Below, piece after piece: positions 1 through 64,000 of a DNA stretch of 64,000 bases. The first letter of the stretch is position 1. Each line of letters begins with the position of its first letter. The DNA comes from Duganella dendranthematis (GTDB taxonomy: Bacteria > Pseudomonadota > Gammaproteobacteria > Burkholderiales > Burkholderiaceae_D), in NCBI RefSeq assembly GCF_012849375.1, contig NZ_CP051684.1, positions 5,270,001 to 5,334,000 of the forward strand, written 5' to 3'. The notes beneath the pieces were generated by a model. That model saw nothing but the letters and a program-made list of their open reading frames with translations. It was not told the DNA's origin and did not search any database. The translations under genes were made by a program, and so were the position numbers.

Positions 1-239
1 AGGAAGAAATCTCGAAAGCGCGCCTGAAAGCGAAAGTCGGCAAGACCGTGCGCGTGCTGATCGATGAAGTCAACCGTACCGGTGGCGTGGGCCGCTCGGC
101 TGCCGACGCGCCGGAAATCGACGGCGTGGTGTACGTCAAGCCGCCGTACGAACCGCACAAGAAGCTGGCCGTCGGCCAGTTCGTCGATGTGAAAATCACC
201 ACGTCCGACGCGCATGATTTGTGGGGCGAGGCGCTTTAA
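1..239 (+). CDS. rimO: Ribosomal protein S12 methylthiotransferase RimO, 3' end
   Basis: This is the C-terminal 78 codons or so of a gene that begins before the window; the reading frame starts at base 3 and ends at TAA 237-239. The translated tail contains the motif [16 protein letters not shown] followed by a short beta-rich stretch ending [10 protein letters not shown]. This is the TRAM domain that closes RimO proteins. RimO is a radical SAM enzyme that adds a methylthio group to an aspartate of ribosomal protein S12. The Fe-S and radical SAM domains lie outside the window, so the call rests on the TRAM tail alone. A strong terminator follows 30 bases later. Confidence 0.85.
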
Positions 240-262
240 GGCGTTTTTCTCGATACATCCAC

Positions 263-268
263 TATAAT
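263..268 (+). promoter_or_regulatory. Candidate -10 element (TATAAT) before the creatininase cassette
   Basis: A perfect TATAAT lies between the rimO stop and the terminator hairpin. It is the only promoter-like element before the four-gene cassette. No convincing -35 hexamer is seen 16-18 bases upstream. A transcript starting near base 275 would lose the left arm of the hairpin and so escape termination. This is inference from position only. Confidence 0.3.
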
Positions 269-269
269 A

Positions 270-305
270 AAGGCGGACCGGCGTTATCGCGGTCCGCCTT
301 TTTTT
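270..305 (+). terminator. Rho-independent terminator after rimO
   Basis: An 11-bp perfect stem pairs AAGGCGGACCG (270-280) with CGGTCCGCCTT (290-300) around a 9-base loop, followed by a T run to base 305. It lies 30 bases after the rimO stop and ends 13 bases before the next start codon. Confidence 0.9.
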
Positions 306-318
306 GTTAGTGAGCCTT

Positions 319-1176
319 ATGCGTGACTTGAAACTCCCGGCGGCGCTTGCCGCCTGCCTGCTGGCCTGCCTGCTGGCGCGGCCTGTCATGGCCGCCGAGG
401 CGGTCATTGCACCTGTGATGCTGGAAGAGATGACCAGCACCGAGCTGCGCACCCGCATCGACGCCGGCGCCACCACCGCCATCATTCCCATCGGCGGCAC
501 CGAACAAAGCGGTCCCTATATCGCGCTGGGCAAGCACAATGTGCGCGCCACCGTGCTGGCGCGAATGATCGCGCAAAAGCTCGGCAATGCGGTGGTCGCC
601 CCGGTAGTGGCTTACGTCCCGGAAGGCAGCATCACGCCGCCGGCCGGCCACATGAAATTTGCCGGCACCCTGTCGATTCCTGAATCCACCTTCGAAGAGC
701 TGCTGGTCGCCACCGCGCAGAGCCTGCGCCAGCATGGCTTCCGCCGCATTGTCTTCATCGGCGACCATGGCGGTTACCAGAAAAGCGAAACCCGCGTGGC
801 GCAGAAACTGAACAAGGCCTGGGCCAAGGACGGCGACGCTGCGGCCCTGGCGCTGCTGGCCTACTACGACGTCACGCAGGAACCGTTTATCGCCGACCTT
901 GAAAAGCGCGGCTACAGCAAGGCCGAAATCGGCCTGCACGCCGGCCTGGCCGATGCGGCGCTGATGCTGGCTACCGATAAATCCCTGGTGCGTACCGAGG
1001 CGCTGGCCAAAGGGCCGTCGCCGACCGCAGCGCAAGGCGTGCGCGGTGACGCGCGCCGCGCTACCGCCGAATTGGGCAAGCTTGGCGTGCAGCGCATTGT
1101 CGACGCCTCGGTGGCAGCGATTTCCGATTTTGCGGCGCATGGCGCGCCGTCTACTTCTAGTAAAGCATCCAAATGA
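319..1176 (+). CDS. Exported creatininase-family protein with altered metal ligands
   Basis: A 285-residue protein with a signal peptide (hydrophobic run about 9-27, then VMAAEA). The body matches the creatininase/amidohydrolase fold: PIGGTEQSGPYIALGKHN corresponds to the family motif PxGSTEQHGPHLPLGTD, and a later FIGDHGGYQ corresponds to the NGHGGN region. Family members are cytosolic metal-dependent amidohydrolases. Here the Glu of TEQ is kept, but the His after it is Ser and the Asp of GTD is His, so the metal site is changed and the function is unknown. I start at ATG 319, which leads directly into the signal peptide; an upstream in-frame TTG at 304 lies in the terminator T run. The stop overlaps the next ATG (ATGA). 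Confidence 0.75.
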   Translation: MRDLKLPAALAACLLACLLARPVMAAEAVIAPVMLEEMTSTELRTRIDAGATTAIIPIGGTEQSGPYIALGKHNVRATVLARMIAQKLGNAVVAPVVAYVPEGSITPPAGHMKFAGTLSIPESTFEELLVATAQSLRQHGFRRIVFIGDHGGYQKSETRVAQKLNKAWAKDGDAAALALLAYYDVTQEPFIADLEKRGYSKAEIGLHAGLADAALMLATDKSLVRTEALAKGPSPTAAQGVRGDARRATAELGKLGVQRIVDASVAAISDFAAHGAPSTSSKASK

Positions 1177-2420
1177 AAACTAATCGTATCGTCTTTGCGG
1201 CGCTGGCCGTCGCTGGTTTGATCGGCGCTGGCGGTTTGCTGGCTGTCGCCAATATGGAGAATGCGCAGGCTGCACAAGCCGCGCCGGCCGCCGGTACTGC
1301 GCCTGCGGCGGCGCCGGTCAACGTCTACGCCGGCATCGGCCCGGCCAATATGAGCCCAGCCACCAAGGACCAGCTGCAACGCGTCTACGTGCCTAACCTG
1401 CGCTCCAATGACGTGTATGTGATCGATCCGGAAACGCTGAAGGTGGTCGACAAGTTCAAGGTCGGCGTCGGCCCGCAGCACGTGGTGCCGGCCTACGACC
1501 TGCAAACACTGTGGGTGGCGAATAACGCCGAGCGCACTAACAAGGGCAGCCTGACGCCGATCGATCCGCGCACCGGCAAGCCTGGCCCACAGGTGGCGGT
1601 GGACGACCCATACAATATGTACTTCTCGCCGGACGGAAAATCCGCCATTGTGGTGGCGGAAGCGTTGCACCGCCTGGACTTCCGCGATCCGAAGACGATG
1701 GCGATGCAGTACGCGATCGATGTGCCGCAATGCGGCGGCATCAACCACGCCGACTTCTCGCCGGACGGCCGCTACGCCATGTTCACTTGCGAATTCGACG
1801 GCGCCGTGGCGCGCATCGACCTCGCCGCCCGCAAGGTGGACGGCTATCTGAAGCTGTCCATGCCGGCCACGCGCTTCTCCGAAAAAGACCCGATCGACCA
1901 GTTGTTGGCGAATGAGGTGTGCAGCAAGAAGAAGGGCATGCCGCAGGATATCCGCGTCTCGCCGGACGGTAAGCGTTACTACATCGCCGACATGGACGCC
2001 GACGGCGTGCACATCGTCGATGCGTCCACCTTTACCAAGGTCGGCTTCATCCCGACCGGCGTTGGCGCGCACGGCCTGTATCCAAGTCGTGACGGCACCA
2101 AGCTGTATGTGGCCAACCGTGGCACGCACAATATTCACGGCAAGCGTAAAGGCAAGGGCCGCGTGACGGTGATCGACTTCGCCAGCGAAAAAGTGGTATC
2201 CCAATGGGCGATTCCCGGCGGCGGCAGCCCGGACATGGGCAACGTCAGCGCCGACGGCAAATACCTGTGGCTGTCCGGCCGCTTCGATGACGTGGTCTAC
2301 CGCATCGATACCGCCAACGGCGACGTCAAGCAGGTCAAGGTCGGACAGGAGCCGCACGGCCTGACCGTATGGCCGCAACCAGGCCGCTACTCGCTGGGCC
2401 ACACCGGCAATATGCGCTGA
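1173..2420 (+). CDS. YVTN-type beta-propeller protein, exported
   Basis: A 415-residue protein with an N-terminal hydrophobic segment (about 7-27) that is a signal peptide or anchor, then an Ala/Pro-rich linker and a beta-propeller. Recurrent blade motifs are visible: RVYVPNLRSNDVYVIDPETL, MYFSPDGKSAIVV, ADFSPDGRYAMFT, RVSPDGKRYYIADMD and KLYVANRGTHNI. These match the YVTN/YncE/SMP-30-like propellers of the periplasm, which bind ligands or carry quinoprotein-type activity. No catalytic residues can be assigned. It overlaps the creatininase-like gene by 4 bases and its stop overlaps the next ATG (TGATG), so translation of the cassette is probably coupled. The substrate is unknown. Confidence 0.8.
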   Translation: MKTNRIVFAALAVAGLIGAGGLLAVANMENAQAAQAAPAAGTAPAAAPVNVYAGIGPANMSPATKDQLQRVYVPNLRSNDVYVIDPETLKVVDKFKVGVGPQHVVPAYDLQTLWVANNAERTNKGSLTPIDPRTGKPGPQVAVDDPYNMYFSPDGKSAIVVAEALHRLDFRDPKTMAMQYAIDVPQCGGINHADFSPDGRYAMFTCEFDGAVARIDLAARKVDGYLKLSMPATRFSEKDPIDQLLANEVCSKKKGMPQDIRVSPDGKRYYIADMDADGVHIVDASTFTKVGFIPTGVGAHGLYPSRDGTKLYVANRGTHNIHGKRKGKGRVTVIDFASEKVVSQWAIPGGGSPDMGNVSADGKYLWLSGRFDDVVYRIDTANGDVKQVKVGQEPHGLTVWPQPGRYSLGHTGNMR

Positions 2421-3592
2421 TGGCGACCGTGAAAAAATCCCCACAGACGGCGCTGATCCACACGGATTACAAGGCGCCGGAAGGTTTCGACGCTTTCCCG
2501 GTCGGCATCCATCACGCCTCCACGGTGCTGTTCAAGAACGTGGCGGCGATGCGCTCGGGCGAATGGAAAGACAAGAACGCCTATACCTATGGGCTGCATG
2601 GCACGCCGACCACGTTTACGCTGGAGGCACGTCTGGCGGAAATCGAAGACGGCAAATACTGCCTGCTGGCGCCGAGCGGCCTGGCCGCGATCTCGATGGT
2701 GGATTTCGCATTGCTCAAAACCGGCGATGATGTGCTGCTGCCGGATAACGTCTACAACCCGAATCGGGAACTGGGGCGCTGGCTGTCGGCCGATTTCGGC
2801 ATCACTGCGCGCTACTATGATCCGCTGATCGGCGCGGGCATCGCGGCGCTGATCCTGCCGAATACAAAGCTGATCTGGACCGAGGCGCCGGGATCGGTGT
2901 CGATGGAAGTGCCGGACCTGCCGGCCATCTGCAAGGCGGCGCATGAACGCGGCCTGCTGGTGGCGCTGGATAACACCTGGTCTGCCGGCCTGGCGTTGCG
3001 CGGCTTCGATCTGGGCGTGGACATCATCATGCAGGCGCTGACCAAGTACCAGTCCGGCGGTTCCGATGTGCTGATGGGCGCCGTCATCACGCGCGACCGC
3101 GAGCTACATGACCGCATCAGCCTTGCGCACATGCGTCTGGGCCTGGGTGTGGGGGCGGACGATGCGTATCTGGTTCAGCGCGGCTTGCCGACCATGCGCC
3201 TGCGCTTCGACGCGCACGACGCAGCGGCGCGCAAGCTGGCGGCCTGGCTGCAAACGCGGCCCGAAGTCACCAGGGTGCTGCACCCGGCATTCCCGGAATG
3301 TCCCGGCCATGAAACGTGGAAGCGCGATTTCAGCGGCGCCGGCGGCCTGTTCTCGGTGATCTTTGACGAACGTTATACCGAAGCGCAGACCGACCGCTTT
3401 GTCGATGCGCTCAAGCTGTTCAAGATCGGCTATAGCTGGGGCGGCGCCAACAGCCTCGTCATGCCGTACCGCATCCAGCATATGCGCAAGGACTGGACCG
3501 ACAAGGGCATACTGATACGCTTCAACGTGGGCCTGGAAGACGTCCATGATTTAATCGCCGATATCGAGCGGGCATTTGAGGAAATGGCATGA
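2420..3592 (+). CDS. metC: Cystathionine beta-lyase-like PLP enzyme
   Basis: A 390-residue fold-type I PLP enzyme of the Cys/Met metabolism family. Visible features are the substrate/PLP segment [20 protein letters not shown], the cofactor Asp in VALDNTW (about 184), and the PLP-binding lysine in [18 protein letters not shown] (K209). Cystathionine beta-lyase cleaves cystathionine to homocysteine, pyruvate and ammonia. The close resemblance is to the proteobacterial MetC type, but substrate is not settled by sequence and its place in a non-methionine cassette leaves room for another C-S or C-N lyase reaction. The start ATG overlaps the previous stop by one base; a longer in-frame start at 2369 would overlap the propeller gene by 50 bases and is less likely. 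Confidence 0.8.
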
Positions 3593-4647
3593 GCAAGTTC
3601 TGGAGCAAAGTCGTTCACGGCCTGACGCCATACACGCCGGGCGAACAGGTGCAGATGCCTGGCCTGGTCAAGCTGAATACCAACGAAAATCCCTATGGCC
3701 CGTCGCCCAAGGCGATCGCCGCGATGCAGGAAGCGGCCGGCGATGGCTTGCGCAAGTATTCCGATCCGTTCAACGCGGTGGTGAAGGATGCGGTGGCGCG
3801 CCGTTTCGGCCTGGCGCGCGAGCAGGTCTTCGTCGGCAATAGCTCGGACGAAGTGCTGGCACATACCTTCCACGCTTTGCTCAAGCACGACTTGCCGCTG
3901 CTGACGCCCGATATCAGCTACAGCTTCTATCCAACCTACTGCAGCCTGTATGGCATTGAGGCGGTGTATGTGCCGCTGAACGAGCGCTTCGAGATCGATG
4001 TGGCGGATTATCAGCAGCCGTGCGGCGCGATCATCCTGGCCAACCCGAATGCGCCGACCGGCATCGCGCTGCCGCTGGCGCAGATCGAGTCGCTGCTGGT
4101 GGCGCATCCGCAGCAGGTGGTGGTAATCGATGAAGCCTATGTCGATTTTGGCGCGCAGAGCGCCTCTGCCTTGCTGGGCCGCTTTGATAACCTGCTGGTG
4201 ATTCAGACTTTGTCCAAATCGCGTTCGCTGGCTGGATTGCGGGTCGGCTTTGCGCTCGGCCATCCGGACCTGATTGCGGGCCTGGAGCGCGTGAAAAACA
4301 GTTTCAATTGCTATCCGCTGGGGCAGGTGCAGCAAGCCGGCGCGGTGGCGGCGCTGGACGATGTGGCCTACATGGAGCAGACGTCGAACGCCATCATCGC
4401 CAGTCGCGGGCGGCTGACGGCGCAGATGCAGGCGCTGGGATTCGAGGTGCTGCCATCGCAGGCCAACTTTATTTTCACGCGTCATCCGCAGCACGATGGC
4501 GCGCAGTTGGCGGCTGCGCTGCGCGAACGCGCCATTCTGGTGCGCCACTTCAAGTCGGCGCGTATCGACCAGTTCCTGCGCATCACCATCGGCACCGATG
4601 AGGAATGCGCCAAGCTGGTGGAAGCGCTCAAGCAAATCCTGGCTTAA
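3589..4647 (+). CDS. hisC: Histidinol-phosphate aminotransferase
   Basis: A 352-residue class I/II PLP aminotransferase. It has the HisC N-terminal motif [12 protein letters not shown] (about 29-40), the cofactor segment [10 protein letters not shown] (about 178-187), and the lysine motif [14 protein letters not shown] with K210. HisC converts imidazole acetol phosphate and glutamate to histidinol phosphate. No other his gene is nearby; instead it is the last gene of a cassette with overlapping starts and stops (ATGA with the previous gene). It may therefore be a second HisC-type enzyme acting on another substrate. Its stop overlaps the stop of the convergent dioxygenase gene within one TTAA. 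Confidence 0.85.
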
Positions 4648-5639
4648 TCCCGCACCACGCCGGAAGGGCCGATGCGCTGGGCGTTCGGTACGTCCGACAT
4701 GCGGATGCGGATCAGGTGGCGGCGCTCGTCGGTGTAGGTGGTGCGGCCGTGCAGCATGCGGTGGTTATCGGCCAACATCAGCGTGTCGGTCGGCAGCTGC
4801 TCCATGAAGCGCGGCGCTTCCTGCTCCGCCACGCGGTGCATGATCTCTACCGCATCCGCCAGTGCTGGATTATTCATTTCCGGCCGCGCCGCCAGGCCCT
4901 TCTTGATCGCGTCATACCGCCAGCGCATGGTGAAGCGGTCACCCGCGCGCAACGGCGGACCAAACACTGGCGCCACATGAAACTCCATCGTCTCATCGCC
5001 CGCCGCATACACAGCCGGCACGCGGAACGGCACCGGCGTCGTGCGCAGCAGTTCAAACGCCGCCGTGCCCTCCGCCGTGCGATGCAGCGCGGTATAGATA
5101 TCGTCCGCATCGATCAGAGTCGAATGGCCGCCGTGGCACTGCGCCGCATTCACCACGTACAGAATGAACTGCTCCTCCGGCATCGGATAGAACGACGAAT
5201 CGGTATGCATATCGGCGCTGCCCACGCGCTCTGAGAAGGTGACGAAGCGGCCATCGATGCCGGTGTCCGGCCGCGCCTTGACGTCCCACGCCACGCGGCC
5301 GGTGCGCTGGTCGGTGGAGGTAGGGTAGCCGAGCATCAGCGTCAGCGCGTACAGCACGGCGTTGCGGCGCTCTTCCGGCAGGCCGCTCAGGCCCAGTCCG
5401 CGCAACACCAGCGCATTGGCATCCAGCGCGCGTATCCGTTCGCTCAATTTGCGCAGCGTTGCGACTTCCTTCAGCTCCTGGCGCAGCGCCACTTCGTCCG
5501 GATGCGGATAAAAGCCATTGTCATTAAAACCATCGAATCGCCGGCCTAATATCTCAAAGATAATATTGAAATCATTATTCCATGAGAAATCTGCTTCCGC
5601 CTGCGCGATGTTTCCTTGATATTTAATTGATGCCAACAT
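4644..5639 (-). CDS. TauD/TfdA-family Fe(II)/2-oxoglutarate dioxygenase
   Basis: A 331-residue protein with the facial triad of the TauD family: HTD at 145-147 and a distal His in MLHGR (H297), followed by Arg-rich RRHLIRIR that would hold 2-oxoglutarate. Motifs [19 protein letters not shown] and [11 protein letters not shown] are typical of the TauD/TfdA group. Such enzymes hydroxylate small substrates using 2-oxoglutarate and oxygen. The substrate is not evident. The gene has a very good ribosome site (GGGGAGGTAAT before ATG) and converges on hisC, sharing the TTAA stop. Its nearness to the cassette suggests, but does not prove, a shared pathway. Its first 60 codons are AT-richer than the neighbours. 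Confidence 0.8.
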
Positions 5640-5789
5640 GATTACCTCCCCGGTTGTTGAATTTATTCTAGGGATTTTTAATAATCGGTTTGTAGTTTAA
5701 TTCTGACAGTGACTCCGAAAAATGATCTGCTTGCGTTATGATGATTTTCAAGGAAGAGATAAGCGACTTATTAACCGGGGAATATCATC

Positions 5790-7415
5790 ATGCGATTAAC
5801 TGAATTGCCTATTGCAACCAAGCTGACAGCCTCATTCTGTGCGGTTTTGTCCATGACAGCCATCGTGGGTATCTTTTCAATAGTAGAGCTGTCACAAGTA
5901 AATGAAATATCGACACGATTATCTTCGCGCTGGTTACCAAGTGTGAGAATTATTGAGGATATTAAATCTCAAATAGCGCGAATACGCACGCGGGAGTTTC
6001 AATATATTATCTCCAGCGATGCCAGTGAGATGGATAAATACGATAAAGTCATCGCCACCGATCTGGATGATCTGAAAAAGATGCAGGATGAATATCAGGC
6101 GCTGATGGAAACGCCGGATGAGAAAGCCATGTATGCGCAAATTACCGAGCAGTGGGGGCGTTATATGGAGGAAGACGCTAAGATCCGCGCCGCCATGCGC
6201 GCCGGTGATGTGGAAAAAGCCAAGAAGCTGATCCGGGGCGACTCGAACAAGTTGATTGTCTCGATGCGCGGCCAGGTGGACAAGCTGGTCGACCTCTACA
6301 CCCAGGGCGGGAAGGACGCGGCGGCCGAAGGTTCCAAGCGCTACTCGTCGTCGCGGGTGCTGATTATTACGCTGATGCTGGTCAGCGTGGTGCTCGGTGC
6401 GGCCGGCGCCTTCCTGATCACGCGCCGCTTGATGCGCAGCCTGGGCGGCGAGCCGGCGTATGCGGTGGATATCGTCAACCGTATCGCGGCCGGCGATCTG
6501 TCGGCGCAGGTGGAGCTGCGGTCGGGCGATAGCCGCAGCCTGCTGTTCGCCATGAAGACCATGCGTGACAACCTGGCCAAGATCGTCACCGACGTGCGCG
6601 GCTCGACGCATGTGATTGCGTCGGCCTCCGGCCAGATCGCGGCCGGTAACCTGGACCTGTCCTCGCGCACCGAGCAGCAAGCCAGTTCGCTGGAAGAGAC
6701 GGCGGCGTCGATGGAAGAGTTGACGTCCACCGTACGGCAGAATTCCGACGCGGCGGCGCAGGCCAATCAGCTGGCCGGTTCGGCCTCCGACGTGGCGCAA
6801 GCGGGCAGCGAGGTGGTAGGCCGCGTGGTCAATACGATGGAGTCGATCAATGCGTCATCGCGCAAGATCGGCGACATCATCACCGTCATCGACGGTATCG
6901 CGTTTCAGACCAATATTCTGGCGTTGAACGCGGCGGTGGAGGCGGCGCGCGCGGGCGAGCAGGGACGCGGCTTTGCGGTGGTGGCGTCGGAAGTGCGCAA
7001 TCTGGCGCAGCGCTCGGCCGGCGCGGCGCGCGAGATCAAGGAGTTGATCGGCAATTCGGTCAGCCAGGTGGAGGAGGGCAGCAAGCTGGTGGCGGAAGCC
7101 GGCACCACGATGGAGCGCGTGGTCTCCAGCGTGCAGCGCGTGACTGATCTGATTTCCGAGATCACCAATGCGGGCCGCGAGCAAAGCCACGGCATCGAAC
7201 AGGTCAACCAGGCCATCGCGCAGATGGATACGGTGACGCAGCAGAATGCGGAACTGGTGCAGCAGGCAGCAACTGCGGCGCAGAGCATGCAGGAGCAGGC
7301 GTCGTCGCTGGCGGAGCTGGTCAGCGTGTTCCAGCTTGACTCGCACGAGGAAGGCGCGCTGCGGCGGCTGATGGCGCCCGCGCCACAGCCGCGCCGATTG
7401 TCCATGACAAAATAA
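5790..7415 (+). CDS. Methyl-accepting chemotaxis protein
   Basis: A 541-residue chemoreceptor. The transmembrane segments are about 12-33 and 189-210, flanking a helical periplasmic domain of the four-helix-bundle type. A HAMP linker follows (about 211-265). The cytoplasmic hairpin contains the highly conserved tip [21 protein letters not shown]. It would signal to CheA/CheW. The C-terminus ends RRLSMTK and lacks the Trp/Phe pentapeptide that tethers CheR. The N-terminal 70 codons are AT-richer than the rest. No other che gene is in the window. The LexA-controlled operon begins right after its stop. Confidence 0.93.
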
Positions 7416-7438
7416 GCTTTGTGGGAGGTTTGCTGATA

Positions 7439-7458
7439 TACTGTATGAAAATACAGTG
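7439..7458 (+). promoter_or_regulatory. LexA (SOS) box
   Basis: The sequence TACTGTATGAAAATACAGTG matches the LexA operator pattern CTGT-N8-ACAG exactly (CTGT 7441-7444, ACAG 7453-7456), with the flanking TA and AT-rich centre of the classical box. It lies between the chemoreceptor stop (7415) and the ATG at 7472. This predicts DNA-damage induction of the two repair genes that follow. It also decides the start of the first gene, because the in-frame starts at 7421 and 7445 would put the box inside the coding sequence. Confidence 0.85.
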
Positions 7459-7471
7459 TATCGGGAATGTG

Positions 7472-8704
7472 ATGGAGATCAAGGACAAGCTGGAAATCCT
7501 GGCCGATGCGGCTAAATACGACGCCTCGTGCGCCAGCAGTGGCGCGCCGAAGCGCGATTCCATCGGCAAGGGCGGTTTTGGCGCGACCACTGGCATGGGC
7601 ATCTGCCACAGCTACACGCCGGATGGACGCTGCGTCTCGCTGCTGAAAATCCTGCTGACCAATTACTGTTTGTACGATTGCCAGTATTGCGTGAACCGGC
7701 GTACCTCCAACGTGCCGCGTGCGCGCTTTGCGGTGGCGGAGGTGGTGCGGTTGACTACCGATTTTTATCTCCGCAATTACATTGATGGGCTCTTTCTCAG
7801 CTCGGGCATCATCCAGTCGGCTGATTACACCATGGAGCAACTGGTGCAGGTGGCGCGCGAACTGCGCGAAGTACATCAGTTTCGCGGCTATATCCATCTG
7901 AAGACCATCCCGGATGCCGATCCGGCGCTGATCGAGGCAGCGGGGCGCTATGCGGACCGGCTGAGCGTCAATATCGAGCTGCCGACGCAAGACAGCGTGC
8001 AGAAGCTGGCGCCGGAAAAGAGCGTTCATACGATCAAGCTGGCAATGGGTTCGATCCGCCGCAAGCTGGATGAGAAGGCGGAGGAACCGAAGTCGCCGCG
8101 CTTTGCGCCGGCCGGGCAAAGCACGCAGATGATCGTCGGCGCCGACGCCAGCGATGACCAGCAGATTTTGTCGACGGCGGAGACGCTGTACGGCAGCTAT
8201 AAACTCAAGCGCGTGTACTACTCGGCATTTAGCCCGATTCCGCAAAGTCCGAAGAGCGTGCCGCTGGCGCCACCGCCGATGATGCGCGAGCATCGGCTGT
8301 ATCAGGCGGACTTCCTGATGCGCAGCTATGGATTTCAGGCGCAGGAGTTGTTGCCGGACAGCGGTGGCAATCTGGCGCTGGATATCGATCCCAAGCTCGC
8401 ATGGGCGCTGGCGCATCGCGAGCATTTTCCATTGGACCTGAATCGTGCGGAGCCGCACATGATTGCGCGCGTGCCTGGCATAGGATTACGCAATGCGCAG
8501 CGCATCGTGGACTTGCGCCGCTTGCGGCAGGTGCGCTATGCGGACTTGTCGCGTTTGCGTTGCAGTATGAAGAAGATTTCGCCGTTCATCATCACGGCCG
8601 ATTATTTCCCGGCGCGCGACACCAGCCCGTCCGAGCATCTTCGGCGATCGATGGCGGAGGCGCCGCAGCAAATGAATTTGTGGCCGGAGTTGCAGGCAGC
8701 ATGA
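7472..8704 (+). CDS. Putative DNA modification/repair radical SAM protein
   Basis: A 410-residue radical SAM enzyme. The [4Fe-4S] motif is C66-x3-C70-x2-C73 (CLYDCQYC), preceded by a conserved stretch GKGGFGATTGMGICHSY. Near residues 328-362 there is a helix-hairpin-helix with VPGIGLRNAQRIVDL, a DNA-binding element. This is the family found next to uracil-DNA-glycosylase-like genes and named for that link; its reaction is not established. The start at ATG 7472 is supported by GGGA 5 bases upstream, by the LexA box just before it, and by the usual N-terminus of the family (KLEILADAAKYDASCASSG). Its stop overlaps the start of the glycosylase gene (ATGA), so the two are translationally coupled. 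Confidence 0.88.
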   Translation: MEIKDKLEILADAAKYDASCASSGAPKRDSIGKGGFGATTGMGICHSYTPDGRCVSLLKILLTNYCLYDCQYCVNRRTSNVPRARFAVAEVVRLTTDFYLRNYIDGLFLSSGIIQSADYTMEQLVQVARELREVHQFRGYIHLKTIPDADPALIEAAGRYADRLSVNIELPTQDSVQKLAPEKSVHTIKLAMGSIRRKLDEKAEEPKSPRFAPAGQSTQMIVGADASDDQQILSTAETLYGSYKLKRVYYSAFSPIPQSPKSVPLAPPPMMREHRLYQADFLMRSYGFQAQELLPDSGGNLALDIDPKLAWALAHREHFPLDLNRAEPHMIARVPGIGLRNAQRIVDLRRLRQVRYADLSRLRCSMKKISPFIITADYFPARDTSPSEHLRRSMAEAPQQMNLWPELQAA

Positions 8705-10140
8705 TACGCAAGGTGGTGCAGTCGTTTGACGAGTGGCGGACGGCGGTGCGGCAGTTGGTCGCGCAGCGCGTGCCGCCGGAGTCGGTGGAGTGGTCCGGCA
8801 GCGAGGATGAGGGTGATTTGTTCTCGTCCGCCGCCACGGCGCCCGCTTCCGACGCCGCCGCGCAGCCGGTCGCGTCGACGGCTGCGTTGCGTCTGCCGCG
8901 CGAACTGGTGGAGATGCTGGCTAGCGCGGCGTGCTTCAGTGCCGCCGACCGCTGGGCTTTTCTGTATAAGGTAGTCTGGCGCTGGCAGCTGGGCGAACGC
9001 GATGTGATCTCGGCGGCCGATCCGGATGGTGCGCGCCTGTACACCATGGTCAAAGCCGTCCGCCGCGAGGAGCACGACATGCATGCCTATGTACGATTCC
9101 GCGAACGTAACGAGGAAGATGGCGCGCCACGCTTCGTCGCCTGGTTCGAGCCGACGCACGAGGTGCTGCCACAAGTGGCACGGCACTTCGCCCGCCGCAT
9201 GGGCGACGCCACCTGGATGATCGCCACGCCCACCGCCACCGTGCTGTGGGACGGCCAGCAGTTGCACGACGCACCGCCCCGCATGCGCAGCGCCGCCGAC
9301 ATCGACGACGCCGGCGAAGCGCTGTGGCTCACCTATTATCGCAGCATCTTCAACCCGGCGCGCCTGAACGCCGATCTGCTGCGCAGCCATATCCCATCAC
9401 GCTTCTGGAAGAATCTGCCCGAAGGCGCCATCGTGCCGACCATGATCAGCGCCGCCGCCAACGGCGACCGCCGCACTGGCCAGACCATCACCGTCGGCCA
9501 GCGTAGCGGCGCCACCACCATCGCGGTAACGGCAGAACGCGCGCAACCGCAACGCGATCAACCGGCTACGCTGGACCAATGCCGCCGCTGCGAACTTTGG
9601 CGCAACGCCACCCAGGCCGTGCCTGGCGTCGGCCCGCGCAAGGCACGCATCATGCTGGTCGGCGAACAGCCGGGCGACCAGGAGGACCTGCAAGGATTGC
9701 CGTTTGTTGGTCCCGCCGGCGCGGTGCTGGACCGCGCGCTGGCCGAAGCGGGCGTAGTTCGCGACAGCGTCTACCTGACCAACGCCGTCAAGCACTTCAA
9801 GTGGGAACTGCGCGGCAAGCGTCGTCTGCACAAGACGCCGGCGCAGCGCGAAGTCAGCGCATGCCACGTCTGGCTGGAGCAGGAGCTGGAGAAGGTCGGT
9901 CCGGAAGTGGTGGTGGCGCTGGGCGCGACCGCATTAAAGTCGGTGCTGCAGGATGGCAGCGCGACGATGAGCGCCGTGATCGATGCGCCATTCCAGCATG
10001 AAGGTCGCTGGGTAGTAGCGGTCTACCACCCGTCCTTTGTGCTGCGCGCGCGGGATGAGGAAAGCCGCCGTCAGGCTTACGACGTGATTGTCGCAGGCCT
10101 GCGGCAAGCACTTACACTGGGGCCGGTTCGTTCCGATTGA
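8701..10140 (+). CDS. udgX: DUF4130-like domain fused to UdgX-type uracil-DNA glycosylase
   Basis: A 479-residue fusion. Residues 1-240 match the DUF4130-type domain that accompanies the radical SAM partner (WRWQLGERDV, RREEHDMHAYVRFRE, HFARRMGDATWMI). After a linker of about 45 residues comes a family 4-like uracil-DNA glycosylase: Fe-S cysteines C294 and C297 and a later C388, motif A GEQPGDQED (321-329), NAVKHFKW, the loop KRRLH (373-377) and motif B HPS (443-445). GEQPGDQED and KRR-x-H are the hallmarks of UdgX, whose loop His bonds covalently to the abasic site after uracil removal. H377 is present, so capture activity is predicted. The start is the ATG overlapping the previous stop; in-frame codons upstream to 8401 only overlap the radical SAM gene. 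Confidence 0.88.
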   Translation: MIRKVVQSFDEWRTAVRQLVAQRVPPESVEWSGSEDEGDLFSSAATAPASDAAAQPVASTAALRLPRELVEMLASAACFSAADRWAFLYKVVWRWQLGERDVISAADPDGARLYTMVKAVRREEHDMHAYVRFRERNEEDGAPRFVAWFEPTHEVLPQVARHFARRMGDATWMIATPTATVLWDGQQLHDAPPRMRSAADIDDAGEALWLTYYRSIFNPARLNADLLRSHIPSRFWKNLPEGAIVPTMISAAANGDRRTGQTITVGQRSGATTIAVTAERAQPQRDQPATLDQCRRCELWRNATQAVPGVGPRKARIMLVGEQPGDQEDLQGLPFVGPAGAVLDRALAEAGVVRDSVYLTNAVKHFKWELRGKRRLHKTPAQREVSACHVWLEQELEKVGPEVVVALGATALKSVLQDGSATMSAVIDAPFQHEGRWVVAVYHPSFVLRARDEESRRQAYDVIVAGLRQALTLGPVRSD

Positions 10141-10474
10141 TGCGGCTGATGCCGACGATCAGGCGATATGCCTTCCACAGCCAGGCGCCGATCCAGATCA
10201 GCCATGCCACCGGAATGCCGATGATGGTCATGAAAAACACGGCGCCGACGACCACCCACACCACATACCACCAGAACGAACGGATCATCCAGGTGTGATG
10301 GCTATGAACGAAACTGCCCTCGGTGCTGGGCCGTTGCAGGTAGTTGAGGATCAGCGGGATGATGGAGAACGCGCCGAGCGAAAATACAAAGCTGACGGCG
10401 TGGATCACATACAGCCACCATGCGGTGGTCTTGGCCGATTCCAGGCGGCCTTCCAATACGAGTTCTTGCGACAT
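10112..10474 (-). CDS. Small DUF4870-like membrane protein
   Basis: A 120-residue protein with about three hydrophobic segments (roughly residues 18-38, 60-82 and 84-104), a pattern and sequence (YVIHAVSFVFSLGAFSIIPLI) like the DUF4870/Tic20-like small membrane proteins. Function is unknown. I start at ATG 10474 because AAAGGAGAGATC lies directly upstream; an in-frame extension to 10534 has no such site. Its 3' end overlaps the convergent glycosylase gene by 29 bases. Confidence 0.75.
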   Translation of the reverse strand: MSQELVLEGRLESAKTTAWWLYVIHAVSFVFSLGAFSIIPLILNYLQRPSTEGSFVHSHHTWMIRSFWWYVVWVVVGAVFFMTIIGIPVAWLIWIGAWLWKAYRLIVGISRINRNEPAPV

Positions 10475-10509
10475 GATCTCTCCTTTCCTTGTTGATGGCT
10501 TGAGTATAG

Positions 10510-11409
10510 CTAGCCGGCGGCCGGCGTGTCGCACAGTGTCCGCCGCAGGAAGGCAGTCACGTCGGCGAAGAGCGCGGGCTGGATGCTTTCGCGGTCGAAG
10601 CCTTCCGGGTCTTGCGACGGCTTGAAGTTCGGCCTGGTCATCTCCGGCGGGAATTTGCTCATGAACGCGAAGTGGCCGCCGCCGGGAATATCCTTGTGCT
10701 CGACCAGCGACGGCTCGGCCACGCCTTCGATGATCTTGTGGGCGTGCTCGATTGGCGTAACGTCATCCTTCTCGCCGGTGCGGATCAGAATCGGCACTTG
10801 CACCGGCCGCAGCGAACCGGCGATAAACCAGAACGTGGCGGGATTGAGCAGCACCAAGGAACGGATGCGCGCATCCGGCGTGACCGGCACCGGTTCCGGC
10901 AGCGCGTTGGAGTTCTTGCGTTCATATGGGCCGGTCCACGGCAGGCCGCCGGCAGCCGCCAGCGCGGTGTAGCCGCCGATCGAGTGGCCGATGACCGCCA
11001 CGCCGTTGCGGCTGACGTGCGGCGCCAGCGTGGCATCCGCCAGCACGGCGTCGATAGTCAGCGTGATGTGGCGCGGCCGGTTGGCCAGGTTGGCGGCGGT
11101 GCCGGCCAGCGAGTTGTCGGTGCGGGTGTTGCCGGTATGCGCGGGCAGGGCGACGATGAAGCCCGACAGCGCCAAATGCTTGGCCAGCTGGCGATACGCC
11201 CATGGCGTGCCGGAATGGCCGTGCGAGATCACCACCAGCGGGTAAGTGCCAACGGCCGGCGCTGCGTTGCTGGCCACGTCCAGCGAGTAAGGGCCAAAGT
11301 GTTCCGTATGTTCCTCGCCGAGTGCCGGATACAGCACCGCCAGCGGGATATCCGCGCCCTGTACAGCATCATGCACCTTGCTTACGCGGCAGCCGCAACT
11401 CAAATTCAT
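10510..11409 (-). CDS. Alpha/beta hydrolase, PAF-acetylhydrolase/dienelactone hydrolase-like
   Basis: A 299-residue alpha/beta hydrolase. The oxyanion segment is VVISHGHSG (about 60-67), the nucleophile elbow GHSIGG holds S143, the acid residue is probably in RTGEKDDVTP, and the His in PGGGHFAF. The N-terminus CGCRVSKVHD is cysteine-rich and there is no clear signal peptide. It resembles predicted dienelactone hydrolases and platelet-activating-factor acetylhydrolase-type esterases; substrate is unknown. ATG 11409 is chosen because AAGGA lies about 7 bases upstream on the minus strand. It is divergent from the phosphatase gene. Confidence 0.8.
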   Translation of the reverse strand: MNLSCGCRVSKVHDAVQGADIPLAVLYPALGEEHTEHFGPYSLDVASNAAPAVGTYPLVVISHGHSGTPWAYRQLAKHLALSGFIVALPAHTGNTRTDNSLAGTAANLANRPRHITLTIDAVLADATLAPHVSRNGVAVIGHSIGGYTALAAAGGLPWTGPYERKNSNALPEPVPVTPDARIRSLVLLNPATFWFIAGSLRPVQVPILIRTGEKDDVTPIEHAHKIIEGVAEPSLVEHKDIPGGGHFAFMSKFPPEMTRPNFKPSQDPEGFDRESIQPALFADVTAFLRRTLCDTPAAG

Positions 11410-11466
11410 GCTCGATCCTTTTTCGCATAGAATGCAACGATGATGATTATATAAGGAGCGGCGACG

Positions 11467-11943
11467 ATGGCGAAACCAGTATCGGTGCTGTTTGTCTGCA
11501 TGGGGAATATCTGCCGCTCGCCGACGGCGGAGGGTGTGTTCCGCCAGCGCGTGGAGGCGGCCGGCTTGAGCGACCGCTTCGTGATCGACTCGGCCGGCAC
11601 GCATGGCTACCACATTGGCGCGCCGCCAGATGAGCGTTCGATGGAGTATGCGTCGCGTCGCGGCTACGATCTGTCGGCGCAGCGTTCGCGCAAGGTGACG
11701 GTGCAGGATTTCGAAGACTTCGATCATGTGCTGGCGATGGATCACGATAACCTCAAGCTGCTGCTGGCCGCCTGTCCGCCGCAGCATCGGCACAAGCTGG
11801 GCATGATGATGGCGCACGCCACCCACAGCGGTGTGGATGCGGTGCCCGATCCTTACTATGGCGGTGGCCGCGGTTTCGACGATGTGCTGGACTATCTGGA
11901 AGACGCCAGCGACGGTCTGCTCGCCAAGTTGAAGAAACAGTAG
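11467..11943 (+). CDS. Low-molecular-weight protein tyrosine phosphatase
   Basis: A 158-residue protein with the P-loop C-x5-R-S signature at C11-R17 (CMGNICRS) and the general-acid loop DPYYGG near residue 127. These are the two defining elements of the low-molecular-weight tyrosine phosphatases, which dephosphorylate phosphotyrosine in bacterial kinases and other proteins. An AAGGAGC ribosome site precedes the ATG. It stands alone here; no exopolysaccharide tyrosine kinase is in the window, so a general role is likely. Confidence 0.93.
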   Translation: MAKPVSVLFVCMGNICRSPTAEGVFRQRVEAAGLSDRFVIDSAGTHGYHIGAPPDERSMEYASRRGYDLSAQRSRKVTVQDFEDFDHVLAMDHDNLKLLLAACPPQHRHKLGMMMAHATHSGVDAVPDPYYGGGRGFDDVLDYLEDASDGLLAKLKKQ

Positions 11944-12002
11944 CTCGCAGCGCTTTGAGGTATCATGACCCTGACTACGCCCTTACAAGCATAGGAGATC
12001 CT

Positions 12003-12971
12003 TTGGAACAGCCAGGTATGCCCTTCGATGAAGCCGTCCGGCTTGCAAGTCTCAAGTCGTTGAATGTCCTCGACACGCCTGCCGAGGAGCGCTTCGACCG
12101 CGTTACCCGCATGGCCAAGCGCATGTTCCGTGTTCCGATTGCGCTGGTCAGCTTGGTCGATGAGAACCGCCAGTGGTTCAAGTCTTCCCAGGGACTGGAC
12201 GCCTGCGAGACGCCGCGCAATATCTCCTTCTGCGGCCACGCCATCCTGGGCGACGGCATCTTCCTCATTCCTGACGCGCTGGCCGACCGGCGCTTTGCCG
12301 ACAATCCGCTGGTGGCAGGCGCGCCGCATATCCGGTTTTATGTCGGCTGTCCGCTGCGGGCGCCGGATGGCGCCAAGGTGGGCACGCTGTGCATCATCGA
12401 CACGGTGCCGCGTGAATTTGACGAGGAAGACGCGCTGGCGCTGCTGGACCTGGCGTCGATGGTACAGGACGAATTCACCGCATTCCAGACTTCCACCACC
12501 GATGATCTGACGCGCATTTCCAACCGGCGCGGCTTTTTGCAGCTGGCGGAATATGGCCTGAATTTCTGCGTGCGCAATCGCCAGCCGGCTGCGCTGGCGT
12601 TCATCGACCTGGATCGCTTCAAGCCGATCAACGATCAGTTCGGGCACGCGGAAGGTGACATTGCGCTGGCGGCGTTCGCAGAGGTGATGCAGGCCAGCTT
12701 CCGCAGTACGGACTTGTTCGCGCGGCTGGGCGGTGACGAATTCGTCGTGCTGCTGACCGGCGCCGGGAAGAACGACGCGGAACAGGTGCTGCACAAGTTC
12801 GGCAGCCTGCTGGCCGATTACAACGCCAGGGCGGCGCGTGGCTACGACTTGCAGTTTTCGGCGGGCGTAGTGGAATTCAATCCGGCCGCGCCGCAGTCAG
12901 TGGAGGCGCTGCTGGCCGCCGGCGACGCGCAAATGTACGCGGTCAAGGCGGCGCGCAAACGCCGGCATTAA
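12003..12971 (+). CDS. GAF-domain diguanylate cyclase
   Basis: About 322 residues. The N-terminal half is a GAF sensor domain (ALVSLVDENRQWFKS, RFYVGCPLRAPDG, VGTLCIID). The C-terminal half is a GGDEF domain with intact catalytic motif LGGDEFVVLL, so it should make cyclic di-GMP from two GTP. RSTD five residues before GGDEF fits the inhibitory RxxD site, indicating product feedback. There is no membrane segment or EAL domain. I chose TTG 12003 because GGAG lies 5 bases upstream; ATG 12018 is an alternative and the in-frame TTG at 11955 has no ribosome site. Confidence 0.88.
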   Translation: MEQPGMPFDEAVRLASLKSLNVLDTPAEERFDRVTRMAKRMFRVPIALVSLVDENRQWFKSSQGLDACETPRNISFCGHAILGDGIFLIPDALADRRFADNPLVAGAPHIRFYVGCPLRAPDGAKVGTLCIIDTVPREFDEEDALALLDLASMVQDEFTAFQTSTTDDLTRISNRRGFLQLAEYGLNFCVRNRQPAALAFIDLDRFKPINDQFGHAEGDIALAAFAEVMQASFRSTDLFARLGGDEFVVLLTGAGKNDAEQVLHKFGSLLADYNARAARGYDLQFSAGVVEFNPAAPQSVEALLAAGDAQMYAVKAARKRRH

Positions 12972-12977
12972 ATCGGA

Positions 12978-13847
12978 TCAGGTCAGCAGCGGCAGGATGC
13001 CATCGAGGCCGACGAAGTTGAGCGCGACGTTGGCCTGTTCGCGCACCACCGGCTTGGCGCGGAACGCCACCGACATGCCGGAAATGCTCATCATCTTCAG
13101 GTCATTGGCGCCGTCGCCCATCACGATCGCTTGCGACGGCGAGATGCCCAGCTCTTTGCACACGCGTTCCACCGTGCGCTTTTTCTCTTCGGCGTCGACG
13201 ATACCGCCCACTACCTTGCCGGTCAGTTTGCCGTCGACGATTTCCAGTTCGTTGGCGTGGGTGTAGTCGAGGCCCAGCCGCTTTTTCAGCCGCTCGGTGA
13301 AGAAGGTAAAGCCGCCCGACACCAGCAGCGTTTTCATGCCGGCCGCCTGCACCGCCTTCAGCATGGTCTCGGCGCCCGGCGACAGTTGCAGCCGTTCGTC
13401 GTACACGCGCTCCAGCGCCGAGGCGTCCAGGCCTTCCAGCAGCCCCACGCGGCGTTGCAGACTTGCGGCGAAATCCAGTTCGCCGCGCATGGCCGCTTCG
13501 GTGATCTCCGACACTTGCGCCTTCAAACCCTGCATGTCGGCGATTTCGTCGATGCACTCGATGATGATCAGCGTCGAATCCATGTCCATCGCCACCAGCT
13601 TGTAGTCGCTCATCTTGTGCAAGCCGATCGAATAGGTGGCGTCCAGCTGCGCGGCTTGCGCCGCCACTTCCAGGGTCTGGCGCAGCGCCGGCGAAAAGGC
13701 AATGCCTTCGCAGCGCAGCGCGCGCTCGCCCAGCCAGGTCAGGTTGGCGGACGCGGTGAGGGCGCCGATGCGCTCCAGCCGCGCCTTGCAATCGCCAACC
13801 CCTTGCAGGACGAGGTTCATGGCGGTTTTTGCGATAGTCGTGGGCAT
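12978..13847 (-). CDS. serB: Phosphoserine phosphatase
   Basis: A 289-residue HAD-family phosphatase. The nucleophile motif is AMDMDSTLI (D88, D90), followed by the SerB cap region, LLVSGGFTFFTERL (motif II) and VMGDGANDLKMM (motif III). It removes phosphate from phosphoserine in the last step of serine synthesis. The N-terminal 80 residues form the extra domain found in longer SerB proteins. ATG 13847 and ATG 13820 are both possible starts; neither has a clear ribosome site. It follows mfd by 20 bases and is probably cotranscribed with it. Confidence 0.92.
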   Translation of the reverse strand: MPTTIAKTAMNLVLQGVGDCKARLERIGALTASANLTWLGERALRCEGIAFSPALRQTLEVAAQAAQLDATYSIGLHKMSDYKLVAMDMDSTLIIIECIDEIADMQGLKAQVSEITEAAMRGELDFAASLQRRVGLLEGLDASALERVYDERLQLSPGAETMLKAVQAAGMKTLLVSGGFTFFTERLKKRLGLDYTHANELEIVDGKLTGKVVGGIVDAEEKKRTVERVCKELGISPSQAIVMGDGANDLKMMSISGMSVAFRAKPVVREQANVALNFVGLDGILPLLT

Positions 13848-13867
13848 AAATGTGGTGTCAGTAGTGG

Positions 13868-16800
13868 TTATGCGGTGAGCTGCTTGATGGCGGCCTTGAT
13901 CTGTGTGACGCGCGCGGCCAGGTCAGGCATGGCGGCGGTAATCTTCAGTTTATCCTGTCCGTTCAATTTGATCTGACGATTTTTCTGGATCAGCTCAATG
14001 ATGCGCATCGGGTCGATGGGCGGCTTCGCCATAAACTGCAGGCTGGCCGCTTCTGTATGCGCGTCGATCTTGATGATGCCCACCGTCTTGGCGGCGATGC
14101 GCAGGCGGTGGGTTTCGATCAGCGCCTTGACCGGGTCCGGCAGCTTGCCGAAACGGTCGATCAGCTCTTCCTGCATGTCGTCGATTTTGCCTTGCGTTTC
14201 GCAATTGGCCATGCGCTTGTAGATCGATAGCCGTTCGTGGACATCGCCGCAGAAATCGGCCGGCAGCAACGCCGGCACGTGCAGGTTGATTTCGGTAGTG
14301 GTTGACAGCGGCGCCGCCAGGTCCGGCTCCTTGCCGGCCTTGAGCGAACGCACCGCTTCGTTCAGCATGTCCGAGTACAGCTGGAAGCCGATCTCGGTCA
14401 TCTCGCCGGACTGGTTGTCGCCGAGGACTTCGCCGGCGCCGCGGATTTCCAGATCGTGCATGGCCAGATAGAAGCCGCTGCCCAGTTCTTCCATCTGCTG
14501 GATGGCGTCAAGGCGGCGCTGCGCCTGTTTGGTCAGCGACTGCACGTCGTGCACCAGCAGGTAGGCATAGGCCTGGTGGTGCGAACGGCCGACGCGGCCG
14601 CGCAGCTGGTGCAGTTGCGCCAGCCCGAATTTGTCGGCGCGGTGCATGATGATGGTGTTCGCGGTCGGCACGTCGATGCCGGTTTCGATAATCGTGGTGC
14701 ACAGCAGGATGTTGTAGCGCTGTGCGACGAAATCGCGCATCACTTTTTCCAGGTCGCGTTCGTGCATCTGGCCGTGGGCGACGGCGATGCGCGCTTCCGG
14801 CAGCAGCTCGGTCAGCATCGCCATGCGGTTCTGGATGGTCTCCACCTCGTTGTGCAGGAAGTAGACCTGGCCGCCGCGCTTGAGTTCACGCAGGCAGGCC
14901 TCGCGGATAATCGACTCGCCCTCGCTGCGCACGAAGGTCTTGATCGCCAGCCGCTTTTGCGGCGCGGTAGCGATGACCGAGAAGTCGCGCAGGCCTTCCA
15001 GCGCCATGCCCAGCGTGCGCGGGATCGGCGTGGCGGTCAGCGTCAGCACGTCGACTTCGGCGCGCAGCGATTTCAGTGCTTCCTTCTGGCGCACGCCGAA
15101 GCGGTGCTCCTCGTCGATGATCACCAGGCCAAGGCGGGTGAACTTGACGTCGTCCGACAGCAGTTTATGCGTGCCGATGATGATGTCCAGCGTGCCGTCG
15201 GCCATGCCCTTGATCGCCTGCGCGATCTCCTTGCCGGTGCGGAAGCGCGACATTTCGGCGATGCGCACCGGCCAGTCGGCGAAGCGGTCGGCGAAGGTTT
15301 GCGCATGCTGTTCGGCCAGCAGCGTGGTCGGCGCCAGGATGGCGACCTGCTTGCCGCCCATGACGGCGATGAACGCTGCGCGCAACGCCACCTCGGTCTT
15401 GCCGAAGCCAACGTCGCCGCACACCAGCCGGTCCATCGGTTTGCCCGAGGTCATATCCTTGATGACGTTGTTGATGGCTTCCTGCTGGTCCGGTGTTTCG
15501 TCGAAACCGAAGCTGTCGGCGAAGCGCTCGTAGTCGTGCGCTGAATACTCGAACGAATGGCCCTGGCGCAGCGCGCGGCGGGCGTAGAGGTTGAGCAGTT
15601 CGGCGGCGGTGTCGCGCACCTGTTCGGCGGCGCGGCGCTTGGCTTTTTCCCACTGGCCGGAGCCCAGCGTGTGCAGCGGCGCGTCGTCCGGCGAGGCGCC
15701 GGAGTAGCGCGAAATGACGTGTAGCTGCGAGACCGGCACATACAGCTTGGTCTCTTTGGCGTATTCCAGGTGCAGGAATTCGGCATCGCCTTCGCCCAGG
15801 TCCATGCTGGTCAGGCCCATGTAGCGGCCGATGCCGTGATTGATGTGCACCACCGGATCGCCGATCTTCAGTTCCGACAGGTCGCGCACCATCGATTCGA
15901 CCTGGGTGACGGCTTCTTGCTTCTTCTTGCCGGCGCGGCGGCCGGAGCCGGCGTACAACTCGGTCTCGGTGATGAAGATCAGCGGCTTGCCGTCGACCGA
16001 CAGTTCGAAGCCGGCGTGCAGCGGCGCCACGCCCAGCGCTAGTTTGGCGTCCGAGGCGATAAAGCCGTCGAAGCCTTCCACCGGCGCCAGTTCCAGACCG
16101 TATTCGGTGAAGTACTGCTGCAGCGTTTCGCGGCGGCCGTTGGATTCGGCGCAGATCATCACGCGCGCGCCGGACTGCATCAGGTAGGCGCGCAGATTGG
16201 TCAGCGGGTCATCCAGGTGGCGGTTGACGGCGATGTTGGGCACCGGCGCCGACAGCTCGGAAGCGCCGGCGTCCGCGTTCTGGCGGATGGCGATCTGCGG
16301 ATACGGCTTGGCCAGCACGAAGAACTGTTCGTCCGACAGGAACAGCTGTTCCGGCGCCATGATCGGGCGTTCGCGGTCGGCGCGCAGGAAGCGGTAGCGC
16401 GAGCCGGTGTCGGTCCAGAAGCGCTTGATGGCCGCTTCGATGTCGCCCACGGTGGCCACCACCGCGCCTTGCGGCAGGTAGTCGAATAGCGTGGCGGTGT
16501 CGTCGAAGAACAGCGGTAGATAGTATTCGATGCCGGCCGAGGCGATGCCGGCGCTGATGTCCTTGTACACCACGGAGCGCGACGGATCGCCTTCGAAGTG
16601 CTCGCGCCAGCGGCTGCGGAAGGCGGTGCGCGACGCTTCGTCCATCGGGAATTCGCGGCCCGGCAGCAGGCGCACCTGCTTGACCGGGTACAGCGAACGC
16701 TGGGTGTCGGCGTCGAAGGTGCGGATGGTTTCGATGGTGTCGCCGAACAGGTCGAGCCGGTACGGCAGCGCGGAGCCCATCGGGAACAGGTCGATCAGGC

Positions 16801-17320
16801 CGCCGCGCACCGAGTATTCGCCGGGCGACATCACCTGCGTGACATTAGTGTAGCCGGCCAGTGTCAGTTGGGCTTTCAGGCGCGCTTCGTCCAGCGATTC
16901 GCCTTGCTGGAAGAAGAAGGTGTAGGCGGCCAGGAAGGACGGCGGCGCCATGCGTACCAGCGCAGTGGTGGCCGGCACCAGCATGACGTCGCACTGGCCG
17001 CTGGAGATTTCGTGCAGCGTGGCCAGGCGCTCGGACACCAGGTCCTGGTGCGGCGAGAAGGCATCGTAGGGCAGCGTTTCCCAGTCCGGCAGCAGGTGGC
17101 AGCGCAGCTGCGCGCCGCCGAACCAGGGGATTTCGTCCAGCAGGCGCTGGGCATCGCTGGCGTTGGCCACCACGATGGCCAGCATCTGGCCGCGGGATTT
17201 GAGTTCGAGCGCGATTTGCGCCAGGGCGTACGCGTCCGCCGAGCCATGCAGCGCGGGCAGGGCAAAGCGGTTGCCGGGTTTTGGGATGGATTTAGTTAAG
17301 GCTGACGACACAACACACAT
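13868..17320 (-). CDS. mfd: Transcription-repair coupling factor
   Basis: An 1150-residue protein, the usual Mfd length. The N-terminal third is the UvrB-homology region; then comes the RNA-polymerase-interaction region (VHINHGIGRYMGL), the RecG-like translocase with Walker A GDVGFGKTEVAL and DEEH box (IIDEEHRFGVRQ), and the C-terminal TRCF domain. Mfd removes stalled RNA polymerase at lesions and recruits UvrA. The start at 17320 gives the expected N-terminus. serB lies 20 bases downstream. Confidence 0.97.
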   Translation of the reverse strand: MCVVSSALTKSIPKPGNRFALPALHGSADAYALAQIALELKSRGQMLAIVVANASDAQRLLDEIPWFGGAQLRCHLLPDWETLPYDAFSPHQDLVSERLATLHEISSGQCDVMLVPATTALVRMAPPSFLAAYTFFFQQGESLDEARLKAQLTLAGYTNVTQVMSPGEYSVRGGLIDLFPMGSALPYRLDLFGDTIETIRTFDADTQRSLYPVKQVRLLPGREFPMDEASRTAFRSRWREHFEGDPSRSVVYKDISAGIASAGIEYYLPLFFDDTATLFDYLPQGAVVATVGDIEAAIKRFWTDTGSRYRFLRADRERPIMAPEQLFLSDEQFFVLAKPYPQIAIRQNADAGASELSAPVPNIAVNRHLDDPLTNLRAYLMQSGARVMICAESNGRRETLQQYFTEYGLELAPVEGFDGFIASDAKLALGVAPLHAGFELSVDGKPLIFITETELYAGSGRRAGKKKQEAVTQVESMVRDLSELKIGDPVVHINHGIGRYMGLTSMDLGEGDAEFLHLEYAKETKLYVPVSQLHVISRYSGASPDDAPLHTLGSGQWEKAKRRAAEQVRDTAAELLNLYARRALRQGHSFEYSAHDYERFADSFGFDETPDQQEAINNVIKDMTSGKPMDRLVCGDVGFGKTEVALRAAFIAVMGGKQVAILAPTTLLAEQHAQTFADRFADWPVRIAEMSRFRTGKEIAQAIKGMADGTLDIIIGTHKLLSDDVKFTRLGLVIIDEEHRFGVRQKEALKSLRAEVDVLTLTATPIPRTLGMALEGLRDFSVIATAPQKRLAIKTFVRSEGESIIREACLRELKRGGQVYFLHNEVETIQNRMAMLTELLPEARIAVAHGQMHERDLEKVMRDFVAQRYNILLCTTIIETGIDVPTANTIIMHRADKFGLAQLHQLRGRVGRSHHQAYAYLLVHDVQSLTKQAQRRLDAIQQMEELGSGFYLAMHDLEIRGAGEVLGDNQSGEMTEIGFQLYSDMLNEAVRSLKAGKEPDLAAPLSTTTEINLHVPALLPADFCGDVHERLSIYKRMANCETQGKIDDMQEELIDRFGKLPDPVKALIETHRLRIAAKTVGIIKIDAHTEAASLQFMAKPPIDPMRIIELIQKNRQIKLNGQDKLKITAAMPDLAARVTQIKAAIKQLTA

Positions 17321-17390
17321 TCAACGGTTATCCAGGCATCGCCCGGGTGGCCATGCCGCTCACGACATTATAGACGAACCCCCAGCAGAA

Positions 17391-17420
17391 GGGGTCTGAC
17401 CCCGTGCGGGGTCAGACCCC
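17391..17420. repeat. GGGGTCTGACCCC inverted repeat element
   Basis: Two perfect 13-base arms, GGGGTCTGACCCC (17391-17403) and its reverse complement (17408-17420), are separated by GTGC. The element fills the gap between the end of the 5'-nucleotidase gene and the start of mfd. It has no T run, so it is not a classic terminator. It looks like a dispersed extragenic palindrome of the REP type; I found no second copy in this window. Confidence 0.8.
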
Positions 17421-17438
17421 GGCGCAACGCCGTGCGGG

Positions 17439-18365
17439 TTAGCGGTTGGCGATGCCGAACGGGATGTGCACCATCGGAATGTTGCCTGCCGGCGATTGCA
17501 GGTGGCTGAGCTGGTCATCGAAGAACATATGCGGTTTGAAGATGCCCAGCACCCGCGCTTTTTCCATGCCGCCCAGGAAGAAAGTTTCGTTGGCCGACAC
17601 GCCCCAGCTTTTCAGCGTGGTCACCACCCGCTCGTGCGACGGCGCGCTGCGCGCCGTGATAATGGCGATGCGCAGGATTTTTTTGTAGGCCGGATCGGCG
17701 CGCTGGGCGTCTTCCTCCAGTTGCTGCATCAGCGACAGCTTGCGGAACAGATCGGCCAGCGGTCCGGGCTGGTGCGGGATGGCGACCCGCTCGGTCTCGT
17801 GGGCGTGGAATTCGCTGACGTCGTTATTGCGCTTGAAGATAGTTTCAGATTCGTCGTCGGCGATCACGCCGTCAAAGTCGAAGGCGATGCGCAGTTCGCC
17901 GTCGGCCTCGTCGTCCTCGGTGCGCGACGGCAGCACCAGCCCGGCCGGATAGTTGGCCGCCAGCGCGCGCTTGACGTCTTCCTCGTTGGCCGACAGGAAT
18001 AGCGAGGTGTTGAACGCTGGCAGGTAGCGGTACGGCGATTCGCCGGTCAGGAAGCAGGCGCGCGAGATGTCCAGGCCGTAGTGGGCGATCGAGTTCATCA
18101 CCCGCAGCCCGGTCTCCGGTGAATTGCGCGAGAACAGCACCACTTCCACCGGCGCACTCTGCGGGTGGAATTTGTTGATATTGAGGAAGCGGCGGATGAA
18201 GGGGAAGGCAACGCCCTTGTCCAGCACGGTGGACAGTTGGGCTTCCTGGTACTTGCGGTAGGCTTCGGCGCCGTGTTCCAGATACACCTGGTGCGAGGCA
18301 GTCAGGTCAAACAGGGCGCTGGAGGCGATGCCGATCACCAGCTTGTGCTCGATAGGATAGGGCAT
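17439..18365 (-). CDS. 5'-nucleotidase (cytosolic 5'-nucleotidase I-like)
   Basis: A 308-residue protein of the 5'-nucleotidase family related to animal cytosolic 5'-nucleotidase I. A HAD-like motif FDFDGVIADDESE lies about residues 165-177, and conserved blocks VLFSRNSPETGLRVMNSI, RACFLTGESPYRYL and ETFFLGGMEKARVL are clear. The family hydrolyses nucleoside 5'-monophosphates. There is no signal peptide, so it is cytosolic. It is a single gene upstream of mfd, separated from it by the palindromic element. Confidence 0.85.
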   Translation of the reverse strand: MPYPIEHKLVIGIASSALFDLTASHQVYLEHGAEAYRKYQEAQLSTVLDKGVAFPFIRRFLNINKFHPQSAPVEVVLFSRNSPETGLRVMNSIAHYGLDISRACFLTGESPYRYLPAFNTSLFLSANEEDVKRALAANYPAGLVLPSRTEDDEADGELRIAFDFDGVIADDESETIFKRNNDVSEFHAHETERVAIPHQPGPLADLFRKLSLMQQLEEDAQRADPAYKKILRIAIITARSAPSHERVVTTLKSWGVSANETFFLGGMEKARVLGIFKPHMFFDDQLSHLQSPAGNIPMVHIPFGIANR

Positions 18366-18488
18366 GGAACGACAGGGAATGGATGATGTGCGTTACTGTA
18401 CCCGATTCGGGGCGGACGGTTGGCTTTCTTTTCTGCAATTTAATTATTGCCTCCAAGCAGTCACTGCGCTACATTGACAGTTCATTAC

Positions 18489-19634
18489 ATGGATGCTGGT
18501 GTGCTGAATCTCGATACTCTTCTACTGGTGCAAGTTTGCGTGACGCTGCTGACCACGGCGTTGCTGGTGGCCTCGGCGTGTTACACCGAAAGTCCGCCGG
18601 AACAGCGCTGGTGGGCCGGCGGCAATGTGCTGGTGTGCGTCGGCCTGGCGCTGACCGGCATCGAGTCGCTGCCGGTACTGCTGCATGGCGTGATCGGCTA
18701 TGGCGTGATCGCTTTCGGCCTGGCGCTGGCCTTGCGCGGCTTGCGCGTGCATTGTTCCTCCACTTTGTCGTGGCAAGCCATCGCGGTGATTACCGTGCTT
18801 GCCTTGCTGATTCCGGGCTGGTTCACGCTGGTGGCGCCGAGCTTGCGCGCGCGCCTGTGTTTCAGCGGGTTTTATTTCGCGCTGCTCAACTGGCTGTGCG
18901 CGGTGGTGGTGGCGCGGCATGGCGTGTGGCGCGTCAGCATCGTCAGCCTGACCGGATTTATCCTGCTGGGGCTGGCGCTGTTCCTGCGTGGCGTGCACAT
19001 GCTGCTGCACGTCGATCCGATGGACCACACCAGTTCGCTGGTGATGGGCTTGAGCACGCTGGCAATTCCGTTGGCGCAGATCTGCATCGCCTTCGGCCTG
19101 ATCCAGATGGTGATGTGGCGCTATGCCGAGCGCCTGCGCCGGCTGTCGGCGCTGGACGCACTGACCGGCGCCCTGAACCGCGCCGGCCTGGAAACCCAGG
19201 GCAAGCGGGTCGGTCTGCGTGCCTTGCGCGCCGGCCGCAGCCTGGCGGTGATCATGATCGACGTCGATTACTTCAAGCAGATTAACGATAACCACGGCCA
19301 TCCGGTGGGCGACGAGGTGCTGCGCCATCTGGCCCGCCTGCTCAAGGTGGAACTGCGGCCGCACGATTTGATGGCGCGCTTCGGCGGCGAGGAATTTGTG
19401 CTGGTGCTGGATGGCGTCGACCACGCGGCGGCGCTGAATATCGCCGAGCGCGTGCGCGCACGCATCGAGCACGAGGTGGTCGAGTGGGACGGCATGTCGG
19501 TACGCTACACGGCCAGCCTGGGCGTGGTCTGCTCGGATCAGCACAGCTACGATCTGTTCCGCCTGATTGCGGCCGGCGACGCCGCCATGTACCAGGCCAA
19601 GCGGGCCGGCCGCAACCGCGTGGCCGCCGGCTGA
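18489..19634 (+). CDS. Membrane-bound diguanylate cyclase
   Basis: A 381-residue protein with about six or seven N-terminal hydrophobic segments (to about residue 205) forming an integral-membrane sensor. A GGDEF domain with an intact FGGEEFVLVL motif follows. RPHD, five residues before GGEEF, fits the inhibitory RxxD site. It should make cyclic di-GMP in response to an unknown membrane signal. I start at ATG 18489; an in-frame TTG at 18447 would add 14 polar residues without a ribosome site. Confidence 0.87.
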   Translation: MDAGVLNLDTLLLVQVCVTLLTTALLVASACYTESPPEQRWWAGGNVLVCVGLALTGIESLPVLLHGVIGYGVIAFGLALALRGLRVHCSSTLSWQAIAVITVLALLIPGWFTLVAPSLRARLCFSGFYFALLNWLCAVVVARHGVWRVSIVSLTGFILLGLALFLRGVHMLLHVDPMDHTSSLVMGLSTLAIPLAQICIAFGLIQMVMWRYAERLRRLSALDALTGALNRAGLETQGKRVGLRALRAGRSLAVIMIDVDYFKQINDNHGHPVGDEVLRHLARLLKVELRPHDLMARFGGEEFVLVLDGVDHAAALNIAERVRARIEHEVVEWDGMSVRYTASLGVVCSDQHSYDLFRLIAAGDAAMYQAKRAGRNRVAAG

Positions 19635-19754
19635 GAGATTGTGCGCGCCACGCCACACTGGGCACGAATGTGATTGACGGTTACGTTGTCGGGGTCGCAT
19701 ATTAGTTGGGTAGGAACAATATTCACCAAATCTAACCAATGTGCCGGAGGCCGG

Positions 19755-21539
19755 ATGTTCAAAAATCTGCTCATCAAGTGGAAGCTGGCGACCTTGGTCG
19801 CCATTATGATGGTGGCGCTGCTGGTGGTGGGCGCGGCGGGCTATCGAGGGATTGCCAAGGTGGGCGGCGCGGTGAATGAGATCGGCGTGGTGCGTCTGCC
19901 TTCGATCCAGGGGTTGCTGGTGATGAGCGAGGGACAGACGGCGGTGTCGGCGGCCACGCTGTATGTGGGCACCTGGTCGCATGAGTACCAGTCGCAGGAC
20001 AAGTTCGCCGAGGCGATCGAGATGCGCAAGAAGGCCTGGGCCAATATCGACCGCGGCTGGAAGCGCTACGAGCCATTGCCGCAGACGAACGAGGAAGCGG
20101 TGTTGTGGAAGCAGTTCACCGGCGAGTGGGCGGCATGGAAGGCGGCCGACGATAAGCTCGGCGCCATCATCGCCAAGCTGGCGGTCAACAAGGACGAGCA
20201 GACGCAGAACGCCTTGTTCGGCGAGTTTTATCAGATCTTCAATCCGTCGCGCCCGTTGTTCCAGAAGGCCGAGTCCACGCTGATGAAAATCGAACGCCTC
20301 AACGAAGGCATTTCCGATGCCAGCGTGCGGGAGGGCATGGCGGCGGTCAGCAGCGCCGAGTGGGCGATGCTGATTGCGGCGGTGATCGCGGCGATGGTGG
20401 CGATCGGCTGCGCGGTGTACATCGCCGGCGCCATCACCAATCCGATCAACGAGGCGGTGCGGGTGGCGCAGACGGTGGCGTCGGGCGACCTGACCAGCCA
20501 TATCGAAGTGGCCACCAAGGAGGAGACCGGCCAGTTGCTGGGGGCGCTGAAGGAAATGAACGATAGCCTGATCCGCATCGTCGGCCAGGTGCGCGGTGGC
20601 ACCGAGACGATTGCCACGGCGTCGGCGCAGATCGCCAGCGGCAACCTGGATTTGTCGTCGCGCACCGAGGAGCAGGCCAGTTCGCTGGAAGAGACGGCGT
20701 CGTCGATGGAGGAGTTGACCTCGACGGTGCGGCAGAATGCCGACAATGCGCGCCAGGCCAATACGCTGGCGGCGTCGGCCTCCGGGGTGGCGCAGCGCGG
20801 CGGCGAGGTGGTGGCGCGCGTGGTGCAGACCATGGATTCGATCAATGCGTCGTCGTCCAAGATTGTCGACATCATTGCCGTGATTGACGGCATTGCGTTC
20901 CAGACCAATATTCTGGCGCTAAATGCGGCGGTGGAGGCGGCCCGCGCGGGTGAGCAGGGACGCGGCTTTGCGGTGGTGGCGGGCGAGGTGCGCACGCTGG
21001 CGCATCGCTCGGCGGCGGCCGCCAAGGAGATCAAGCAGCTGATCGGCGATTCGGTCGAGCAGGTCGGCGCCGGCAGCAAGCTGGTGGAAGAGGCCGGCGC
21101 GACGATGGGCGAGATCGTCACCAGCGTGCAGCGCGTGACCGATATCATGGGCGAGATCAGCATGGCGACCCAGGAGCAAAGCACGGGCATCGATCAAATC
21201 AATATGGCGGTCGGGCAGATGGATACGGTGACGCAGCAGAATGCGGCGCTGGTGGAGGAGGCAGCGGCGGCGGCGGCATCGCTGGAGGAGCAGGCGGCGC
21301 AGCTGGCGGAGGTGGTCAGCGTGTTCCGCATGGATGCGGTGTCGGCGCCACGCGCGCCGGCGATGGCGGCGCGGCGCACGGCTACGGCCACGGTACCGGC
21401 AGCTGCGGCTGCGACGAAATCGCGGCCGGCGCTGAAGTCGGCTGCCACCAAGCCAGCGGCGGCCTCAGCTTCTTCAGCGGCCAAGGCGCCGGCCCGGCAA
21501 ATGGCGACAGCGGCGTCGGACGATTGGGAAGAGTTTTAA
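19755..21539 (+). CDS. Methyl-accepting chemotaxis protein with CheR-tether-like C-terminus
   Basis: A 594-residue chemoreceptor. Transmembrane segments lie about 10-31 and 190-215 around a periplasmic four-helix domain, followed by HAMP and the cytoplasmic hairpin with [22 protein letters not shown] long Ala/Pro/Lys-rich linker of about 70 residues ends in DDWEEF. This resembles the NWETF-type pentapeptide on which CheR and CheB dock. ATG 19755 is preceded by GGAGG; an upstream in-frame start at 19674 would add 27 residues before the membrane segment and is rejected. It is about 60% similar in layout to the receptor at 5790, which lacks the tether. Confidence 0.92.
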
Positions 21540-21580
21540 CCAACAAGAACGTAAGCCACGTTTGGCGTAGTAGTACACTA

Positions 21581-21606
21581 AGGCAGCCTCGCGGCTGCCT
21601 TTTTTT
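21581..21606 (+). terminator. Rho-independent terminator after the second chemoreceptor
   Basis: An 8-bp stem, AGGCAGCC (21581-21588) with GGCTGCCT (21593-21600), has a TCGC loop and is followed by a run of seven T. Confidence 0.88.
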
Positions 21607-21674
21607 CGTTTGATGCACATCAAACGCGGCCTGCGGTGCGGTGATAGCTTGGTGACTCATCAAGGAGGCCCATC

Positions 21675-22055
21675 ATGCCAGCCATTGACAGCCCGCCCCA
21701 TGCGGAAAACGGCGAACGCCCGCCCACTGAAGTCCGTCTGATGGCGTTGGAAACACGCCTGACTGCGCTGCAGGTGGATCTGGCGGTGATCCGCGTCAGC
21801 TTTGCCACCAAGGATGATATCCAGCGGGTGCTGACCCTGTTGCATGAAAATAAGCTTGAGTTTCAAGCGGCGCTGGCCAAACACCGAGAGGACTCCAACG
21901 CGGCACTCGCCAAGCAGCGCGAAGACTTCAATGCGGCGCTGGCCAAGCAACGTGAGGATCTGCACAAGTCCTTGATGAGCCATATGTGGAAGCTGTACGG
22001 CTTTGCCTCGCTGATGCTGGGCGGCGTGTATTTCATCGCCCGCTATGTGCATTGA
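21675..22055 (+). CDS. Coiled-coil protein with C-terminal membrane anchor
   Basis: A 126-residue protein of unknown function. The middle (about 23-100) is a predicted coiled coil, ending in three near-identical 11-residue units (FQAALAKHRED, SNAALAKQRED, FNAALAKQRED at residues 63-95). The C-terminus (about 108-123) is one hydrophobic segment. The layout resembles the bacterial DUF1640/CCDC90-like coiled-coil membrane proteins, but I would not assign it. AAGGAGG precedes the ATG with good spacing. The gene stands alone between a terminator and the convergent lipase foldase gene, whose stop abuts its own stop. Confidence 0.75.
   Translation: MPAIDSPPHAENGERPPTEVRLMALETRLTALQVDLAVIRVSFATKDDIQRVLTLLHENKLEFQAALAKHREDSNAALAKQREDFNAALAKQREDLHKSLMSHMWKLYGFASLMLGGVYFIARYVH
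21861..21959 (+). repeat. Three tandem 33-bp coding repeats
   Basis: Three successive 33-base units (21861-21893, 21894-21926, 21927-21959) encode the 11-residue hendecads of the coiled-coil protein. Units two and three differ at only two residues at most but at several silent positions, so the repeat is kept at protein level rather than by recent duplication. Confidence 0.8.
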
Positions 22056-23035
22056 TTATTCGTAGGCGGGCAAACGCTTTTGTTCGTCGGGCGTAAAGCC
22101 GGCGTCGCGCAGTTGCTGCAGCGCGTTGGCGTCGCTGGTCGATTGCTGTAGTTGGCGTCGCTGGGTTTGGTAGGCGCCGATGCGGCGTTGCCAGTCGGCT
22201 TCCTCGCGGTCGACATCGGCCAGGCGCGCGGCGGCCGAGGGCGACAACGCAGTCGCGCGCAGGCGGTAGATTTCGTTATCGTCGGCGCCTTGCGCGCGCG
22301 CCTGACTGACCAACGCTTCCAGCTTGATGATGCGGGTCGGCGCTTCGCGGTCTTCGCGCAGCTTGGGCGGCAGGCGGGCGTCCAGCGCGGCCAGCCGTTG
22401 CTGGCGTTGGGCGTCGCTCAGGTTGGCGTCGCTGTTGATGTCGAGCCGGGCGATGGCGTCCAGGTCGTAAGCGTCGCTGGCGGCGAACAGGCCGGCGCTT
22501 TCGTCGTTGCTGAAGTAGGCGCTGCGCAGTTGCTGAACGGCGGCCAGGCGCTGTCGTGCGTTTTGCACGGGGTCGGGGGCTGGCGGCAGGTCACGTTCGA
22601 GGTCCACCAGCGCGCGCTTGTAGGCCAGGTAGGCGTCCAGCAGGCGCCGCGCTTCGGCTGCCGGAGCGGGGCGCAGGCGCTTGTCCAGTTCACGAATGAT
22701 GTCGGCACGGATCGCTTCCAGTGGACGCTGGCCCAGGCCGGCCAGATAGTAGTCGAACAGGTAGGCCAGTTCGGCGTTGACTTGCAGGCGGTCGTTTACG
22801 TCGGCGCGCACGGCTCCATCCGGCTGCGTGTCGGCGGCGGCGCGGCCGACGGGCGAGCCATCCGGCGCTGGCGCGGCAGCCGCGTCGCTGGCGGGATCAG
22901 CGGGACCAGCGCCGGCCGTCGCCGTCAACCAGGCCGGCGCGGCCGGCGCATCATGGTGCAGCAACAGGCCGACGCCAGCGCCCGCCAGCACGCCGACCAC
23001 CATCAGGCGCAGCACGGTGCGCGTCACAGTCTGCA

Positions 23036-23036
<1 letters not shown>
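22056..23036 (-). CDS. lifO: Lipase-specific foldase (lipase chaperone)
   Basis: A 326-residue protein with an N-terminal membrane anchor (about 8-26), an Ala/Pro-rich linker, and a helical domain with the Lif-type motif YLFDYYLAGLGQRPLEAI (about 93-110). LLDAYLAYK, ESAGLFAASDAY and the C-terminal GFTPDEQKRLPAYE are also typical. Foldases sit on the periplasmic side of the inner membrane and fold the partner lipase. The usual Arg three residues before the FDY motif is Ala here. The gene lies directly after the lipase gene, sharing one base (TAATG), so the pair is one operon. Confidence 0.88.
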
Positions 23037-24109
<1,073 letters not shown>

Positions 24110-24146
24110 CTATAATCATAGCCAAAAATAAACTACAGGGACAACC

Positions 24147-24824
24147 TTGCCGGCGCCATTCGACTTCCACCAATTCCAGGCGATGACGCCGCTCGACGGC
24201 GTCAATATCTGGGGCTATCTGCTCGACCGCTATGCCGACCGCATTACGGTCAAGCGCCGCAAGCCGGCGCTGGAGAACCTGGAAAAAATCTTCAACGCCA
24301 CCTTCAAGCTGGCCAACGCGGTCGGCTTCCGCGCCATGAATCTGCGCGATCTGTGCGGCGAGACCGGGCTGTCGATGGGCGGCTTGTACGGCTACATCAG
24401 CAACAAGGACCAGCTGGCCGAGATGATCGAGGATGTGGTGCGCCACGCAACCCACGAGGTGCCGAAGATGTTCGCCGACGTCGCCGATCCGCTGGACCGG
24501 CTGGAGGCGCTGATCCGCGCGTCGATTTATGTGTCGGAGATTTTGCAGCCGTGGTTTTACTTCGTCTTCATGGATTCGCGCGTGTTGCAGGCCGAGCAGC
24601 GCGGTACGGCCAAGGAGTCGGAGCTGCATGTGCAGGCGCTATTTGCCGCGGTGATCGCGCAAGTGCCGGGACTGCGCGGCAGTCCAGACCTGATCGCCGC
24701 GCATATTCTCGCCACGTTCCAGGACTGGTACGTCAAGCGCTGGAAGTACCGCGCCGCCGACATCGGGCCGGACCGCTTTGCCGACAGCGCCGTGCAGATG
24801 ATGCGCGGCTATCTGGCGGCCTAG
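24147..24824 (+). CDS. TetR-family transcriptional regulator
   Basis: A 225-residue regulator. The helix-turn-helix lies about residues 47-85: FKLANAVGFRAMNLRDLCGE then TGLSMGGLYGYISNKDQL, the standard TetR pattern. The C-terminal ligand domain is not recognisable. The start is TTG 24147, with AGGG 6 bases upstream; no ATG gives a full N-terminal helix. It is divergent from the lipase operon across about 196 bases, so it may regulate it, but no clear operator was found there. Confidence 0.82.
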   Translation: MPAPFDFHQFQAMTPLDGVNIWGYLLDRYADRITVKRRKPALENLEKIFNATFKLANAVGFRAMNLRDLCGETGLSMGGLYGYISNKDQLAEMIEDVVRHATHEVPKMFADVADPLDRLEALIRASIYVSEILQPWFYFVFMDSRVLQAEQRGTAKESELHVQALFAAVIAQVPGLRGSPDLIAAHILATFQDWYVKRWKYRAADIGPDRFADSAVQMMRGYLAA

Positions 24825-24854
24825 CGAAGCCCGGCCTGGCCCGGCAAGCCCAGT

Positions 24855-27254
24855 TTAGCGGCCGGGCCCGGTCGGCACCGGCTTGATGTTTTCCGCGCCC
24901 GGCGCTGCCGCCGGAGCCGTTGTCGGCGCACCCGGCGCACCCGGCGTCAGCACTTCGCCCGGCGTCACATTCTCGGCGCCGGCCGGCTGGTCGTCCATGT
25001 CCAGCGTATGGCGCGCGGCGTCGCCGGTGAATTCATCGTACAGCCATTCGCCATCCACCTGCGTCAGGCCTGCCGGCACCGGGCGCTCTTGCGGCGGCCG
25101 GCTCTGCATCGCCACTTTCATGTAGTCGATCCAGATCGGCAGCGCCACGGTGGCGCCGAATTCCTTGCCGCCCAGCGAACGCGAGTCGTCATAGCCCATC
25201 CATGACACGGCGACGATGCCGCCGCCGTAGCCGGCAAACCAGCCGTCGACCGCGTCGCTCGACGTGCCGGTCTTGCCGGCCAGGTCGGGACGGCCCAGGC
25301 GGGCCACCGCGCCGCCGGTGCCGGTACGGGTCACCTGGCGCAGCATCGAGTCGGTGACGTAGGCGTTGCGCGGGTCGATCACGCGGGCGTCGTCCGGCAG
25401 CGTGGCGCGCGGCTTGACTTCGGAGATGATCTTGCCGTCGCCATCGACGATCTTGGCGATCAGATACGGTTCGACCGAATAGCCGCCGTTGGCGAACACC
25501 GAATAGGCGCCGGCCAGCTGCGCCGGCGTCACCGCCCCGGTGCCCAGCGCCATGGTCAGGTTCTTCGGATGCTTGGCCAGGTCGAAGCCGAACTTGCCCA
25601 GGTAGCCGTGTGCGTACGGCACGGTGATGGCGCGCAGGATGCGCACCGACACCACGTTCTTCGATTCCGACAGCGCGGTGCGCATGGTGATCGGGCCGTC
25701 GAACTTGCCATCGTCATTCTTCGGCGACCACGCTTCGTTGCCGGTTTCGGCGCCGGTCAGATTGAGCGGGGCGTCGTTGATGATGGTGGCCGGCGAGAAG
25801 CCGCGCTCCAGCGCCGCCGAGTAGACGAACGGCTTGATCGACGAGCCCGGCTGGCGCCACGCCTGCGTGACGTGGTTGAACTTCTGCAGGTTGAAATCGA
25901 AGCCGCCCACCATCGCGTGGTAGCCGCCGGTGACGGCGTCGAGCGAGACGAAGCCGGCCGAGACCTGCGGCACCTGGCTGACCGCCCAGCCGCCCTTGTC
26001 CCCCTGCAGGATGCGGATCACCGCGCCGGGCCGCAGCCGGATCGCGTCCTTGGCCTTGTCGCTGAGCGCGCCGGCGGCCAGTCGCAGGCCGTCGCCGCTG
26101 ATGGTGATTTCTTCGCCGGACGGGTTCTGCACCTTGATGGCCTTGGCGCCGACTTCCAGCACCACGGCCGGAATCAGGCCGTCGCTGCCGGGACGCTTTT
26201 GCAGCGCGTCCTCGATGGCGTCGTCGCGCTCATCCTCGCTGGCCGGCAGCGTGATGAAGGCTTCCGGGCCGCGGTAGCCGTGGCGCTGGTCGTAGTTCAG
26301 CACGTTGCGGCGCATCGAGTCGTAGGCGGCTTTCTGGTCGGCCTTGAGAATCGTGGTGTAGACGCTGATACCGCGCGTGTACGATTCTTCCTTGAACTGC
26401 GCGTACACGGTCTGGCGCGCCAGTTCGGCCACATATTCGGCGTGGACGTCAAAGTCCTGGCCCTTGCGGTTGATGTGCAGGGTTTCATGCGACGCTTTCT
26501 GGTACTGGGCGTCGGTGATGTAGTCGAGGTCGCGCATGGCGCGCAGCACCACCTGCTGGCGTTGCTTGGCGCGTTTCGGGTTGACGGCCGGGTTGTGGCG
26601 CGCCGGATTCTGCGGCAGCCCGGCCAGCATCGCGGTTTCCGCCACGTCCAGGTCCTTCAGCGGCTTGCCGAAATAGGTCTGGGCGGCGGCGCCGAAGCCG
26701 AACGAGCGTTGGCCGAGGTAAATCTGGTTCATATACAGTTCCAGGATCTGTTCCTTGCTCAGTGCGGCCTCGATCTTCAGGGCCAGCATCACTTCGGTCA
26801 GCTTGCGGCTGTAAAACTTGTCGCGCGTCAGGAAGAAGTTGCGCGCCACCTGCATGGTGATGGTGGAGCCGCCCTGGCGCATGGCGCCGCCCAGGTTGGC
26901 CTTGGCCGCCCCCAGCGCGCGCTTCCAGTCGATGCCGTTGTGCTCGTAGAAGCGCTTGTCCTCGATCGCCAGCAGTGATTTTTTCATCAGCTCCGGCATG
27001 TCCTTGATCGGGATGAAGTCGCGGTGTTCTTCGCCGAATTCGCCGATCAGGGCGTTGTCGGCGGTGTAGATGCGCAACGGGATCTTCGGCCGGTAGTCGG
27101 TGATGGCGTCCAGCGACGGTAAATTGGGTGCGACGTACAGCAGCAGATACGCCAGCAGCAGCCCGCCGCCCACCAGGGCGGCCAGGCCGGCGCCGATGGC
27201 GGCACGGATCAGATTGCGGCGGTTGACCCACGCCGGCAGGTTGGAGGTTGTCAA
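24855..27254 (-). CDS. mrcA: Penicillin-binding protein 1A
   Basis: A 799-residue bifunctional peptidoglycan synthase. A cytoplasmic tail and membrane anchor (about 18-42) are followed by the glycosyltransferase domain with catalytic Glu in AIEDKRFYEHNGID (E98) and GGSTITMQ. Then comes the transpeptidase domain with SSIK (about 467), SESKN and KTGTSSD (about 665). It polymerises lipid II and cross-links the strands. The last 50 residues are a Pro/Ala-rich tail of low complexity. The gene is divergent from glpD. It is the usual length for proteobacterial PBP1A. Confidence 0.95.
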   Translation of the reverse strand: MTTSNLPAWVNRRNLIRAAIGAGLAALVGGGLLLAYLLLYVAPNLPSLDAITDYRPKIPLRIYTADNALIGEFGEEHRDFIPIKDMPELMKKSLLAIEDKRFYEHNGIDWKRALGAAKANLGGAMRQGGSTITMQVARNFFLTRDKFYSRKLTEVMLALKIEAALSKEQILELYMNQIYLGQRSFGFGAAAQTYFGKPLKDLDVAETAMLAGLPQNPARHNPAVNPKRAKQRQQVVLRAMRDLDYITDAQYQKASHETLHINRKGQDFDVHAEYVAELARQTVYAQFKEESYTRGISVYTTILKADQKAAYDSMRRNVLNYDQRHGYRGPEAFITLPASEDERDDAIEDALQKRPGSDGLIPAVVLEVGAKAIKVQNPSGEEITISGDGLRLAAGALSDKAKDAIRLRPGAVIRILQGDKGGWAVSQVPQVSAGFVSLDAVTGGYHAMVGGFDFNLQKFNHVTQAWRQPGSSIKPFVYSAALERGFSPATIINDAPLNLTGAETGNEAWSPKNDDGKFDGPITMRTALSESKNVVSVRILRAITVPYAHGYLGKFGFDLAKHPKNLTMALGTGAVTPAQLAGAYSVFANGGYSVEPYLIAKIVDGDGKIISEVKPRATLPDDARVIDPRNAYVTDSMLRQVTRTGTGGAVARLGRPDLAGKTGTSSDAVDGWFAGYGGGIVAVSWMGYDDSRSLGGKEFGATVALPIWIDYMKVAMQSRPPQERPVPAGLTQVDGEWLYDEFTGDAARHTLDMDDQPAGAENVTPGEVLTPGAPGAPTTAPAAAPGAENIKPVPTGPGR

Positions 27255-27359
27255 AGCACTATCTCTCGGTTGCGGAAGTATGCGCGATTATAGAACAAGG
27301 CTATTGTTACTTGGCGTCACTTGACGTAACGTACAGGGATATAACTCCCAAGGCATTAC

Positions 27360-28892
27360 ATGGCGCAACCCCAGCATATTCTCGATTGCGATGTCCTGAT
27401 CATCGGCGGCGGCATCAATGGCGCCGGCATTGCGCGCGACGCCGCCGGCCGCGGGCTGTCGGTGGTGCTGTGCGAGAAGGACGATCTGGCCGCCCACACG
27501 TCGTCGGCGTCGACCAAGCTGATTCACGGCGGGCTGCGCTATCTGGAGTATTACGAATTCAACCTGGTGCGCAAGGCGCTGCGCGAACGCGAGGTGCTGC
27601 TGCGCGCCGCGCCGCACATCATGTGGCCGCTGCGCTTCGTGATGCCGCACGCGCCCGGCCAGCGGCCGGCGCTGCTGATCCGCGCCGGACTGTGGCTGTA
27701 CGACCGGCTGGCGCGGCGCGATCTGCTGCCGGCCTCGGCCGCCATCAAGCTGCGCGGCCAGGCGCTGGGCCAGCCGCTCAAGCCGGAATTTGCGCGCGGT
27801 TTCGTGTATTCCGATGGCTGGGTCGATGACGCGCGGCTGGTGGTGCTGAACGCCATCGACGCTGGCGAGAAGGGCGCCACCATCCTGACCCAGGCGGTGT
27901 GCACCAAGCTGGAGCGCCAGGCCGCCGACTGGCAGGCCACGCTGTTCAAGCCGAGTTGCGGCGAGATCCGGGTCAACGCCCGCTATGTGGTCAATGCGGC
28001 CGGGCCGTGGACCGCCGCGTTGCTGCACGCGACGCTGCCGAAGGAGGACGGCGGGCATCTGCGGCTGATCAAGGGCAGCCACATCGTCGTCAAGCGGCTG
28101 TTCGCGCATGACCACGCGTATATTTTCCAGCATGCGGATGGGCGGATCGTATTTGCGATTCCGTACGAGGGCGAGTTTACGCTGATCGGCACCACCGACC
28201 TCGATTATGAGGGGGACGCCAACCAGGTCGCCATCAGCGAGGACGAGATCGCCTATTTGTGCCGCCTGGCCAGCCAGTATTTTGTCGCGCCGGTGGTGCC
28301 GGCCGATGTGGTGTGGAGCTATTCCGGCGTGCGGCCGCTGGTCGAGGATGGCGCCGACGCCAAGGCCGTCACGCGCGATTACCGGCTGGAGATTGATAGT
28401 CACGGTCCGCCGATCCTGAGCGTGTTCGGCGGCAAGATCACCACCTTCCGCAAGCTGGCGGAGGAGGCGGTCGACCACATCGCCAAGGCGCTCGACAACC
28501 GCCACGGCGGCTGGACCCACGACGCCTGCCTGCCGGGCGGCGACCTGTTTGGCGCCACGCCGCAGAACCGCGCGGTCAAGGAATTCGATGGCTGGGTCGG
28601 CGCCCAGCGCAGCCGCTACGGCTGGCTGCCGGCGGCGCTGCTGACGCGCTATTGCCGCGCCTACGGCACCCGCATCAATACGCTGTTGGACGGCCGCGCC
28701 GCGCTGGCCGACCTCGGCGAGGAAATCGTCCCTGGCCTGTACGCGGTGGAAGTGGAATACCTGCGCCGCTATGAGTGGGCGCGCACCGCGCAGGACATCC
28801 TGTGGCGCCGCAGCAAGCTTGGCCTGCATCTGCCGGCCAGTGCCGCCGACCAGCTGCAAGCCTGGCTCAACGTCCATCCGCTCAGTCGTTAG
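27360..28892 (+). CDS. glpD: Aerobic glycerol-3-phosphate dehydrogenase
   Basis: A 510-residue FAD enzyme with the dinucleotide-binding motif IIGGGINGAGIARDAAGRG (about 14-32) and the family motif STKLIHGGLRYLEYYEF. It oxidises glycerol 3-phosphate to dihydroxyacetone phosphate and passes electrons to quinones at the inner membrane. GlpK and GlpF are not in the window. It is divergent from the PBP1A gene across about 105 bases, which hold a tandem ACTTGRCGT repeat (27309-27328). Confidence 0.95.
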   Translation: MAQPQHILDCDVLIIGGGINGAGIARDAAGRGLSVVLCEKDDLAAHTSSASTKLIHGGLRYLEYYEFNLVRKALREREVLLRAAPHIMWPLRFVMPHAPGQRPALLIRAGLWLYDRLARRDLLPASAAIKLRGQALGQPLKPEFARGFVYSDGWVDDARLVVLNAIDAGEKGATILTQAVCTKLERQAADWQATLFKPSCGEIRVNARYVVNAAGPWTAALLHATLPKEDGGHLRLIKGSHIVVKRLFAHDHAYIFQHADGRIVFAIPYEGEFTLIGTTDLDYEGDANQVAISEDEIAYLCRLASQYFVAPVVPADVVWSYSGVRPLVEDGADAKAVTRDYRLEIDSHGPPILSVFGGKITTFRKLAEEAVDHIAKALDNRHGGWTHDACLPGGDLFGATPQNRAVKEFDGWVGAQRSRYGWLPAALLTRYCRAYGTRINTLLDGRAALADLGEEIVPGLYAVEVEYLRRYEWARTAQDILWRRSKLGLHLPASAADQLQAWLNVHPLSR

Positions 28893-28911
28893 GCCGCCAA
28901 GCACCAAATAA

Positions 28912-28940
28912 AAACGGCGCCCGCGGGCGCCGTTTGATTT
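28912..28940. terminator. Bidirectional terminator between glpD and the peptide transporter
   Basis: The stem pairs AAACGGCGCC (28912-28921) with GGCGCCGTTT (28926-28935), with A and T tracts on the outer sides. It lies between two convergent genes and can serve both strands. Confidence 0.8.
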
Positions 28941-30438
28941 ATTTCACACCGTGCATTAACTTCTGGATCAGCGGGGCGATCAGGAACAGCAGCGCGCCGC
29001 CGATGATCAGCGACCAGAAGCCGAAGGTGTAGCCGTGCAGCGCCGATGGCACCGACATGCCGCCTTCGCCCGACACCGCCGAGGCGAAGATGCCCGACAG
29101 GTTGTTGCCTATGCCGGTCGACAGGAACCAGCCGCCCATGCCCAGACCCACCAGACGGGTCGGCGCCAGCTTGGTCACCATCGACAGGCCGATCGGCGAC
29201 AGGCACAGCTCACCGATCGATTGCAGCACGTAGACCATGAACAGGGTCCAGAACGGGATCTTGTTGTTGGCGTCCACCAGGCTCGATAGCGCGAACATCA
29301 GCAGCAGGAAAGCGGTGCCGTTGAAGATCAGGCCCAGGCCGAACTTGCGCGGAATCGACGGGTTGGCGCGCCCCATGGCCACCCAGATGAAGGCCACCAG
29401 CGGCGCGAAGGCGATAATGGCCAGCGAATTGACGGTCTGGAACCAGGCCACCGGGAAGGTCCAGTTGAACATGTCGCGGTCGACGATTTTCTCGGCCAGG
29501 AAGGTGAATGAGCTGCCGGCCTGCTCGAAGAAGCACCAGAACATGATATTGAAGAAGAAGATCAGCAGCATGGCGATCACTTTGTCACGCGCCACTTTGC
29601 CATTCTTGATGCCTTCCACCAGCAGCATCACCGCCAGCAGCACGAACAGCACCGACAGCACCACTTGCAGGTTCTTGGCGCCGGTCGCCAGCAGCGAGTA
29701 CACCACCGGGATCACGCACACGGAGCCGAGCACCACGTACAGCAGGCGTTTCGGATCGGCGTTGCGGGCGTCTGGTGCACCGATGCCTTTCAGTTGGGCG
29801 CGGCCGATGTAGAACCACACCAGGCTGACCAGCATGCCGACGCCGGCCGACATGAACACCACTTTATAGGCCGGCATGCCGCCGGTGCCGAAGACGGCGG
29901 TCGCCAGCCATTCGGTCAGGACCGGCGCCACCATCGCGCCGGAGTTGATGCCCATGTAAAAAACGGTAAAGCCGGAGTCGCGGCGGGTGTCGCCGGTGCT
30001 GTACAGCTTGCCGACCATGGTCGAGATATTCGGCTTGAACATGCCGTTGCCGACGATGATGGTGGCCAGACCGAACTGGAACACCGTCTCGTTGGGGAAG
30101 GCGATCATGAACAGCCCGGCCGCCATGAAGGCGGCGCCGACCAGGATCGAGCGTTGGTAGCCGAGCACGCGGTCGGCCACGTAGCCGCCGAACAGCGCCG
30201 CTGCATACACCAGCGCCAGGTAGGAACCGTACACCAGGTTGGCCGACGATTCGCCCGCCGCATCGCCGTTGTAGAACTGTGCCACCACGTAGAGCACCAG
30301 CGCCCAGCGTATGCCGTAGAACGCAAAGCGCTCCCAGAACTCGGTCATGAACAACATCCACAGTGGGGCGGGATGCCCCAGGATCTGCTTGAACTCCGGA
30401 ATCGCTGCTTCCGTGTTGGTGGTGGTCGCACCGCTCAT
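28939..30438 (-). CDS. Proton-dependent oligopeptide transporter (POT family)
   Basis: A 499-residue polytopic membrane protein with about 14 hydrophobic segments. The family motif E-x-x-E-R-F-x-x-Y-G is present as EFWERFAFYG (about 33-42), and the second signature GNGMFKPNISTMVG and FYMGINSGAMVAP follow. POT proteins import di- and tripeptides with protons. TAGGAGGAACCGC precedes ATG. It is a single gene, convergent with glpD. Confidence 0.92.
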   Translation of the reverse strand: MSGATTTNTEAAIPEFKQILGHPAPLWMLFMTEFWERFAFYGIRWALVLYVVAQFYNGDAAGESSANLVYGSYLALVYAAALFGGYVADRVLGYQRSILVGAAFMAAGLFMIAFPNETVFQFGLATIIVGNGMFKPNISTMVGKLYSTGDTRRDSGFTVFYMGINSGAMVAPVLTEWLATAVFGTGGMPAYKVVFMSAGVGMLVSLVWFYIGRAQLKGIGAPDARNADPKRLLYVVLGSVCVIPVVYSLLATGAKNLQVVLSVLFVLLAVMLLVEGIKNGKVARDKVIAMLLIFFFNIMFWCFFEQAGSSFTFLAEKIVDRDMFNWTFPVAWFQTVNSLAIIAFAPLVAFIWVAMGRANPSIPRKFGLGLIFNGTAFLLLMFALSSLVDANNKIPFWTLFMVYVLQSIGELCLSPIGLSMVTKLAPTRLVGLGMGGWFLSTGIGNNLSGIFASAVSGEGGMSVPSALHGYTFGFWSLIIGGALLFLIAPLIQKLMHGVK

Positions 30439-30658
30439 GCGGTTCCTCCTAATAATTATGGTCTAAGGAACTGGACACCCTTGTGGGGCGGCCAAATTGG
30501 GCGCCATTTTAATCTACAAAGTGGCTGCTGATGCACTTTTTGATGCTGCCCCTGCAAACTTGTGTCATTTGTGTTAATCATTTGCCAGCCCACAAGTGAC
30601 GAGTTTGTCGTATATTGGTGGCGCACCACTTATAGAAACTGAATAGGATTTACGCATC

Positions 30659-32029
30659 ATGGAACATGACGTTGTCGATACCCAGATTTCCCCCGAAGGC
30701 CACCTGGAGATTCTCTCCAAGGCGGAAGTAAATAAACTGCTCGATACCAGCCAGGGCGGCTTGTACAACGTGTTTCGCAAATGCGCGCTGGCGGTGCTCA
30801 ATAGCGGCAGCACCATCGACGATGGCAAGGAGCTGTTGGAACGCTATCAATCGTTCGACATCAGCATCGTCCAGCGAGAGCGCGGCATCAAGCTCGACAT
30901 CAAGGGCGCGCCGGCCATCGCTTTTGTCGACGGCAAAATGATCAAGGGCATCCACGAACACCTGTTCTCGGTGCTGCGCGATATCGTCTTCGTCAGCAAC
31001 GAAGTGACCGACAACCCCAAGTTTGACCTGGATAAAACCGAAGGCATCACCGACGCCGTGTTCCACATCCTGCGCAACGCCGGGGTGCTGAAGCCGATGC
31101 TCAATCCGAATCTGGTGGTGTGCTGGGGCGGTCACTCGATCAACCGCGCCGAATATAACTACTCGAAGGAAGTCGGCTACGCCATGGGCCTGCGCGACCT
31201 GGATATCTGCACCGGCTGCGGCCCGGGCGCGATGAAAGGCCCGATGAAGGGCGCCACCATCGGCCACGCCAAGCAGCGCCTGCACCGCGGCCGCTATCTG
31301 GGCATCACCGAACCGGGCATCATCGCCGCCGAATCGCCGAATCCGATCGTCAATGAGCTGGTGATCATGCCGGATATCGAAAAACGTCTGGAAGCGTTTG
31401 TGCGCACCGGCCATGGCATCGTGGTGTTCCCGGGCGGCGCCGGCACCGCCGAAGAGATCCTCTACATCCTGGGCATCCTGCTGCATCCGGATAACGCCGA
31501 GATTCCGTTCCCGCTGATCTTCACTGGTCCGGAAACCTCGCGCGAATACTTCGTGCAGATTAACCAGTTCATTCACGATACGCTGGGGCCTGAGGCGCAG
31601 CAGCGCTACAAGATCATCGTCGACGATCCGGAACTGGTGGCGCGCGAGATGCAGGCCGGGATCAAGGCGGTGCGCGAGTTCCGCAAGTCGCGCAGCGATG
31701 CCTACTACTATAATTGGGGCCTGAAGATCGACGCCGAGTTCCAGCGTCCATTCCCGCCGACGCACGAGAACATGCGCAATCTGAGCCTGCACAAGGACCA
31801 GCCGGTGCACCTGCTGGCGGCCAACCTGCGCCGCGCGTTTTCGGGCGTTGTGGCCGGCAATGTGAAGGAAGAGGGCATGCGCGCGATCGAGAAGTACGGT
31901 CACTTCGAAATCCACGGCGACAAGGCCATCATGGGACCCATGGACGCGCTGCTGGCATCCTTTGTCGCCCAGTCGCGCATGAAGCTGGCCGGCAAGCCGT
32001 ACACGCCGTGCTATCGCGTGATCCAGTAA
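30659..32029 (+). CDS. ppnN: Pyrimidine/purine nucleotide 5'-monophosphate nucleosidase
   Basis: A 456-residue protein of the YgdH/PpnN type. It has an N-terminal regulatory domain, then a LOG-like Rossmann domain with TGCGPGAMKGPMKGA, and the motif VVFPGGAGTAEEILY (PGGxGTxxE), and a C-terminal domain. PpnN cleaves nucleoside monophosphates to the base and ribose 5-phosphate and is stimulated by (p)ppGpp in E. coli. The length and blocks match that enzyme rather than the short LOG cytokinin hydrolases. The 220-base region upstream has no gene. Confidence 0.92.
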   Translation: MEHDVVDTQISPEGHLEILSKAEVNKLLDTSQGGLYNVFRKCALAVLNSGSTIDDGKELLERYQSFDISIVQRERGIKLDIKGAPAIAFVDGKMIKGIHEHLFSVLRDIVFVSNEVTDNPKFDLDKTEGITDAVFHILRNAGVLKPMLNPNLVVCWGGHSINRAEYNYSKEVGYAMGLRDLDICTGCGPGAMKGPMKGATIGHAKQRLHRGRYLGITEPGIIAAESPNPIVNELVIMPDIEKRLEAFVRTGHGIVVFPGGAGTAEEILYILGILLHPDNAEIPFPLIFTGPETSREYFVQINQFIHDTLGPEAQQRYKIIVDDPELVAREMQAGIKAVREFRKSRSDAYYYNWGLKIDAEFQRPFPPTHENMRNLSLHKDQPVHLLAANLRRAFSGVVAGNVKEEGMRAIEKYGHFEIHGDKAIMGPMDALLASFVAQSRMKLAGKPYTPCYRVIQ

Positions 32030-32071
32030 GCAGAACATGGGCGAGGGGAGCTAGTTCTCTCCCCCTGTGAT

Positions 32072-32103
32072 AAAAAAAAGCCGCTCGATGGAGCGGCTTT
32101 TTC
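32072..32103. terminator. Bidirectional terminator between ppnN and lysS
   Basis: AAAGCCGCTC (32077-32086) pairs with GAGCGGCTTT (32091-32100) around GATG. A run of A lies before it and T after it, so it can end transcripts from both convergent genes. Confidence 0.9.
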
Positions 32104-32117
32104 GTGGATGCTGAAGA

Positions 32118-33647
32118 TTACTCTTCGCGGCGCAGGTGCGGGAACAGCAGCACGTCGCGGATGTTTGGCGAGTCGGTGATGATCATCATCAGACGATCGA
32201 TGCCGATGCCGCAACCGCCGGCTGGCGGCATGCCGTATTCCAGCGCGCGGATGTAGTCGGCGTCGTAGAACATCGCCTCTTCATCGCCCGCGTCCTTGGC
32301 AGCGACTTGCGCCAGGAAGCGCGCCGACTGGTCTTCCGCATCGTTCAGCTCCGAGAAGCCGTTGGCGATCTCGCGGCCCACCATGAACAGCTCGAAGCGC
32401 TCGGTGATGCCGGCGGCGGTATCGGACGCGCGCGCCAGCGGCGACACTTCGGCCGGATAGTCGATGATAAAGGTCGGTTCCCACAGCTGCGCCTCGGCGG
32501 TTTCCTCGAACAGCGCCAGTTGCAGCGCGCCCAGACCGGCGGTGGCGAACGGCTTGACGCCGAACTTCAGCAGTTCCTTCTTGATGAACTCCGCATCGCC
32601 CAGCTGCTCCGGCGTATAGCCCGGCGCGAACTTGTTGATCGCTTCCACGATGGTCAGGCGGTGGAACGGCTTGGCCAGATCCAGCTCGCGCCCGCCGTAG
32701 GTCAGCGTTGCGGTGCCGTGCGCGTCGATCGCCGCCTGGCGGATGATCTCTTCGGTGAAGTTCATGATCCACTTATAGTCGGTGTACGCCGCGTAGAATT
32801 CCATCATCGTGAATTCCGGGTTGTGACGGATCGACACGCCTTCGTTGCGGAAGTTACGGTTGATCTCGAACACGCGGTCAAAGCCGCCGACCACCAAACG
32901 CTTCAGGTACAGCTCCGGCGCGATGCGCAGGAACATCTGCATGTCCAGCGCATTGTGGTGGGTGATGAACGGCTTGGCCGCCGCGCCGCCTGGAATGGCG
33001 TGCAGCATCGGCGTTTCCACTTCCATGAACTCGTTCTTTTCCATGAAACGGCGCATCGACGAAATCGCGGCGGTACGCGCCTTGAAGGTGCGGCGCGTCT
33101 CTTCGTTCATGATCAGGTCCACGTAGCGCTGGCGGTACTTGGTTTCCTGGTCGGCCAGGCCGTGGAACTTGTCCGGCAGCGGGCGCAGCGACTTGGTGAT
33201 CAGACGCAGTTCGGTGACCTTGATGGTCAGCTCGTCGGTCTTGGTCTTGAACAGCGTGCCGACCACGCCCAGGATATCGCCCAGGTCATAGTGGTGCAGC
33301 GCGGCCATGGCGGCTTCGCCGGTCAGGTCCAGCGTGGCGTAGATCTGGATGCGGCCATCAGCCTTGGCGCCCGACGAATCCTGCAGCGTGGCGAAAGCGG
33401 CTTTCTTGCCGGCTTCGCGCTTCAGCATCATGCGGCCGGCCAGCTTGACGGTGACCGGCGCCGCTTCCAGCTCTTCGCGCGTCTTCTCGCCGAACTGCGC
33501 GTGCAGGTCGGCAGCCTTGTGTTCCGGTTTGAAGTCGTTCGGGAAGGCGATGCCTTGCTCGCGGATGGCGGCCAGCTTGGCGCGGCGCTCCGCAATGATT
33601 TTGTTCTCGTCAGGAGCGGCTGCTTGGTCTTGAAGATCCGTAGTCAT
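32118..33647 (-). CDS. lysS: Lysyl-tRNA synthetase, class II
   Basis: A 509-residue class II synthetase. The N-terminal OB-fold anticodon domain (about 65-160; [13 protein letters not shown]) is followed by motif 1 ([17 protein letters not shown]), motif 2 ([20 protein letters not shown]) and motif 3 ([12 protein letters not shown]). It charges tRNA-Lys with lysine. It is the last gene of a prfB-HAD-lysS operon; 26 bases separate it from the HAD gene. Confidence 0.97.
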
Positions 33648-33673
33648 GGTCTTTACTTTGATTGAGGTGATGA

Positions 33674-34357
33674 TTAATTGGTGGCGGAGGCGAACAGCTC
33701 GTCCACATCCAGCGCGCTGAAATCGCTGACGACAGCGATCACATTGTCGAATTCCGCAAACGCCTCGGCCGGCAGGGTGGTGGTCAGCACCACCGCGCGC
33801 ATGCCGGCGCGGCGTGCCGCTTCCACGCCCAACGGCGCGTCTTCGAACACGATGCTGTTGGCCGGCAGCGTGCCGGCGCGTTCGGCTGCCAGCAGGAACA
33901 CGTCCGGATTCGGCTTGCCGCGCGCCACGTCGGCGGCGCCGGCGATGGCGTGGAACTGCTTGCGCAGATCGAGGCCGTCGAGCGTGAAGTCGATGTTCTC
34001 GTTCGGCGCGGCGGTGGCCACGGCCAGCTTGATGCCGGCCGCCTTGGCGCGTTCGATGAAGTCGACGAAGCCGGCGGTCGGCGCCAGGTGCGGTGCGTAC
34101 ATCTCGCGGTACAGCGCTTCCTTCTCGAAATCGAGCGCCGCGCTTTCTTCCTTGCTGAGCGACTTGCCGAAGTAGGTGCTCATGATTTCATGGCCCTGGC
34201 GGCCGGCCGTGTTGCGGAAGAAGTCCTCCGCATCCAGCACGTGGCCGCGGCGCTGGAAAAACTCCAGCCACGATTTCACATGGAACGACATATTGTCGAC
34301 AATGGTGCCGTCCATGTCGAAGATAAAAGCACGCTGAGTGGTCCGCTGAGTAGTCAT
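33674..34357 (-). CDS. HAD-family phosphatase, beta-phosphoglucomutase-like
   Basis: A 227-residue HAD hydrolase with motif [13 protein letters not shown] (D14, D16), a helical cap, motif II/III region [13 protein letters not shown] and [13 protein letters not shown], and motif [18 protein letters not shown]. This is the pattern of beta-phosphoglucomutase-like sugar-phosphate phosphatases; substrate is unknown. ATG 34357 overlaps the prfB stop by one base (TAATG), which fixes the start; longer in-frame readings only overlap prfB. It sits between prfB and lysS, genes that are often adjacent. Confidence 0.88.
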
Positions 34358-35461
34358 TACACGCCTTGTTTGAGCGAAGCGGAGATGAAATCGTCGATGT
34401 CGCCGTCCAGCACACCCTTGGTGTTGCCGGTCTCGAAGTTGGTGCGCAAGTCCTTGATGCGCGACTGGTCCAGCACATACGAGCGAATCTGGTGGCCCCA
34501 GCCGACGTCGGTCTTGGAGTCTTCCAGCTTCTGCTGCTCGCTCATGCGCTTGCGCAGTTCCAGTTCGTACAGCTTGGCCTTCAGCATTTCCATCGCCTCG
34601 GCCTTGTTGCGGTGCTGCGAACGGTCGTTCTGGCATTGCACCACGATGCCCGACGGGCCGTGGGTCAGACGCACGGCGGAATCGGTCTTGTTAATGTGCT
34701 GACCACCGGCGCCGGACGCGCGGTAGGTATCGATGCGCAGGTCGGCCGGGTTGATCTCGATATCGATCGAATCATCCACTTCCGGGTACACGAACAGCGA
34801 CACGAACGAGGTATGGCGGCCGCCGGCCGAGTCGAACGGCGACTTGCGCACCAGGCGGTGCACGCCGGTCTCGGTGCGCAGGAAGCCGTAGGCGTATTCG
34901 CCTTCGACCTTCAGCGTGGCGGTCTTGATGCCGGCCACCTCGCCGTCCGACTGCTCCATGATCTCGACCTTGAAGCCCTTGCGTTCGCAATAGCGGGTGT
35001 ACTGGCGCAGCAGCATCGAGGCCCAGTCCTGGGCTTCGGTGCCGCCGGCGCCGGACTGGATGTCGACGAAGCAGTTGTTCGGGTCCATCGGATTGTTGAA
35101 CATCCGGCGGAACTCCATGCCTTCGATGACCTTGCGCACTTCCTCGGCGTCGAGGATCAGCGCTTCCAGCGTGTCGTCGTCGCCTTCTTCCTTGGCCATG
35201 GCGACCAGGTCGGCCATGTCTTTCAGGTCGGCGTCAGCCTTGGTCAGCGAGAAGACGATGGCTTCCAGCGATTTTTTCTCTTTGCCCAGGTCCTGGGCCT
35301 TTTTCGGGTCGTTCCAGACGGCTGGATCTTCCAGCTCGCCGTTTACTTGTTCCAGTTTCTCCGACTTGCGATCGAAGTCAAAGATACCTCCGAAGTTCGG
35401 CTTCGCGCGTGGTCAGATCGGCGAGCAGTGAGGTGAGGGCGTTGATACGTTCGGCTTCCAT
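34357..35461 (-). CDS. prfB: Peptide chain release factor 2, with programmed +1 frameshift
   Basis: RF2 recognises UGA and UAA stop codons. Translation starts at ATG 35461 and reads 27 codons ([13 protein letters not shown]...) to CTT followed by in-frame TGA at 35380-35378. Skipping one T moves to the long frame that begins [11 protein letters not shown] and runs to 34357, giving 367 residues, the normal RF2 length. The tripeptide anticodon SPF ([11 protein letters not shown]) and the GGQ motif ([12 protein letters not shown]) are intact. The frameshift lets RF2 limit its own synthesis. Annotation without the shift would start wrongly at an internal ATG near 35217. Confidence 0.96.
35377..35392 (-). 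other. prfB: prfB programmed +1 frameshift site
   Basis: On the minus strand the site reads CGG AGG TAT CTT TGA C. GGAGG acts as an internal Shine-Dalgarno-like element three bases before the slippery CTT, and TGA followed by C is the poorly terminating stop. This is the canonical RF2 autoregulatory site. Confidence 0.95.
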
Positions 35462-35498
35462 GGTTTTCTTCTTCTCTTAGGCTGAAATCAAACCCTGA

Positions 35499-35504
35499 AT
35501 TATA
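35499..35504 (-). promoter_or_regulatory. Candidate -10 element for the prfB operon
   Basis: A perfect TATAAT on the minus strand lies 38 bases before the prfB ATG. I see no good -35 element at the usual distance, so support is limited to the hexamer and its position. Confidence 0.35.
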
Positions 35505-35649
35505 CGCTAGCCGGGCCGGCTCTCCCAGTGCCGCGCGCCGCCGGCCGCTTCGCGCGCGCAATGCTGCCATTTTTGCCACAATATTTGCCGAAAACCAGAT
35601 AGAATGCTGCAGCCTGTAAATTCGCTATTTCGCCCAATTCGCCCAGCCC

Positions 35650-37653
35650 ATGCGTCTCGTCTACCTCGCTCTGCCCCTGCTGCTTGCCGGCTGCGCCGGC
35701 TTCCCGTTCAATAACGGCCCGCGCGCCGGGGCGCAGGCCACGCTGGCGCTGCTAGAGACTACCGACCTGCACGCGAATGTGCTCAGTTATGATTACTACA
35801 AGCTGCAGGCCGATCCCGCCCTCGGCCTGGAACGCACCGCCACGCTGATCAAACAGGCGCGCGCCGAATACCCGAACAATCTGCTGATCGACAACGGCGA
35901 CGCCCTGCAAGGCACGGCGCTGGCCGACTATCAGGCGCTGGTCCAGCCGGTGGCCTGCGGCGACACGCTGGCCATCTACAAGGCCATGAACCAGCTGAAG
36001 GTCGACATCGCCGGCATCGGCAACCACGAATTCAACTACGGCCTGGCCTACCTGAATCAGGTCACCGCCAGCCACTTCGACGTCGACGGCGTACCTGCTG
36101 ACGCGCCGCGCTGCGCCGGTCCCGACTTCCCCATCGTGCTGGCCAATATCTACAGCGCCAAGACCAAACAGCCGCTGTTCGCGCCATACCGCATCCTGAC
36201 CCGCGAGATCATCGCCACCGGCCCGGAAGGCAAACCGCTGCGCGCCACCATCAAGGTCGGCGTGATCGGCTTCACGCCGCCGGGCGTGCTGTCGTGGGAC
36301 AAGCGCTGGCTGGAAGGGAAGGTCTACGCCGAAGGCGTGCGCGAAACCGCGCAAAAATACATCCCGCAGATGCGCGCCGAAGGCGCCGACCTGATCGTCG
36401 CCGTTTCGCACGGCGGCGTCGATGGCGCCCCGTACACGCCGCAAATGGAAAACGCCAACTACTACCTGGCGCAGGTGCCGGGCGTGGACGCGCTGCTGAT
36501 CGGCCACGAACACCTGCCATTCCCGGACGCCGCCAGCCAGCGCGCCGGCTTCAACCTGCCGGGCGTCGACAAAGTCAACGGCACCATCTACGGCGTGCCG
36601 GCCGTGATGGCCAACCTGTGGGGCAAGCACCTGGGCGTGATCGGCCTGCACCTGACCTATGACGGCAGCCGCTGGGTAGTCGACAAGCGCCGCACCACGG
36701 TCGAAGCGCGCAGCACCAAACAGGCCGACGGCAGCTACGTCGCCGCCGACCCGGCCATCGCCGCGCTGGTGAGCAGCGAACACGCCGCCACCATCCGCTA
36801 CGTGCAAACGCCGGTCGGCACCAGCGACTTCCGCATGACCAGCTACTTCGCCGACGTCGGCGACATCAGCGCCATCGAACTGGTCAACCAGGCGCAGACC
36901 GCCTACGTACGCGACTACGTCAAGGCCAACCTGCCGCAGTACGCCGCGCTGCCGGTGCTGTCGATGGCGTCGCCGTTCAAGACCGGCGCCGCCGGCGTGG
37001 CCGACTACACCGACGTCAAGCCGGGTGCGGTGGCGCTCAACAACGCCGCCGACCTGTATCTGTACCCGAATGCGCTGCACGCCGTCAAACTCAACGGCGC
37101 CCAGCTGAAAGCCTGGCTGGAAAAATCCGCCGAGCGCTTCAACCGCATCGACCCGGCCAGCAGCGCGCCGCAGGAGCTGGTCAACACCGGCTTTGCCGGC
37201 TTCAACTTCGACATGCTGACCAATGCCGACATCCGCTACCAGATCGACGTCACCCAGCCGGTCGGCCAGCGCATCGTCGGCCTGCACTACAAAGGTGCGC
37301 CGCTGTCGCCGACGCAGGAATTCCTGATCGCCACCAACAACTACCGCGCCAGCGGTGGCGGCGGTTTCCCCGGCCTGGATGGCAGCCGTACCGTCATCGC
37401 CGCGCCGGACTCCAGCCGCGACGTGCTGATCGCCTACATCAAGCATACCGGCCAACTGACGCGCGCAAACAACGGCGCCACGCGCAGCTGGCGTTTTGCC
37501 CCGGCCGCCGTCAAAGGCCCGGTGGTGTTCCACTCCGCGCCCAACCAGCTGGAGCTGGCCCGCGCCGCCGGCCTGGCCAACGTCAGCCAGCTGAAAGCCG
37601 ACGACGGCGGCGGCAAAGGCTTCGCCCTCTACGGCATCGACCTGAGCAAATGA
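35650..37653 (+). CDS. cpdB: 2',3'-cyclic-nucleotide 2'-phosphodiesterase/3'-nucleotidase, lipoprotein form
   Basis: A 667-residue protein with a lipoprotein signal (LLLAGC, Cys15). The metallophosphatase domain shows TTDLHANVLSYDYY, NGDALQGTALADYQ, GNHEFNYG and IGHEHLPFP in order. The C-terminal 5'-nucleotidase domain has the CpdB-type segments FRMTSYFADVGDISAIELVN and DLYLYPNALHAVKL. CpdB hydrolyses 2',3'-cyclic nucleotides and 3'-nucleotides in the periplasm. The E. coli protein is soluble; here a lipid anchor is predicted. Its stop overlaps the next ATG (ATGA). Confidence 0.92.
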   Translation: MRLVYLALPLLLAGCAGFPFNNGPRAGAQATLALLETTDLHANVLSYDYYKLQADPALGLERTATLIKQARAEYPNNLLIDNGDALQGTALADYQALVQPVACGDTLAIYKAMNQLKVDIAGIGNHEFNYGLAYLNQVTASHFDVDGVPADAPRCAGPDFPIVLANIYSAKTKQPLFAPYRILTREIIATGPEGKPLRATIKVGVIGFTPPGVLSWDKRWLEGKVYAEGVRETAQKYIPQMRAEGADLIVAVSHGGVDGAPYTPQMENANYYLAQVPGVDALLIGHEHLPFPDAASQRAGFNLPGVDKVNGTIYGVPAVMANLWGKHLGVIGLHLTYDGSRWVVDKRRTTVEARSTKQADGSYVAADPAIAALVSSEHAATIRYVQTPVGTSDFRMTSYFADVGDISAIELVNQAQTAYVRDYVKANLPQYAALPVLSMASPFKTGAAGVADYTDVKPGAVALNNAADLYLYPNALHAVKLNGAQLKAWLEKSAERFNRIDPASSAPQELVNTGFAGFNFDMLTNADIRYQIDVTQPVGQRIVGLHYKGAPLSPTQEFLIATNNYRASGGGGFPGLDGSRTVIAAPDSSRDVLIAYIKHTGQLTRANNGATRSWRFAPAAVKGPVVFHSAPNQLELARAAGLANVSQLKADDGGGKGFALYGIDLSK

Positions 37654-38219
37654 AGACCGTGCGCCGCGCTTTCATCGTCCCCGTCATCCTTGCTGCGCTC
37701 GCCGCCAGCCTGGCGCCGGCCGGTGCGGCATCGATTGGCCCGCCGCTGTCCCGGTCGACGCCGGCCAGCCCCGTGGAAGAGGGACGCCAGTGCCTGCGCG
37801 GCAGCGACCAGACGCCGGCCAACCTGCCGCGCGCCTTCCAGCTGTTCAGCGGCGCCGCGCAAAAAGGCGACCCAATGGCCGCCTACTACCTCGGCATGAT
37901 GTACCAGAACGGCATGGCGGTCGCGCGCAACATGCCGGCCGCCGCCCACTGGCTGCAATTCGCCGCCAACCGCGAAACCCCTGCCGCCATGTTCGCGCTG
38001 GCCAAACTCTACCTCGCTGGCGACGGCGTCAAGCGCGACGAACTGGCGGCCCGCCGCTGGATCGAAAAAGCCGCCGACCTCGACTACCCGGAAGCCGTGA
38101 TGGCCATGGCCATCGGCCTGCGCGACGGTTCCATGGGCTTCGAGCGCAATGAAGCGCTGGCCGAAACCCAGATGCGCTTCGCCAACCGCGCCCTCAAGCT
38201 GGCCGGCGCCAGCCGCTAA
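37650..38219 (+). CDS. Exported Sel1-repeat protein
   Basis: A 189-residue protein with a signal peptide (about 1-27) followed by about three Sel1-like repeats of 36 residues: AFQLFSGAAQKGDPMAAYYLGMMYQNG, AAHWLQFAANRETPAAMFALAKLYLAGDG and AARRWIEKAADLDYPEAVMAMA (shown in part). Such repeats form helical solenoids that bind partner proteins. Function is unknown. It overlaps cpdB by 4 bases and is therefore probably made together with it. Confidence 0.8.
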   Translation: MKTVRRAFIVPVILAALAASLAPAGAASIGPPLSRSTPASPVEEGRQCLRGSDQTPANLPRAFQLFSGAAQKGDPMAAYYLGMMYQNGMAVARNMPAAAHWLQFAANRETPAAMFALAKLYLAGDGVKRDELAARRWIEKAADLDYPEAVMAMAIGLRDGSMGFERNEALAETQMRFANRALKLAGASR

Positions 38220-38379
38220 TCTGCCGCTAATCCAACGCCAGGCCGCCGCTGCGGCTTGTTGCGATGCCGCACAGCTATCTGTTGCTGATGAAGTTCTACT
38301 AACCTACAATGGGTTTCCGATGGGGCGACTATCCAGCGTACGACTACGATAAAAATCGTTGTATAACAGGAGATGGCAC

Positions 38380-39537
38380 ATGAACTTCAAGTTGAACATG
38401 CTTGTAGCAGGTCTGGCACTCGGTTTTTCGGCATCCGCGCTGGCGGCGGAACCCATCAAGATCGGCGTCGCCGGTCCGTTCACCGGCGGCTCCGCGCCGA
38501 TGGGCGTGTCGATGCGCGACGGCGTCAAACTGGCGGTAGCCGACATCAACGCCAAAGGCGGCGTCCTCGGCCGGCAAATCCAGCTGATCGAACGCGACGA
38601 CGAAGCCAAGCCCGAACGCGGCGTGCAGATCGCCCAGGAACTGATCAACAAAGAAAAAGTCGTGGCCACCGTCGGCTACATCAACACCGGCGTCGCGCTG
38701 GCCTCGCAGCGCTTCTACCAGGACGCCAAGATCCCGGTCATGAACAACGTCGCCACCGGCTCCATCATCACCAAGCAGTTCGCCGATCAGCCGGACAATT
38801 ACATCTTCCGCAACTCCGCCAACGACCAGATCCAGTCGCAGATGATCATCAAGGAAGCGGTCGATAATCGCAAATTCAAAAAGGTCGCGATCCTGGCCGA
38901 CTCCACCAATTACGGCCAGCTGGGCCGCGAAGACCTGGAGAAAGTGCTGACCGCGCGCGGCATGAAAGCCGTCGCCGTCGAAAAGTACAACATCAAGGAC
39001 GTCGACATGACCGCCCAGCTGCTCAAAGCCAAGCAGGCCGGCGCCGACGTCGTGCTCACCTACGGCATTGGCCCTGAGCTGGCGCAGATCGCCAACGGCA
39101 TGGAAAAACTGGGCTGGAAAGTGCCGTTGATCGGCAGCTGGACCCTGTCGATGGCCAACTTCATCGACAACGCCGGCAAGAACGGCAACGGCACCCGCAT
39201 GCCGCAGACCTTCATCCAGGACCCCAACACGCCGAAACGCAAAGCCTTCATCGACGCTTACGTCAAAGCCTACAACCCGCCGCAAGGCCGCATGCCGTCG
39301 CCGGTGTCGGCCGCGCAGGGCTACGACTCGATCTACCTGCTGGCCGCCGCCATCAAGCAGGCCGGCAGCACCGACGGCCCCAAAGTCAAGGCCGCGCTGG
39401 AGAACCTGAGCGAAAAAGTCGACGGCGTCGTCACCACTTACGACAAACCGTACAGCAAGGACAACCACGAAGCCATCAACGCCCAGACCACCGTCTTCGG
39501 CGAAGTCAAAGACGGCAAAGTGGTGCTGGCCAAGTAA
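38380..39537 (+). CDS. livK: Branched-chain amino acid ABC transporter, substrate-binding protein
   Basis: A 385-residue periplasmic binding protein with a signal peptide (about 1-23, ALAAEP). The type I periplasmic fold follows: IKIGVAGPFTGGSAPMGVSMRDGVKLAVADIN and VATVGYINTGVALASQRFYQ, in part. It delivers Leu/Ile/Val or related amino acids to the permease encoded downstream. ATG 38380 has AGGAGA 6 bases upstream; an in-frame TTG at 38359 is rejected. It is followed by livH, the livM-livG fusion and livF. Confidence 0.92.
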   Translation: MNFKLNMLVAGLALGFSASALAAEPIKIGVAGPFTGGSAPMGVSMRDGVKLAVADINAKGGVLGRQIQLIERDDEAKPERGVQIAQELINKEKVVATVGYINTGVALASQRFYQDAKIPVMNNVATGSIITKQFADQPDNYIFRNSANDQIQSQMIIKEAVDNRKFKKVAILADSTNYGQLGREDLEKVLTARGMKAVAVEKYNIKDVDMTAQLLKAKQAGADVVLTYGIGPELAQIANGMEKLGWKVPLIGSWTLSMANFIDNAGKNGNGTRMPQTFIQDPNTPKRKAFIDAYVKAYNPPQGRMPSPVSAAQGYDSIYLLAAAIKQAGSTDGPKVKAALENLSEKVDGVVTTYDKPYSKDNHEAINAQTTVFGEVKDGKVVLAK

Positions 39538-39627
39538 GCCAGCAAGGCCGCATCGCGCCACTGTGGCCAGACTTGTGCCGTTCCGGCAGCAAGCCTGGCC
39601 ATTTTCTTGTCGTCCAGGGGGCTTACC

Positions 39628-40518
39628 ATGGAAATTCTGTTGCAACTGGTGTTCAGCGGCATCGCGCTGGGCATGATCTACGCCGTCATCGCCTTCGGCT
39701 ACCAGCTCACCTTCGCCACCTCCGGCACACTCAACTTCGGCCAGGGGGAGTCGCTGATGCTTGGCGCCCTGGTCGGGCTGAGCCTGGTCGGCACCATCCA
39801 CGGCGGCCCCTACATGAGCTACCTGCTGATGATTCCGCTGGTGATCGTGTTTGGCGCGCTGCAAGGCATGCTGGTCGAGTGGATCGGCGTGCGGCCGGCG
39901 ATCAAGATCAAATCCGAATTCGGCTGGATCATGTCCACCATCGCGCTGGCCATCATCTTCAAGAACGTCGCCGAAAACATCTGGGGCAAGGACGACCTGA
40001 CGTTCCCGTCGCCGCTGTCATCGGCGCCGATCGATATCCTGGGCGCCAACGTTCAGCCGATGCAGATCGCAGTGGTGGTCGGCGCGCTGGCCATCATGGC
40101 GGCGGTGGAGATTTTCAACCGCAAATCGATCTACGGCAAGGCCGTCGTCGCCACCGCCAACGACCGCGACGCGGCCGGCCTGATGGGGATTAATACCCGC
40201 GCCGTGATCACCTTTTCCTACGCGCTGTCGTCGGCGGTGGCCGCGTTCGCGGGCGTGCTGGTAGCGCCGCTGACGCTGACCGGCGCCACCATGGGCGCCT
40301 CGCTCGGTCTCAAAGCCTTCGCGGTCGCCATCATCGGCGGCCTGACCTCCGGCGTCGGCGCCATCGTCGGCGGGCTGATACTGGGCATCACGGAAACCAC
40401 CGCCGGCTACTACATCTCCACCGGCTACAAGGACGTGCCGGGATTGGTGCTGCTGTTGCTGGTGCTGGCGGTCAAGCCGTCCGGGCTGTTCGGCAAAGCC
40501 GCCATCAAAAAGGTCTGA
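39628..40518 (+). CDS. livH: Branched-chain amino acid ABC transporter permease LivH
   Basis: A 296-residue permease with about eight hydrophobic segments. Characteristic blocks are FGYQLTFATSGTLNFGQGE (about 26-44), the EAA-like loop NDRDAAGLMGINTR and GASLGLKAFAVAIIGGL. It pairs with LivM to form the membrane channel. ATG 39628 is chosen because AGGGGG lies about 7 bases upstream, and the in-frame TTG at 39607 has none. The next gene starts 3 bases after its stop. Confidence 0.92.
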   Translation: MEILLQLVFSGIALGMIYAVIAFGYQLTFATSGTLNFGQGESLMLGALVGLSLVGTIHGGPYMSYLLMIPLVIVFGALQGMLVEWIGVRPAIKIKSEFGWIMSTIALAIIFKNVAENIWGKDDLTFPSPLSSAPIDILGANVQPMQIAVVVGALAIMAAVEIFNRKSIYGKAVVATANDRDAAGLMGINTRAVITFSYALSSAVAAFAGVLVAPLTLTGATMGASLGLKAFAVAIIGGLTSGVGAIVGGLILGITETTAGYYISTGYKDVPGLVLLLLVLAVKPSGLFGKAAIKKV

Positions 40519-40521
40519 CCC

Positions 40522-42471
40522 ATGAATAAGACGATCGTCGCGGCAAGCGTGGTGGGACTGGCGGTGCTGGTGCTGTATCCGGTGCTGATTCCTAATCCTT
40601 ACTATATCCATCTATTCGAAACGATTCTGATCTACGCCATACTATTATTTGGCCTCGACATCGTGGTCGGCTACACCGGCCAGGTGTCGCTGGGCCACGC
40701 CGGCCTGTTCGGCATCGGCGCCTATGTCACCGGCGTGGTGGTGTTCAAGCTTGGCGCGCCGTTCTGGATCGCGATCCCGGCCAGCGTGATCGGCGCGGCA
40801 GTGTTCGGCGCCATTCTCGCGCTGCCGGCGCTGCGCGTCACGGGGCCCTACCTGGCGATGGTCACGCTGGCCTTCGGCACCATCATCCAGATCCTGATCA
40901 ACGAAATGACCTTCCTCACCGAAGGCCCGATGGGCATCAAGATCGCCAAGCCGATGCTGTTCGGCGCCAAGCTGGATGAAGTGCAGTACTACTACATGGT
41001 GGCGGCGCTGATGGTGATCTCGCTGATCGTGGTCCACCGCATCCTCAAATCCAACCTGGGCCGCGCCTTCGAAGCGCTGCGCGACAGCCCGATCGCCTCC
41101 GACTGCATGGGCGTTTCGGTCTACCGCTACAAGGTCTATGCCTTCATCATCAGCGCCGGCTTCGCCGGCCTGGCCGGCAGCCTGTACGCGTATTCGGAGG
41201 AGTACATCAACCCCAGCACCTACACCTTCGAGCTGACTATATTGTTCCTGCTGGCGGTCATCATGGGCGGCCGCAAGACCCGCTCCGGCGCGCTGATCGG
41301 CGCGCTGATCGTGGTCATGCTGCCCAGCCTGCTGGCCGACATTGACCTGTTCCGCAAGATTGCCGTGGTGGCCGCCGTGCTGGGCGTGATCGGCGCCGCA
41401 CTGGCCATCGTCCGCCAGCGCGCCACTGCGCGCAGCGTCGCCGTGCCGTTGGTCGCCGTCATCGGCATGGCGGCGTTCTCCTTCAAGCTGGAAAATATCG
41501 TCGACTGGCGCCTGACCATCTTCGGTCTGATGACACTGTTCGTCGTCTACTACCTGCAGGACGGTATCGTCGGCTTCCTGCAAGGACTGCTGGGCAGGGC
41601 GCGTGTGCATGCGCAGCCGCTGGCATCAGGCGCCGGCGCCGAACCGTTCCCGCGCGCGCAAGGCGGCAAGGACGGCGACACGCTGCTGTCCGTCGACCAG
41701 ATCCTGATGCAGTTCGGCGGCCTCAAAGCGCTTAACCAGGTCAACCTGAATGTCGCCCAGGGTGCGGTGCACGGCCTGATCGGCCCCAACGGTTCCGGGA
41801 AGAGCACCATGATGAACGTGCTGACCGGGATCTACAAACCCACCGCCGGCAAGGTTGCCTTTGCCGGCGCCGTTATTTCCGGCCGCACGCCGTCCGAGAT
41901 CGCGCTGGGCGGCGTCGCCCGCACCTTCCAGAACGTCCAGCTATTCGGCGAAATGACCGCCACCGAAAACGTCCTGGTCGGCCTGCACAACACCTTCCAC
42001 TCGAACGTGCTGGACGTGATGCTGCAAACCCCGCGCTATAGGCGCGAAGAGCAGGGCGCGCGCCAGCGGGCCGCCAGCATCCTCGAATTCGTCGGCCTGT
42101 CCGACCTGGCAGGCGAAGAGGCGCGCAACCTGCCGTACGGCAAACAGCGGCTGCTGGAAATCGGCCGCGCGCTTGGCCTTAGCCCGCGCCTGCTGCTGCT
42201 GGACGAACCGGCCGCCGGCCTGACCGCGCCCGACATCAAGGAACTGATGGCCATCATTCGCAAGATCCGCGACCACGGCATCACCATCATCCTGATTGAG
42301 CACCACATGGACGTGGTGATGGCCTTGTCCGACACCGTCACGGTGCTGGACTTCGGCCAGAAAATCGCCGAAGGCAAACCGGCCGCCGTGCAAAGCGATC
42401 CGAAAGTGATCGAAGCCTACCTGGGCGGCAGCAGCGAAGAACACGGCGGCGCTGGCGCCACGGCGCACTGA
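40522..42471 (+). CDS. LivM-LivG fusion: branched-chain amino acid permease and ATPase
   Basis: A 649-residue fusion. Residues 1-340 are a LivM permease with many hydrophobic segments (GYTGQVSLGHAGLFGIGAY, ALRDSPIASDCMGVSV). A linker of about 35 residues follows. Residues 390-640 are the LivG ATPase with Walker A GPNGSGKST, the LivG-type insert near TPRYRREEQGARQRA, a signature-like NLPYGKQRLLEI, and Walker B LLLLDEPAAGL. In most bacteria these are two genes. Both halves look intact, so each transporter would carry one ATPase tethered to LivM and one separate LivF. Confidence 0.92.
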   Translation: MNKTIVAASVVGLAVLVLYPVLIPNPYYIHLFETILIYAILLFGLDIVVGYTGQVSLGHAGLFGIGAYVTGVVVFKLGAPFWIAIPASVIGAAVFGAILALPALRVTGPYLAMVTLAFGTIIQILINEMTFLTEGPMGIKIAKPMLFGAKLDEVQYYYMVAALMVISLIVVHRILKSNLGRAFEALRDSPIASDCMGVSVYRYKVYAFIISAGFAGLAGSLYAYSEEYINPSTYTFELTILFLLAVIMGGRKTRSGALIGALIVVMLPSLLADIDLFRKIAVVAAVLGVIGAALAIVRQRATARSVAVPLVAVIGMAAFSFKLENIVDWRLTIFGLMTLFVVYYLQDGIVGFLQGLLGRARVHAQPLASGAGAEPFPRAQGGKDGDTLLSVDQILMQFGGLKALNQVNLNVAQGAVHGLIGPNGSGKSTMMNVLTGIYKPTAGKVAFAGAVISGRTPSEIALGGVARTFQNVQLFGEMTATENVLVGLHNTFHSNVLDVMLQTPRYRREEQGARQRAASILEFVGLSDLAGEEARNLPYGKQRLLEIGRALGLSPRLLLLDEPAAGLTAPDIKELMAIIRKIRDHGITIILIEHHMDVVMALSDTVTVLDFGQKIAEGKPAAVQSDPKVIEAYLGGSSEEHGGAGATAH

Positions 42472-42483
42472 CAAGGACACCAC

Positions 42484-43206
42484 ATGCTCTCGATCACCAA
42501 CCTGCACGCCGCTTACGGCAAAGTCGACGTCCTGCACGGCATCTCGCTGGAGGTGCCGAAAGGGAAACTGGTCACCCTGATCGGCTCCAACGGCGCCGGC
42601 AAGACCACCACAATGCGCGCCATCTCCGGCATGCTCAAGCCGAAGAGCGGTAAAGTCACGCTGGCCGGCAAGGACATCACCGGCAGCGACTCGCACCAGA
42701 TCGCCCGCGCCGGGCTGGCGCATTCGCCGGAAGGGCGGCGCGTGTTCGCCTCCATGAGCGTTACCGACAACCTGCTGCTGGGCGCCTTCCCGCGCTTCAC
42801 CCGCGCGCGGCCCAAAGGCGACATCCAGCGCGACCTGGAAAAAGCGCTGGAACTGTTCCCGCGCCTGAAGGAACGCCAGCACCAGCTCGCCGGCACGCTA
42901 TCCGGCGGCGAACAGCAAATGCTGGCCATGGCGCGCGCGGTCATGCTCAATCCCGACGTGGTGCTGCTGGACGAACCGTCGATGGGCCTGGCGCCGATCC
43001 TGGTGGAGGAGGTGTTCCGCATCATCCAGCGCCTGAAAGCGGAAGGCGTCACCATGCTGCTGGTGGAACAATTCGCCGCCGCCGCGCTCAACGTCGCCGA
43101 CTATGGCTATGTGCTGGAGAATGGCCATATCTCCGTCCACGGGCCGGCCGAGAGCCTCAAAACAGATCCCAAGGTCATCGCCGCCTACCTTGGTGGCGGC
43201 CACTGA
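42484..43206 (+). CDS. livF: Branched-chain amino acid ABC transporter ATPase LivF
   Basis: A 240-residue ATPase with Walker A GSNGAGKTT, signature LSGGEQQMLAMARAVM, and Walker B VVLLDEPSMGLAPILVEEVF. The Ser-Met-Gly-Leu-Ala-Pro run after Walker B is typical of LivF rather than LivG. It starts 12 bases after the fused permease gene and completes the transporter. Confidence 0.95.
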   Translation: MLSITNLHAAYGKVDVLHGISLEVPKGKLVTLIGSNGAGKTTTMRAISGMLKPKSGKVTLAGKDITGSDSHQIARAGLAHSPEGRRVFASMSVTDNLLLGAFPRFTRARPKGDIQRDLEKALELFPRLKERQHQLAGTLSGGEQQMLAMARAVMLNPDVVLLDEPSMGLAPILVEEVFRIIQRLKAEGVTMLLVEQFAAAALNVADYGYVLENGHISVHGPAESLKTDPKVIAAYLGGGH

Positions 43207-43214
43207 CCACGGAA

Positions 43215-44237
43215 TCAGACGGTCTTGAGGAATTTGAGCAGGTGCTCGAAGTAATAGGCCTGCGCATCCCACATGCACAGATGGCTGCCTTCCTCGCAAA
43301 TCACCGAGGTGGCGCGCGGCATCATGGTGGCCATCTTCTTCATGTCCTGCGGATCCATTTCGTCGTACTTGGCGCCGATGGTCAGCGTGCGCACCTTGAT
43401 TTCATGCAGGCGATCCCAGCGCTCCCAATCCTTCAGGTTGCCGGTGACGAGGAACTCGCTTTTACCCTGCATCTGGTTGTAGATCTTCTGATTGGCATGG
43501 CGGAACACCCGTTCCACCGCATCCGGCCACGGCGTGGTGCGGCAGATAACTTTGGGATACAGGTGCTCCATCATGATCTGCTCGTATTCGGGCGCATCGT
43601 AGGCTTGCGCCGCTTCCAGCGCCTGCAGCTTGACCTGGATCTCCGGCGGCAGCTGCCGCTTGATGACCTCCAGATGCTGCAACAGCGACTGGATGCCGGC
43701 GGTCATATTCGAGATGACCAGTCCGCGCAGATGACGCTGGTGATGCAGCGCGTACTCGATTGCCAGCACGCCGCCCCACGAGTGGCCGTACAGCACGAAG
43801 TTGTCCAGCCCCAGTCCAATCCGCACTTCCTCGACTTCTTCCAGATAGCGCGGCAGCGTCCACAGCGCCGGATCGTCCGGCTGATCGGAATTGCCACAGC
43901 CAAGCTGGTCGTAGTAATACATCTCGATCCCAGCCTGCGGCAGGAACGACTCCATCGCCTCCAGGTATTCGTGCGTAAAGCCCGGGCCGCCATGCAGCAG
44001 CAAGACCTTGACCGGGCCGCTGCCGATTTTCTTGGTCCACACTTTGTACTTGCCGCCGACCACCGGCACCATCTTGACGCCAGCGGTGCGGACGCCCGGC
44101 GGATTCAGACCGTCTGGCTTGCTGACGGTGATCTGGTCGCTCGGCGCGCTGCTACGGGTGGCGGCAGCGACGGCTGTAGAAGCGGCGCCGGCCGCCACGG
44201 TGGCGGCGCTAGTGGTAAGAAAATGACGACGATCCAT
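43215..44237 (-). CDS. Exported proline iminopeptidase-family alpha/beta hydrolase
   Basis: A 340-residue protein with a Tat-like N-terminus (MDRRHFLTTSAATVAAG). The hydrolase domain has the oxyanion HGGPG (about 82-86), nucleophile elbow GHSWGG, and a final His in EEGSHLCMW, all as in S33 proline iminopeptidases. These remove N-terminal proline from peptides. The Arg pair and export make it a periplasmic form; exact substrate is unknown. A perfect 13-base palindrome lies 18 bases before the ATG, the likely site of the nearby TetR protein. It follows the GNAT gene on the same strand by 54 bases. Confidence 0.85.
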   Translation of the reverse strand: MDRRHFLTTSAATVAAGAASTAVAAATRSSAPSDQITVSKPDGLNPPGVRTAGVKMVPVVGGKYKVWTKKIGSGPVKVLLLHGGPGFTHEYLEAMESFLPQAGIEMYYYDQLGCGNSDQPDDPALWTLPRYLEEVEEVRIGLGLDNFVLYGHSWGGVLAIEYALHHQRHLRGLVISNMTAGIQSLLQHLEVIKRQLPPEIQVKLQALEAAQAYDAPEYEQIMMEHLYPKVICRTTPWPDAVERVFRHANQKIYNQMQGKSEFLVTGNLKDWERWDRLHEIKVRTLTIGAKYDEMDPQDMKKMATMMPRATSVICEEGSHLCMWDAQAYYFEHLLKFLKTV

Positions 44238-44253
44238 TGCGACTCCTATCTTA

Positions 44254-44268
44254 ACTTTACAGTGTAAA
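44254..44268 (-). promoter_or_regulatory. Palindromic operator before the iminopeptidase gene
   Basis: TTTACAGTGTAAA (44256-44268) is a perfect 6+1+6 palindrome. Together with the second site at 44292-44305 it also forms a perfect 14-base inverted repeat. A related site lies before the TetR gene. A TetR dimer is the expected reader. Confidence 0.6.
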
Positions 44269-44291
44269 AACCGCAGAATACATGATCGAGC

Positions 44292-44305
44292 TTACACTGT
44301 AAAGT
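44292..44305 (-). promoter_or_regulatory. Second palindromic operator, overlapping the GNAT stop
   Basis: TTACACTGTAA (44292-44302), extended to TTACACTGTAAAGT, is the reverse complement of the site at 44254-44267. It overlaps the stop codon of the GNAT gene. The two centres are about 35 bases apart, allowing two dimers, or one hairpin in RNA. Confidence 0.55.
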
Positions 44306-45143
44306 CGCTCACCTGGCAGCGATAGTTGAATCGCCATCCAACCTCCCGGAAACCGGCGCGACGGATATTGTTCAGCGAGTGCCGGGTTTCGCCTGCGGGC
44401 GGCGCTTCCGTCTCGATGCCGGCGACGGTGCAGCCGGCCGCCTTGGCCGCCGCCAGACGCGCGGCGAGCAGCATTTGCTGGCATCCCTGCTGGCGCGCCT
44501 CGGGCAAGGTGGCGCCCATGCCCAGCCACGCATGCGGGCCGTCGATAAACAGCGCGGCCGACGCCACTGGCACGCCGTTGGCGTCGCAAGCGAAATACAC
44601 CTGCCAGCCTGGGCGGCCCACCACGGCGCCCATCCACGGCGCCAGCGCCGGCGCCATGCCGAAGCTGCGGCAGACGATATCGCCGCTCAACAGCGTCTCG
44701 TCGGCGTGGGCTTGGCGCACCTTCAGCCCTAAATGCGGTCGCGGCGCCGGCAGCGGGCCGTCCAGGTCGCACAGCAGCTTGACCCAGGCCGCTTGCTCGT
44801 CTGGCTGCCAGCCGCGCGCCGCGTAACCGGCTTGCAGCGCGGCGTCGGCCGGCAAGTCCCAGGCATGCAGCCAGAACTCGCCGATGCCTCCGTCGGCAAA
44901 CGTCTGCCTGATCCAGGCCAGCGTCTGGTCCGTCAGGGCGCTGCCGCCGGCCAGACCGACCACCCGGTTCATGGCCGGGGTAGGCATGGCTGGCACGCGC
45001 ATCAGCGTCGCGGCGGTACCGGGCACCTGAACGGCCAGGCACGCGAAGTCCGCTGGCGCCGCAGCAAACAGCGCCAGGCGTGCGTTCACTTCAATCAAGT
45101 CGGACAACTCCAGGTCGGCCGGTTCGGGGATATGTTGAGGCAC
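44292..45143 (-). CDS. GNAT-family N-acetyltransferase
   Basis: A 283-residue protein. The C-terminal half is a GNAT fold with the acetyl-CoA loop region LGMGATLPEARQQGCQQMLLAAR and the end motif NNIRRAGFREVGWRFNY. The N-terminal half looks like a second, degenerate GNAT-like domain (VVGLAGGSALTDQTL, GEFWLHAWDLPADAALQAGY). The substrate is unknown. The start is GTG 45143; no in-frame ATG gives the N-terminal domain. It is divergent from the TetR gene across 70 bases and likely shares its operator. Confidence 0.78.
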   Translation of the reverse strand: MPQHIPEPADLELSDLIEVNARLALFAAAPADFACLAVQVPGTAATLMRVPAMPTPAMNRVVGLAGGSALTDQTLAWIRQTFADGGIGEFWLHAWDLPADAALQAGYAARGWQPDEQAAWVKLLCDLDGPLPAPRPHLGLKVRQAHADETLLSGDIVCRSFGMAPALAPWMGAVVGRPGWQVYFACDANGVPVASAALFIDGPHAWLGMGATLPEARQQGCQQMLLAARLAAAKAAGCTVAGIETEAPPAGETRHSLNNIRRAGFREVGWRFNYRCQVSDFTV

Positions 45144-45192
45144 TGCTAACGCGTCCTTTCTAATGCGATAATGTGATTCATAAGGTCATACA

Positions 45193-45204
45193 CTACACTG
45201 CAAA
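45193..45204. promoter_or_regulatory. Degenerate operator between GNAT and TetR genes
   Basis: CTACACTGCAAA matches the TTACACTGTAAA sites at 44.25-44.3 kb at 10 of 12 positions. It lies 9 bases before the TetR start in the divergent gap, where autoregulation is expected. Confidence 0.45.
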
Positions 45205-45213
45205 AAACAATCA

Positions 45214-45894
45214 ATGACAGCTGAAAAGAAGAGCGCCAAAGCCAAGGCCGAACCATTGGACCGCAATCGCATCGCCCAGGTCGCCCTGACGCTGATTGAC
45301 GAGCAGGGCATCGATCAGCTCAGCATGCGCAAGCTGGGCGGCATGCTGGGTGTCGAGGCCATGGCGCTGTACCATCATTTCCGCAATAAGGCCGAGCTGC
45401 TGGACGGCATCCTGGACATCATCCTGGCCAACGTCGCCTCGCGCCTGACGCCCGACGGCACGCCGCTGGAACGCGTGCGCCGTACTTTCGACGCGCTGCG
45501 CACCATCGCCATCGAGCATCCGCATGCCTTCCTGAGCATGGTCTCGCGGCGCTTCCGTACGCAGCAGGCGCTGGAATTTTACGAGCAACTGCTGCTGCTG
45601 TTCCACCAGGCCGGACTGAGCCCGGAGCAAAGCGGCCGCTATTATCGGCTGATGGCGAACTTTACCGTCGGCGCCGGCGTTGCCGAGGTCGGCAGCCGCG
45701 CCAAGCAGCCGGACGCCACCCCCATCATCCTGGAAAACTTCTATTCGCCAGAGGAGTTCCCCCGCATCACCGAGGTCATGCCGTTCCTGCGGGTGTCCGA
45801 GATCGACCAGATATATTGCGCCGGCATGGACATCTTGTTCACCGCCCTGAACGGGGAATTGACGCAAGCTGTAAAGCGTGATGCGGTGTCATAA
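45214..45894 (+). CDS. TetR/AcrR-family regulator with TetR-type C-terminal domain
   Basis: A 226-residue repressor. The helix-turn-helix lies about residues 20-62 (LTLIDEQGIDQLSMRKLGGM and LGVEAMALYHHFRNKAELLD), the form seen in TetR-type proteins with the VxxMALYHHFRNK recognition helix. The C-terminal part resembles the tetracycline-repressor C-terminal domain, so it should bind a small ligand. The gene is divergent from the GNAT gene, and related palindromes lie before it and before the iminopeptidase gene. It most likely represses the GNAT-iminopeptidase pair and itself. Confidence 0.87.
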   Translation: MTAEKKSAKAKAEPLDRNRIAQVALTLIDEQGIDQLSMRKLGGMLGVEAMALYHHFRNKAELLDGILDIILANVASRLTPDGTPLERVRRTFDALRTIAIEHPHAFLSMVSRRFRTQQALEFYEQLLLLFHQAGLSPEQSGRYYRLMANFTVGAGVAEVGSRAKQPDATPIILENFYSPEEFPRITEVMPFLRVSEIDQIYCAGMDILFTALNGELTQAVKRDAVS

Positions 45895-45957
45895 ATGGAT
45901 GAGGCTGTCAACATGCAATGAGCAGCCTTAGTTGTTTTTACGACAAAATAATTATTG

Positions 45958-46032
45958 TTGAAAAGTTTTCAATCTGACTTGCAATTCAGTATAGAATTGG
46001 TTGCACAAATGATATGCAAAAGAGTCATTTGT
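45958..46032 (+). promoter_or_regulatory. Promoter region with two inverted repeats before the PEP-CTERM gene
   Basis: A perfect 15-base palindrome TTGAAAAGTTTTCAA (45958-45972) overlaps the -35 position of a possible promoter with -10 TATAGA (45990-45995). A second inverted repeat, ACAAATGA (46005-46012) with TCATTTGT (46025-46032), falls in the leader. The region is much more AT-rich than its surroundings. The binding proteins are not identifiable. Confidence 0.45.
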
Positions 46033-46064
46033 ATTTCAATTTCGTACACACATAGGACAGAGTG

Positions 46065-46751
46065 ATGACTAAACAGATTCGCTTTAAACAATCGCTGCGC
46101 ACCCTGGCTGGCGCTACCTTGATGACGCTGGCGGTGGGCGCTGCCCACGCTGGCACAGTGACCGAGAGCGGCGACGCCGGTCAACTGCTCGGCTCTGCCC
46201 AGACCTTTTCCACGGGCGTGATTTCCACCATCAGCGGTTCGCTGCTGACCACCTCGGCCACCGATTACGCCGATCTGTTCCGCGTCTACCTGTACGCCGG
46301 CACCACCTTCAGCGCCACCACCACGGCGTCGGCCTTTAACACCAACAACTTCGACACCGCGCTGTTCCTGTTCGACAGCGCTGGCCACGGTGTAGTTGCC
46401 AATGACGACGATCCGAACGTGGGCCCGACCTCTACCATTACCATCACCAAAAACGTCATCTCCACCGGCTATTACTACCTGGGTATCGCCGGCGCCGGCT
46501 ATACCCCGGTCAGTTCCACCGGCCCGATCTTTGGCAGCCTGATCGGCAAGGACCAGGTCCTGCCGATCAACGGCGGCACCCTGACCGGCTGGCAGAGCGA
46601 GAGCCAGGAGGGCGATGCCTATGAGATCAAGCTGCAAGGCGCTTACGCCAATGCCGCGCCGGTGCCGGAACCGGCCACCATCAGCATGCTGATGGCCGGC
46701 CTGGGCCTGGTGGGCGTGGCGGCACGTCGTCGCCGCCGTTCGCAAGTCTGA
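46065..46751 (+). CDS. PEP-CTERM sorting domain protein
   Basis: A 228-residue protein with a signal peptide (about 10-30) and a C-terminal sorting signal: VPEPATISMLMAGLGLVG followed by an Arg cluster (RRRRR within the last ten residues). PEP-CTERM proteins are processed by an exosortase and go to the cell surface or extracellular matrix. The central part (NNFDTALFLFDSAGHGVVAND) resembles pre-peptidase-like beta domains with Asp-rich turns that may bind calcium. No exosortase gene is in the window. ATG 46065 has AGGA 8 bases upstream. The protease gene follows. Confidence 0.88.
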   Translation: MTKQIRFKQSLRTLAGATLMTLAVGAAHAGTVTESGDAGQLLGSAQTFSTGVISTISGSLLTTSATDYADLFRVYLYAGTTFSATTTASAFNTNNFDTALFLFDSAGHGVVANDDDPNVGPTSTITITKNVISTGYYYLGIAGAGYTPVSSTGPIFGSLIGKDQVLPINGGTLTGWQSESQEGDAYEIKLQGAYANAAPVPEPATISMLMAGLGLVGVAARRRRRSQV

Positions 46752-46785
46752 ATTCGTTCAACATACGATTGTGAAGATGAGATCC

Positions 46786-48681
46786 ATGAAAACCGCACAC
46801 ATCACTCCATTACTGGCGCTGCTGCTGGCTGGCGCTACCGGCCTGGTCCAGGCCCAACACGCTAAACTCGACGCCGGCCTGTCCGACCTGCTGGACAAGC
46901 AGAAAACCCCGGCCGCCGCCCGTCAGACCGTCACCAACGGCCTGCAAGCCAACTACGACGGCCTGACCGACCGTAGCGGCCGCGTGCTGGTCGATATCTA
47001 CCTGGATGGCCAGAATTCGCTCGACAGCGTAGTTGCCAGCCTGAAAGCGGCCGGCGCCAACGTCACCGGCGTGAATAAGGCATTCCGCCATGGCGCCGTG
47101 TCGGCCTATGTGCCGACCAATCAGATCGAAGGCCTGGCCGCCATCAGCGGCCTGCGCGTGATGAAACTGTCGCTGCGCCCGCAACGCAATATCGGCGTGA
47201 CCACCTCGCAGGGCGCCAAGGTGCTGCATTCGGACGTAGCCAACGCCGCCGGCATCACCGGCGCCGGCATTACTGTTGGCGTGCTGTCGGACTCGTATGA
47301 TGGTTCGCCGGCCAGCTTCACCAGCATCCGTGCCGCCACCGACATCGCCAGCGGCGACCTGCGCACGCCGAAATTCGTGATCGACCTGGTCGACGCCGGC
47401 AATACCGACGAAGGCCGCGCCATGATGCAGATCGTGCAGGACGTGGCCCCGGCCGCCGACCTGTGCTTTGCCACCGCCTTCGACGGCGAGGCCGCGTTTG
47501 CCGACAACATCCGCACGCTGCGCACCCACGCCAGCTGTCGCGCCGACGTCATCGTCGACGACGTGTTCTACTTTGACGAGCCGTTCTTCTCGGATGGCCA
47601 GGTGGCGCAGGCGGTCAACGATGTGGTCACCAGCACCACGCTGCCGGGCAAGCAGGTCAGCTACTTCTCGTCGGCCGGCAACCAGGGCGCGGCCGGTGGT
47701 GGCGGCGCCATCGACGTGCCGAACGCCACTTTCTCGACCGCGCCGGCCAACCTCGGCAACATCAAGCTGGCATCGGCCGCTACCTGCACCAGCTCGCCAT
47801 CGTCCGGCTCGACCAAGGCCAACGTCGGCGGCGGCTGGCTGGACTTCGGCGGCGGCAACTATGTCCAGCGCATCAACTACACGTCGGCCGGCTCGCGCCT
47901 GGTCCTGCAGTGGGATGATCCGTTCTACGCCGGCGCCGTCAGCACCGACCTGAATCTGTACCTCTTTGATGATGCCGGCAACTGCGTATTCACCTTCGCC
48001 AGCAACAACATCGCTACCGACAACGGTATGGAGTACATCAGCCTGTCCGGCGGCGGCAGCCTGAACTCGTTGCGCGTCATGATCGGCCGCACCAGCGCCG
48101 GCGCCCAAAGCGCCACCCGCGTGCGCCTGGTCAACTTCGACGGCTTTGACGGGGGCCCGTTCGCGGTCAACACCAGCCCGACCACCTTCGGTCATAGCGC
48201 CGCCGCCAACGCCAACAGCGTGGCGGCCTACCGCTACACCTATCCGGCGACGCAGGTATCGCCATACAAGCCAGTGCTGGAACCGTTCAGCAGCCCAGGC
48301 CCGGTGGTGATCGCGCTGGACGCTGATGGCAACCGCCTGGCCGTGGCGGAAACCCGCAAAAAGCCCGATCTGGCCGCACCGGACGGCGGCGACACCACCT
48401 TCTTCTATCCTGGCCAGGATTTCGAAGGCAATGGCCGACCTAACTTCTTCGGCACCAGCGCTGCTGCACCGCACGCTGCCGGTGTTGCGGCGCTGCTGCT
48501 GCAAAAGGCCGGTGGTCCTGGCAAGCTGCCGCCAAAACAGCTGAAGAGCCTGTTGCAGACCTCTGCGCCAGCCCGCGTGCCGCCTTATTCGGTCGCCGGC
48601 ACGGCGGCGTCCAAGCTATGGAGCGTGTATGACGGCTTTGGCCTGATCGACGCCACGGCCACGCTGAGCAAGCTGCCTTAA
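46786..48681 (+). CDS. Subtilase-like secreted serine protease lacking the usual His motif
   Basis: About 631 residues: a signal peptide (about 1-24), an N-terminal prodomain-like region (to about 130), and a catalytic domain split by a beta-rich insert (about 300-450). Recognisable sites are GVLSDSYDG (D169), the oxyanion Asn in YFSSAGNQG, and the Ser motif [13 protein letters not shown] (S558). The His motif HGTHVAG is replaced by [19 protein letters not shown], placing Glu209 where His is expected, as in Ser-Glu-Asp sedolisins. The ATG at 46786 begins the signal peptide; ATG 46777 and GTG 46771 are alternatives. It follows the PEP-CTERM gene by 34 bases and may be cotranscribed. Confidence 0.82.
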
Positions 48682-48698
48682 TCGTCGTTAGCCCAGAG

Positions 48699-48730
48699 AA
48701 TCCGGCGCCCCTAGGCGCCGGATTTTTTTT
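48699..48730 (+). terminator. Rho-independent terminator after the protease gene
   Basis: AATCCGGCGCC (48699-48709) pairs perfectly with GGCGCCGGATT (48714-48724) around a 4-base loop, followed by a run of eight T. Confidence 0.93.
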
Positions 48731-48761
48731 ATACTGTCGGTTCGACGAAATGGGAGACCGT

Positions 48762-49598
48762 ATGAAGACGCTGAAGATGGCCGGACGGGAGGTGCCGGCG
48801 CTGGGGCAGGGCACATGGAATATGGGCGAGCAGGCCGCACGCCGGCAGGACGAAGTACGCGCGCTGCAACTGGGCCTCGACCTGGGCATGACCCTGATCG
48901 ACACCGCCGAAATGTACGGCGAGGGCGGCGCCGAGGAAGTGGTGGGCGAAGCCATCGCCGGCCGCCGCGACCAGGCCTTCATCGTCAGCAAAGTTTATCC
49001 GCACAACGCCAGCTTCGAGGGCGTGCAGGAAGCCTGCGAACGCAGCTTGCGCCGCCTGAAGGTCGACGCCATCGACCTGTACCTGCTGCACTGGCAGGGC
49101 CACCACCCGCTGGCCGAAACCTTCGACGGCTTCGAGGCGCTCAGGCAGGCCGGTAAAATCAAGGCCTACGGCGTCAGCAACTTCGACCTGGAGAACCTGG
49201 AGGAATCGCTAGCCTACGGCGCTCCCGCCACCAACCAGGTGCTGTACAACCTGATGAAGCGCGGCATCGAGTTCGACCTGCTGCCGTGGGCACGCGAACG
49301 CCAGCTGCCCATCATGGCCTACTCGCCGCTGGAAACACATGGCCGCGAACAGGCCGCGTTGCTGGCCAACCCCGGCCTCAAGGCGGTGGCCGACGCCCAT
49401 GGCGTCACGCCGGCGCAGATCGCGCTGGCCTGGGTGCTGCATCAGGATGGCGTGATCGCTATCCCCAAGGCCGTCGATCCTGTACACTTGCGCGCCAACC
49501 GCGCCGCGGCCGAGATCGAGCTTTCCGCCGGCGATCTGGCCGCATTGGACCAGGCATTTCCGCCGCCGCGCCGTCGCCGCGCGCTGGATATGCGTTAA
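48762..49598 (+). CDS. Aldo/keto reductase
   Basis: A 278-residue NADPH-dependent oxidoreductase with the catalytic tetrad Asp47, Tyr52, Lys77 and His110 in DTAEMYG, SKVYP and LLHWQG. The phosphate-binding end [14 protein letters not shown] is also present. It reduces carbonyls; substrate is not evident. ATG 48762 is chosen because GGGAG lies 5 bases upstream; the in-frame ATG at 48750 overlaps that site. It is followed 13 bases later by the DUF4272 gene. Confidence 0.92.
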
Positions 49599-49611
49599 AA
49601 GATAACTAATT

Positions 49612-50703
49612 ATGCTCAATCGACTGAAGCAGCTGTTCTCTCCGAAGGACATCAGCAACCACATCCTGCTCAATGCCTACTGCACCGTCGGCGACCTGCC
49701 CAAGCCGGCGTTCCCGCATGTGCTGAACGGCCGCCGTGACATCAGCGACGCCGAACTGGCGCCGCACCTGAACGGTTTTATGCACTATCTGGCCGAACAA
49801 AACGGCGGCGGAATGACGCGCACCCGCTATCACGTGATCCGCCACCTGCAACGCGTGCAGCATCATCTGAGCTTTGCCGTCGATCCGGCCGATATGGCGG
49901 CGTTCCACGCGTGGGCGGAAAGCGCCAACGCGCTGTTGTTCATGCAGGACGGCACGGTGCGCGATCCGCAAGGTCGCATGCTGCTGGCCGCTTCTGGCGA
50001 GGATGCCGAAGCCGGTGTCGGCGCGGTGACGCCCGCCGTGATGCCCTATCCGCCGCAAGCCTGGCAGCGCAAGGCGCGCTCCGACGCGCAACTGGCCGCG
50101 CTGAAAATCGACGTGCCGGCCGACCTGCCGCCGCTGGTGTCCGAGCCGGAGCTGCGCCTGCGCGCGCCGGAAGACATCCTGCGCCGCATGCTGGCCCTGT
50201 TCGTGGTCGCCATCCGCGCCGAATCGCTGACCAGCAAGACGCCGATCACGGTGGCCGATTTGCAGCAACGCTTCCCGCCGGCCTTCGCCGCGCTGACCGA
50301 CGCCGAACGCGCCTTCCTGGCGCAAGACACGCCCAGCGAACAGGAAATCACCCAATTCCTGTGGCGTTACGAAGCGATCCTGGTGCTGCAATGGGCACTC
50401 GGTTTGCAAGAGGCGCTGCCGTTCGCCGATGCCATTTGCGATGTGGCGTCGATATCCAGCACCGTCATCGACCGTGGCACGGAAGGCTTGCGCAAGCAGC
50501 CGGTGGCGCGCGCGCCGGGCGAGATCCTCGATGCGCTCGACCTGCATTACCGCCTGCACTGGGCCAGCCGCCAGGCCATTCTGAAGAAAACGCCGGCGCC
50601 GGCCGGCATCAACGATGGCGTGTTGCAGGAGCGTCACCACGCCCTGAACTGGCTGGTGCGTTTTGAAGACCGCGAGTGGGACGACGTCGATACCCCGACC
50701 TGA
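49612..50703 (+). CDS. DUF4272 domain protein
   Basis: A 363-residue protein of unknown function. The C-terminal half matches DUF4272: PEDILRRMLALFVVAIRAES, EITQFLWRYEAILVLQWALG and the very conserved ending LQERHHALNWLVRFEDREWD. The N-terminal 110 residues are not recognisable. There is no signal peptide or membrane segment. It lies close after the aldo/keto reductase gene and may share its transcript. Confidence 0.82.
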   Translation: MLNRLKQLFSPKDISNHILLNAYCTVGDLPKPAFPHVLNGRRDISDAELAPHLNGFMHYLAEQNGGGMTRTRYHVIRHLQRVQHHLSFAVDPADMAAFHAWAESANALLFMQDGTVRDPQGRMLLAASGEDAEAGVGAVTPAVMPYPPQAWQRKARSDAQLAALKIDVPADLPPLVSEPELRLRAPEDILRRMLALFVVAIRAESLTSKTPITVADLQQRFPPAFAALTDAERAFLAQDTPSEQEITQFLWRYEAILVLQWALGLQEALPFADAICDVASISSTVIDRGTEGLRKQPVARAPGEILDALDLHYRLHWASRQAILKKTPAPAGINDGVLQERHHALNWLVRFEDREWDDVDTPT

Positions 50704-50784
50704 GCAACGTTCGCTAGCGTACAGAACAGTTTGTCGGTCCAGGTGTAAGCTGATTCCTATCGAAGCAATGACTAGGAGTTCAAA

Positions 50785-51201
50785 ATGAACCACAAACTGA
50801 TTACCGCTGCCGTGCTGGCAGCCTTTATTGGCGTCACTGGCGCGGCTTCGGCGCAAGACCGCCACCGTGACGACGACCGTCGTGGCGGCCCGGATTTCAG
50901 CCGATCCGACGAGCGCCGTAACGATCGCGCCGATTACCAACAGAATGATCGTCATGACGACCGCCGTGCCGATAATCACGACAACCGCCGTGACGACCGC
51001 GGCGCCGGTCCGCGTCATGATCTGCGCAAGGGCGGCCGTCTGCCACCTGAATATCGCAACCGCCAGTACGTGGTCGATGACTGGCGCGGTCACCGTCTGA
51101 GCGCGCCACCGCGTGGCTATCATTGGGTTCAGACCGGCGGCGATTATGTGCTGGTGGCGATCACCACCGGCATCATCGCTAGTCTGCTGCTGTCGAACTA
51201 A
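50785..51201 (+). CDS. RcnB-family periplasmic protein
   Basis: A 138-residue protein with a signal peptide (about 1-23). A long stretch rich in His, Asp and Arg follows (about 24-80; RHRDDDRR, NDRHDDRRADNHDN). The C-terminus carries the RcnB-type block LPPEYRNRQYVVDDWRGHRL followed by PPRGYHWVQTGGDYVLVAI. RcnB proteins influence nickel and cobalt levels in E. coli; the low-complexity His/Asp region could bind metal. A strong terminator follows its stop by 11 bases. Confidence 0.82.
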   Translation: MNHKLITAAVLAAFIGVTGAASAQDRHRDDDRRGGPDFSRSDERRNDRADYQQNDRHDDRRADNHDNRRDDRGAGPRHDLRKGGRLPPEYRNRQYVVDDWRGHRLSAPPRGYHWVQTGGDYVLVAITTGIIASLLLSN

Positions 51202-51212
51202 CCGGCTCTGCT

Positions 51213-51250
51213 AATATGCTGGACAGTCCAACTGTCCAGCATATTTTTTA
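51213..51250 (+). terminator. Rho-independent terminator after the RcnB-like gene
   Basis: A perfect 15-bp stem, AATATGCTGGACAGT (51213-51227) with its complement (51231-51245), has a CCA loop and a T run that ends one base before the next ATG. It is the strongest terminator in the window and touches the start codon of the following gene. Confidence 0.93.
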
Positions 51251-53334
51251 TGAGCCTGCCCAAGCTACACCGCTTTCCCTGGCGATGCATGTCCGCCGTC
51301 TTGGCTGCCTTGGCGGTGGTTAGTGCCGCCCAGGGCGCCGTCGAGCGCATCGAGGTGCTGGAACGCACGCCGTTCGCGCCGGGCGTCGCCTTCGGCGACT
51401 ATGGCGGCTATGAAAAGATACGCGGCATCGCGTACTACGCGCTTGATCCCAGGGCGGCGGCCAACGCATCCATCGTTGATTTGAAGCGCGCGCCGCGCGA
51501 CAAGCAAGGCCGCGTGCTGTTCTCCAGCGAGTTCGTGCTGCTGCGGCCTGCGGGCGCGCAGCCCACCACCTTGCTTTATGATGTGAACAATCGCGGTAAC
51601 ATCGCCATCCTCGGGCAAGTAAACGGCCGCAGTCCTGCGCAAAACGATCCAGCCACCGCAGCTGACGCCGGCGACGGCTTCCTGATGCGGCACGGCTTTT
51701 CGCTGCTGTTCTCCGCGTGGACGTGGGACGTGGCGCCATCCTCGCCAGCCGCCGCCGGCACTCCTGCGCCGCGGCCGCTGGTGTTTGCGCCGCCCGTCGC
51801 GAAAGGCGTCAAGGGCAGGGTGCAGAACGAATTTACTGTCAACGCACCAACCGATGCTGTCACCTACGCTGGCATGCGCGGTCTGACCTACGAACCAGCA
51901 ACGCCCAACGATCCACATGCACAGCTGACCGCGCGCGCGCGTCCGGGTGACAAGCGCCGTCTCATCGCCCGCAGCGCCTGGCGTTTTATGGCGCCTGAAC
52001 TGAAGGGCGGTCCTGGCCGCATGCAGCTCGATGGCGGCTTTCAGCCCGACACCATCTATGAACTAACCTATGTGGCGAAAGACCCGTACGTCACCGGCGC
52101 CGGTCTGGCCGGCATCCGCGATTTGCTGTCGTGGTTCCGCGATCACCCGTTTGAAAACGCCGCCGTACCGCGCAACGTCCTGATGTTTGGCATCAGCCAG
52201 TCCGGCCGCGTCATCGGCCGCATGCTGCATGATGGCCTGAACGTCGATGAGGGCGGCAAGCTGGTATTCAGCGGCGCGTATCTGCAAGTGCCCGGTGCAG
52301 GCGGTTCGGCGGGTTTCAACAGCCGCTTCGCACAACCGACGCGTCATCCGTCGATGATGGAGGAGCACGACTATCCCGCCGACGCGTTCCCGTTCACCAG
52401 TGCGCCGTTGCGTGACCCAGTCACCGGCGTCACAGCATCGACGCTCGACAAGGCGCGCGACAAACAGGGCAGGCTGCCCAAGCTTATCTACGCCAACACC
52501 TCGACCGAATTCTGGAACCGTGGCGCCTCGCTGATCGCCACCACGCCGGATGGCGAGCGCGATGTGGCGCCGGCCGACAATGTGCGGATCTATGGCTTCA
52601 TGGGCGCGCAGCATTACGTCGGCCGCTCCACCAAACGTGCGCCGTTCACCGCCTGCGTCTCGACCAGTGACCACTACTTGCCGATGCGCGCGCTGATCGT
52701 CGCACTCGACGAGTGGACCGTCACCGGCAAACAGCCGCCCGCCAGCGCCTACCCGCAGCTGGCCGATGGCACGCTGACCACCGTTGCAGATTACCGCGCC
52801 ATTTTCCCCAAGGGCTTCGGCCTGACGCCGCCGGAGCAGAACCTGCGCGAACCGCGCCTGGGCTTCGGCCGTCGCTTCTCCACGCAAGGCATCGCCGACA
52901 CCGTCCCGCCCAGGCACGGCGACGACTACGAAACCCGTGTGCCAGCGCCGGACGCCGACGGCAACGACAGAGGCGGCGTACGGCTGGTCGAGCTGCAGGC
53001 GCCGCTGGGCACCCACACCGGCTGGAACCTGCGCGCTGTGGATACCGGCTTCGCCTGGGCCACCTCGCGCTTCGACGGCAGCTTTGTGCCGTTCGCCCGC
53101 ACCGAGGCGGAGCGTATGGCGGCCGGCGATCCACGGCCTAGCCTGGAGGCGCGCTACCCAACGCGTGACGATTATGCGGCCGCCGTCCGCGCCGCCGCTG
53201 AACGTCAGGTCGGCGCCGGCCTGCTGCTGGCCGAAGATGTCGCGCGCACCATGCAGGAAAACCTTGGCCTGTACGACCGTATCCTGGCCCGCGACAGCGC
53301 CGATCAAAGCTGCAACTACCTCTACGCCAAATGA
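51250..53334 (+). CDS. Large exported alpha/beta hydrolase domain protein
   Basis: A 694-residue protein with a signal peptide (hydrophobic about 14-28). It belongs to the uncharacterised 'alpha/beta hydrolase domain' family: YDVNNRGN, FSAWTWDV, YELTYVAKDPYVTGAGLAGI, the probable nucleophile elbow FGISQSGRVIGRM, and the late His in GAQHYVGR. Function is unknown. ATG 51250 directly abuts a terminator and has no ribosome site; ATG 51289 (codon 14) would still keep the signal peptide but also lacks one. Its stop overlaps the deaminase start (ATGA). Confidence 0.8.
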   Translation: MSLPKLHRFPWRCMSAVLAALAVVSAAQGAVERIEVLERTPFAPGVAFGDYGGYEKIRGIAYYALDPRAAANASIVDLKRAPRDKQGRVLFSSEFVLLRPAGAQPTTLLYDVNNRGNIAILGQVNGRSPAQNDPATAADAGDGFLMRHGFSLLFSAWTWDVAPSSPAAAGTPAPRPLVFAPPVAKGVKGRVQNEFTVNAPTDAVTYAGMRGLTYEPATPNDPHAQLTARARPGDKRRLIARSAWRFMAPELKGGPGRMQLDGGFQPDTIYELTYVAKDPYVTGAGLAGIRDLLSWFRDHPFENAAVPRNVLMFGISQSGRVIGRMLHDGLNVDEGGKLVFSGAYLQVPGAGGSAGFNSRFAQPTRHPSMMEEHDYPADAFPFTSAPLRDPVTGVTASTLDKARDKQGRLPKLIYANTSTEFWNRGASLIATTPDGERDVAPADNVRIYGFMGAQHYVGRSTKRAPFTACVSTSDHYLPMRALIVALDEWTVTGKQPPASAYPQLADGTLTTVADYRAIFPKGFGLTPPEQNLREPRLGFGRRFSTQGIADTVPPRHGDDYETRVPAPDADGNDRGGVRLVELQAPLGTHTGWNLRAVDTGFAWATSRFDGSFVPFARTEAERMAAGDPRPSLEARYPTRDDYAAAVRAAAERQVGAGLLLAEDVARTMQENLGLYDRILARDSADQSCNYLYAK

Positions 53335-54680
53335 GCAAGACACTCCTGATTAAAAACGCCCGGGTGCTGGTTACCATGGACCACGCGCGGCGCGAGATCG
53401 CCGACGGCGCGGTCTACATCCGCGACAACGTCATCGAACAGGTGGGCGCGAGCGGCGACCTGCCGCAAACAGCCGATGAAGTCATCGACGCCAGCGGACA
53501 TGTGGTCATGCCCGGCCTGGTCAACACCCACCACCATATGTACCAGAGCCTGACGCGCGCCATCCCGGCCGCCCAGAATGGTGAGCTGTTCAACTGGCTG
53601 ACCAACCTCTATCCGCTGTGGGCGGGCCTGACGGCGGAAATGATCCACGTCTCGACGCTGACGGCGATGGCGGAACTGATCCTGTCCGGCTGCACCACCA
53701 GCAGCGACCACCTCTACATTTATCCCAACGACTGCAAGCTCGATGACAGCATCGAGGCCGCGCACAAGATCGGCATGCGCTTCCACGCCGCACGCGGCGC
53801 CATGAGCGTCGGCCAGTCGAAAGGCGGCCTGCCGCCGGACCGCGTGGTGGAAGAGGAGGACGCCATCCTCAAAGACACGCAGCGCCTGATCGAGACGTAC
53901 CACGATAGCAGCCGCCACGCGATGCAGCGCGTGGTCGTCGCGCCATGCTCGCCGTTTTCGGTATCGCAGGAGCTGATGAAGGAATCGGCCCGCATGGCGC
54001 GCAGCTTCGGCGTGTCGTTGCACACGCACCTGGCGGAGAACGTCAACGATATCGCCTACAGCCGTGAAAAATTCAATATGACGCCAGCCGAATATGCTGA
54101 AGACTGCGGCTGGGTAGGGCCTGACGTCTGGCACGCCCACTGCGTGCGGCTGGACGACGACGGCATCCACTTGTTTGCCCGCACCGGCACCGGCGTGGCG
54201 CACTGCCCATGCTCGAACATGCGTCTGGCCTCCGGCATCGCACCGATCCGCAAGATGCTGGACCGTGGGGTGCCGGTGGGCCTGGGTGTTGACGGCAGCG
54301 CCTCCAACGACGCCGGCCACATGATGGGCGAAGTGCGCCAGGCGATGCTGCTGCAGCGGGTGGGATTCGGTCCGGACGCGATGACCGCGCGTCAGGCGCT
54401 GGAAGTGGCGACGCTGGGCGGCGCCAAGGTGCTAAACCGCGACGACATTGGCGCCATCAGGCCGGGCATGTCGGCGGACATCGTCATGTTCCGGCTGGAC
54501 GGCATCGGCATGGCCGGCGCGCTGCACGATCCGGTGGCGGCGCTGGTGTTCTGCACGCCGCCCAATGTCGCCTGCAGCATCATCAACGGCAAGGTCGTAG
54601 TGCGCGATGGGAAGCTGTGCACGATCGACCTGCCGGTGATCATTGAGCGCCACAACGCGCTGGCGCTGCAGTTAGTTTAG
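53331..54680 (+). CDS. 8-oxoguanine deaminase-like amidohydrolase
   Basis: A 449-residue amidohydrolase of the AtzB/TrzN/8-oxoguanine deaminase group. Metal ligands are visible in NTHHHMYQS (about 65-73), LHTHLAENVND, WHAHCVRL and the final Asp in GLGVDGSASND. The block HHMYQSLTRA and the WLTNLYPLW segment fit 8-oxoguanine deaminases, which convert 8-oxoguanine to urate, but related hydroxy-triazine hydrolases share them. There is no signal peptide. It overlaps the exported hydrolase gene by 4 bases and converges on the DUF2288 gene with a 9-base overlap. Confidence 0.82.
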   Translation: MSKTLLIKNARVLVTMDHARREIADGAVYIRDNVIEQVGASGDLPQTADEVIDASGHVVMPGLVNTHHHMYQSLTRAIPAAQNGELFNWLTNLYPLWAGLTAEMIHVSTLTAMAELILSGCTTSSDHLYIYPNDCKLDDSIEAAHKIGMRFHAARGAMSVGQSKGGLPPDRVVEEEDAILKDTQRLIETYHDSSRHAMQRVVVAPCSPFSVSQELMKESARMARSFGVSLHTHLAENVNDIAYSREKFNMTPAEYAEDCGWVGPDVWHAHCVRLDDDGIHLFARTGTGVAHCPCSNMRLASGIAPIRKMLDRGVPVGLGVDGSASNDAGHMMGEVRQAMLLQRVGFGPDAMTARQALEVATLGGAKVLNRDDIGAIRPGMSADIVMFRLDGIGMAGALHDPVAALVFCTPPNVACSIINGKVVVRDGKLCTIDLPVIIERHNALALQLV

Positions 54681-54989
54681 CGCCTTCTGTTCCTGCACCA
54701 GGATGAAGGGGCTGACCACGCTGGCCCACAGCTGCGCGTCGGCTTCCAGCCATGCGGCAGCCTGCTGGTCGTTGACCTTGGCCAGTAGGCCGGAGTGCAT
54801 CCACTGGCTGATGTTGGCCTTGTCGTCGTGCGAGATGCGCACGGCGACATCGACCAGGTCCAGCGAATTGGCCACCCACACCACGTTCCCCTGGGCGAAA
54901 TGCTTCAGCAGCTCGCTCCACGGCAGGCGTGCTGTTTCGCGGTTAACTTTGGCGCGGAGTTCGGTGTCTTTGTCTGGATTGGTTTGCAT
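54672..54989 (-). CDS. DUF2288 protein
   Basis: A 105-residue cytosolic protein. The sequence (LRAKVNRETARLPWSELLKHFA, NVVWVANSLDLVDVAV) matches DUF2288, small proteins of unknown function. It starts two bases after the RES gene stop, so it is probably the third gene of the toxin-antitoxin operon. No clear ribosome site precedes the ATG, which suggests coupling to translation of the RES gene. Confidence 0.8.
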   Translation of the reverse strand: MQTNPDKDTELRAKVNRETARLPWSELLKHFAQGNVVWVANSLDLVDVAVRISHDDKANISQWMHSGLLAKVNDQQAAAWLEADAQLWASVVSPFILVQEQKALN

Positions 54990-54990
54990 A

Positions 54991-55680
54991 TTAAATAATT
55001 TCTATCTTCGGTACTGGGCTACCTTGCCATGTTAACCGATAGACCGCGCCTTTGCGAACATTGCCCACCAGGGCAGGGCGGAAGCAGGCCAGGTTGACGC
55101 CGCCGTTGCGCCGCACGCTTGGGTAGAGGATGCCGAGCGAACCGCCATCCAGCAGCCGTTCGGCCAGCGTTTGTGAGGCGACGTAGCTGTCCGCAGCCAG
55201 GCAGTCGTCGTAGCGTGGCTGGTTGCGCAGGTCGTGGAAGGTGGCGGTGAAATCGGCCAGCATGCATTGATACTGCACGCTGTCGTCGAAGCGGTTGATT
55301 TCCGCATACTCCACCGCTTTATGGAAGCTGACTTCCGCCAGCGCCGTCTTGGCGTCAAACGCGCAATACCAGGCGCCGCGCCGGCCGTCGTTGAAGCGGC
55401 TGCCCTGCGGATGCGCATAGGTAAACGCGGCGTTGACGATGCGGAAGTTGGGCACGCCGAACACCAGTTCATCGACATTGATGCCGGCCGCGCCGCCGTT
55501 CTGCGTGCGCAGCCGGGCGTTGGTGGCGTTATCCAGGTCGAACAGGTCGCGCAGGTGGGCGTCGCTGTCGGCCAACGGCGCCAGCACGGAATCCTCCACG
55601 TCCGCAAAGCGGGAGGGCAGCAAACGGCAGGTGTCGAACTGGCGCAGCGCGGTTAAAGGCGGAACAAGGCTGACCGGCAC
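54991..55680 (-). CDS. RES-domain toxin
   Basis: A 229-residue RES-family protein. The conserved Arg-Gly-x-W-Y-x-x-x-x-x-x-x-x-A-x-x-E-x-x-x-H pattern is present as RRGAWYCAFDAKTALAEVSFH (about 100-120), preceded by GSRFNDG. RES toxins break down NAD+ and stop growth until neutralised. The start is GTG 55680, immediately after the antitoxin stop; GGAGG in the last codons of the antitoxin gene is its ribosome site. The GTG and coupling fit a toxin made at lower level than its partner. Confidence 0.9.
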   Translation of the reverse strand: MPVSLVPPLTALRQFDTCRLLPSRFADVEDSVLAPLADSDAHLRDLFDLDNATNARLRTQNGGAAGINVDELVFGVPNFRIVNAAFTYAHPQGSRFNDGRRGAWYCAFDAKTALAEVSFHKAVEYAEINRFDDSVQYQCMLADFTATFHDLRNQPRYDDCLAADSYVASQTLAERLLDGGSLGILYPSVRRNGGVNLACFRPALVGNVRKGAVYRLTWQGSPVPKIEII

Positions 55681-56115
55681 TTACAGTCCTCCGCGGCGGG
55701 CGTCCAGCAATTGGCGCACGGTTTGCATGGCCAGCAGGCCGCCGCCCAGCATATAGGCCAGCGGCGTGCGGCCCTCGAAAATCTGGTTGTTGTTGGGCAG
55801 GCTGATCCATTCATCGGCGAGCTTGTCGCCGTAGATGATGTGCAGCGCCTTGTAAATGCCCAGCAGGTAGGAAATGCGAGTGATGCAATCGACTTCCAGC
55901 GTACGTTCCGGGTTTTTCTTCCAGTCGTAGTAAGCGCTGTTGGACAGGCCGCCCAGTAGTTGCCGTGCATCTTCGTCGCGCACCTTCCAGGTGGCGACCA
56001 GCTTGAAAAAGCCCTTCAGGGCCGATTGCGACAGCCGTTCGCGCTCGGCCTTGGCGTTGAGATCCACCAGGACGGTCGGCTCGAAGCGGCTGCGAGGGTA
56101 GGCATAGTTCAGCAT
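55681..56115 (-). CDS. Xre/MbcA/ParS-type antitoxin
   Basis: A 144-residue protein. The N-terminal part is an Xre-like helix-turn-helix (LSQSALKGFFKLVATWKV, LSNSAYYDWKKNP). The C-terminal part is the DUF2384-type toxin-binding domain (RISYLLGIYKALHIIYGD, GRTPLAYMLGGGLLAMQTVRQLLDARRGG in part). It neutralises the RES toxin and represses the operon. GGAGG precedes ATG 56115. A good promoter and 22-base-spaced direct repeats lie upstream. Confidence 0.9.
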   Translation of the reverse strand: MLNYAYPRSRFEPTVLVDLNAKAERERLSQSALKGFFKLVATWKVRDEDARQLLGGLSNSAYYDWKKNPERTLEVDCITRISYLLGIYKALHIIYGDKLADEWISLPNNNQIFEGRTPLAYMLGGGLLAMQTVRQLLDARRGGL

Positions 56116-56136
56116 AAATCCTCCGGTAATGGATTC

Positions 56137-56173
56137 TTTATACTCCGTTTTTGGATAAAATACAATCCGTTTT
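56137..56173 (-). promoter_or_regulatory. Promoter and direct-repeat operator of the Xre-RES operon
   Basis: On the minus strand, TTGTAT (56165-56160) and TATAAA (56142-56137) are separated by 17 bases, a good sigma-70 layout. Two copies of AAAACGGA (complement of TCCGTTTT at 56144-56151 and 56166-56173) flank the spacer at a 22-base period, two helical turns. This fits an operator for the antitoxin. The second copy ends four bases before the recJ stop. Confidence 0.6.
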
Positions 56174-56176
56174 CAA

Positions 56177-57871
56177 TTATGCCGCCTCGGCGTGCTCCAC
56201 CAGCAGTTGCACTTTCGTCACGCCGTTGTACTCGTTGGCGTCCAGCCGGAACGCGACTTTGGCGCGGTCGCCCAGCGCGTCGGTGTGGCCGAACCAGATG
56301 GCGTCGTAGCGGGCGCCGTTTTTCTCCAGCAGTAGCTTGAGGTGGCGCTCTTTCAGAATGCGCTGGCTGACTACGCGGAAATCGTCGCAGAATACCGGCG
56401 GCGCAAAGCCTTGACCCCACACCTGGCCGGCCATCAGTTCGATGAAATTGGTGGTGTAATAGGCGTCTTCCAGCGGGCCGTCGGTTTCGACGACGCGTTC
56501 CAGCTGCTGCTTGCTGAGCCATGCGCGGCCGACTTCCTCGAAGGCCTTGGCGAAGGCGTCGAAAGCGTCGGCGCGCAGCGTCAGGCCGGCCGCCATCGCG
56601 TGACCGCCGAATTTGTCGATCAGCGACGGCGCCTTTTTATACACCAGGTCCAGCGCGTCGCGCAGGTGGAAGCCGGGAATCGAGCGGCCCGACCCTTTGA
56701 TCCAGCCATCCGCGCCGGGGGCGAAGGTAATGGTCGGGCGATAAAACTTCTCCTTCAGGCGCGAGGCGACGATGCCGATCACGCCCTGGTGCCAGGAGTC
56801 GTCGAACACGCAGATGGTGCTGCTCTCGGCCGGCTCGAAGGCGTCCAGGTGCAGCAGCGCCGCGTCCTGCATGTCGGCTTCGATCTCGCGCCGTTTCAAA
56901 TTGATTTCGTTAAGCTGCTGCGCCAGCTGCCATGCGCGGTCTTCATCGTCGGTGACCAGGCATTCGATCCCCAGCGACATATCTTCCAGCCGGCCGGCCG
57001 CGTTCAGGCGCGGGCCGAGCGCGAAGCCCAGATCGAACGGATTGGCGTTGCGTGGCTCGCGGCCGGCCACGCGGAACAGCGCCGCCACGCCGGCGTGCAT
57101 GCGGCCGGCGCGCATGCGCTTCAGGCCTTGCGCCACCAGGATGCGGTTGTTGGCATCCAGCTTGACCACGTCCGCCACAGTGCCCAGTGCCACCAGGTCG
57201 AGCATGTTGTCCAGCTTGGGCTGCGTCTGGGCGTCGAACACGCCGCGCTTGCGCAACTCGGCGCGCAAGGCCAGCAGCACATAGAACATCACGCCGACAC
57301 CGGCGATATGCTTGCTCGGGAAGCCGCACTCCGGCTGGTTGGGATTGACGATCACGCGCGCGGCGGGCAGGGTATCGGCCGGCAAGTGGTGATCGGTGAC
57401 TATCACTTCGATGCCGCGCCGGTTGGCTTCCGCCACGCCGTCGATGCTGGCGATGCCGTTGTCGACGGTGATGATGATGTCCGGCTGCTTTTCGCGCGCC
57501 GTCAGCTCGACGATTTCCGGCGTCAGGCCGTAACCGTACTCGAAGCGGTTCGGCACGATGAAGTCGATATCGGCACCCATCGCGCGCAGCCCGCGCAGCG
57601 CCACGGCGCAGGCGGTGGCGCCGTCGCAGTCGTAATCGGCCACGATCACCATGCGCTTGCGCGCGCCGATGGAGTCGGCCAGGAACACGGCGGCGGCGTC
57701 GATGTGCAGCAGGCCGGATGGCGGAATCATGGCTGCCAGTTCGCTGGACAGTTCTTTCGGATCGGTCAGGCCGCGCGCGGCGTACAGGCGCGCCAGCACT
57801 GGGTGGATGCCGTTCTGGCGCAGCATTTCGGATTCGCGGAACGGGATGTTGCGGGTGGCGATACGGGTCAT
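56177..57871 (-). CDS. recJ: Single-stranded-DNA-specific exonuclease RecJ
   Basis: A 564-residue DHH-family 5'-3' exonuclease. The metal motifs are VIVADYDCDGATA (about 82-94), DNGIAS, and VTDHHLPAD; the DHHA1 motif is GGHAMAAGLTL. It acts in RecF-type recombination and in base-excision and mismatch repair. ATG 57871 overlaps the upstream gene stop (ATGA). In-frame sequence further upstream only overlaps the RpfE-type gene. Confidence 0.96.
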   Translation of the reverse strand: MTRIATRNIPFRESEMLRQNGIHPVLARLYAARGLTDPKELSSELAAMIPPSGLLHIDAAAVFLADSIGARKRMVIVADYDCDGATACAVALRGLRAMGADIDFIVPNRFEYGYGLTPEIVELTAREKQPDIIITVDNGIASIDGVAEANRRGIEVIVTDHHLPADTLPAARVIVNPNQPECGFPSKHIAGVGVMFYVLLALRAELRKRGVFDAQTQPKLDNMLDLVALGTVADVVKLDANNRILVAQGLKRMRAGRMHAGVAALFRVAGREPRNANPFDLGFALGPRLNAAGRLEDMSLGIECLVTDDEDRAWQLAQQLNEINLKRREIEADMQDAALLHLDAFEPAESSTICVFDDSWHQGVIGIVASRLKEKFYRPTITFAPGADGWIKGSGRSIPGFHLRDALDLVYKKAPSLIDKFGGHAMAAGLTLRADAFDAFAKAFEEVGRAWLSKQQLERVVETDGPLEDAYYTTNFIELMAGQVWGQGFAPPVFCDDFRVVSQRILKERHLKLLLEKNGARYDAIWFGHTDALGDRAKVAFRLDANEYNGVTKVQLLVEHAEAA

Positions 57872-58887
57872 GATTGCTTCAACAAAGGATTCAGGGTCGG
57901 CTGGCGCCAGAATTTGCGTTGCGCCAGTTTGCTGCTGGTGACGCTGCTGGTGCCGAAGCGGTGGCTCAGCACCAGCTTGACGCTGCCGATGCGGCCATCC
58001 TTCAGCGCGGCCAGCAGCGGCGCAAACCAATCCTGCTCGAAGCGCAGCATGCGCGCCAGCCAGTCGGACCAGTCGCCCACTTGCGCTGGGGCGATCAGGT
58101 CGGCCAGCAGCGCCGCGCCCGGCTGGTCGATCAGTTGCTGCGCGGTCGGCTGGCGCCGCTCCGGCGCTGCCAATGCCGCCATCCATGCGGTGTCGGCGCT
58201 GATGGCCACTTGGCCGCTAGTCGCTGCCGGACCGGCGCCGCCCCACAGCCAGCAGGAATTCACCGGTTGCAGGCCGCGCGCCTGGCGCGCTTCGTTGATC
58301 GGATGTTCATGCCACAGCATCTGGATTTCGTTTTGCAGCTTGCGGAAGGCGCGCGCGTGGTCGCCCTCCGGCAGCCAGTCGCCCATGCTCTGGGTGGTGG
58401 CGGCGTCTGGCGAGGCGGTGCTCAGGCTGGCCCATTCGTCGGCGCGCACAAACCACAGACCTGGAGCGCCGTGCAGCAGCGGCTTGCCGATATCGTCGAA
58501 ATACGGCCGCGCCACCTCGTACAGCGCACGCGAATCGGCCTCGCTCAGTTGCAGGCCGCGCAGGTCGGTCAGTAAAAAATGGGTGCGCGAGATCTGCACA
58601 TACGCCGGTTGCAGCATGAACCAATGGCCTTGCTCGGCTTCCGCCGCCAGCCCGCAGCCGCGCATGCAGGCGGTGGCTAGCGGGGCGTTGTCGCCAAGGC
58701 CCAGCGCATGACTGAGCCACGCTTCGTGCGGCAGCACGCGGCTGTTGTGGTCGAACTCACTATATTGCAGTGTGCTGTGACGGCCCAGCAGGGAGGCCAG
58801 CGATGGTGTCTTCAGCGCGCGCAACAGATCATTGGCCAGTTCAGGCGGGGGCAGGGCAAAGGGCAAGGCCAGGATAATTTCAGTCAT
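57868..58887 (-). CDS. RpfE-type / COG4255 conserved protein
   Basis: About 339 residues. It is a member of the conserved group often called RpfE-type regulatory protein or phosphoglycerate-mutase-like protein, found next to recJ in beta- and gammaproteobacteria. Blocks such as HWFMLQPAYVQISRTHFLLTD, LWFVRADEW, QMLWHEHPINEARQARG and NSCWLWGGA are typical, in part. The biochemical function is unknown. I prefer ATG 58887; ATG 58905 would add six residues. It overlaps recJ by four bases, so they are one operon. Confidence 0.78.
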   Translation of the reverse strand: MTEIILALPFALPPPELANDLLRALKTPSLASLLGRHSTLQYSEFDHNSRVLPHEAWLSHALGLGDNAPLATACMRGCGLAAEAEQGHWFMLQPAYVQISRTHFLLTDLRGLQLSEADSRALYEVARPYFDDIGKPLLHGAPGLWFVRADEWASLSTASPDAATTQSMGDWLPEGDHARAFRKLQNEIQMLWHEHPINEARQARGLQPVNSCWLWGGAGPAATSGQVAISADTAWMAALAAPERRQPTAQQLIDQPGAALLADLIAPAQVGDWSDWLARMLRFEQDWFAPLLAALKDGRIGSVKLVLSHRFGTSSVTSSKLAQRKFWRQPTLNPLLKQS

Positions 58888-58918
58888 CCCGAGATTGTAG
58901 GGCATTGGGGCTTTTGAT

Positions 58919-59055
58919 GAATTAATTCTTTAAAGAAACAATAATTACGAAAAAACCACGGAGTTGCAAAAAAACTTAATTATTCTAAGTAAATGTTCGC
59001 TATAATTGCGACAACTTAGATGTCCACAAGGTATCACTCAAAACAATGTGATACC
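58919..59055 (+). promoter_or_regulatory. AT-rich regulatory region before the giant adhesin
   Basis: The 260 bases between the divergent RpfE-type gene and the adhesin are strongly AT-rich. They contain overlapping palindromes GAATTAATTC (58919-58928) and TTCTTTAAAGAA (58926-58937), a perfect -10 TATAAT (59001-59006), and an inverted repeat GGTATCAC (59030-59037) with GTGATACC (59048-59055) that would lie in the leader RNA. No good -35 is seen, so an activator may be needed. Confidence 0.5.
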
Positions 59056-59147
59056 GGTTCTTGTACTACCCAACACTGCCTACCCAATCAGCGTAGCAGC
59101 CGTGCTGGCACCTTTATAACTCCAAAAACTATTCTTGAAGGCCTCGT

Positions 59148-62100
59148 ATGAGCTCGATCAATCTTGCTACTACTATTCACATTTGCGAAGATACTAATGG
59201 TACCTTTGACGTACGCGACCTGCTGGCCAGCGCCGGCTACACTGCGAGCACCACGCTGAAAATCAACGCAATGTCGGTAGTATTGCCGGACGGAACGGTC
59301 ACAACCAAGGATACGGGGCTGATTGGCAAGGTCGACGCCGACACCATTTACGTGCGTCCCGGCCAGTGGGCGGAAAACTACAACGGCAAGTTTGCTACCT
59401 TCGAATTCGTGCTGGACCAAGGTGCCGGCGTCTCGAATAACATCACGCTGAGCTTGCAGGTGGTGGTCGATCCCGTCAATGACGCGCCGACCGGTGCCGA
59501 CAAGACCTTCAACCTCAGCAACGGCAACGCCATCTCGCTGGCGCAATCCGACTTTGGCTTCGTCGACAAGGTCGAGCACGACGCCTTCCAGTCAGTGATC
59601 ATCACCTCGCTGCCGACCGCCGGCACACTGACGCTGAACGGCGCGGCCGTGGCGATCGGCGCGGAAATCTCCGCTGCCGACATCGCCGCCGGCAAGCTGG
59701 CCTTCGAGCCGAGCCAGACTACGTCGGGCAGCTTCGACATCGGCTTCAAAGTGCGCGACGCGGGCGGCCTGGTCGGCTGCGGCGCGGCCGACACCAGCGC
59801 CACGCCAAATTACCTGACCTTCAAAGTGCCACAGGCGCACCTGGGCGACTTCGTCTGGGAAGATACCAATGGCAACGGCGTGCAGGACAGCGGCGAAGCG
59901 GGCATCGCCGGCGTCACCGTGCAACTGAAGGATGGCGGCGGCCAGGTGGTTGCCACCACCACCACCGATGGTTCGGGCGCCTATCACTTCGACGTTAACG
60001 CCGGCACCTATTCGGTCACGGTGCAAGCGCCGGCCGGCTATGTCGCCACCCAGCAGGGCCAGGGCGGCAACGACGCCACCGACAGCGACATCAACGCCGC
60101 TGGCAGCACCGCGCCGATCGCGCTGGCGCCGGGCGAAACCAATAACAAGGCCGATGCCGGCCTGTACCGCCCAGTGTCGCTGGGCGACACCGTCTGGTAC
60201 GACACCAACCGCAACGGCGTGCAGGACAGCGGTGAAGCCGGCGTGGCCGGCGTCAAGGTCACGCTGCTGGACGCCAACGGCAATCCGGTCGCCGGCGCTA
60301 CCGCCACCACCGACGCCAGCGGGCACTACCAGTTTAGCAACCTGAAACCGGGCGCCTATAGCGTGCAGTTCGACCAGACCACGCTGCCGGCCAACTACCT
60401 GCTGACCACCCAAGGCCAGGGCGGCGATGCTACCAAGGATTCCGACGCCGACGTCACCACCGGCAAGACCGCGCAAGTGACGCTGAATTCGGGCGACAGT
60501 AACCAGCACCTTGATGCCGGCATCGTCATCAAGCAAGCCACCGTGGGCGACCGCGTGTGGGAAGACACCAATGGCAACGGCGTGCAGGACGCGAACGAGC
60601 AGGGCATCGACGGCGTGCAGGTCGCGCTGAAGGACAGCAGCGGCAAAGTCGTCAGCTCCGTTACCACCCACGACGGCGGCCAATACAGCTTTACCGTCGA
60701 CCCGGGCACCTATTCGGTATCGGTGACCGCACCGGATGGCTACGTCGCCACCGGCGCAGGCAAGGGCGGCGATGCCGCCGCCGACAGCGACATCGACGCC
60801 AGCGGCAACACCGCCGCCATCACGCTGACGCCGGGCCAGGTCAAGACCGACGTCGACGCCGGCTTCTACCGTCCAGCCTCGCTGGGCGACAAAGTCTGGC
60901 TGGACGCCAACCGCAACGGTGTGCAGGACAGCGGCGAAACCGGCGTGGCCGGCGTCAAGGTCATCCTGCTGGACGCGTCCGGCAACCCGACCGGCATCAC
61001 CGCCACCACCGACGCCAGCGGTAACTACAGCTTCAACGATCTGAAACCAGGCACTTACAGCGTGCAGTTCGACAAAACCACGTTGCCGGCCAATTATGTG
61101 TTCACCAGCGCCGGCCAGGGCGCGGCCGACACCGGCTCGGACGCCGACGTCGTCACCGGCAAGACCGCGCAAGTCACGCTCAATTCTGGTGACCACAACC
61201 ATGACGTCGATGCCGGCATCGTGGTGGTGCAGGCCACCGTGGGCAACCGCGTGTGGGAAGACAGCAACGGCAACGGCGTGCAGGATGCCGGCGAGCAGGG
61301 CATTGATGGCGCCACCGTCTCGCTGAAGGACGCCGGCGGCAACGTGGTCAGCACCGTGGTCACCCACGACGGCGGCCAATACAGCTTTACCGTCGATCCG
61401 GGCACGTACACCGTCTCGGTGGCGCCGCCATCGGGCTATGTGTTCACCGGCGCCGGCAAGGGCGGCAATGGCGCGCTGGACAGCGACGTCAACGCCAGCG
61501 GCGACGCCAAGGTCACGCTGGCGTCTGGCGACGTCAACAACGATATCGATGCCGGCGTCTACCGTCCGGCCTCGCTGAGCCAGGTGGTCTGGTTCGACGC
61601 CGACCGTGATGGCCGTCTGGACAACGGCGAAACCGGCGCCGCCGGCGTCAAGGTCATCCTGCTGGACGCCAACGGTGTTGCCGTGCCGGGCGCCAGCGCG
61701 ACCACCGATGCCGACGGCCATTACCAGTTCACCAACCTGACCCCGGGCAAGTACAGCGTGCAGTTCGACAAGAGCAGCCTGCCGGCCGGTTACGACTTCA
61801 CCTCGGCCGCCCAGGGCGGTCCGGGCGGCATCGGTTCGGACGCCGACACCGGCACCGGCAAAACCGCGCAAGTCACGCTGGCCTCGGGCCAGGACTTGAC
61901 GCTGCGCGCCGGGCTGGTGATTCAGCAAGCAACCGTGGGCGACCGCGTATGGGAAGACACCAACGGCAACGGCGTGCAGGACAGCGGCGAAGCCGGCATC
62001 GTCGGCGTCAAGGTGGATCTGAAGGACGAGAGCGGCAACATCGTCAAGACCACCACCACCGGCGCCGACGGCAAGTACAGCTTCACCGTCGATCCGGGCA

Positions 62101-64000
62101 AGTACACGGTTTCCGTGACCGCGCCAACCGGCATGACCGCCACCGACCAGCACAAGGGCGTAGACGCGGTCGACAGCGACATCAACGCCAACGGCCAGAG
62201 CGACGTCATTACGCTGAGCGCAGGCCAGACCAACAACAACGTCGACGCCGGCTTCTACAAAGGCGGGACGCTGGGCGACCGCGTCTGGCTGGACGCCAAT
62301 AAAAACGGCGTACAGGACAGCGGCGAAGCCGGCGTGGCCAACGTCAAGGTCATCCTGCTTGACGCTTCGGGCAACCCGACCGGCACCACCGCCACCACCG
62401 ACGCCAACGGCAATTACAGCTTCGCCAACCTGAAGCCGGGCACCTACAGCGTGCAGTTCGACAAGGCCAGTCTGCCGGCCAACTACGTGTTCACTGGCGC
62501 CGATCTGGGCGGCAACGACGCCAAGGATTCAGACGCCAACGTCACCACCGGCAAGACCGCGCAAGTGACCCTGACCTCGGGCCAGGTCTACAGCGATCTG
62601 GACGCCGGCATCGTCGCCTTGCCAGCCAAGCTGGGCGACTTTGTGTTTGAAGACAAGAACGGCAACGGCGTGCAGGATGCGGGCGAAGCCGGCATCAGCG
62701 GCGTCAGTGTGCAGCTGAAAGACAGCACCGGCAAAGTGGTGCAGACCACCACCACCGGCACCGACGGCAAGTACAGCTTTACCGCCGATCCGGGCAGCTA
62801 CACCGTGTCGGTCACCGCGCCGAAAGACTACTATTTCACCGGCAAGGATGTCGGCGCCGACGACACCATCGACAGCGACTTTAGCAGCACCGGCCAAAGC
62901 GCCGCCGTCACGTTGAAAGCGGGCGAAGTCAACACCACCGTTGACGCCGGCCTGTACAAGCTGGGCAGCATCGGCGACCGCGTCTGGCTGGACAGCAACA
63001 AGAACGGCCTGCAGGACAGCAGCGAAGCCGGCCTGTGCGGCGTGAAAGTCACGCTGCTCGATGCCGATGGCAAGCAAGTCGGTGCCAGCGTCACCACCGA
63101 CGCCAACGGCAACTACCAGTTCAGCAACCTGAAACCGGGCAACTACACGGTGGTGTTCGACAAGGCATCGCTGCCGGAAGGCATGACCTTCACCAGCGCC
63201 AATATCGGCAGCAACGACGCTATCGATTCCGACGTCAGCGCCGCCGGCGTATCGCACGTAGTCAAGCTGACCTCGGGCCAGATCGACAAGAGTGTCGACG
63301 CCGGCGTGCTGGCCGCCGCCACCATCGGCGACCGCGTATGGATCGACAAGAACGCCAACGGCATCCAGGATGACGGCGAAGCCGGCAAGGCCGGCGTCAC
63401 CGTCGAACTGCGCAACAGCAATGGCGCCGTGGTCAAGACGACCACCACCGACAGCAACGGCAACTACAAGTTCTCGGTGGAGGCGGGCACCTATTCGGTC
63501 GACATCAAGGCGCCAAGCGGCTTCCTGATCACCGCCAAGGACCAGGGCAGCAGTGGCGCCACCGATAGCGATGCCGACGCCAGCGGCAACCTGGGTTCGG
63601 TTACCGTGACCGCCGGCCAGAGCGTCACCACCTTGGACGCCGGCCTGTATCAAAAAGGCGAAATCGGCGACAAGGTCTGGTATGACACCAATGGCGACGG
63701 CATCCAGCAAAGCAACGAGACCGCCGCCAAGGGCGTCAAGGTCACGCTGCTGAATGAAAAAGGCGCAGCCGTCGCCACCGCGACTACCGACGCCAACGGC
63801 CTGTATTCGTTCACCGATCTGACGCCGGGCAAGTATTCGGTCAAGTTCACCGCGCCGGACGGCTACGTATTCACCAAGCAAAATCAGGGCAGCAGCACCA
63901 GCGCCGATTCGGACGCCGACAGCAACGGCTTGAGCGCGCAGTTCACGCTCAGCTCCGGCCAGGTCGACAAGACCCATGACGCCGGCCTGGTCAAATCGGC
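59148..64000 (+). CDS. Giant SdrD B-like repeat adhesin, 5' part
   Basis: An open frame of 1617 codons runs to the window end without a stop. ATG 59148 has GAAGG 6 bases upstream. The N-terminus (SSINLATTIHICEDTNG) has no signal peptide. Residues 1-231 are beta-rich, with a cadherin-like segment near VVVDPVNDAPTGADK (about 110-200). From residue 232 there are twelve SdrD B-like domains, each beginning L/V/I-G-D-x-V-W and carrying an EF-hand-like D-x-N-x-N-G-x-Q-D loop that should bind calcium. The lack of a signal peptide suggests type I secretion through a C-terminal signal outside the window, as in large biofilm adhesins. Substrate and secretion genes are not visible. Confidence 0.88.
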   Translation, partial: MSSINLATTIHICEDTNGTFDVRDLLASAGYTASTTLKINAMSVVLPDGTVTTKDTGLIGKVDADTIYVRPGQWAENYNGKFATFEFVLDQGAGVSNNITLSLQVVVDPVNDAPTGADKTFNLSNGNAISLAQSDFGFVDKVEHDAFQSVIITSLPTAGTLTLNGAAVAIGAEISAADIAAGKLAFEPSQTTSGSFDIGFKVRDAGGLVGCGAADTSATPNYLTFKVPQAHLGDFVWEDTNGNGVQDSGEAGIAGVTVQLKDGGGQVVATTTTDGSGAYHFDVNAGTYSVTVQAPAGYVATQQGQGGNDATDSDINAAGSTAPIALAPGETNNKADAGLYRPVSLGDTVWYDTNRNGVQDSGEAGVAGVKVTLLDANGNPVAGATATTDASGHYQFSNLKPGAYSVQFDQTTLPANYLLTTQGQGGDATKDSDADVTTGKTAQVTLNSGDSNQHLDAGIVIKQATVGDRVWEDTNGNGVQDANEQGIDGVQVALKDSSGKVVSSVTTHDGGQYSFTVDPGTYSVSVTAPDGYVATGAGKGGDAAADSDIDASGNTAAITLTPGQVKTDVDAGFYRPASLGDKVWLDANRNGVQDSGETGVAGVKVILLDASGNPTGITATTDASGNYSFNDLKPGTYSVQFDKTTLPANYVFTSAGQGAADTGSDADVVTGKTAQVTLNSGDHNHDVDAGIVVVQATVGNRVWEDSNGNGVQDAGEQGIDGATVSLKDAGGNVVSTVVTHDGGQYSFTVDPGTYTVSVAPPSGYVFTGAGKGGNGALDSDVNASGDAKVTLASGDVNNDIDAGVYRPASLSQVVWFDADRDGRLDNGETGAAGVKVILLDANGVAVPGASATTDADGHYQFTNLTPGKYSVQFDKSSLPAGYDFTSAAQGGPGGIGSDADTGTGKTAQVTLASGQDLTLRAGLVIQQATVGDRVWEDTNGNGVQDSGEAGIVGVKVDLKDESGNIVKTTTTGADGKYSFTVDPGKYTVSVTAPTGMTATDQHKGVDAVDSDINANGQSDVITLSAGQTNNNVDAGFYKGGTLGDRVWLDANKNGVQDSGEAGVANVKVILLDASGNPTGTTATTDANGNYSFANLKPGTYSVQFDKASLPANYVFTGADLGGNDAKDSDANVTTGKTAQVTLTSGQVYSDLDAGIVALPAKLGDFVFEDKNGNGVQDAGEAGISGVSVQLKDSTGKVVQTTTTGTDGKYSFTADPGSYTVSVTAPKDYYFTGKDVGADDTIDSDFSSTGQSAAVTLKAGEVNTTVDAGLYKLGSIGDRVWLDSNKNGLQDSSEAGLCGVKVTLLDADGKQVGASVTTDANGNYQFSNLKPGNYTVVFDKASLPEGMTFTSANIGSNDAIDSDVSAAGVSHVVKLTSGQIDKSVDAGVLAAATIGDRVWIDKNANGIQDDGEAGKAGVTVELRNSNGAVVKTTTTDSNGNYKFSVEAGTYSVDIKAPSGFLITAKDQGSSGATDSDADASGNLGSVTVTAGQSVTTLDAGLYQKGEIGDKVWYDTNGDGIQQSNETAAKGVKVTLLNEKGAAVATATTDANGLYSFTDLTPGKYSVKFTAPDGYVFTKQNQGSSTSADSDADSNGLSAQFTLSSGQVDKTHDAGLVKS
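59841..64000 (+). repeat. Twelve tandem SdrD B-like domain repeats in alternating A-B order
   Basis: Domains begin near 59841, 60180, 60543, 60882, 61239, 61575, 61935, 62271, 62631, 62970, 63324 and 63663 (the last is cut by the window end). Lengths alternate: 336-342 bases for type A and 354-363 for type B. Type A has KDxxG and PGTYSVSVTAP-like turns. Type B has LLDxxGN, NLKPGxYSVQFD and LPANY. The true unit is thus an A-B pair of about 700 bases, present six times. Confidence 0.85.

Follow-up and report, generated by a model that had tools for sequence, protein, structure and literature searches.

A LexA-boxed radical SAM and DUF4130 gene pair with an optional UdgX domain in Duganella dendranthematis and its relatives

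The locus described here raises the question of whether a radical SAM gene and the DUF4130-UdgX fusion gene behind it belong to the SOS response of Duganella dendranthematis, and which of the three parts (radical SAM protein, DUF4130, and UdgX) form the regulated unit. The window, which is the whole 64-kb stretch of DNA analysed (positions 5270001-5334000 of one 6.53-Mb contig), contains the two genes as a plus-strand operon (Table 1). Gene 1 scores 552.3 bits against TIGR03916 (rSAM_link_UDG; cut-off 343.5), and gene 2 scores 221 bits against TIGR03915/DUF4130 (cut-off 112.25) and 243 bits against the UdgX family TIGR03914 (cut-off 189.95). The start of gene 2 and the stop of gene 1 share the four bases ATGA, and the box ends 13 bases before the ATG of gene 1, so that both the gene overlap and the box position given in a preliminary description of this DNA are borne out by the coordinates and the sequence. 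Among the best 80 of 571 relatives, the nearest named one is Duganella margarita, whose radical SAM protein is 99% identical. The likely next gene downstream of the operon lies on the opposite strand and is weakly DUF4870-like.

Table 1. Positions of the operon, its box, and its protein domains and motifs in the window.
Feature	Position	Strand	Remarks
LexA (SOS) box TACTGTATGAAAATACAGTG	7439..7458	.	20 bp; core CTGT-N8-ACAG at 7441-7456
Radical SAM gene (gene 1)	7472..8704	+	TIGR03916, 410 aa
Radical SAM motif C66-x3-C70-x2-C73	7667..7690	+	Cys in 168/168 rows
Helix-hairpin-helix motif, residues 321-351	8432..8524	+	HHH_3 20.7 bits, below cut-off
DUF4130-UdgX fusion gene (gene 2)	8701..10140	+	479 aa; TIGR03915 and TIGR03914
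DUF4130 domain, residues 1-268	8701..9504	+	residues 1-205: predicted, possibly DHH/DHHA1-like fold
UdgX domain, residues 289-474	9565..10122	+	TIGR03914
UdgX R-loop KRRLH	9817..9831	+	from alignment; His aligned to MsmUdgX H109

The exact core CTGT-N8-ACAG occurs once in the 64-kb window. One-mismatch matches number 12 there versus 15.3 expected, which is chance level, and the exact site alone is thus informative within the window. In the whole genome, the longer form TACTGT-N8-ACAG gives 13 boxes, compared with one match of the backwards control. By NCBIfam assignment, the genes adjoining these boxes include lexA, dnaE2, imuA (twice), polB, and dinB, of which dnaE2 and polB were identified from pieces cut by the locus end, with scores below the whole-protein cut-off of the best-matching model. 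A PA0069-family radical SAM protein and an NAD kinase also adjoin such boxes (NCBIfam), and the former has no detectable similarity to the radical SAM protein of the operon (BLASTP E 1.1). The recA and ruvB genes of this genome have the variant box CTGTAT-N6-ACAG, and some boxes have no known SOS gene beside them. The box of the operon is a member of the LexA box set of its own genome.

The conservation of the box was followed in 80 beta/gamma orthologue loci from Oxalobacteraceae, Caballeronia and kin, Cupriavidus, Bordetella, and Pseudomonas, a sample that leans to close kin since the best 80 of 571 relatives were taken. Within the stretch from 200 nt before the radical SAM gene to 20 nt inside it, the exact core is present in 76 of the 80, while three loci have one mismatch and one has two. 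The backwards control gives no exact core and three one-mismatch cores, and dinucleotide-shuffled upstream regions contain a mean of 0.2 exact cores (maximum 2 in 100 rounds). The 76 sites were picked by their exact half-sites, so the identity of the half-sites is no evidence and only the adjoining bases count. Pairwise identity reaches 0.97 and 0.92 at the adjoining TA, which was outside the selection, as against 0.28 in the upstream flank (6 to 30 bases away), and the spacers comprise 45 different sequences. This argues that the box is held by selection and not merely by recent descent. A search for the box before orthologues in relatives had been set beforehand as a check, and its outcome favours the SOS control proposed in the preliminary description, in close and distant kin alike. 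A chance match, with no SOS control of the operon in this strain, was rejected as an explanation on the orthologue, shuffle, and adjoining-TA evidence and is hardly credible, also in view of the 13 boxes of its own genome, even though no sigma-70-like promoter was found by consensus at 7350-7500.

A wider sample comprised 398 genomes of the phylum. TIGR03916 is above its cut-off in 84 of them, or about a fifth (99 genomes have matches, and the 15 below the cut-off were left out), and in 34 of 116 genomes sampled from the family. The box was sought in 83 phylum loci, i.e., in all but that of the window itself. Within the same family and order, nine of ten loci have the exact CTGT-N8-ACAG core. 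In the same class, ten of 19 loci have the exact box, five have the one-mismatch form CTGT-N8-CCAG, and four have none. The 54 loci of other classes (nine families) contain no exact CTGT-N8-ACAG, and all 54 have an exact GTTC-N7-GTTC or its complement. The backwards GTTC control, in one orientation, matches none of the 54, and the mean over shuffles, scored in both orientations, is 0.5; the backwards CTGT control is exact in one of the 83 loci (L195). GTTC-N7-GTTC is given as the alphaproteobacterial LexA box in the available text of PMC8565304, and the label 'alphaproteobacterial' for the loci of other classes is taken from the motif. The replacement of CTGT-N8-ACAG by GTTC-N7-GTTC suggests that the operon stayed under LexA while LexA switched its motif. 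The putative SOS control is supported far beyond a single box.

The second part of the question, namely what is being regulated, is answered by co-occurrence. DUF4130 is above its cut-off in all 84 genomes with the radical SAM gene and in three of the 314 others (Fisher p 2e-83). In 81 of 83 loci, it lies at most 2.5 kb downstream of the radical SAM gene; the distance is about 3 kb in the remaining two (G343 and G355). A UDG is found in 60 of 83 of the fetched stretches, of which L083 stops within gene 1 and L169 and L215 stop before a UDG could show. Of the 84 radical SAM genomes, 63 have UdgX above its cut-off, as do 15 genomes with no radical SAM gene that reaches its own cut-off. Caulobacter vibrioides, a control genome, has matches to all three families. 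In the other 21 radical SAM genomes, UdgX stays below its cut-off genome-wide, and their operons have 14 exact boxes, five with one mismatch, and two with none. The family's own description reportedly also gives a UDG domain to only some of the DUF4130 partner proteins.

The converse was seen at 17 UdgX loci that lack the radical SAM and DUF4130 pair (13 in genomes without the radical SAM gene and four second copies; a DUF4130-UdgX-like locus above the UdgX cut-off, G434:C5, was left out of this count). No LexA box is present in 16 of the 17, and the idea that the box serves UdgX was rejected on this ground. The sole boxed locus, L244, contains a DUF4130 remnant with a stop, which gives it the look of a decayed operon. 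L242 and L243, both box-less UdgX loci, start with an apparent DUF4130-like tail. In the three DUF4130 loci from genomes without a radical SAM match, the box is kept in all three. Since the box follows the pair and is absent from nearly all pair-less UdgX loci, LexA control goes with the radical SAM protein and DUF4130. These two form the obligate unit, and UdgX is an optional accessory. Its loss is apparently traceable within Pseudomonas, where L121 has the intact fusion, L110 and L115 have altered R-loops, L105 has lost the histidine, L118 has a degenerate domain, and L103, L112, L114, L122, and L127 have no UdgX domain. All of these loci have the radical SAM gene, DUF4130, and the box, with one mismatch in the box of L112.

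The radical SAM protein has TIGR03916 as its sole NCBIfam family at E ≤0.001, and its Pfam Radical_SAM score of 29.3 is just under the cut-off of 29.5. The alignments comprise 168 radical SAM, 135 UdgX, and 170 DUF4130 rows, which are not all independent since they were drawn from two overlapping locus sets (L118/L196, L107/L182, and L123/L206). A second invariant set, consisting of C20, C45, and C54 together with H46, lies outside the motif stretch and is present in 168 of 168 rows, and at 115 positions 166 or more of the 168 share one residue. The three extra cysteines may serve a second metal site or act as a hydrogen donor. The combination of a presence in about a fifth of the phylum genomes, near-invariant positions, and two cysteine sets suggests that this damage-linked enzyme carries out one specific reaction. 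The helix-hairpin-helix proposed in the preliminary description stands in part: the family profile matches that of the ComEA helix-hairpin-helix with E 0.00086 and weakly that of RuvA (E 0.13), but the Pfam scores (HHH_5 22.1, HHH_3 20.7) are below the cut-off of 27. Though weak, this C-terminal motif argues for DNA as the substrate. Sequence searches with the radical SAM protein found no relative in the PDB (two chance-level chains, E 0.37 and 0.98) or in the viral contigs scanned, and no match in PHROGs or to any SplB-type family model of NCBIfam.

DUF4130 is much more variable. The radical SAM protein of the window is 46-49% identical to four distant homologues, while its DUF4130 partner is 18-24% identical. 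Seven positions (R132, F133, P151, F163, R166, I174, and R221) are identical in 170 of 170 sequences. The domain was folded alone, as the list for the full-length model of gene 2 was filled by UDG-type chains. The predicted fold of residues 1-205 possibly resembles PDB structures of the RecJ/Cdc45 (DHH) superfamily. In contrast to those DHH/DHHA1 proteins, it has neither the DHH triad nor profile support: no Asp-His-His occurs at the positions that at least 93% of the 170 sequences conserve, and a profile-profile comparison with 16 RecJ proteins (hhalign) gave a probability of 0.1%, against 0.1-0.2% for reversed controls. A search of the PDB with the DUF4130 profile gave only I-CreI-type chains with E 0.45 or worse.

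The UdgX domain has the motifs GEQPGDQED (motif A), KRRLH (R-loop), and HPSFVLR (motif B). The cross-linking histidine of the R-loop is kept in 132 of the 135 fused UdgX domains, and in the available text of PMC10359453, its counterpart H109 of M. smegmatis UdgX forms the covalent link to DNA. This conserved histidine suggests that the same covalent capture chemistry may operate here. Unlike M. smegmatis UdgX (6ajo, 6iod; PMC10359453), the domain is fused here to the C-terminal end of DUF4130.

The TIGR03916 family presumably corresponds to COG4277. In the portion of PMC8565304 available, COG1573 and COG4277 genes form a two-gene operon that includes a UDG and is under SOS repressors in Bacteroidetes; it is cited as reported earlier in Verrucomicrobia and Alphaproteobacteria. 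It has UDG-type and COG4277 genes and SOS repressor control in common with the present operon, but it has other LexA-type motifs and, in the text seen, is framed as UDG repair, with no mention of DUF4130 or of an obligate pair. In Clostridium acetobutylicum, CAC3343-CAC3344, a radical SAM protein and an unknown protein, are a predicted LexA operon according to an excerpt of PMC3828012, and the second gene is probably a DUF4130 without a UDG. In a figure legend of PMC3765255, DUF4130 is a predicted enzyme related to mutagenesis that occurs in association with SplB-like radical SAM proteins and with UDGs. SplB-like radical SAM photolyases share radical SAM, an SOS context, and DNA repair with the operon, but its radical SAM protein matches only TIGR03916 in NCBIfam and has no detectable similarity to the PA0069-type protein of the genome. 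From the Bacteroidetes and Clostridium reports, it follows that SOS control of this operon type was already known. The damage-response role that the preliminary description drew from the LexA box is thus upheld by the wide conservation of the box, but it was not new, being already in print for other phyla; the operon is a real DNA-damage system that is already partly described. Unspecified radical SAM proteins that may or may not be TIGR03916 occur in LexA regulons (PMC7739468, PMC9380542). A co-mention of LexA and radical SAM in PMC5554334 was discarded, as the radical SAM protein there is NirJ. One Caulobacter paper, in the part available, names four UDG-family genes and gives no SOS link for them; two others mention neither radical SAM nor uracil. 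Searches of open-licence papers, which were not directed at each of these points, yielded no demonstration of SOS control for the operon in Burkholderiales or Pseudomonas, no split between boxed pairs and box-less UdgX, no DHH-like DUF4130 fold, and no reaction assignment for the TIGR03916 enzyme.

In the SOS response, RecA causes the self-cleavage of LexA, which derepresses LexA-controlled operons. Radical SAM enzymes generate a 5'-deoxyadenosyl radical, and UdgX links covalently to DNA. The favoured reading, which is rather probable, is that of a LexA-repressed operon in which the radical SAM protein and DUF4130 form a core that processes lesions on single-stranded DNA, with UdgX as an accessory. 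LexA would repress the operon through the box, and from what is known of the SOS response, RecA-triggered self-cleavage would switch it on. The core would be the obligate pair seen in the co-occurrence, DUF4130 with its highly constrained radical SAM enzyme. The C-terminal helix-hairpin-helix may hold the enzyme on DNA, and the 5'-deoxyadenosyl radical would then process a damaged base or sugar in single-stranded or gapped DNA. To judge from its predicted fold, DUF4130 could hold the strand as a catalytically dead module of the RecJ/Cdc45 kind. The UdgX tail would covalently cap uracil-derived abasic sites on the same DNA, and the core could work without it. A bolder version is tentative and rather doubtful: DUF4130 would be a miniaturised, dead RecJ/Cdc45-type protein that forms with the radical SAM enzyme an SOS-induced single-stranded-DNA machine at stalled forks, repairing lesions in place by radical chemistry, and UdgX would be a separable abasic-site cap that is being lost in Pseudomonas. 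If true, radical-based direct DNA repair would have a third kind, unlike photolyases and SplB.

The claim of the preliminary description that all three domains treat one lesion together finds no support, in that form, in the distribution of UdgX. In its sequential version, for example with UdgX excising and capturing a base altered by the radical enzyme, it is unlikely. It would account for the fusion of UdgX in most operons (60 of 83 loci, next to 81 of 83 for DUF4130) and for the conserved catalytic residues of UdgX, but UdgX stays below its cut-off in 21 of the 84 radical SAM genomes, 19 of which still have an exact or one-mismatch box, and it occurs in 15 genomes where no radical SAM gene reaches the cut-off. 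Less likely still is a role of the radical SAM protein as a maturase of DUF4130, with the matured DUF4130 then doing the repair. The obligate pairing and the far better conservation of the enzyme than of its partner speak for this reading, yet the helix-hairpin-helix of the enzyme, weak as it is, points to DNA, and none of the residues identical in all 170 DUF4130 sequences is a Cys, Ser, Thr, Tyr, Lys, or Asp that would be a candidate modification site.

An SOS-controlled pair that makes or removes a programmed DNA modification, in a restriction-like or anti-phage role, is very improbable. The family name 'putative DNA modification/repair' and homologues on 158 plasmid records speak for it, but the regulation is of the repair-gene type and neither protein contains a restriction or methyltransferase family. 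A defence system was rejected as a candidate since both proteins are without a match among 5027 PADLOC models.

The distribution data narrow the question: the damage-response unit is the radical SAM protein and DUF4130 and not UdgX, so that the minimal pair, such as the versions without UdgX in Pseudomonas, is the one with which to look for the substrate. Single-stranded DNA is suggested as a place to look by the possible RecJ/Cdc45-like fold. In the available part of PMC13130816, a protein bearing the name of this operon type is increased at 8% humidity in Acinetobacter.

Variant LexA boxes accompany the radical SAM-DUF4130 operon in some relatives. The Bordetella operon (L126) has CTGG-N8-CCAG upstream, and some Pseudomonas-like operons (L112, L200, and L215-L218) have CTGT-N8-CCAG. 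Three operons of one family in the same class (f17; L172, L173, and L177) carry no recognised LexA box. They have in common two conserved inverted repeats, TCTCATCCAATGAGA and GGTTTCC-N5-GGAAACC, which lie before and across the start codon and are possibly another operator. The alphaproteobacterial box GTTC-N7-GTTC and DUF4130 are kept together in three further genomes (L259, L260, and L261), with UdgX over the cut-off in two of them; the family search of these genomes gave no radical SAM match in any of the three.

The genome of D. dendranthematis has a second SOS-linked radical SAM gene, whose PA0069-family product (490.8 bits) is encoded beside a palindromic LexA box (L001). Comparison of this protein with the radical SAM protein of the window's operon detected no similarity. 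The same genome contains two ImuA genes (L004 and L009), each with a LexA box beside it, and may therefore have two ImuA-linked mutagenesis cassettes. The genome's recJ lies in the same window as the operon, which is probably a coincidence.

In L222, a contig from the gut that is recorded as Bacteriophage sp., a gene for a LexA-like repressor (HTH and Peptidase S24) is directly upstream of a radical SAM-DUF4130 pair, which suggests local damage control at this locus. The record 'Acinetobacter phage MD-2021a' (L220, CAKLQH020000003.1) carries the pair with glyS, glyQ, and aidB close by; it appears to be a bacterial contig that was deposited under a phage name. In L219, the pair is followed by a gene for a DEAD_2/Helicase_C_2 helicase of the DinG/XPD type.

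Coordinates of the features discussed
Feature	Location	Strand
recJ	window 56195-57805 (G000:C1:5326195-5327805)	-
Palindromic LexA box, PA0069-family gene	L001, G000:C1:421623-421642	
LexA-like repressor gene	L222 303-932	
DinG/XPD-type helicase gene	L219 6094-8475
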